Source: a virus
IMG/VR virus record: IMGVR_UViG_3300044635_000883
Location: 1 to 21,692 of that record
Reading direction: 5' to 3' (one strand)
Length of the DNA stretch: 21,692 nucleotides
The notes under the pieces were generated by a model that was not told the DNA's origin, did not search any database, and was given only the letters and a program-made list of their open reading frames with translations. Positions 1-21,692 of this stretch are shown here, one piece after another. Within the stretch, counting starts at the first letter, position 1, and the number at the start of each line of letters is the position of its first letter. The position numbers and the translations under genes were made by a program.

Positions 1-429
1 ATTTCTTTCATCCTCTATTGTTCTTTTCTCTTCTTCCGTTGCTCTTCTTCTTACCTTAACACCTTTTTTATTTAGCTTAGTTAAATCAACTGAACTTTTT
101 ATCTGTAAAGGTTTTGTTTTAATATAATCTAAAATAGCATCTTTAGGAGGCATTTTATTTTTATAGCTGTATGGACTATTTGGAGCGTTGCTGCTATCTT
201 TAGCACCTTTAACACCCTTATCCATAAATTTATAATAATCTGCCAATGAAAGAGTTAACTGTACCTTTGTTGCAAATATTTTAACTTCAAAAGAAATTGA
301 CTGCCTTAAATTAGCTGAAGAAATAAGATTTTTTGCATCAATATTTTTTTGTAGGTCTTTAAGTATTTTATTACCTAAATCCTCTAATAGATCACCAACC
401 TTATTAAAATCTACTTGTCCTTTTGGCAT
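1..429 (-). CDS. HK97 gp10-like / tail-completion-like structural protein (3' end missing)
   Basis: An open frame of 143 codons starts with ATG at 429 and runs off the left edge without a stop. The N-terminal ~70 residues are amphipathic helix and strand. The middle reads DYYKFMDKGVKGAK (residues 64-77) followed by NAPNSPYSYKNKMPPKDAI. This 'Y..F...G..G......APNSPY.F..KMPP' pattern is one I recognise from structural proteins of Bacteroidota phages and loosely from HK97 gp10-type neck/tail-completion proteins, where a [WY]-x(2)-F-x(2)-G segment is typical. The last visible residues are highly charged (KVRRRATEEEKR). It follows the 48-aa gene with a 26-nt overlap and belongs to the packaging/tail transcription unit. 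A structural role in the neck or tail is inferred from motif and position; the exact role is uncertain. Confidence 0.6.
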   Translation of the reverse strand, partial: MPKGQVDFNKVGDLLEDLGNKILKDLQKNIDAKNLISSANLRQSISFEVKIFATKVQLTLSLADYYKFMDKGVKGAKDSSNAPNSPYSYKNKMPPKDAILDYIKTKPLQIKSSVDLTKLNKKGVKVRRRATEEEKRTIEDERN

Positions 430-550
430 GTTCTATTTGTCTTTTTTCCTCTTCTGCTTTATCTTTAAAATAGGCTATCATGTTCATAAACCAAACAATG
501 TTCTGTTTTAACAGCTCGTCAAACTTTAATACATCGCCTTTTGCTAACAT
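404..550 (-). CDS. Small protein (48 aa) following the tail-chaperone-like gene
   Basis: This frame begins with ATG two bases after the stop of the upstream 200-aa gene and ends with TAA inside the gp10-like gene, overlapping it by 26 nt. The protein starts MLAKGDVLKFDELL, has a hydrophobic-aromatic helix (IVWFMNMIAYF, residues 18-28) and ends in a basic/acidic coiled segment. In many siphoviruses two adjacent small genes between tail tube and tape measure encode assembly chaperones, so this could be the second one. That is inference from position only, and I see no slippery sequence that would make it a frameshift extension of the upstream gene. The tight spacing supports it being translated. 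Confidence 0.55.
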   Translation of the reverse strand: MLAKGDVLKFDELLKQNIVWFMNMIAYFKDKAEEEKRQIEHAKRTSRF

Positions 551-552
551 GT

Positions 553-1155
553 CTAATATCCCAAACCATCCCCAGCGGCTATTGTACTCTGAATCTCCTT
601 GATTATCTCTGCTTGTTCCCGAAGCGTATAATCGAGAATATCCTTGGTCAAATCGTTTAAGAGAGTCGAAAAAAAAAGCGCAAAGCCGTAAACATCCGCA
701 ATGCTTAATTTTTCCTGAAATAGTCTTGAGCGGCTTGCATGCTTCGCGCCATCGTACTCCTCGCCCTCTTCAACATAAATAGTCGCCATGATATTAGCCA
801 GATTCTCAAATATAAGCTCACTATCTTTACAAAAAGTTTTAATGTCAATGTATTGGCCTGCTGTTAATTTAGTTACATCTAACACACCGCTATATATCTG
901 CCCGTTAATGTCAATAATATTTTTAATTTTTGTTTCTTTCGGCAGCTCATTAATGAAAGAAATATATTCAATAGCTTTTCTTAATGCATCCAAAGGCATT
1001 TTGCTTATAATGCTTGGCTTTTCGTTGCTTAATATTGATATTATGTCGATATATTTCTCTATTACATCAACATCTTCTTGTTGCAATTTATTTTGTAAAG
1101 CTGCGAACTGCTTAAGATTAACAGCTTCCCAACTTGTCGGCAAATGTATTTTCAT
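553..1155 (-). CDS. Putative tail assembly chaperone-like protein (200 aa)
   Basis: The protein is all-alpha and acidic. It begins MKIHLPTSWEAVNLKQFAAL, an opening (short beta strand, 'PTSW..', then a helix) that I associate with a family of ~170-200 aa proteins in Bacteroidota phages lying near tail genes. Residues 85-100 (NGQIYSGVLDVTKLTAG) form a likely strand-turn, followed by YIDIKTFCKDSELIFENLANIMA and a C-terminal helix-rich region ending TIAAGDGLGY. The gene lies 32 nt after terL and just before a small gene and a gp10-like gene, a position consistent with tail assembly. The chaperone role is inferred from size, composition and context; no catalytic motif is visible. ATG start at 1155. 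Confidence 0.5.
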   Translation of the reverse strand: MKIHLPTSWEAVNLKQFAALQNKLQQEDVDVIEKYIDIISILSNEKPSIISKMPLDALRKAIEYISFINELPKETKIKNIIDINGQIYSGVLDVTKLTAGQYIDIKTFCKDSELIFENLANIMATIYVEEGEEYDGAKHASRSRLFQEKLSIADVYGFALFFSTLLNDLTKDILDYTLREQAEIIKEIQSTIAAGDGLGY

Positions 1156-1187
1156 TATCTATAAATATATATTTTGAATTATTGATT

Positions 1188-2396
1188 TTATCTAATAACA
1201 TAAACACCGCTATTTGTCAACTCCTTTTTAGCTCTTAAGGCTATGGCTAACGACATCACCATGTCATCGTGTAAGCCAATAGGTGCGCTGTAATGTATCT
1301 GCCGTGTCTTTAGGTTGTATTCGTAGGTAAAAAAGTTTAACTCGTCAACAAGATCATTATTATCAGGGATTCCTATTTCTTTGTTTTCAAAGTTTACTAT
1401 CAAATCTTCAATGATGCTTTGTTTGCTTTTTGCTGTTGTTGTAAATGCTTGTATTTGATTCTTATTAAAGTTCACAGCATTCCTGATTTGCTCAAATATA
1501 GCATCTTGAGCGCCATTTGTTTCAATAAAAGTTTTCGGCTTATATTGGTTAAGCACTTTGACAAGGTTGTTAATTATAGAGGACCATTCTTGATGGCGCC
1601 AGCGTTCACAGTAAAACACCTCGTTCTTGTCGTTAAGGATAGTCAAAACGGTATAGTCATCAGCACGACCAAGATCAATACCAGCATAACAGTTATTTGA
1701 GGCATTACCTAATTTGATGCAGTCTTTAACATTTTTAAACACTGCACTTCCATCATCTAAAAACTCTGCAAGGTATTCCTGCCTAAAAACATGTTCAGGT
1801 AAATTACGCCTTGCGTCCTCAAGCTCTTCAATAGGTATCTTTGGATTGTCGTAGCTCGTGCCAGCTATCGAGTAATAAGCTGGGTTTTCTTTTCCTTGGT
1901 TAAATAGTTCAAAGAAATGATTCTTTCCTTTAGGAGTTGATATAATTAAAACTTTCTTACCTTTTACTAATATAGTGGCCTTTAATACTTCCGTCCAAGC
2001 CTCTTTTTTTATGAAAGCAAACTCATCGCAAATAAGATAGTCAAAAGTATTACCGCGTATATTGTCAAAGCGTTCAGCACTAAAAAATTGTAGAGTTGAA
2101 CCGTTAGCAAATTGTATAAGCAAATCAGACTTATTGCTATCTGATATATAAGGTGTATTAGCAACTGCTTTAAATATTTCCCCATAAACTTTTTTGCATT
2201 GTGAGTAAACAGGGCTTACCCATCCTATTTTGCATCCTTTGTTATTAATGGCCCAATATAGCGTTTGATTTTCAGCAAGTAAAGTTTTACCAAACTGCCT
2301 ACCTATTGATACTATGTAGTATTTCTGATTTCCGCTATTTATAGCGTTGTGGATTTCCCTTTGTTTACTATGTGGCGTATATAATTCAAGCACCAA
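1188..2396 (-). CDS. terL: Terminase large subunit (ATPase-nuclease packaging motor)
   Basis: This is the motor that pumps DNA into the prohead and cuts the concatemer. The ATPase domain shows a Walker A motif GRQFGKT (residues 32-38), Walker B DYLICDE (119-125) and a coupling motif ISTPKG (152-157). The C-terminal RNase H-like nuclease domain has its acidic residues in AGIDLGRADDYTV (D241), IETNGAQ (E292) and GLHDDMVMSLA (D377/D378). At 402 aa it is on the short side for TerL but complete. The first in-frame start is TTG at 2396; GTG at 2393 is equally possible, and there is no ATG before Walker A. It overlaps the putative small subunit by 8-11 nt, so translation is probably coupled. Downstream comes a tail-chaperone-like gene rather than portal, so the packaging and head genes are split in this genome. 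Confidence 0.95.
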   Translation of the reverse strand: MVLELYTPHSKQREIHNAINSGNQKYYIVSIGRQFGKTLLAENQTLYWAINNKGCKIGWVSPVYSQCKKVYGEIFKAVANTPYISDSNKSDLLIQFANGSTLQFFSAERFDNIRGNTFDYLICDEFAFIKKEAWTEVLKATILVKGKKVLIISTPKGKNHFFELFNQGKENPAYYSIAGTSYDNPKIPIEELEDARRNLPEHVFRQEYLAEFLDDGSAVFKNVKDCIKLGNASNNCYAGIDLGRADDYTVLTILNDKNEVFYCERWRHQEWSSIINNLVKVLNQYKPKTFIETNGAQDAIFEQIRNAVNFNKNQIQAFTTTAKSKQSIIEDLIVNFENKEIGIPDNNDLVDELNFFTYEYNLKTRQIHYSAPIGLHDDMVMSLAIALRAKKELTNSGVYVIR

Positions 2397-2781
2397 AGTC
2401 CGCTTTAAAGTTTATATTACCGTCAACTTGCTGCTTGTCTGTCATGCCTAGTTTATTCTTGGCGTAAAATATACCTTTACCTTCGTTGGCTACTATGTCC
2501 GCTGCAAGTGAGTTAAATAATTCATCTATACTTTTTATAGTGTCAGATTTATGCGTATTTTCTTCACGCATCCAAGCATAAAAAGTCTCTCTTGATATTG
2601 TTTCTTGAATTTGTTTAGGTAACCAAATATTAAGAAAAAAAGCTATTGTTGGGATATGTCTTTCTTTTTGTTTTACTAACTTTCCGCTCCCTGAAACAAC
2701 TTCCTTTTCATGATCTAAACAAACATCAATATATTTATGAGCGTAAATAATTAAGTTATTTATAAACTCTTCACTTTTCAT
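2386..2781 (-). CDS. Putative terminase small subunit
   Basis: A 131-aa helical protein directly upstream of and overlapping terL. Residues 44-75 (IPTIAFFLNIWL... ETISRETFYAWMREE) look like a helix-turn-helix DNA-recognition unit, 'I.R.TFY.W....' being usual in Bacteroidota phage small terminases. The C-terminus AKNKLGMTDKQQVDG resembles the 'LKNKFG..DK..VD' ending seen in many phage TerS proteins, the part expected to contact TerL. It would recognise the packaging site and load TerL. ATG start at 2781, overlapping the preceding 57-aa gene by 11 nt. The call rests on position plus these motifs and not on full-length recognition. Confidence 0.7.
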   Translation of the reverse strand: MKSEEFINNLIIYAHKYIDVCLDHEKEVVSGSGKLVKQKERHIPTIAFFLNIWLPKQIQETISRETFYAWMREENTHKSDTIKSIDELFNSLAADIVANEGKGIFYAKNKLGMTDKQQVDGNINFKADFGA

Positions 2782-2944
2782 TTGATTTATCTGTTTTTTT
2801 TACAAATGTTTTTTCCTCATGCCATATATTTTGACAAACTGCATAGCGTTGCATATTATCAGGAAATTTACTATTCATTTCCTCATCACCCATGCACCTA
2901 ATTAAATAATCTCCTTTGGTTTCGTTAGCTCTTGGCTTTGGCAT
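2771..2944 (-). CDS. Small conserved phage protein (57 aa), RCM/QRxAVC type
   Basis: ATG at 2944 opens a 57-codon frame that begins inside the end of the 84-aa gene (43-nt overlap) and ends inside the start of the small-terminase gene (11-nt overlap). The protein starts MPKPRANETKGDYLIRCMGD and continues NSKFPDNMQRYAVCQNIW. The arrangement 'P..NE....(F/Y)..RCM.de.m...FPd..QR.AVC...W' is one I recognise as a recurrent short protein, or a segment of larger proteins, in Bacteroidota and other phages. Its function is not known to me. The paired Cys residues (C17, C37) and an aromatic tail could form a small fold. Motif content makes this a real gene despite its length and double overlap. Confidence 0.8.
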   Translation of the reverse strand: MPKPRANETKGDYLIRCMGDEEMNSKFPDNMQRYAVCQNIWHEEKTFVKKTDKSNEK

Positions 2945-3156
2945 TGTAGTAATAAATTATATAAATTCTTAAACATGTCAATTACACAAGTCTTGCAATA
3001 TAAATTTGGATACGGCAAATCTTTGAACAGCTCACGATGCAATGCTGCTAATTCTTTAAGCTGGTGAACACCTAAATTAGTCATGTAATTAGCCTGCTTG
3101 TAAGTGTCCCAAATGTTTTGATAATGTAATAATATAGCTTGTTGTCTTTCGTCCAT
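2902..3156 (-). CDS. Hypothetical protein with CxxC (84 aa)
   Basis: A short helical protein, MDERQQAILLHYQNIW at the start and LYCKTCVIDMFKNLY near residues 52-66. The single CxxC (C54-x-x-C57) sits between a helical N-terminal half rich in H, Q and L and a C-terminal helix; one CxxC alone could bind metal only with partners or in a dimer. It starts 1 nt after the stop of the preceding 44-aa gene and overlaps the following 57-aa gene by 43 nt. Proteins of this size with a CxxC are common just upstream of terminases in Bacteroidota phages, but I do not know a function. Confidence 0.75.
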   Translation of the reverse strand: MDERQQAILLHYQNIWDTYKQANYMTNLGVHQLKELAALHRELFKDLPYPNLYCKTCVIDMFKNLYNLLLQCQSQELTKPKEII

Positions 3157-3157
3157 G

Positions 3158-3292
3158 TTAGTTTAGATAAATAACTATTGCTTTAAAATCAATGCTCATG
3201 CCACTAGAATGGTTAATACCGTCCTTATAATACCAGCAGCGGATATCATGAAATATTTTAACCAAATAATATTCTTCTGTATCTTCATTCAC
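3158..3292 (-). CDS. Hypothetical protein (44 aa), GTG start
   Basis: A GTG codon at 3292 overlaps the TGA stop of the membrane-protein gene (GTGA), a classic coupling arrangement. The frame ends 1 nt before the ATG of the next gene, filling the gap exactly. The product begins MNEDTEEYYLVKIFHDIRCW and ends in IDFKAIVIYLN, suggesting a small beta-rich fold. An alternative ATG-started frame of 30 codons in this gap is less convincing because it does not abut its neighbours. Function unknown. Confidence 0.6.
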   Translation of the reverse strand: MNEDTEEYYLVKIFHDIRCWYYKDGINHSSGMSIDFKAIVIYLN

Positions 3293-3537
3293 AGCTTATT
3301 TTCAAGATAATAACCTAAAATAGGACATATGCTTATATATATAAATATATTTTCTCCGTTATTGATTACAACTGAATATATTAAAGCTATCCAAAATGAA
3401 AGACAAAGCGTACAGTCAAAAGGTTTAAGCCTATCTAAGTTAAGCTCTGCTTTAATGCCTTGTATAAATCCCGTAGCTTGAGCTATTAAGAAAGCGAAGC
3501 AACTAATTGAGATTATTTCTAATAATACTTTTAACAT
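3289..3537 (-). CDS. Small integral membrane protein with CxxC-like motif
   Basis: The 82-aa product has two or three hydrophobic segments: residues ~3-24 (LLEIISISCFAFLIAQATGF) and ~46-75 (FWIALIYSVVI... FIYISICPILGYYL). Between them is KPFDCTLCLSFW (residues 38-49), a 'KPF.C..C.sFW' motif that recurs in small phage and bacterial inner-membrane proteins. It would sit in the host inner membrane. Its gene overlaps the sigma-like gene by 35 nt and the next gene by 4 nt. A role in lysis timing or exclusion of other phages is possible, but nothing in the sequence decides it. Confidence 0.7.
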   Translation of the reverse strand: MLKVLLEIISISCFAFLIAQATGFIQGIKAELNLDRLKPFDCTLCLSFWIALIYSVVINNGENIFIYISICPILGYYLENKL

Positions 3538-3976
3538 GGTTTACGGTACGGTTAATTGATGCAAAAGGTATCCCGGTTAATTTCTCTAATTTACGAAAAC
3601 TTCCTGAACTAATATAAGCCTTAAATAACTCTTTATCATACCAATGTAGCTTATCGAGTTCTTTTTCTATTTTGTTTATTAAAATGTCTATGTTTTTATC
3701 GTATGTATGCTCCGGCAAATAGTCAAGCTCTTTAGGTCTATATTTCTTATTAAACGGGCTGCTGTTTGAATTAAACTGATTAGTTAATGTCTTGACTATA
3801 AACCATTTATAATAGCCTTTATTATATATATCAAGTAACTTTTCTTTGTTATACTCAAGAATAATAATCATAAGCTCTTGATACAAGTCATCCGCTAGGT
3901 TGCCGCCAATCTTACGGCATATGCTTTTTATTTCTTTATCTTTTGCCGTTAGGTTTATTAGCTCGTGCCAAGTCAT
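3503..3976 (-). CDS. RNA polymerase sigma-70-like (ECF-type) factor
   Basis: A 157-aa protein with the two-domain plan of a minimal sigma factor. Residues ~24-70 (GGNLADDLYQELMIIILEY ... YKWFIVKTLTNQF) match sigma region 2, including the 'DDL.QE..i.l' helix that contacts RNA polymerase and the -10 element. Residues ~108-155 (DKLHWYDKELFKAY... SFRKLEKLTGIPFASINRTV) match region 4 with a C-terminal helix-turn-helix. Such genes are frequent upstream of terminase in Bacteroidota phages. It would redirect host polymerase, plausibly to packaging and structural genes, which lack the housekeeping promoter consensus found elsewhere in this window (inference). ATG at 3976; a 41-nt overlap with the preceding 47-aa gene. 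Confidence 0.75.
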   Translation of the reverse strand: MTWHELINLTAKDKEIKSICRKIGGNLADDLYQELMIIILEYNKEKLLDIYNKGYYKWFIVKTLTNQFNSNSSPFNKKYRPKELDYLPEHTYDKNIDILINKIEKELDKLHWYDKELFKAYISSGSFRKLEKLTGIPFASINRTVNHVKSIIRNNLN

Positions 3977-4079
3977 TTAAACTCTTTATTGCTTGTTTTT
4001 TAGTGCCGTGATACTTATCAGCTAATATATCCCCATGCAGCAGCCAATTATAGGCTTTATCGTATTGCGTTTTGCTCAT
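3936..4079 (-). CDS. Hypothetical protein (47 aa)
   Basis: ATG at 4079 opens a 47-codon frame ending within the sigma-like gene. The product starts MSKTQYDKAYNWLLHGDILA, continues DKYHGTKKQAIKSLNDLARA and ends in a basic tail. It is a compact, charged helical protein with the look of a small DNA- or protein-binding helix pair. It lies 15 nt after the 3' end of the tRNA-like gene. No family recognised. Codon choice and the ATG start are like the neighbouring small genes. Confidence 0.6.
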   Translation of the reverse strand: MSKTQYDKAYNWLLHGDILADKYHGTKKQAIKSLNDLARANKPNGKR

Positions 4080-4094
4080 ATTAATAATACTTTG

Positions 4095-4242
4095 TAGTCA
4101 GAACAGGATTTGAACCTATATTTGATTGTACACTCAAATCTTATAATAGCATCATTCAACAATGCTTTACCTTATGGTTAAGGTATTAGGAGTCAATCCC
4201 TAATTCTCTTATAAGTGCGTTTACCAATTTCGCCATCTGACT
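4095..4242 (-). tRNA. tRNA-Leu-like gene with a ~59-nt structured insertion in the anticodon loop
   Basis: Read on the minus strand, a 7-bp acceptor stem (AGTCAGA at 4242-4236 with TCTGACT at 4102-4096) is followed by T8-G9 and a D arm GCG...CGC whose loop has the conserved TTGGTAAA. There is an anticodon stem CTTAT (4215-4211)/ATAAG (4144-4140), a long type-II variable arm ATTTGA/TCAAAT (4139-4134, 4125-4120), a T arm ATAGG-TTCAAAT-CCTGT (4119-4103) and discriminator A (4095). The D arm, long variable arm and A73 point to leucine. CCA is not encoded. The anticodon loop should be 7 nt but is 66 nt, filled by three hairpins (stems 4204-4199/4190-4185, 4183-4179/4174-4170, 4166-4162/4152-4148). 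No anticodon can be assigned with confidence. It may be an interrupted tRNA, a decoy, or a degenerate gene. Confidence 0.65.
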
Positions 4243-4271
4243 TTGCTAAATTATAAAATATTTTTTTAATT

Positions 4272-5411
4272 TTAAAATAAAGATATTTGAAATTGTGAAA
4301 TATCTTTCCAAACATCAGCATTAAATGTGATGATATTTGTACAATCTTCAGATTTAACACCAATATATTTAAAAGAATAACTAACTCGATTTAAAGGAAT
4401 ACGACCATTACTTTCTTTAGTAAAATTTGCTTTTAAATTTGTAGCTGTTGGCATCCAATTTTTTTTATCTTTAGTTAATGTTATTCCAAGTGCTGGACTA
4501 ACTGTTCTAATATAAATTTGATTATCTAATTTAGAATAAAGCGCACCAAAATAATCAATTAAAATTTTACCTATTCCTAAACCTTGAAAATCAGGCAAAA
4601 TAACTATTCTTGAAATTCTCTTTGTTTTTTCATCTCCTACACCTGGAAAAGGTAAAATAGCTACAAAACCAACAGGCTTATCATTCCATAAAATAATATA
4701 ATTTTTTGCAGATTTATTTAAATTATCACTTAAATAGTGATGCTGTTTGAAAATTTTCCAAGTTTCATATCTACATCGAAATATCTCCAAGTTAATTTTT
4801 GGTCTTTCGCGCCGAAGATAATCGAGTCTTTCAACTCGCCTCTTGTTAGGACTATATATCCAATCTGGATTTAACCATTCCATAATATCAAAATGACAGC
4901 TTGCCAAAATAATTTTTTTATTTTCTCTTCTAATATATTTTTGTAAAGCATTACTCATTGCTTTTGCCACTTCTCTATCGACTACGCTTGTATATTCGTC
5001 AATTAAAATTACTTCGTTTTCTTTTGCAATAGAAACACAATAGGCCATGCTTGCTCTATACTGTTCTCCATTACTTAAAGTATTAAAAGATCTTAACCAA
5101 CAAGGTACAGAACTTAAACCCATTGATGTCAATAAAAAAGCTGCCTTTTCAGGTGTTAACCAATAAAAATTTGAAATTAAACTTTTATTATTATCAAAAA
5201 TTGGTTTTTTTATTTCTCCAAATGTTTTTAATAATGTGGATTTGCCAGTTCCAGAGCCTCCATAAATTACTCCGATGTTCCATTCAAAATTTAAATTAAT
5301 ATTATTTTCAATTGTAATAATACTTTCATTTGTATTTTGAATATCATATGTTTGATAAATATATTCTGTATATTCATCATTCAAAATTTTATGTTTTAAT
5401 TCTATTTTCAT
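4272..5411 (-). CDS. ABC-type ATPase fused to a GNAT-like acetyltransferase domain (COG2401-like)
   Basis: The N-terminal half is an ABC ATPase: Walker A GGSGTGKST (residues 51-59), signature LSNGEQ (112-117), Walker B VILIDEY (134-140), D-loop SVVDRE (142-147) and switch His173 in LASCHFD. It lacks membrane segments, so it is a soluble ABC protein. The C-terminal half (from ~205) is GNAT-like: HHYLS (224-228), a beta hairpin IILWNDKPVGFVAILPF and the acetyl-CoA loop RISRIVILPDFQGLGIG (265-281, Q276-x-x-G-x-G). This domain pair is known as COG2401; its GNAT part is reminiscent of the phage Mu Mom base-modification fold, so DNA or RNA modification is possible but unproven. ATG overlaps the upstream stop (ATGA). 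The gene is visibly more AT-rich in codon choice than terL or portal, suggesting recent acquisition. Confidence 0.85.
   Translation of the reverse strand: MKIELKHKILNDEYTEYIYQTYDIQNTNESIITIENNINLNFEWNIGVIYGGSGTGKSTLLKTFGEIKKPIFDNNKSLISNFYWLTPEKAAFLLTSMGLSSVPCWLRSFNTLSNGEQYRASMAYCVSIAKENEVILIDEYTSVVDREVAKAMSNALQKYIRRENKKIILASCHFDIMEWLNPDWIYSPNKRRVERLDYLRRERPKINLEIFRCRYETWKIFKQHHYLSDNLNKSAKNYIILWNDKPVGFVAILPFPGVGDEKTKRISRIVILPDFQGLGIGKILIDYFGALYSKLDNQIYIRTVSPALGITLTKDKKNWMPTATNLKANFTKESNGRIPLNRVSYSFKYIGVKSEDCTNIITFNADVWKDISQFQISLF
4279..4307 (-). terminator. AT-rich 10-bp hairpin at the 3' end of the ABC-GNAT gene
   Basis: AAAGATATTT at 4279-4288 is the exact reverse complement of AAATATCTTT at 4298-4307, with a 9-nt loop. 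On the transcript the hairpin sits over the last codons of the ABC-GNAT gene and is followed by ATTTTAAAATT and more A/T. It may be a weak terminator or an RNA-processing signal between this gene and the tRNA-like gene 37 nt further on. All pairs but one on each arm are A-T, so it is not strong. Confidence 0.3.
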
Positions 5412-5629
5412 AACAAAATAATTTTCTTTGTATTAATTAAATTCTCCATGTATTCGTATGATCTTTCAAACACTTCCGTTGGCTCAGGCTCTTCAAATTC
5501 CTCTCTTATCTGATAGCCTAGCAAGCGTTTTGCCTGCCAGGTCATGCCAACTACTATAAATGTTCTGCCTTGTGCCTTGAAACGGCTGCCGATAACAAGG
5601 TTAAAAGGGTATTGCATCGCTGTCATCAT
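5408..5629 (-). CDS. Hypothetical protein (73 aa)
   Basis: A short protein with an N-terminal beta-rich half (FNLVIGSRFKAQGRTFIVVG, residues 9-28) that looks like a small barrel (SH3/KOW-like), a middle YQIREEFEEPEPTEVFE that is acidic, and a helical end. It overlaps the end of the primase gene by 29 nt if it starts at the first ATG (5629); an internal ATG at 5617 would reduce this to 17 nt. Its stop overlaps the ATG of the ABC-GNAT gene by 4 nt, so the three genes are one operon. No family recognised. Confidence 0.65.
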   Translation of the reverse strand: MMTAMQYPFNLVIGSRFKAQGRTFIVVGMTWQAKRLLGYQIREEFEEPEPTEVFERSYEYMENLINTKKIILL

Positions 5630-7994
5630 GTGGCTGTGTATTATCTATTAACTTAAAATATCTCCCTTTGTGGTCAACTTCTTTTATAAACTCAAATCCT
5701 TTAAAATCTGCATAAAAAGCTACCCACTTTAAAAAAGTTTTAATACTTAAATCGCGGTAGTTTTTATACTCATCCAAAAATATTTCTAATATATCTTTAT
5801 TATAAATGCGAGTATTTACCTTTAAATTATCATCATTAACCCAATCGTAAAAATCTTTTGTTGTTGCAGAAATCAAGCGTTTTGCATCTGCGTTAATACT
5901 TACCGTTGAGCTTAAACCGTTGTTTAAAAATAGTTGTATATTTTTAATCATGTAGTTGTCAAATTTATGCCAATCTTCCAAGCTCCAGCTATCAAAAAGC
6001 AATCTTCCGTATTCAGTTAAAGGATTTCTGTTATTATTAAAATATTGAAAAAACTCTATTTCATGCCTTCGTCTTTCGTGACTGTTACCGGTCCCATTTA
6101 TTACATAGTTTGTAGTTATTATAATTTTTGGACTCCTGTCAAAAGGAATAAATATTTCATCTTTATTTTTTCTATTAACTGTAATACCTTCGGTAATAAG
6201 TGAGAATAGCTGCTCAAAGTTAAAGTTCTTTTTAACATCATCAAAAGCCAATATTTGAGTGTCAAGATTAACGCGCTGATAAACAAAATCTGATTTTTTA
6301 GGATCAAAAACCTTACCGTCTATTTTTACTACCTTTCTAAAGTTGTTAAGTGCTGTCAGCATCAAAGATTTACCGCTTCCACCGTTCGGATTATCGTCAA
6401 TTTCCTGATCATTTAAAATAATAGCTTTTTGATCTGTTTTGTCTTTAAAGGTATGCAATAAATAGCCTATTGTACTTTCAAGTGCAAAAATTCTTTGCTC
6501 TTCATTGTTGCTTACTTTTTTAACGAAATCCTGAAAGTCATTAGTATAATTGTCAAGCTCTTTAAATTCCCTATTTATAATTTGATTTTCCCATATGTAT
6601 CCCGGAGCGTCAATATACTGTAAAACTTCGGTGTTTTGTTTAGTAACTTTTACAACTCTATTTTTAAAAGGTATGTAGCTCGTTTCTTTATCATCATGCA
6701 GCATTAAAAGATTTATACTGTCAATCATGTTTAAATGCTTATCAGTAAATAAATAAGGTGATTTGCTGCAATAGTTCCAAACATTAATAATCTTTTTTTC
6801 AAGCAAATAATCAAGAACAAAGTCTTTTATCTGTGATACACTGCTTATTCTTACTTTATTTTCTTTTACTCTAACAAATGTAGGCTCTTGGCTGTTTTCC
6901 GGGTAATATTTAAGAAATCCATTTTTAGCAAGGAAACAGGCATATTTATAAGGATCTATGTTTATGTGTTCTTTTCCTGCTTTATCTGTTTTTATAGTCC
7001 AAAATATCGCGTCTGCATCACTTAATGTTTCTTTTATTTCTTCAATTACATCCTCATTAATATTTAGTTCTTTTGATATTATTTCAGATGTAATACCATT
7101 TTTTAATTTATTACTTACTTTATTTACTTTTTCATAATCTTCAAAATATTTACTTTTAAATGTTCTTTGTTTATATGCTGAACGCACAGCGCTTTTACAT
7201 TCTGATTCAGGCATATCATCATTAATTATATTATTATTAATGTAATTAAATGCCGTTTCTTGGTCTATTCCATACTCGCAAAAAGCTCCTGCAAGATCAA
7301 AAATATAATTATTTCTTTGCCCAGGTGTATAGTCTTTTTTCCAATTAAACTTTAATATTAAGTCAATCTTTTTTTGTTCATTATCTAGAATAATTGTAGG
7401 CTCTTTCTCAATAAATTTAAATCCTTTATCCTCTTTAATATCCTTAAATATTTCAGCGTTTGGATTGTAATAAATTTTAGGATCATAACTTTCAAAACAA
7501 ACACGGCTAACATTGCCACAGCTATCGTCAAAATTATCAATATTGATGTAGTTTTTGTATGCTTTAAAGCGTCTTGTATGCTCATCTTTATTACTTTTTG
7601 GTATTCTAACTAAAACCTTTAAACCGTAACCTGAAGGACTAATAAATACCATTAAAGTGTATTTATCTTTTATTAAAATATTTCTTGCTTTTACAAGCTC
7701 AATGATGCTGGTGTAGTGGTCAAAATCAAAAACACAAAGTCCGCTATGTTCAATTAAGCTGTTATCATTACGGTGGCTGAAGGTACCGTTAAATAATATT
7801 GCAGGCAGTTGTTTTTTAAGCTCGTTGATTTCCTCTTTATTGCTTGAGCTTCTGATTTTTTCAATTATTTCAACTGTTTGTTTGCTTCCATTCTTAATTC
7901 TTTCATATACTTCTAATAAAGAAAGATTAAATGGTGTTTCTTTAGTTTTAAAAAGACTTTTAAATACCGAAATTGTTGGGTTAAATTCATTCAT
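5601..7994 (-). CDS. Primase-helicase (VirE_N/BT4734-like primase, PriCT-like linker, SF3/D5-like helicase)
   Basis: A 797-aa replication protein. Residues ~10-185 match the VirE_N/BT4734-type primase-like domain of Bacteroidota elements, with HSGLCVFDFDHY (83-94, metal-binding Asp pair) and ISPSGYGLKVLVRIP (118-132). Residues ~224-275 (TPGQRNNYIFDLAGAFCEYG) are a PriCT-like helical module. The C-terminal part is an SF3/D5-type ATPase: Walker A NGGSGKS (537-543), Walker B ILAFDDV (581-587), sensor IIITTNY (624-630) and an arginine-rich motif ERRRHEIEF (640-648). It should unwind DNA at the replication fork and prime synthesis. The last residues HDDSDAIPF mimic an SSB C-terminal tail. It is the main gene of the operon that starts at the promoter near 8403. 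Complete; ATG at 7994. Confidence 0.9.
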   Translation of the reverse strand: MNEFNPTISVFKSLFKTKETPFNLSLLEVYERIKNGSKQTVEIIEKIRSSSNKEEINELKKQLPAILFNGTFSHRNDNSLIEHSGLCVFDFDHYTSIIELVKARNILIKDKYTLMVFISPSGYGLKVLVRIPKSNKDEHTRRFKAYKNYINIDNFDDSCGNVSRVCFESYDPKIYYNPNAEIFKDIKEDKGFKFIEKEPTIILDNEQKKIDLILKFNWKKDYTPGQRNNYIFDLAGAFCEYGIDQETAFNYINNNIINDDMPESECKSAVRSAYKQRTFKSKYFEDYEKVNKVSNKLKNGITSEIISKELNINEDVIEEIKETLSDADAIFWTIKTDKAGKEHINIDPYKYACFLAKNGFLKYYPENSQEPTFVRVKENKVRISSVSQIKDFVLDYLLEKKIINVWNYCSKSPYLFTDKHLNMIDSINLLMLHDDKETSYIPFKNRVVKVTKQNTEVLQYIDAPGYIWENQIINREFKELDNYTNDFQDFVKKVSNNEEQRIFALESTIGYLLHTFKDKTDQKAIILNDQEIDDNPNGGSGKSLMLTALNNFRKVVKIDGKVFDPKKSDFVYQRVNLDTQILAFDDVKKNFNFEQLFSLITEGITVNRKNKDEIFIPFDRSPKIIITTNYVINGTGNSHERRRHEIEFFQYFNNNRNPLTEYGRLLFDSWSLEDWHKFDNYMIKNIQLFLNNGLSSTVSINADAKRLISATTKDFYDWVNDDNLKVNTRIYNKDILEIFLDEYKNYRDLSIKTFLKWVAFYADFKGFEFIKEVDHKGRYFKLIDNTQPHDDSDAIPF

Positions 7995-7996
7995 AA

Positions 7997-8299
7997 TTAA
8001 AAAATATTATGTTCTACATTTTCTGACACTTCGTTTAATTCTTCCCAAATCATTTCAGCGCATTTTTGATCATAATAATTATATTTATTCCACCATATTT
8101 CTAAACATCCTTTATAATCATTAATTTTCACAATGTTTATTGTTTTAGAAAATTTATTATAACAATAAAAAGCATATAAAAAAACTACAATTCTTTGTAT
8201 CCTAAATTCTTCATCATTTAAAATTTCAATGTTTTCAATTGCTGTTTTAAAACTTTCGCTGATTTGTTCCAAAAAAGTTTCTTCAATTTTTTTTGTCAT
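7997..8299 (-). CDS. Hypothetical protein upstream of the primase gene (100 aa)
   Basis: An acidic, aromatic-rich helical protein beginning MTKKIEETFLEQISESFK and ending ELNEVSENVEHNIF, with a hydrophobic centre IQRIVVFLYAFYCYNKF. I chose the ATG at 8299. The frame stays open up to a TTG at 8353, but that would place the N-terminus inside an attenuator-like hairpin of the leader. It ends 2 nt before the primase ATG, so the two are cotranslated or coupled. It is the first gene after the promoter at 8403-8433. No family recognised; a primase accessory factor or early host-takeover protein are both possible. Confidence 0.7.
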   Translation of the reverse strand: MTKKIEETFLEQISESFKTAIENIEILNDEEFRIQRIVVFLYAFYCYNKFSKTINIVKINDYKGCLEIWWNKYNYYDQKCAEMIWEELNEVSENVEHNIF

Positions 8300-8310
8300 A
8301 GTTGTTAAAT

Positions 8311-8397
8311 AAAAAACCCCTGAAAATTGTGGCAACCACTCCACGCATTCCAAGGGCTGTGTTTATACACAAAATCTTTTGGCAGGTGGTTGAACTG
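8311..8397 (-). promoter_or_regulatory. Structured 5' leader with attenuator-like terminator hairpin
   Basis: Between the promoter and the ATG at 8299 the predicted transcript contains three potential hairpins: GCAG...CTGC holding CAACCAC in its loop; TGTGT-TTAT-ACACA as read on the plus strand (8358-8362/8367-8371); and CCCTTG (8356-8351) pairing with CAGGGG (8322-8317), followed directly by TTTTTT (8316-8311), which is terminator-like. Inside the third hairpin lies GTGGTTG (8339-8333), the exact complement of CAACCAC (8392-8386) in the first, so the leader can adopt a competing fold. I recognise no named riboswitch. Confidence 0.45.
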
Positions 8398-8402
8398 CTC
8401 CG

Positions 8403-8433
8403 CAAATATATAAATACTTTTTTAAAAAACAAA
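8403..8433 (-). promoter_or_regulatory. Bacteroidota-type promoter for the primase operon
   Basis: On the minus strand TTTG (8433-8430) is followed after exactly 19 nt by TATATTTG (8410-8403), matching the Bacteroidota consensus TTTG-N19-TAnnTTTG. Transcription should start near 8397 and read leftwards through a ~98-nt leader into the 100-aa gene and the primase gene. The promoter lies directly next to a phased repeat array (8437 onward). Confidence 0.75.
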
Positions 8434-8436
8434 AAG

Positions 8437-8639
8437 CGTGACGGAAATATTTTATTCGTGACGGAAATTTTTAAAGCGCGACGAAAATTTATTTTATCGT
8501 AACGCTGTAAATTATTGATTTACAAGTATTTAATTAAAAGCGCGACGATATTACGCAAATTTTTCAAAAATCTTGCATACCCATACTTTTACAATTACAA
8601 ATTTAAGTCATAGGGCAAATTTTCCGTAACATCGTAACG
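8437..8639. repeat. Helically phased array of CGTNACG-type sites (iterons or operators, possible origin)
   Basis: This occupies most of the ~320-nt gene-free stretch 8354-8673. Heptamers CGTGACG, CGTGACG, CGCGACG, CGTAACG, CGCGACG and CGTAACG begin at 8437, 8457, 8477, 8498, 8541 and 8633, with a near-match CGTAACA at 8625. The first steps are 20, 20 and 21 nt, then 43 and 84 (about two and four times 21), so the sites lie on one face of the helix. The first three share the longer core CG(T/C)GACG(G/A)AAAT. The array begins 4 nt upstream of the promoter's -33 element. It could bind an activator or repressor, or serve as replication iterons beside the primase gene. Which of these applies is not decided by sequence. 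Confidence 0.6.
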
Positions 8640-8646
8640 CATCAAT

Positions 8647-8669
8647 AAAAAAGCCTGCATTAAGCAGGC
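8647..8669 (-). terminator. Intrinsic terminator of the replication/recombination operon
   Basis: On the minus strand GCCTGC (8669-8664) and GCAGGC (8658-8653) form a perfect 6-bp GC-rich stem with a 5-nt loop, followed by TTTTTT (8652-8647). It lies 4 nt after the stop of the 72-aa gene, closing the operon that begins at the 13252-13282 promoter. Confidence 0.85.
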
Positions 8670-8673
8670 CATT

Positions 8674-8892
8674 TTAAAGATTCTCCAAGTGATATAAAAC
8701 CTCATCGTAATATTTAATATGATGATATTTACCATAATTACCTTCCCATTCTTTCTCAAAATGCGTTAAAAATTCATTGATAGTAAACCTACCGATGTTA
8801 ATTGCCAGCTTGTGATTTAGTTCGTGGTTATCGGTATAAACCAGCTTGTAGGCTTCGTCATAGATTTGCTGCGCTCTTGTTAGTGGTGTCAT
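8674..8892 (-). CDS. Hypothetical protein (72 aa), last gene of the replication operon
   Basis: A small helical protein, MTPLTRAQQIYDEAYKLVY at the start and IKYYDEVLYHLENL at the end, rich in Tyr and His. Its ATG overlaps the stop of the nuclease gene (ATGA). A terminator follows its stop immediately. I do not recognise a family. Confidence 0.75.
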   Translation of the reverse strand: MTPLTRAQQIYDEAYKLVYTDNHELNHKLAINIGRFTINEFLTHFEKEWEGNYGKYHHIKYYDEVLYHLENL

Positions 8893-9344
8893 AATGTATT
8901 AAAAAAGTTATAAAATGTTTCAAAATCTTTTGCTATAAAATAAATGCCGCCTGATCTTTCGATGGTTGCTTGATAGTCCTTTTGTGCATCGCTTTGCCTA
9001 TCCTTACCTATCTTAACCTCAATCTTAACAGATTTGCCTTTTATTGTTGCTGATATGTCAGCCGTTCCATTTGTACCCGTTCCAGGAATGTATTGCCCGC
9101 TTCCGATGTTTATGGTTTGCCCTAAAACATTCTTTACTTGCTTACGCTTGTCGATATAACGCCCAGTGTTACTAATTCTTTCAGCTTGGTATCCCATAAG
9201 CTCAATGTATTTTATGATGCTTTTGGTGAGATCATTTGCTGTTTTATCTTTGAATTTTGGGCGTGGAATGGCATAATCGGGCATTAATGACATAGCCCTC
9301 AATTTATTGAAGGCCATGTCGTTTAATATTTGTAAAGCTGTCAT
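8889..9344 (-). CDS. VRR-NUC-like (PD-(D/E)XK) nuclease
   Basis: The C-terminal half carries the core of a restriction-endonuclease-like fold: GTADISATI (D96), KIEVKIG (E109 and K111) and then a helix DRQSDAQKDYQATIERSGGIYFIA, where Gln117 and Gln121 match the usual post-motif glutamines. This order (GxxD, ExK, QxxxQ, GG.Y.i) is typical of VRR-NUC and related phage Holliday-junction or flap nucleases. The N-terminal ~45 residues (RPKFKDKTANDLTKSIIKYIEL) are helical and basic. At 151 aa it is a stand-alone nuclease domain. It probably processes recombination or replication intermediates together with the ERF annealing protein encoded upstream. ATG starts immediately after the stop of the SSB-tailed gene. 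Confidence 0.8.
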   Translation of the reverse strand: MTALQILNDMAFNKLRAMSLMPDYAIPRPKFKDKTANDLTKSIIKYIELMGYQAERISNTGRYIDKRKQVKNVLGQTINIGSGQYIPGTGTNGTADISATIKGKSVKIEVKIGKDRQSDAQKDYQATIERSGGIYFIAKDFETFYNFFNTL

Positions 9345-9584
9345 TTAGAATGGCATATCATTAATTGTAGGGTTAACCTCTTTAGGTGTTGCGCTTTCCT
9401 GCTTCACATAAGGCGGATTGAATGCAGCACTAAAATAGCTAGTTCCTGCCTTGCTTGTTTTAAGCCATAAAGATATCTCAAGCTCTTTACCGTCAACATT
9501 TACCTTGCCGCGGTAATCAGGCTGTGTTTCTTTTGTTTTCTTGTCGTTTTTGAAGATAGCTCCTGTGTTAATTTTTGTTTCCAT
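9345..9584 (-). CDS. Small ssDNA-binding-like protein with SSB-type acidic tail
   Basis: A 79-aa protein: METKINTGAIFKNDKK at the N-terminus, then DYRGKVNVDGKELEISLWLK and SKAGTSYFSAAF, which are beta strands of a small OB-like or DUF736-like fold, and a linker leading to the end VNPTINDMPF. The ending D-M-P-F resembles the DDIPF tail by which SSB recruits replication and repair proteins. I infer a single-strand DNA-binding role from this plus its place between recombination genes; the fold itself is not proven. It shares an 18-nt leader motif and its first codons (ATGGAAACA) with the DUF6948-like gene. Confidence 0.65.
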   Translation of the reverse strand: METKINTGAIFKNDKKTKETQPDYRGKVNVDGKELEISLWLKTSKAGTSYFSAAFNPPYVKQESATPKEVNPTINDMPF

Positions 9585-9585
9585 T

Positions 9586-9603
9586 TTGTTTAGTTATTTA
9601 TTG
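9586..9603 (-). repeat. Leader repeat copy 1 (18 nt)
   Basis: TTGTTTAGTTATTTATTG on the plus strand, i.e. an A-rich leader 1 nt upstream of the ATG of the SSB-tailed gene. An identical 18-mer precedes the DUF6948-like gene. In Bacteroidota, A-rich leaders replace Shine-Dalgarno sites, so this may be a translation-initiation element. Confidence 0.6.
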
Positions 9604-9627
9604 GTTAGTGTTTGATTTAAATTATTT

Positions 9628-9780
9628 TTATTCATCTCCATATCCATCTCCATGTCCATACCCTTCTCCATGTCCATTTCCATTTCCATATCCATCTCCA
9701 TCTCCATCTCCATTTCCATCTCCATATCCATATCCATCTCCATCTCCATAAGAAAAATAAATTTTAATTAACTTTTCCAT
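9628..9780 (-). CDS. G-x dipeptide repeat protein (50 aa)
   Basis: ATG at 9780 opens a frame MEKLIKIYFSYGDGDGYG followed by about 20 G-x dipeptides where x is D, Y, N, H or E, ending GYGDE. The N-terminal 10 residues are a short hydrophobic-basic segment. Proteins with a short leader and a long (YGDG)n-type tail occur in Bacteroidota and their phages; the role is unknown to me. The D/H/N/E-rich glycine repeat might bind cations or form an unstructured linker. It overlaps the DUF6948-like gene's end by 13 nt. A second frame through the same DNA is also open (9594-9749) and would give a Met-Glu/Met-Asp repeat, so the coding frame is likely but not certain. Confidence 0.6.
   Translation of the reverse strand: MEKLIKIYFSYGDGDGYGYGDGNGDGDGDGYGNGNGHGEGYGHGDGYGDE
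9631..9750. repeat. Imperfect 6-bp tandem repeat (GGANAT)n
   Basis: About 20 consecutive hexamers of the form CCATNT/TCCATN on the plus strand (GGANAT on the minus strand), varying at one or two positions. It encodes the G-x dipeptides. Being a multiple of 3, copy-number change by slippage would leave the frame intact. Confidence 0.9.
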
Positions 9781-10100
9781 ATTTTCATTGATTTTAACTG
9801 TTTAGCAGCTTTTTCACTTATTGGTATTATTTCAATCGCAACTAATTCTATTAAATCAACAATTACAGAAGGTTTACATTTTTCAGGATATAAACTGCCT
9901 TCCATTGCTAATTGACTTAAATCCATTGCTCCTGCCCATTCTCTAATCCTTTGCGCTTGTATTAATATTACTTCAATACCTGCAAGAGTTGATTCTCTTT
10001 TTTTAAGATAACCAAAATGAACTCCTGCGCTGTAAGTTCTTATCATTACATAAGGTAAGCCATCTGTTGAGGTTTCATTTTTAAAAGATTCTGTTTCCAT
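9768..10100 (-). CDS. DUF6948-like phage protein
   Basis: A 110-aa protein whose central part VMIRTYSAGVHFGYLKKR (residues 18-35), then GIEVILIQAQRIREWAGAMDL and the ending IELVAIEIIPISEKA, matches what I know of the DUF6948 family: 'VRTYSAGVh.G.l.....E..L..ArRlw.W.GA..L...A..G......A.EIIP...A'. These proteins are widespread in tailed phages and of unknown function; the fold is probably a small beta-barrel. It follows the MazG-like gene and shares an 18-nt leader with the SSB-tailed gene. Confidence 0.75.
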   Translation of the reverse strand: METESFKNETSTDGLPYVMIRTYSAGVHFGYLKKRESTLAGIEVILIQAQRIREWAGAMDLSQLAMEGSLYPEKCKPSVIVDLIELVAIEIIPISEKAAKQLKSMKIWKS

Positions 10101-10102
10101 AA

Positions 10103-10120
10103 TTGTTTAGTTATTTATTG
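10103..10120 (-). repeat. Leader repeat copy 2 (18 nt)
   Basis: Identical to the 18-mer at 9586-9603, here 2 nt upstream of the ATG of the DUF6948-like gene. Both genes also begin ATGGAAACA, so similarity extends through the start codon. Confidence 0.6.
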
Positions 10121-10121
10121 A

Positions 10122-10403
10122 TTAATCTTTGATAAATACTCCGTTTTCGGTTTTTCCTTTACGGTCTTTTATTTGATAATACGCAACTTCTAAAGCTCCG
10201 TTGTAATCAATGTCCAATTGTTTTGAAAGTATGATTAAAACCACTTGAATGTCTCCTATCGCGTCAATCATATCAAGTTTATTGTTTTTAGTTATGGCGG
10301 AGCTTAGCTCGCCAATTTCCTCAACCAGCTTGATAAATTGCTTGTGCGGATCTCCGGGTAGTAAGTTTCTTTCTTTTGCCCATTGTAATATTTTAGCATC
10401 CAT
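10122..10403 (-). CDS. MazG-like nucleotide pyrophosphohydrolase
   Basis: A 93-aa all-alpha protein with the MazG-type metal-binding pattern: KLVEEIGELSSAI (E28, E29, E32) and, one helix later, DMIDAIGDIQVVLI (D47, D51). This ExxE...ExxD-like arrangement binds Mg2+ and hydrolyses NTPs or dNTPs to monophosphates. Phages use such enzymes to adjust nucleotide pools or to remove (p)ppGpp-like or modified nucleotides. It begins MDAKILQWAKERNLL, a usual start for small MazG-like proteins. It overlaps the preceding related gene by 11 nt. Confidence 0.85.
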   Translation of the reverse strand: MDAKILQWAKERNLLPGDPHKQFIKLVEEIGELSSAITKNNKLDMIDAIGDIQVVLIILSKQLDIDYNGALEVAYYQIKDRKGKTENGVFIKD

Positions 10404-10596
10404 AAAATTGCTCCCTTCTTTTAATTGATTTAATTTTTTCTAAATATAATATAGCGTCCATTAACTCTTCTTGTAAGTGATTTAAAAAGTCATCTGTGTT
10501 GTTTTCTTCCAATGTAATGCCATACTTTTTAATACCTACTTCAGAGCGCTGCTCGAATTTAGCTATTACTTGTTGAACTATTTTGTCTTTCTTCAT
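10393..10596 (-). CDS. Small all-alpha NTP-PPase-like protein (67 aa)
   Basis: The product contains VIAKFEQRSEVGIKKYGITL (residues 10-29) and then DDFLNHLQEELMDAILYLEK (35-54). The pattern 'f..R...G..kYG.tl......L.hl.EE..Da..Y..k' is common in short phage proteins adjacent to MazG-like genes and resembles half of an all-alpha NTP pyrophosphatase (E43, E44, D47). It may act as a nucleotide-binding partner of the next gene or alone as a dimer. Function inferred from motif and adjacency. Confidence 0.7.
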   Translation of the reverse strand: MKKDKIVQQVIAKFEQRSEVGIKKYGITLEENNTDDFLNHLQEELMDAILYLEKIKSIKRREQFYGC

Positions 10597-10882
10597 TTTG
10601 TTTATCTATTATATCTTGCATTTCTTTGCGTAAATAATCACATACTTCATGAATAGCATCGGTTATGTTATCCGTAAACTCTTGCTCTGATAGCGTTTGT
10701 TTTGAGTCTATTTCCATAATGCTTAACCAATGTTCAGCGGCTTTTTGCATGTTGCTAAACGCTAACTTTTGCCTATGTCTAAACGCACCGTTTAACATTC
10801 TTGTTTGTTCCGTGGCTGCCTTAAACAAGGCCACCAAAATGTTTATTTCAATGGCCGGATTTATTTTTTTAACATCTTCCAT
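10559..10882 (-). CDS. Hypothetical protein (107 aa)
   Basis: An all-alpha protein: residues 12-30 EINILVALFKAATEQTRML, then RHRQKLAFSNMQKAAEHWLSIME and a C-terminal helix VCDYLRKEMQDIIDKQNEERQN. It has an amphipathic, probably oligomeric look without catalytic motifs. It overlaps its downstream neighbour by 38 nt and the upstream 58-aa gene by 14 nt. I do not recognise a family. Confidence 0.7.
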   Translation of the reverse strand: MEDVKKINPAIEINILVALFKAATEQTRMLNGAFRHRQKLAFSNMQKAAEHWLSIMEIDSKQTLSEQEFTDNITDAIHEVCDYLRKEMQDIIDKQNEERQNSSTSNS

Positions 10883-11045
10883 TTGTCGAGCCGCATTTAC
10901 ATGATTGATAAAATTTGTGACCTTTGATGCATACCGTGTAATCTACGCCACTCGGGCGCATCTTGTCACGGTGTTGTTTTTGAAAGAGCCATTTGTCAAA
11001 CTTAATTATGGCTCTAAAGATGTAAAAATAAAGAATTTTTTTCAT
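10869..11045 (-). CDS. Small Cys-rich protein (58 aa)
   Basis: ATG at 11045 overlaps the stop of the Gp157-like gene (ATGA) and the frame ends 14 nt into the next gene, so it fills an otherwise empty 160-nt gap. The product begins MKKILYFYIFRAIIKFDKWL, a hydrophobic-basic segment, and ends CKCGSTNGRC with four cysteines in total (C39, C49, C51, C58) and a His at 42, which could bind a zinc ion. Function unknown. The DNA also contains AGAGCCAT...ATGGCTCT inverted arms within this gene. Confidence 0.65.
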   Translation of the reverse strand: MKKILYFYIFRAIIKFDKWLFQKQHRDKMRPSGVDYTVCIKGHKFYQSCKCGSTNGRC

Positions 11046-11518
11046 TTGATTTGCAAATTTTGATTAATAATTAACCTTGCACCAAGCACCTCTTTACCTT
11101 CTTTAATAGCTTGTTTAATAGCCACTTTGTCAGGCGTTATGGTTGTTTTAATTGTGCAGTATTCTTGATCTACAACCTCATCACATTCAATGCTTTCAGA
11201 TTTTCTGAATGATAGCTTAAATGTTGGTGCTTTTACCTCTGTGATTCCAAATAACTGCATTGCGTCACTAATATTGTTTTTCAGCTTATCTATTGCACTT
11301 GTACGAGCTTTTTTAAGCGCGTTTAATCGCTTTATTTCATTATCTAATATTTCGCATTCACTTTCAAAAGTTTTAATTACATAACCGTAATTAATAGCCT
11401 TTTCTTGTAAGTTAGCTTCAGTTATTTGTAATTGTTGTTCAAGTTCCGTTGTTAATTCACCTTCTGCAAGTTCTTGAGCTATGTTCAAGTATTCTTGTTT
11501 AATGTTAAATAGATTCAT
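11042..11518 (-). CDS. Siphovirus Gp157-like protein
   Basis: A 158-aa protein with a long helical N-terminal two-thirds (IKQEYLNIAQELAEGELTTE and IKTFESECEILDNEIKRLNA, then a basic coiled coil LKKARTSAIDKLKNNISDAM) followed by a beta-rich end, FKLSFRKSESIECDEVVD and TTITPDKVAIKQAIKEGKEV. The phrases 'K..tf.l..rkS.svei.....iP....', 'pdK..IK.aik.G..v.Ga.l' are characteristic of the Siphovirus Gp157 family, found in phage recombination/replication clusters and often next to annealing proteins. Its role is not established. It follows ERF with a 14-nt overlap, consistent with a common function. Confidence 0.85.
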   Translation of the reverse strand: MNLFNIKQEYLNIAQELAEGELTTELEQQLQITEANLQEKAINYGYVIKTFESECEILDNEIKRLNALKKARTSAIDKLKNNISDAMQLFGITEVKAPTFKLSFRKSESIECDEVVDQEYCTIKTTITPDKVAIKQAIKEGKEVLGARLIINQNLQIK

Positions 11519-11972
11519 AATAAGCCTCCATTTCTTTGGTTAATGTATAGTGTTGTTTTATTTGGTTAATTGTAAAGTTGCCTTTTTTAGCCTTTTCGAT
11601 GTTTTCTTTTGTTGCTAATGGTTTGCCAGCAGTTAAATTCGCATCATCATCATCAATTTCAAGCGCTAAAAGTGAACAGATGGTATATCTTCTGAAATAA
11701 CTGATAGCACTACCAAGCGCCTGAGGCTGTAAACCTTGCGGCATAGGTATGAACGAGCTTAATTCGTTCTTACCGTCACTTATTACCGTGCCGATTCCGC
11801 GTTCGTCAATCGGTTGTGTTATTAATAAACCTACTTCATTTAATATCGGTTTTACTTCTGATAAAACTTGTTTTAAAGTGGCATAAGTGTTTTTAAAGTG
11901 AGGATTTTTAGCATCCTTTTTAATAACCTGAATTTTCATTTGAAATTCAAGCAGTTTTTTAGTTAGTTCCAT
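11505..11972 (-). CDS. erf: ERF-family single-strand annealing protein
   Basis: A 155-aa protein with the ERF core: KNPHFKNTYATLKQVLSEVK (residues 22-41), VGLLITQPI, then QALGSAISYFRRYTICSLLA (84-103) and a conserved acidic end of the core, LEIDDDDAN. 'NP.F...YA.l..v......' and 'GSa.sY.rRY.l...l.l...dDDa' define the ERF superfamily, which binds single-stranded DNA and anneals complementary strands in phage recombination and genome circularisation. The C-terminal extension KKGNFTINQIKQHYTLTKEM is variable in the family. It has its own promoter (11997-12027) and leads ERF, Gp157-like, MazG-like and nuclease genes. Confidence 0.9.
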   Translation of the reverse strand: MELTKKLLEFQMKIQVIKKDAKNPHFKNTYATLKQVLSEVKPILNEVGLLITQPIDERGIGTVISDGKNELSSFIPMPQGLQPQALGSAISYFRRYTICSLLALEIDDDDANLTAGKPLATKENIEKAKKGNFTINQIKQHYTLTKEMEAYYESI

Positions 11973-11991
11973 AGTGTTTTAAAATTTAGTG

Positions 11992-12009
11992 GTTAGCAAA
12001 TATACTAAC
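11992..12009. promoter_or_regulatory. Candidate operator: inverted repeat spanning the -7 box
   Basis: On the minus strand GTTAG-TATATTTG-CTAAC: two perfect 5-nt arms embrace exactly the 8-nt -7 element of the ERF promoter. It lies 4 nt past the stop codon of the XRE-type regulator, the natural candidate to bind it. The other two consensus promoters lack such arms. Confidence 0.55.
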
Positions 12010-12027
12010 ATTTTAAATAGTATCAAA
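11997..12027 (-). promoter_or_regulatory. Bacteroidota-type promoter for the ERF gene
   Basis: TTTG (12027-12024, inside the last codons of the XRE gene), 19 nt, then TATATTTG (12004-11997) on the minus strand. Start expected near 11991, giving a ~19-nt leader before the ERF ATG. It would allow ERF and downstream genes to be expressed separately from the upstream genes. Confidence 0.7.
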
Positions 12028-12207
12028 TTTAAACCCTATTAATTTTAAGTAAGTCAAAAAATAATCTGCTCGAGGCCTTGATTTGCCACTTTCCCAATAG
12101 GTAACCCTTTGAGCTGGAATACCCATTTGTTTAGCAAGTGAACTTTTGCTTATTTTCATTTTAATACGATGCTCTTTTGCATCATTCATAATTTGCTGTA
12201 ATGTCAT
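12013..12207 (-). CDS. XRE/Cro-type helix-turn-helix regulator
   Basis: A 64-aa single-domain DNA-binding protein. Residues 19-42 (ISKSSLAKQMGIPAQRVTYW) are the HTH_3 motif: 'S...LA...G.....vs.we.G...P', completed by ESGKSRPRADYF. The absence of any other domain suggests it acts as a dimer on an inverted repeat; such a repeat overlaps the promoter immediately downstream. ATG overlaps the stop of the DnaA-like gene (TATGA). It may auto-limit recombination genes or take part in a lysis-lysogeny choice, though no integrase is present in this window. Confidence 0.85.
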   Translation of the reverse strand: MTLQQIMNDAKEHRIKMKISKSSLAKQMGIPAQRVTYWESGKSRPRADYFLTYLKLIGFKFDTI

Positions 12208-12524
12208 AGGTTGTTTAATATTTTAAGGTAAGTCATGTTAAAATTTTTATCTGTCTTTTGCAGGCTTTTAAACTGCTTTAAATAGTGAATAACTGCGCTG
12301 TGATCTCTATTTATTTGTTGGCCTATTTTCATTAAAGTTAATAATGTTTTACTTTTCATGATATAAGCGTACATTATTCGCGCATCCACCACCTCTCGAA
12401 GCCTTGTTTTGCTTTGTATTTCAGCTTTTGTGATACCCGTAAATTTTTCAATCTCTTGAAATAACAATTCAGTTTGAATGGCCTTTGTGTTATTAATTCC
12501 TGGGATGATAAAGTAATTAATCAT
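12204..12524 (-). CDS. Orphan DnaA domain-IV-like DNA-binding protein
   Basis: From ATG at 12524 (106 aa; a TTG 24 nt further up is possible but less likely). The central segment VDARIMYAYIMKSKTLLTLM and then GQQINRDHSAVIHYLKQFKS matches the DnaA C-terminal domain (Bac_DnaA_C): the DnaA signature 'gR.....l.R.l....T..sl..IG...gRDHsTVlha' is reproduced as INRDHSAVIHYLK. The AAA+ ATPase domain of DnaA is absent. The protein could bind an origin or regulate DnaA-box promoters as an adaptor. ATG overlaps the stop of the preceding gene by 8 nt, and the stop overlaps the XRE ATG. Confidence 0.8.
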   Translation of the reverse strand: MINYFIIPGINNTKAIQTELLFQEIEKFTGITKAEIQSKTRLREVVDARIMYAYIMKSKTLLTLMKIGQQINRDHSAVIHYLKQFKSLQKTDKNFNMTYLKILNNL

Positions 12525-12783
12525 AAGGCAAAAGTTTTTTTTGTTCAATACATTCAGTTAAAAAGTTCAAAGCCTTGTTGTATTTTGCCTCGTCATAAAG
12601 TACACCGTTGAGGTAGATTTCCAATCTTGTAAACTCTTTATTTTTATCCCAAGCTCCGTCATGTAAATTGATGCAGATTTGAAATACATGCCCATAATAA
12701 TTTACAAATGCGTCACCGCAACCTTGTTGCTGGTAAGTTATTGCCAAGCGTGTCAGCAATAATGCTTTGTTCAGGTTTTTCAT
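12517..12783 (-). CDS. Hypothetical protein (88 aa)
   Basis: Starts MKNLNKALLLTRLAITYQQQ, contains CGDAFVNYYGHVFQICINLH and ends EAKYNKALNFLTECIEQKK; mixed alpha/beta with several Tyr and three Cys residues. Second or third gene of the operon, just upstream of the DnaA-like protein. I do not recognise a family. Its leader shares the words ACCATTAAAA and ACTATATG/ACTATG with the leader of the 38-aa gene before it. Confidence 0.7.
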   Translation of the reverse strand: MKNLNKALLLTRLAITYQQQGCGDAFVNYYGHVFQICINLHDGAWDKNKEFTRLEIYLNGVLYDEAKYNKALNFLTECIEQKKLLPYD

Positions 12784-12786
12784 AGT

Positions 12787-12903
12787 TTATTTAGTTTTAA
12801 TGGTTTGTACTTGTGATTTAATATAGATAACCCATTGTCTGTAATTTTGACAAACGCGCGTAGGTGTTGCTGTGGATTTGATAGCTAAAGTTTTCATAGT
12901 CAT
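12787..12903 (-). CDS. Small basic protein (38 aa)
   Basis: A 38-codon frame fills the gap between the 99-aa and 88-aa genes. The product begins MTMKTLAIKSTATPTRVCQN and ends IKSQVQTIKTK; it is strongly basic and mixed in structure. A second ATG lies two codons in. It begins 16 nt after the upstream stop and ends 3 nt before the next ATG. Function unknown; support is spacing, an ATG start and an A-rich leader similar to neighbours. Confidence 0.45.
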   Translation of the reverse strand: MTMKTLAIKSTATPTRVCQNYRQWVIYIKSQVQTIKTK

Positions 12904-12918
12904 ATAGTTTTTAATGGT

Positions 12919-13218
12919 TTATAAAGTATTTAAATAGTAATTCATTAAGTCTTGATTAAAAGTATCTTCAACTAACATATAATTGAAAGTAATATCAGAA
13001 AATTCAGTTTCTAAATATTTTTCTATTTGATATTCATTCATTTCTAATTCAGTAAAAATAAATAATGCTTTATCTTGATTTTCGTTATTTTCCCAATTTT
13101 GTCTTTTTGGTAAATGGTTGCTTACTCTTACTGTTACATCTTCAACATTAAAATAATAAGAAGCCTTGTAAACTATTGAGCTACATTTTATTTGTTCTAT
13201 TATTTCGTATGCTTTCAT
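12919..13218 (-). CDS. Hypothetical acidic protein (99 aa), first gene of the replication operon
   Basis: The protein starts MKAYEIIEQIKCSSIVYKAS and continues YYFNVEDVTVRVSNHLPKRQNW, a beta-rich basic part, then an acidic second half FIFTELEMNEYQIEKYLETE and a Tyr-rich end. It is the first gene behind a consensus promoter, with a ~27-nt leader. Its placement resembles early-expressed host-interaction genes of phages, but no motif supports a function. AT-rich codon use. Confidence 0.7.
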   Translation of the reverse strand: MKAYEIIEQIKCSSIVYKASYYFNVEDVTVRVSNHLPKRQNWENNENQDKALFIFTELEMNEYQIEKYLETEFSDITFNYMLVEDTFNQDLMNYYLNTL

Positions 13219-13251
13219 GATTTCTAAGTATTATGTGTTATTATTATACAG

Positions 13252-13282
13252 CAAAGATACAACCTTTTTTAATACTAACAAA
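13252..13282 (-). promoter_or_regulatory. Bacteroidota-type promoter for the replication operon
   Basis: TTTG (13282-13279), 19 nt, TATCTTTG (13259-13252) on the minus strand: an exact match to TTTG-N19-TAnnTTTG. Expected start near 13245, upstream of the ATG at 13218. It sits directly after the late terminator. Confidence 0.8.
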
Positions 13283-13301
13283 AAAAATAATAACAAAAAA
13301 C

Positions 13302-13332
13302 AAAAAAAGTAGTTAAATTTTTCTAACTACTT
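13302..13332 (-). terminator. Intrinsic terminator of the structural/lysis operon
   Basis: AAGTAGTTA (13307-13315) and TAACTACTT (13324-13332) form a perfect 9-bp stem with an 8-nt loop. On the minus strand it is followed by a T-rich tract (13308-13302 and further T runs to 13281). It lies 14 nt after the stop of the 67-aa membrane protein gene. Confidence 0.85.
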
Positions 13333-13346
13333 GATTTTCAACTTAA

Positions 13347-13550
13347 TTATTTTTGCTCCACTGTCATTTGTGACAATGCTGCACCAACACTACCAACGGT
13401 TAAACCATAAGTGGCAAGCGTTACAACTACGGCAGGAAGCCCAGGAGCTGCTATAATAGCGCCACTAATTGCACCGACAGTTATCATTACACCTCTCACT
13501 TTTTTCCAAAATTTTGGCGTTGGAGCTTTAACTCTTTCTAATAAATTCAT
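13347..13550 (-). CDS. Small two-helix membrane protein (possible holin)
   Basis: The 67-aa product begins MNLLERVKAPTPKFWKKVRG, an amphipathic basic segment, followed by two hydrophobic stretches, ~21-38 (MITVGAISGAIIAAPGLP) and ~40-60 (VVVTLATYGLTVGSVGAALSQ), and a short polar tail. Proteins starting 'LLERVKAPTPKFFKK' are common at the ends of lysis modules in Bacteroidota phages. The two-helix hairpin fits a class II-like holin that would open the inner membrane for the endolysin; the role is inferred. It is separated from the M15 peptidase gene by an inserted homing endonuclease. Confidence 0.7.
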   Translation of the reverse strand: MNLLERVKAPTPKFWKKVRGVMITVGAISGAIIAAPGLPAVVVTLATYGLTVGSVGAALSQMTVEQK

Positions 13551-13551
13551 T

Positions 13552-14073
13552 TTATTTTTTTTTATGTTTTAAATTAGTAATATGATTCCAACTATATCCT
13601 CTTTTTATATCTGATATTGTTGAAATTGAAATTTTATATTGTTCAGATATTAATTTATATTTTCTTTTATCATTTAAAATATTTAAAACATCTGCTGTTT
13701 TAATTTTGCATTGTGAATTTTTTTCTCCTTTGGATGATTTTAAACCAGTTTTAATAGCATGTTTTTGATTTTCACTTGCTGTAACCCATTCTAAATTACT
13801 TAATTTATTATCAGTTTTAATTCCGTTAATATGATTAACTTGTTTCTTATTATATTCATTATTTAAAAAATTTTCAGCAACAAGCCTATGAATTAAAAAT
13901 CTTTTTATTTTTATTCCATTTCCTAAATCAATTGCTAAATATCCTCCACCTTGTAAAATAGGTTTTAAAATTTTATCTGAATTTCTATGTAATTTTTTTA
14001 AACTTTTTATATTACCTAAATCACTAATCATGTAGCGATTTTCATAATTTTTTATAAATTTCCAATTTTCCAT
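13552..14073 (-). CDS. HNH homing endonuclease (NUMOD4-HNH-HTH)
   Basis: Three modules are visible in 173 aa: NUMOD4 (residues 2-45: ENWKFIKNYENRYMISDLGN), the HNH_3 nuclease (57-100: FLIHRLVAENFL, then QVNHINGIKTDNKLSNLEW with H62, N80-H81 and N94) and a C-terminal helix-turn-helix (123-160: KIKTADVLNILN ... ISTISDIKRGYSW). Such free-standing enzymes nick or cut a specific site in related phages and spread by recombination. It lies 1 nt upstream of the 67-aa membrane gene and 35 nt after the endolysin, so it has inserted cleanly into the lysis cassette. The codons are extremely AT-rich relative to both neighbours, in line with recent arrival. Confidence 0.92.
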   Translation of the reverse strand: MENWKFIKNYENRYMISDLGNIKSLKKLHRNSDKILKPILQGGGYLAIDLGNGIKIKRFLIHRLVAENFLNNEYNKKQVNHINGIKTDNKLSNLEWVTASENQKHAIKTGLKSSKGEKNSQCKIKTADVLNILNDKRKYKLISEQYKISISTISDIKRGYSWNHITNLKHKKK

Positions 14074-14108
14074 ATTTATAGTTTTTTACGACCATAAATA
14101 TAATAAAT

Positions 14109-14531
14109 TTATTTTATAATAATAACTTGCTTTCTGTTTTTTGTTTTATTATAAGATATATGCACCCAATCTGGGCCTATTGAATTACCATACTCCCATA
14201 ACAACTGATCAAAGGTTAAATTATCTCTGCACCATTCAAAAAGTTTCTTATTTTCTGCCCTGCTGCCTGCATCAATGTCAATCGCTTCACCTTTTAAATG
14301 CTGCGATGTTGAGCTACCTTTAACAGCCTTATTTAATGCTGCATTTCGGTAAAATGAATTAATACGGATAGGCTTACCATACCACACGCGCAGCGGCTCA
14401 AAACACTTTTCAGCCACTAACACCATAGCTTCAAGCTCTTTTTGTCCTGGCGTGTTATTGATTTTAAGATTTTCAGCCGTTTGGCTAAATGTCGCCTCTT
14501 TTAGTGTTATGTGTTGGCTTATTTTTTCCAT
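14109..14531 (-). CDS. Endolysin, M15-family zinc peptidase
   Basis: A 140-aa D-alanyl-D-alanine carboxypeptidase/endopeptidase-like enzyme (Peptidase_M15_3 type) that cuts peptidoglycan crosslinks for host lysis. From ATG at 14531 the protein starts MEKISQHITLKEATFSQTA. The zinc-binding signature is complete: SQHLKGEAIDID holds the His and Asp ligands and PDWVHISY the second His; INSFYRNAALNKAVKG precedes them as usual. There is no signal peptide, so export through a holin is expected. A TTG 24 nt upstream extends the frame but adds no recognisable sequence. It overlaps the upstream holin-like gene by 47 nt. Confidence 0.9.
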   Translation of the reverse strand: MEKISQHITLKEATFSQTAENLKINNTPGQKELEAMVLVAEKCFEPLRVWYGKPIRINSFYRNAALNKAVKGSSTSQHLKGEAIDIDAGSRAENKKLFEWCRDNLTFDQLLWEYGNSIGPDWVHISYNKTKNRKQVIIIK

Positions 14532-14805
14532 GTGATTTTGTAACAAGTTTTTCAATCGTGGCCATATGTTGACGGTTTTCGCTCTCTAATTCCTCAATTC
14601 TTTTTGTGAGTTTGTTGATTTTGTCTTGCATAATATTAATTTCTTCTTTCAAATGCTCGCTCCATCCCTTCCAAAGCTCAATTACCTTAACATCGTTATC
14701 GATTTCCGCACCGATAACCTCGGCATGTTGCTTTTTGCGGCTGAATAGCCACCCAAAGAAGCCACCACCACCGGCAGTGGCTAAAATAATTAATATCTCT
14801 TGCAT
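14485..14805 (-). CDS. Holin/spanin-like membrane protein with coiled coil
   Basis: From ATG at 14805 (106 aa) the protein has one N-terminal transmembrane helix (residues ~3-21, EILIILATAGGGGFFGWLFS) with a glycine cluster, an RKK positive-inside stop, and then a long coiled coil (KVIELWKGWSEHLKEEINIM and onward to MATIEKLV). This 'TM + coiled coil' plan in front of an endolysin is common in Bacteroidota phages. It could be a holin or i-spanin-like protein; which cannot be decided from sequence. It overlaps the endolysin start by 47 nt. A TTG at 14814 is an alternative start. Confidence 0.75.
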   Translation of the reverse strand: MQEILIILATAGGGGFFGWLFSRKKQHAEVIGAEIDNDVKVIELWKGWSEHLKEEINIMQDKINKLTKRIEELESENRQHMATIEKLVTKSHGKNKPTHNTKRGDI

Positions 14806-14806
14806 T

Positions 14807-16489
14807 TTATACAATGTATGAGGCTAATTGGTCACCATTAGTTTGAACTGTGCTTGCGTTCTTTAAACGCTCTCCTATACTTCCTGCTGTTGTCATGCTT
14901 GATGTTGAAATATTCCATACATCTATTGCACTTAAATAAGCTGTTCCAACTGTATTATCAGTTAAAACGCCTTGACTAACATATTGAGGAAGTGGCACTC
15001 TTAAAGTACCCGTTCTTGTCGGTGATGCTGCGTAAGTTGTGCCAAATCTAACATCTGCCTCGTTAGGATAGCTACCAGTTGCGCTACCGTAAGCCAAAGT
15101 AATATCAGCGTTTAAACTATCTTGTATAACCCAGTAAGGATTAGTACCTGCTGTTACTCTCATTCTTGGAACTTGAATTGCCATTATATTATTTCTATTA
15201 ATAATAGCACCATTTATAGTGGTTAAACCTGATAAAGATGTTGTGCTATTAGAAAGTGAATAAACAGCAGGCACACCATTATTATTATTTACTTGAATTA
15301 TACCAGTAATATTAACAGTTGTACTTGCTTCACTATAAACACAACCACTTATATCACTATTTACATTACCAGTTATATTAATAGTTGCTAAGGATGATGA
15401 AAAAACAGCATAACTTGAAAATGTAAAATTTGAAGGTATTAAATTACCAGTAATGTTTAAAATAGCAGAGTTTGATAAACTTGTAAGCCTTATGCTTGTA
15501 GATACTGTACTAACTGCCCCTTTCGTTGCATATATATTACCGTTTATGTTAACAGTTGCATTTGCGTTAATATTTAATGAACCATTTATATTTCTGCAAT
15601 TATTTTGATTACAACCCCATATATCACTATTAAAATTAACAGCACCAGTCCCATTTATTTGAATAGCAATTGCGCTGCTATCTGTTGTCATATAAAGAGG
15701 ATTAATTATATAACCACCACTTGCAATATTAAAATTAACTGTATTACCACTTGTATGGGCAGTTGTTACAACAGTTGCAGAGTTGTTTCCAATAATACCA
15801 GCCCCATTTTGAACAATATTTCTACTACCTGATAATGATGCAGGTACGGTAAATGAGCCTCCAGTTGTAGTGCCGTAAGTAGTAGATGTACTTTCAGTCA
15901 TTTCAAGTCTTGAAATATATGTAGTAGTTGTTGATGTAGCTGCACTAACATTTAACCTATAATATAAATAAGCAGTTGTATTTGCTAATAAAACTGAAGT
16001 ATATGTAGTTAAAGTATTTGAAGTAATCGTATCTAAAGTTGTCCATGTAGTACCATCATTACTGCCTTGAAAAGTCCAGTCTCTTGGTGTAAGTGCAGCA
16101 CCTCCCGTACTTGTTAAAAAATATCTTTTAATAATTTTACTTGTTGTAAATTGATAGCTTAGCCAAGCTGTACCTGATGTTGTACCCGTTCCAGCCCAAT
16201 ATGTTGCATTTGCAATTTCTTGGTCAAATGCTTTCCAAGCATTAGTACTATCACTACCAGCGTTAACAGTTCCACTTGGCTGAGTATTACCAGTCATTGC
16301 AGGTATAGGCATATTTACCAAAGCCACGCTGCTTATTGAATTTCTTAAAGAAGCAACTGTTATATCTTGGTCAATAGTAATTGTATTACCATTGGCGTGA
16401 ATTGTATCATCTGAAGCAGGCAATGCACCATTATCCCAAATAGCTGTGTTACTCCAATTACCCGTAGCTATTGCAAATCTTGTAGCCAT
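14807..16489 (-). CDS. Tail fibre/spike with F5/8 type C (discoidin) domain and beta-helix-like body
   Basis: A 560-aa virion protein probably contacting host surface glycans. Residues 1-50 (RFAIATGNWSNTAIWDNGAL ... ITIDQDITVASLRN) form a G8-like beta module. Residues ~58-200 look like an F5/8 type C carbohydrate-binding domain: AWKAFDQE, TYWAG, AWLSYQF, PRDWTFQGSNDGTTWTTLDT and YYRLNVSA. After that the G8-like context resumes (GGSFTVPASLSG) and the rest (~225-450) is Asn/Thr/Ser-rich with repeating short strands such as ALNITGNL, TINITGNV, TVNITGII, the pattern of a right-handed beta-helix. The end (NPYWVIQDSLNADITLAYGS onward) is a distinct domain. The lysis genes follow directly. Confidence 0.8.
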   Translation of the reverse strand: MATRFAIATGNWSNTAIWDNGALPASDDTIHANGNTITIDQDITVASLRNSISSVALVNMPIPAMTGNTQPSGTVNAGSDSTNAWKAFDQEIANATYWAGTGTTSGTAWLSYQFTTSKIIKRYFLTSTGGAALTPRDWTFQGSNDGTTWTTLDTITSNTLTTYTSVLLANTTAYLYYRLNVSAATSTTTTYISRLEMTESTSTTYGTTTGGSFTVPASLSGSRNIVQNGAGIIGNNSATVVTTAHTSGNTVNFNIASGGYIINPLYMTTDSSAIAIQINGTGAVNFNSDIWGCNQNNCRNINGSLNINANATVNINGNIYATKGAVSTVSTSIRLTSLSNSAILNITGNLIPSNFTFSSYAVFSSSLATINITGNVNSDISGCVYSEASTTVNITGIIQVNNNNGVPAVYSLSNSTTSLSGLTTINGAIINRNNIMAIQVPRMRVTAGTNPYWVIQDSLNADITLAYGSATGSYPNEADVRFGTTYAASPTRTGTLRVPLPQYVSQGVLTDNTVGTAYLSAIDVWNISTSSMTTAGSIGERLKNASTVQTNGDQLASYIV

Positions 16490-16491
16490 AT

Positions 16492-16674
16492 TTATTCAAC
16501 TATTACAAATGCTTGAGCAAGTTCAAAGCATTCAGTTAATGTTTTATTTAATTGCGTGTCGCTCTTGTGGTTAACTCTGTTACCATCGCCATCAATAAAC
16601 CAACAAGTCATAACCAAGGCGTATAAGTTTGCATCCATCTCATTGCAAACAAATGAATATTTGTAGTCTATCAT
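16492..16674 (-). CDS. Small hypothetical protein between two fibre genes (60 aa)
   Basis: Begins MIDYKYSFVCNEMDANLYAL and continues VMTCWFIDGDGNRVNHKSDT; beta-rich with an acidic turn, ending in a helix TECFELAQAFVIVE. It fits tightly between the two fibre genes (5 nt and 2 nt gaps), so it is likely translated in tandem and may be a fibre assembly or cap protein. No family recognised. Confidence 0.7.
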   Translation of the reverse strand: MIDYKYSFVCNEMDANLYALVMTCWFIDGDGNRVNHKSDTQLNKTLTECFELAQAFVIVE

Positions 16675-16679
16675 AATTA

Positions 16680-18008
16680 TTATATATAAGTTGCTGTTGT
16701 TCTATTAGTCCATGAATCTGTCGCGTGCATTACCGCACTTATGCCGCTGCTTGATAGCGTTAACCTTGTTAGTGTCCATGTAGCTGTGCTTTCTGCTGTA
16801 CCGTCAAGCGCATAGCCTAAATAGTCGTATGTTGCAGTCGTTTCATGCCTACGAATATAGGTTGTTACTATGTTGCCGCTTCCGATTAAACTATTGCTGT
16901 TTATTGTCTTTAATGCTTTATTTTTCCAAAGTTGCGTTGAGCTTTCGTAAATTAAAGCGTCATTGTTTGTTAATGTAGCAGGATTAATATAAACATTGTG
17001 AAGCTCATCAAGCTCCCACCCGTTCATTATCTTAATATATATTTTACCATGGTTAGCGTGAGCATATTCAACATAACCAATTATAACAATGTGGCCCGTG
17101 CTTCCGTTAGGTTTAACATTTGTTACAGCTCCTGCCGTTGTTGGCGACAAATAAAGCACATCTCCATCATTCCATGTCTCGCCTTGCAAACTACCCGTTG
17201 TATTTATGTCTTCAATCTGCCCAACAGTTATGATAAACCCTTCTTGATTATTGGCAATCGTCTCGGTTACGATACCTAAAGTATCTGCGCTGTTGTTGTC
17301 GTTATTTGCTTGAGCTAAATTTATTGCAAGTCTTTGCCCTTGCGCGCCTGATACCTTTACTACTTGATAAGCTGCCTTTGTTAGCTGAATACCCGTGTTG
17401 TTTACTACCCTTGCAACAAGATCAACACCATTTTTTAAAGTAACATTACCACCTTTCAGCAAGGTTTCTGCACTTCCAAGTGTATTATTCCATCTTGTTG
17501 AGCCTACTACGGCTGTTCCCGTTGGCGATGTATCAAGGTTTATTTGTCCTGCTGCTAAATAATATTCTCCTAAATTTACATTTGTAGTTGCTCCCGTGTA
17601 GGGAACTTTTGCATTTAGCGCGTTTTGTAAGTCAGTTTGATTGCTTAATGTACCCGTTATTGCACCCCACACCGGATCTTGTCCACCTATCTGAAAATAT
17701 GCGCTACCACTCCAACGGTAAATTAAACCCGTATCAATAGTAATATAAATTTTACCCGTTTCTCCCGTTACCGGAAGAGCAGCGTAATTAGCAACCTCTA
17801 TAACATCGTCAACATAGCTCGGAAGTTGTGTACTTGGCACCTTTCCGCTGCCGTCAAGTGATGCGTAACCGTTGGCAATGCCTTTATTGGCGGTGTTTTC
17901 CTTTAATACTAAGGCATCAGCCACAGCGTTTTGACTTGGTGCTGTTGTGGTAACACCGTCAGTGATGGTTTGAGCTACTTGAGAGGGTATATTTATATTT
18001 AAAGCCAT
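16680..18008 (-). CDS. Tail fibre protein
   Basis: A 442-aa protein of fibre-like composition (rich in A, G, N, S, T). It has the phage fibre phrases NGYASLDGSGKVPSTQLPSY (residues 46-65), then a small beta domain VIEVANYAALPVTGETGKIY ... YRWSGSAYFQIG, then GTLSNQTDLQNALNAKVPYTGATTNVNLG, a coiled-coil/linker usual in Bacteroidota phage fibres. Residues ~180-330 (RVVNNTGIQLTKAAYQVVKV ... WNDGDVLYLSPTTAGA) resemble the DUF/peptidase-like 'head domain' in structural proteins that recurs in such fibres. The C-terminus is beta-rich. It likely forms trimers. Overlaps the preceding gene by 10 nt. Confidence 0.8.
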   Translation of the reverse strand: MALNINIPSQVAQTITDGVTTTAPSQNAVADALVLKENTANKGIANGYASLDGSGKVPSTQLPSYVDDVIEVANYAALPVTGETGKIYITIDTGLIYRWSGSAYFQIGGQDPVWGAITGTLSNQTDLQNALNAKVPYTGATTNVNLGEYYLAAGQINLDTSPTGTAVVGSTRWNNTLGSAETLLKGGNVTLKNGVDLVARVVNNTGIQLTKAAYQVVKVSGAQGQRLAINLAQANNDNNSADTLGIVTETIANNQEGFIITVGQIEDINTTGSLQGETWNDGDVLYLSPTTAGAVTNVKPNGSTGHIVIIGYVEYAHANHGKIYIKIMNGWELDELHNVYINPATLTNNDALIYESSTQLWKNKALKTINSNSLIGSGNIVTTYIRRHETTATYDYLGYALDGTAESTATWTLTRLTLSSSGISAVMHATDSWTNRTTATYI

Positions 18009-18631
18009 ACTACATTTATTGTTTCGTCCTTTAATGACGGCACGGTTGTCGTTGTAATGTTTCCGCCTACATTAAAATTTATTGTTGTATCAGGAAGTAC
18101 TAAAGTACCACCTGAAGCTATATATACTAAATATGAAAGATCGCTGTTTTGTATCAAAGCTGGAGCGCAACCGCTTGGACCACTTGGAGCGCCAACTATT
18201 GGCAAAGAGCAAAGATTGAATTGTTCTGATAAGTTTAATGTTATGTCTATTTTATACCCTGCAACCTCATCATTAAACCTCTCTGTAAAATCCTCAAATG
18301 TAACCGTGTCACCAACTATAAACCAATCCTCATATAATGGAGCGCGAAGCTGCGCGACAACATCAACGCCCATCTGTAAAGTGTCTGAAAGCACCTCAAG
18401 TTCATTCCTTTGATCTTTATGCACCAAGTCCATAAAAAGCAAAGATAAATTAAGGCTCATTCTTTTATCGTTTATTTGGCCAGGATTGATAACGGTAAAC
18501 ATTAAAGGATAAGTAACGGCCCCGTTAGCTACTAAATCGTATAAATCCCCTATACCGTAGCTATTTATTTGCTGGTGTGCTGTTGCTATTCCCTCGAGAA
18601 TTGCATTTACTTGGTTTAGCGTTCTGTTCAT
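17999..18631 (-). CDS. Tail terminator / neck-like structural protein with beta-rich C-terminus
   Basis: Residues 1-~140 form an alpha/beta domain with the phrases INSYGIGDLYDLVANGAVTY, YPLMFTVINPG, LSLLFMDLVHKDQRNELEVL and, at 105-125, TFEDFTERFNDEVAGYKIDI. 'd.ve....a.YPl....p....' plus 'F.d.f.D.vaGw...i.l' is a pattern I associate with small tail-terminator or neck proteins of Bacteroidota phages. The C-terminal 70 residues after CSLPIVGAPSG are a beta-rich extension absent from the minimal proteins. The genes before (head-tail connector) and after (fibre) agree with a neck/tail location. Function is inferred. Confidence 0.55.
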   Translation of the reverse strand: MNRTLNQVNAILEGIATAHQQINSYGIGDLYDLVANGAVTYPLMFTVINPGQINDKRMSLNLSLLFMDLVHKDQRNELEVLSDTLQMGVDVVAQLRAPLYEDWFIVGDTVTFEDFTERFNDEVAGYKIDITLNLSEQFNLCSLPIVGAPSGPSGCAPALIQNSDLSYLVYIASGGTLVLPDTTINFNVGGNITTTTVPSLKDETINVVWL

Positions 18632-18683
18632 TGATTTTAGCTAAGTAAATCTTTAATTTTTTTTCGTTTTTCGTGTAAGCCAT
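18561..18683 (-). CDS. Possible small basic protein (40 aa), overlapping
   Basis: ATG at 18683 starts 2 nt after the stop of the connector gene and opens a frame beginning MAYTKNEKKLKIYLAKINEQ and ending NSRGNSNSTPANK. It is very basic. It overlaps the next gene by 71 nt in another frame, which is unusual even here. Position supports it and the long overlap counts against it, so it stays tentative. Confidence 0.35.
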   Translation of the reverse strand: MAYTKNEKKLKIYLAKINEQNAKPSKCNSRGNSNSTPANK

Positions 18684-18685
18684 AG

Positions 18686-19261
18686 TTAATCTAAACAATT
18701 AGAATCTATATTGCCCTGAAACCTATCTCGAAATGGTAAATTTTTGCTTAAGGTACTTCCTAAATACATACCCGTACTATACATGGTTTTTTTAGGCACA
18801 ATAGTATCAATGCCGCTTCCGGGATTGCTGTAAAGTGGATATGATTGAATGTTTTGAAGCAAATAATTCGTAATTCTTTGCGAATACCACTCCGCATTGT
18901 CTTTGAATCTTTCTTCAAGTTTTAGCAAGTCATTTAAGCTGGCAGCGTTTGCGTTCTCGCTTGATCTTGTCGCCACACTTTTATTCATGAACTTGTAAGT
19001 TAAAGGCATTGGAGCTTCTGCCATAATCCACCAAATTAGTGCTGGCTGAATGTAGTCATCAAGCAATGTTTTATTAAGTACCGTAATTGAAGCAGCCGTT
19101 ATCTGTGTTTTGAGTTCGTTGTATAACCCTGTGCCAAGTATAGGAAGCATGTATTTTTCTTGCGCTAACTTAATAACGGGTAAAAGCACTTTCATATCAA
19201 CATTTTCATTGATAATACTATTATCTTTTAATGCCTGTTCTGAAATAAATATAACTGCCAT
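18686..19261 (-). CDS. Head-tail connector-like protein (DUF6712-like)
   Basis: A 191-aa, mostly helical protein. It starts MAVIFISEQALKDNSIINEN and continues VDMKVLLPVIKLAQEKYMLPILGTGLYNELK (23-53), matching the start of a Bacteroidota phage family (DUF6712-like) that resembles gp6/adaptor head-tail connectors: 'i....l.....ngNvd...l.p.I..aQ...i...lGt.Ly..l'. Then WIMAEAPMPLTYKFMNKSVA and LEERFKDNAEWYSQRITNYL. The gene follows the portal by 3 nt, the usual position of the connector that docks on the portal ring. The family name is from memory. Confidence 0.75.
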   Translation of the reverse strand: MAVIFISEQALKDNSIINENVDMKVLLPVIKLAQEKYMLPILGTGLYNELKTQITAASITVLNKTLLDDYIQPALIWWIMAEAPMPLTYKFMNKSVATRSSENANAASLNDLLKLEERFKDNAEWYSQRITNYLLQNIQSYPLYSNPGSGIDTIVPKKTMYSTGMYLGSTLSKNLPFRDRFQGNIDSNCLD

Positions 19262-19264
19262 AAC

Positions 19265-21043
19265 TTATGCTTTTTTTCTTAATAATACTTGCTGCCAAAT
19301 GTGTCGGCACGATGTTGATGTTAATCCCGTTTGAGGATTGTGATACCAACCGCCACGCGTCAGCCAAACACTTGTGCCAAATTCGTTATTCATTGCGTCG
19401 ATTTGCTCTCTTGTATATTGCTTTTGCTTTTCTAATAACTTTCTGCAAAAATCTCTTGTCGTTGGTATTATTTTATCCCCTTCAATCCCAGGTTTTTTAT
19501 CGTAAATGTATCTAACAAGTATCTCCTCAACTGGTGAATCTAACTTTTTAATATTTTCGCCTTTTTTTGTCAAATTTCGCTCGTTTTCATTAATAACAAT
19601 CATACCGTTATCAATAAGCCTTGTTATAGCCTCATTTACCTTGTTTACATCAACTTTTAAAGCCTCGGCAATATTCTTATTGCTAATTAAATTATCTGCG
19701 CTTAAAAGGTCTATAATTGATTTGTCAAGGGTTGTAATTGTAATCGTTGCAAAATTAGTCGGGATAGCTTCAGCGTGTATTATCTCGTAACCCTCTAAAC
19801 TTTCTCCGTATTTGTCAAATATTGCATGTACCTCATCCTCGGTTAATTGCTTGTTAAATGTTTGAGCTTCGTTTAAATTTATACCAAGTCTTTCAGCTAC
19901 TTTCTTTCTTAATAATTCAGCAGGGATTACAGCTTGTATAAACTGTTCTGAATAGTCAACCCCAATTATCTCCAAAGGTATTATAGTCAATTTATTATCA
20001 AGCTCAAGCAATAAAGCAAAGTCATTAATTACTTGTTCAATGGTCTGCTGCTTTGGAGTAATATAGGTATTTTGAAAGAATTCCGAAGCGTCACGAATAA
20101 CATTCCTAGCAAATGCACTTTCATTATCAATACCAAATAATTGGCCGCTCGGTATCCTATGCCCTACAAAGATTTCTTGTGTTACCGTTTTGTTTAATAC
20201 CTCGAAAGCCTTGTCAAAATCATTGCTTCTTAGTGGCAATACAGTCGGCTCTTTATCCTTGCCTTCGCTAAATACAAGCACTATCCCGCCTGCGTTATCA
20301 GTACCCGTGTGTTTGTTTTTTATTTGTCTTTCAATCTCTTTTTGTTCTTCAAGTGTCGGCTGGCCGTTGTTGAATGAAATTAAAGTTCCACCAACAAACC
20401 CATTTTTTATATTGTTTAAATGAAAGTTAGCAATCTCTTTCTCTATCTCTATGTATCTTAAGGCTGCAATATAACCCGGCAAAGGGTAAACGCCTTGGTT
20501 TGGTCTGTATTGCTTATAGTAAAATATACCTGATTTCTTACTTTGCGGATCAAACTTTTCTATCTCTTTAAAACCAGTCTTTTCGGGATGCTGATTATAA
20601 GCCTTCCAATCGTTTGAATAGAAAAATTTATCTTGAGTTTTGTTAGTTCTTATTTTACTGAAGTCAACATGATATAAATTAAAATCATTGCGTAAATTAT
20701 TCCAAATAGCTTGTAAATAAAAGCCACCAAACAATTCTAAATCTAAACTAATCTTTTTAGTTAATTCGTGTAAGTTTTCTTGTGGGTTTATCTCATTTAC
20801 AAAATTAATCAATTGAGCTTGCTTTAAAACGCTCATCGTTTGGCTAATATTCCAACCCTTGCCAGCAATCATATCTGCTTTACCGTCAACAATGGCCCTA
20901 TGTTTTGGAGCATTGTCATACATTTCCAAAAGCATGTTTGGAAAGTCGTTATTTGCCCCATAATTTACCCACTCCTTACCTTTAGCTTCTTTGAACTCCG
21001 GTATTTCGTAGGCGTTTAACTTTACATATATTATGTTACCCAT
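19265..21043 (-). CDS. Portal protein with winged-helix and Cys-containing C-terminal domain
   Basis: The 592-aa product starts with a portal core (residues ~1-425): NAPKHRAIVDGKADMIAGKGW (46-64), LELFGGFYLQAIWNN, YIAALRYIEIEKEIANFHLNN (clip region), IFVGHRIPSGQLFGI (291-305) and NTYITPKQQTIEQVI. It forms the dodecameric ring through which DNA enters and leaves the capsid. After the core come a winged-helix-like segment (~441-498: IIDLLSADNLISNKNIAEAL, IDNGMIVINENERNLTKKG) and a final domain (~527-592: TTRDFCRKLLEKQKQYTREQ, WLTRGGWYHNP, SCRHIW) reminiscent of the Cys-containing end of Mu F-like head morphogenesis proteins. It overlaps the preceding gene by 8 nt. Confidence 0.88.
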   Translation of the reverse strand: MGNIIYVKLNAYEIPEFKEAKGKEWVNYGANNDFPNMLLEMYDNAPKHRAIVDGKADMIAGKGWNISQTMSVLKQAQLINFVNEINPQENLHELTKKISLDLELFGGFYLQAIWNNLRNDFNLYHVDFSKIRTNKTQDKFFYSNDWKAYNQHPEKTGFKEIEKFDPQSKKSGIFYYKQYRPNQGVYPLPGYIAALRYIEIEKEIANFHLNNIKNGFVGGTLISFNNGQPTLEEQKEIERQIKNKHTGTDNAGGIVLVFSEGKDKEPTVLPLRSNDFDKAFEVLNKTVTQEIFVGHRIPSGQLFGIDNESAFARNVIRDASEFFQNTYITPKQQTIEQVINDFALLLELDNKLTIIPLEIIGVDYSEQFIQAVIPAELLRKKVAERLGINLNEAQTFNKQLTEDEVHAIFDKYGESLEGYEIIHAEAIPTNFATITITTLDKSIIDLLSADNLISNKNIAEALKVDVNKVNEAITRLIDNGMIVINENERNLTKKGENIKKLDSPVEEILVRYIYDKKPGIEGDKIIPTTRDFCRKLLEKQKQYTREQIDAMNNEFGTSVWLTRGGWYHNPQTGLTSTSCRHIWQQVLLRKKA

Positions 21044-21431
21044 TGTAAATGATGTTTATTTTTGTTTGGTTATCGTAAGCCGTTGTACTTGTGGCCGTTC
21101 CGATAACTTTAACCTTACCCGTTTCTACTATCCCCGTGGCAAGTGTGTAATTTAGATTTGTTGATGAGGTTTGCTCGTAAATCTCATAGTGATAAAAACC
21201 CGGTAAAGGTAAACTTACTTGTGATGCCGTTAATGTTGGCGTTGAGGTTTCCGTAATTGTGAATCTGTTGTATCTATCCGTGTGAATAGATGTATCTTGA
21301 GCTACAAAAGTATAAGACACCTTGCTCTCGTCATTAATAAACCTGAATAAAAAAAATGGATTGGTCAAAGTACATTTTTCGGTTAATGTCAACACGATAA
21401 TATTACTTTGGCCTTTGATTATTTTAATCAT
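21036..21431 (-). CDS. Putative virion structural protein (131 aa)
   Basis: The protein is beta-rich and begins MIKIIKGQSNIIVLTLTEKC, continuing FLFRFINDESKVSYTFVAQD and ending GKVKVIGTATSTTAYDNQTK. The plan 'I.kGq.N.i.lTltEk.tl....yLF.f....' is one I recognise from small proteins beside structural genes of Bacteroidota phages, sometimes described as capsid decoration- or tail-like immunoglobulin-fold proteins. Its stop overlaps the portal ATG by 8 nt. Precise role unknown. Confidence 0.65.
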   Translation of the reverse strand: MIKIIKGQSNIIVLTLTEKCTLTNPFFLFRFINDESKVSYTFVAQDTSIHTDRYNRFTITETSTPTLTASQVSLPLPGFYHYEIYEQTSSTNLNYTLATGIVETGKVKVIGTATSTTAYDNQTKINIIYNG

Positions 21432-21432
21432 T

Positions 21433-21609
21433 TTAAGCGTCTTTTTTTGCTTTTTTTGCCTTTGGTTTAGCCTCTTTTATTTCCTCTTCAAATAAGAAAA
21501 AATATTTATGTTGAATAAAGATAGGCAAATTCTCTTCATTTATTACAAGGATTCTGTTAAGCTCCTGGCTAAACATATCCTTTCCTAAAAATTCTTTTTT
21601 AATCTTCAT
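21433..21609 (-). CDS. Small hypothetical protein (58 aa)
   Basis: ATG at 21609 overlaps the stop of the partial gene before it (ATGA). The product starts MKIKKEFLGKDMFSQELNRI, continues LVINEENLPIFIQHKYFFLF and ends in an acidic then Lys/Ala-rich tail (EEEIKEAKPKAKKAKKDA). The Lys-Ala tail resembles nucleoid-binding tails, but such tails are also common on phage structural proteins. Function unknown. Confidence 0.6.
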   Translation of the reverse strand: MKIKKEFLGKDMFSQELNRILVINEENLPIFIQHKYFFLFEEEIKEAKPKAKKAKKDA

Positions 21610-21692
21610 TTTTTCTTTGGTTTTTCTTGTATTTCTTCCTCAAAAAATTCATCCAATCTTAAAGATAGTAAAAGTAAAGCGTTTTCCTCTTT
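21606..21692 (-). CDS. C-terminal fragment of an unknown protein (runs off right edge)
   Basis: The last 28 codons of a gene that continues beyond the window: an amphipathic helix NALLLLSLRLDEFFEEEIQ and the tail EKPKKK. It is coupled to the next gene by ATGA. Too little is visible for any assignment. Confidence 0.55.
   Translation of the reverse strand, partial: KEENALLLLSLRLDEFFEEEIQEKPKKK

Follow-up and report, generated by a model that had tools for sequence, protein, structure and literature searches.

The minus strand of the window (the whole 21,692-nucleotide stretch of DNA analysed here, IMG/VR record IMGVR_UViG_3300044635_000883) encodes at positions 4095-4242 an RNA that has the shell of a tRNA-Leu and no anticodon arm. 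It carries the acceptor AGTCAGA/TCTGACT, A73 (4095) and C74 (4094) that mark a class of anticodon-less tRNA-like RNAs in uncultivated viruses, a class that is well supported by our scans. Computation over this class yields a conserved shell, an anticodon arm missing as a rule, an arrangement in arrays, a tRNA-like trailer and a near-absence of Ro60 genes. The reading that we favour, at a probability of roughly 45%, is that the RNA would be matured like a tRNA and work as a tRNA mimic or as a decoy for host factors that bind, and probably attack, tRNAs.

The original prediction, made from the letters alone, had placed a tRNA-Leu-like gene at this position; the position was correct, and the strand was found to be minus from both the match to the Rfam model RF00005 and the minimum free energy (MFE) fold. 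The match reaches 40.3 bits over model positions 1-71 (E 1.6e-5 in the 21.7-kb window) against a gathering score of 29, and Rfam, fold and sequence agree with the further claim that the shell is whole, comprising acceptor, D arm, 6-bp variable arm, T arm with TTCAAAT, and A73. The element has a folding energy of -37.4 kcal/mol (z -3.3), a value that 0 of 200 dinucleotide shuffles reach, and z is -3.7 for the 78-nt piece formed by the anticodon stem and insert (dinucleotide shuffles) and -3.0 for the middle. In the MFE fold a four-way junction is nested in a cloverleaf at the site of the anticodon loop; the acceptor stem has 7 bp, the D stem 3 bp, the variable arm 6 bp with an 8-nt loop, and the T arm 5 bp around TTCAAAT. 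As had been proposed, the anticodon stem extends to a perfect 7 bp (CTTATAA/TTATAAG) and the insert contains three hairpins, although these measure 7, 6 and 8 bp in the MFE fold rather than the 6, 5 and 5 bp first given. The nested junction, likewise anticipated, is a single-sequence prediction, and a competing 5-bp pairing is possible between GATTG in the loop of hairpin 1 and CAATC near the variable arm. Coordinates of all parts are listed in Table 1.

Table 1. Parts of the tRNA-like element in the window, with the basis of each assignment.
Feature	Position	Strand	Basis or remark
Whole tRNA-like RNA, 148 nt	4095..4242	-	nt 1 = 4242, A73 = 4095; RF00005 and MFE fold
Acceptor stem, 5' strand AGTCAGA	4236..4242	-	7/7 pairs
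D arm GCG-AAATTGGTAAA-CGC, tRNA-Leu type, A14 A15	4217..4233	-	Sequence, Rfam match and fold
Anticodon-stem 5' strand, lengthened to 7 nt (CTTATAA)	4209..4215	-	MFE fold
Insert hairpin 1 (ATTAGGG...CTCCTAAT region), GATTG in loop	4185..4204	-	MFE, single-sequence prediction
Insert hairpin 2 (ACCTTA-ACCA-TAAGGT)	4169..4184	-	MFE, single-sequence prediction
Insert hairpin 3 (AGCATTGT-TGA-ATGATGCT)	4148..4166	-	MFE, single-sequence prediction
Anticodon-stem 3' strand (TTATAAG)	4140..4146	-	MFE fold
Long variable arm ATTTGA-GTGTACAA-TCAAAT, last nt U48	4120..4139	-	MFE fold
T arm ATAGG-TTCAAAT-CCTGT	4103..4119	-	Rfam match and MFE fold
Acceptor stem, 3' strand TCTGACT	4096..4102	-	Rfam match and MFE fold
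Trailer CAA (C74 A A)	4092..4094	-	Like ordinary tRNA genes of related phage loci

Standard annotation does not recover this gene as a decoding tRNA. ARAGORN without introns found zero tRNAs across the whole window, and with the intron options that the original prediction had recommended it returned only a tRNA-Ser(GCT) with a 57-nt intron, a call that is unconvincing because it clashes with the Leu-type D arm. A search of Rfam with the element at E 10 placed RF00005 alone above its cut-off, the remainder being sub-threshold noise. A tmRNA was rejected, since Rfam gave no match to tmRNA up to E 10 and ARAGORN, run without introns, reported none.

To decide between an interrupted tRNA and a tRNA without a decoding arm, we defined the canonical anticodon arm as 5 bp closing a 7-nt loop with U33 and a purine at 37. 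Such an arm is present in 13 of 257 class middles, against 11.7 after shuffling, which is the level of chance. The positive control, ordinary tRNAs in the same loci, had it in 456 of 545 cases (9.9 when shuffled). Because the arm occurs at chance in the class and in most ordinary tRNAs beside it, the class consists of anticodon-less tRNA mimics rather than intron-containing tRNAs. The window element agrees with the claim that its anticodon loop had been exchanged: the loop is 66 nt, and no canonical arm appears with or without excision.

It is thus very unlikely that the insert is an unusual intron whose removal would give a working tRNA-Leu. We reject this reading for the window element because no excision leaves U33, as the original prediction had already noticed for the simple removal of 59 nt, and because recoverable Leu anticodon arms among the Leu shells stand at chance (10 versus 9.2 in shuffles). 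A model of one-cut excision, allowing for class II and class I variable regions, gave no enrichment over shuffles in these shells, the exceptions in the Leu-type set being some Nostocales copies, L321 and L127, the last of which regains a Leu anticodon loop with CAA on excision. A group I intron had been dismissed at the outset on grounds of size, and rightly so, since it needs about 200 nt or more and a P3-P9 core where the insert has 66 nt and only RF00005 reaches its cut-off. What speaks for splicing comes from certain class I phage tRNAs, in which a perfect anticodon arm reappears once 42-57 nt are cut out between nt 28 and 29; 37% of the 35 class I shells score at least 17, compared to 0.1% of shuffles. 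Introns may therefore be real elsewhere. In a separate observation, the bacterial Leu-type shell of L321 (1190-1334, a Candidatus Parabeggiatoa MAG) bears a 63-nt insert ending in GGTTAT directly before a Leu(UAA) anticodon loop (CTTAAAA), with 4/5 stem positions paired.

The class I elements were obtained from a control scan with a class I D arm, which returned tRNA shells with 55-84 nt middles that split into two sets. The first set numbers about a dozen, lies in contigs that include 350-kb phages, and is the one in which excision of 42-57 nt restores perfect arms; no Ro60 gene was found in its contigs, and it may represent true short introns. The motif [AG]C[AU]GCAA occurs in 12 of the 35 class I shells versus 0.5 expected. 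Ten phage tRNAs with Lys, Ile, Pro, Phe or Asn anticodons (L393, L404, L408, L409, L420, L423, L425, L449, L460 and L462) carry an insert of 42-57 nt between nt 28 and 29, in most cases a hairpin followed by [AG]C[AU]GCAA, and regain a perfect anticodon arm without it; they may represent a short tRNA intron that has not been described, or else an RNA derived from tRNA.

The second class I set, with GGTTAC/GGTTAT, comes from contigs that carry a TROVE (Ro60) gene, and in four Nostocales genomes arrays of shells adjoin a Ro60 gene; both are bacterial Y RNAs. The Nostocales loci (L329, L343, L344 and L358) contain shells of several isotypes that all hold one common insert, CUUGCC..GGCCGA..GGGUUAUCG, beside the Ro60 gene, and they seemingly were reported earlier as short group I introns (PMC5733544). 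Seven phage contigs (L394, L413, L417, L429, L440, L441 and L467) combine a tRNA-shell RNA with a TROVE/Ro60 gene and are candidate phage-encoded Ro60-Y RNA pairs.

Could the window element itself be a Y RNA, i.e. a YrlA-type, tRNA-mimicking partner of the Ro60 protein? Y RNAs do exist in the wider set, given that TROVE is present in seven class I shell contigs and that the enlarged Nostocales shells adjoin Ro60. On the other hand, TROVE was found in only 2 of 49 Leu-shell contigs, several of which are fragments, and at E 10 there was none in the window contig, also a fragment. The Ro-site pattern TTG-CC...GCCGA, which stands for a Ro-binding stem motif of the UUGxCC / GGxCCGA type, occurs in 5 of 134 Leu-shell middles, with the window element not among them. 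Because Ro60 accompanies just these two contigs and is missing from that of the window, the AGTCAGG-shell RNAs are not ordinary Y RNAs, an argument that is weak for the window contig alone and stronger for the class. We consider a Y RNA quite improbable for the window element, and rejected it as an account of all shells, TROVE being confined to a subset.

The class to which we assign the element has a shell composed of the acceptor AGTCAGG/CCTGACT, D arm, T arm, C74 and in most cases A73, and was found in uncultivated-virus contigs. A first IMG/VR scan, for a Leu-type D arm followed by a T arm at 70-100 nt (normally about 36), gave at least 120 stretches, and most of the matches listed have a perfect 7-bp acceptor although the acceptor was not queried; a second scan at 101-131 nt contained many real members amid tandem-tRNA artefacts among the matches listed. 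As lower bounds from an arbitrary sample, which holds for all class counts from the viral scans, there are at least 270 distinct AGTCAG-type elements in at least 201 IMG/VR loci, with total lengths of 71-181 nt (10th-90th percentile 85-139 nt). At least 66 of these loci hold arrays of two to six elements whose middles are usually unrelated; all 66 arrays keep their elements in one orientation, and the median spacing is about 320 nt. The window, a 21.7-kb fragment, has one AGTCAG-type copy. The AGTCAGG/CCTGACT acceptor is found in 58 of 139 enlarged Leu-type elements compared to 4 of 96 normal-length Leu tRNAs, and by eye these four have no anticodon arm either.

Conservation of the shell is partly by construction, the shell being partly the selection criterion, but several positions that were not selected for are also kept: U48 in 135 and A73 in 112 of 139 Leu-shell elements, C74 in 114 and a U preceding nt 1 in 103 of 116 class elements. 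In ordinary tRNAs of the same loci C74 is present in 306 of 316 and CAA follows nt 73 in 152 of 316, and this sharing of C74 and the CAA trailer with ordinary tRNA genes suggests that both undergo the same maturation. What the class conserves is thus the acceptor, the T-arm half and nucleotides 48, 73 and 74, and not the middle. Pair 7-66 of the window element is A-U where the class consensus has G-C, both sides having changed; apart from the window, IMG/VR has the pattern AGTCAGA...ACGC in just three stretches (L507-L509), and in these the 3' side is also TCTGACT, a side that the pattern left free. A decaying tRNA-Leu gene with random sequence in its loop would fit an insert without relatives, but is hardly credible for an element in which every arm is whole, the fold has a z of -3.3, the shell and C74 persist across hundreds of copies, and both sides of pair 7-66 have changed in the window and three further contigs; random decay had been doubted from the start for the intactness of the arms.

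No consensus shell was detected among isolated phages (50,697 phage records in INPHARED, where BLAST with both shell halves gave one-half matches only) or in 295 Bacteroidia genomes. We found no Rfam family for the AGTCAGG shell and no description of the class in the open-licence literature, subscription papers and preprints being outside this scope; the RNA family apparently has not been described before. Candidate isolated phages mostly proved to have ordinary tRNA-Leu genes. One exception is the Acinetobacter phage vB_AbaS_Silvergun (L385 2996-3121; OZ038342.1 ~13565-13690), whose unannotated tRNA-Leu-like shell with acceptor TAAGCGA and a 75-nt middle offers, coming from an isolated phage, a laboratory-tractable relative. 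Directly downstream (L385 ~3134-3200) lies a conserved unannotated stretch, CCCGCCAG...CTGGCGGG, common to Stenotrophomonas and Xanthomonas phages in which it precedes the tRNA clusters, and which is possibly another noncoding RNA.

Turning to the middles, the first collection of 117 elements formed 93 middle clusters, 82 of them singletons. Neither exact-pattern scans of the window insert nor BLAST against all class members gave a relative of it, and an exact-pattern scan for the window's own shell variant found no relative sharing its middle. With middles that nearly always differ in sequence and length among at least 270 related elements, the three-hairpin insertion can no longer be regarded as an essential conserved feature. 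A small mobile insertion, also suggested at first, fails as a general explanation, since no insert is common to the middles and what the elements show is the absence of an anticodon arm, not its interruption. The middles are nonetheless structured: 75 cluster representatives outfold their dinucleotide shuffles with a mean z of -0.83 (Wilcoxon p 3e-9), and the Leu-type set has a marked excess of helices with a 3' strand that stops 1-3 nt short of the T arm (p ~2e-14, mononucleotide shuffles). There is likewise an excess of H-type crossings between such a helix and one upstream, which reach p<=0.05 in 17% of 118 Leu-type elements. The motif GGTTAAT appears in 14 of 134 Leu-shell middles versus 1.3-1.5 expected. 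One family (L093, L098, L128, L172, L272 and L510-L546) has a nearly invariant, pseudoknot-capable middle of 74-79 nt, its seed pattern being present in 44 contigs; this middle sits in AGTCAGG and AGTGAGG shells, at least one further shell being clearly different (that of L510), and the shell also differs in L536. To judge from this family, some middles may do a specific job and not just fill space, and since the family keeps its middle across differing shells, some middles would therefore be functional RNAs themselves.

Such observations could point to a natural tRNA scaffold, in which the shell would serve processing and stability only and the variable middle would be the active payload (a protein-binding RNA, aptamer or regulatory RNA). 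Middles that outfold their shuffles, recurring H-type pseudoknots, the excess of GGTTAAT and a conserved middle in 44 contigs with at least one non-Leu shell all agree with this proposal. It is odd for a dedicated payload, however, that 82 of 93 middle clusters are singletons, and when the middles are compared with the DNA of their own phage, the length of the matches does not exceed chance, so that no antisense target was found there (an antisense guide was rejected on the same comparison, the longest matches to the own locus being 10.4 nt versus 10.2 nt in shuffles). We therefore regard a scaffold as possible but rather unlikely. No shared protein partner was found beside the elements: no recurrent neighbour family is present in more than 10 of 126 loci, or in more than 6 if only genes close to the element are counted.

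For the mimic or decoy that we favour, we infer that the RNA is expressed and processed, whether or not it is charged, and that it serves as a decoy at all. Judging from the shell and trailer, the RNA would be transcribed and trimmed as a tRNA, and U48, A15 and the D and T loops suggest that it would fold with a true tRNA elbow. Because the anticodon is missing it should not decode, a self-folded domain taking the place of the anticodon arm. Proteins that read the top half of tRNA (acceptor helix, T arm, elbow, 15-48, A73 and C74) could then bind the RNA, which might shield real tRNAs from a nuclease or occupy another tRNA-binding factor. Precedents for this last step are the suggestion made by the authors for YrlA (PMC7790460) and the acceptor- and T-arm-reading Cas12a3, which cuts CCA tails while touching the acceptor stem and T arm (PMC12851939). 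The likeliest use would be as a stable mimic that ties up host factors which bind tRNA, chiefly defence nucleases that attack tRNAs, and that could be neither used by the ribosome nor cleaved in an anticodon loop. Of the options offered by the original prediction, a decoy would be the best fit. Several points count against it: the middles are so variable that a defined ligand for them is hard to picture, no common neighbour gene names a partner, and a leucylated RNA would account just as well for the preservation of A15-U48 and A73.

The last of these raises the prospect of an adaptor charged by LeuRS that would deliver leucine, or titrate LeuRS or EF-Tu. Both marks of a LeuRS substrate, A73 and the Levitt pair A15-U48, are present in the window element, A15, U48 and A73 are kept in the class, and LeuRS needs no anticodon in many bacteria. 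Yet some array members (L272, L544 and L546) combine the same acceptor with a non-Leu D arm of the TAGCTCAG type, and 27 of 139 Leu-shell elements are without A73, so that we judge a leucylated adaptor unlikely.

Returning to the decoy, the unrelated middles within one phage might be an arms-race repertoire, or address different partners. We tentatively suggest that arrays of anticodon-less mimics, with constant shell and hypervariable middle, could be a diversified repertoire against host immunity that targets tRNAs, and a new kind of counter-defence RNA, a reading that we hold to be less likely than not. Phages counter tRNA destruction with spare tRNAs, and if the suggestion is true, non-decoding tRNA lookalikes would be a second phage answer to tRNA nucleases beside these. 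The destruction of tRNA is a recognised antiviral strategy, as exemplified by PrrC, PARIS, VapC and Cas12a3 (PMC12851939). In annotation, tRNA gene finders miss such genes or call odd tRNAs, and a family in hundreds of contigs has been overlooked.

The element comes from an uncultivated virus, and its 21.7-kb contig record also encodes terminase, portal and tail proteins. The primase of this contig has a BT4734-like N-terminal domain, and because partial relatives of this primase include Flavobacterium phages, a Bacteroidota host is likely. Adjoining the element, at 4272-5411 of the window, is a gene for a 379-aa fusion of an ABC-type ATPase and a GNAT acetyltransferase (phrog_11143), for which 174 encoding stretches were found in IMG/VR. 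The idea of homologous elements at the same site beside relatives of this gene was dropped, as they are absent in L001-L012; only in L019 and L020 does an element lie near such a relative, and there on the other side of the gene.

Among known RNAs, a canonical phage tRNA-Leu has all four of the element's remaining arms (acceptor, D, long variable and T) as well as A73, C74 and, in related phages, the CAA trailer; the element differs from it in having no anticodon arm with U33 and a length of 148 nt. The tRNA-like domain of tmRNA also combines a tRNA top half with the lack of an anticodon arm, but the element is far shorter, has a normal D stem and contains no recognised tag reading frame. YrlA-type RNAs reportedly occur in both bacteria and phages. 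Like the class described here, they are noncoding, join a tRNA-like domain (D and T arms) to a non-decoding part, and in Nostocales lie several to a locus; the bacterial Y RNAs (YrlA) are a known class of tRNA mimics in the work of Chen et al. (2014, RNA 20:1715), as cited in PMC7790460. Unlike them, the class nearly lacks the Ro60 partner (2 of 49 contigs) and the Ro-site pattern is absent from the window element, and whereas Nostocales copies share a Ro-binding insert, the class has a constant acceptor and unrelated middles within one array. A 2017 paper described cyanobacterial tRNAs with 22-49 nt anticodon-loop inserts as short 'group I introns' (PMC5733544), at least part of which look like Ro60-linked Y RNAs (CTTGxCT...AAGxC...GAA, as in L329/L343/L344/L358). 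These inserts resemble the window element in having a tRNA shell with an anticodon-loop insert, and have no motif in common with it. Finally, the class recalls an invention of the laboratory. In engineered tRNA scaffolds the anticodon arm is exchanged for another folded RNA, and the products are stable and matured like tRNA. The class differs in being natural, multi-copy and hypervariable, and if its middles are payloads, it would be the natural counterpart of this tRNA-scaffold trick of RNA engineering.
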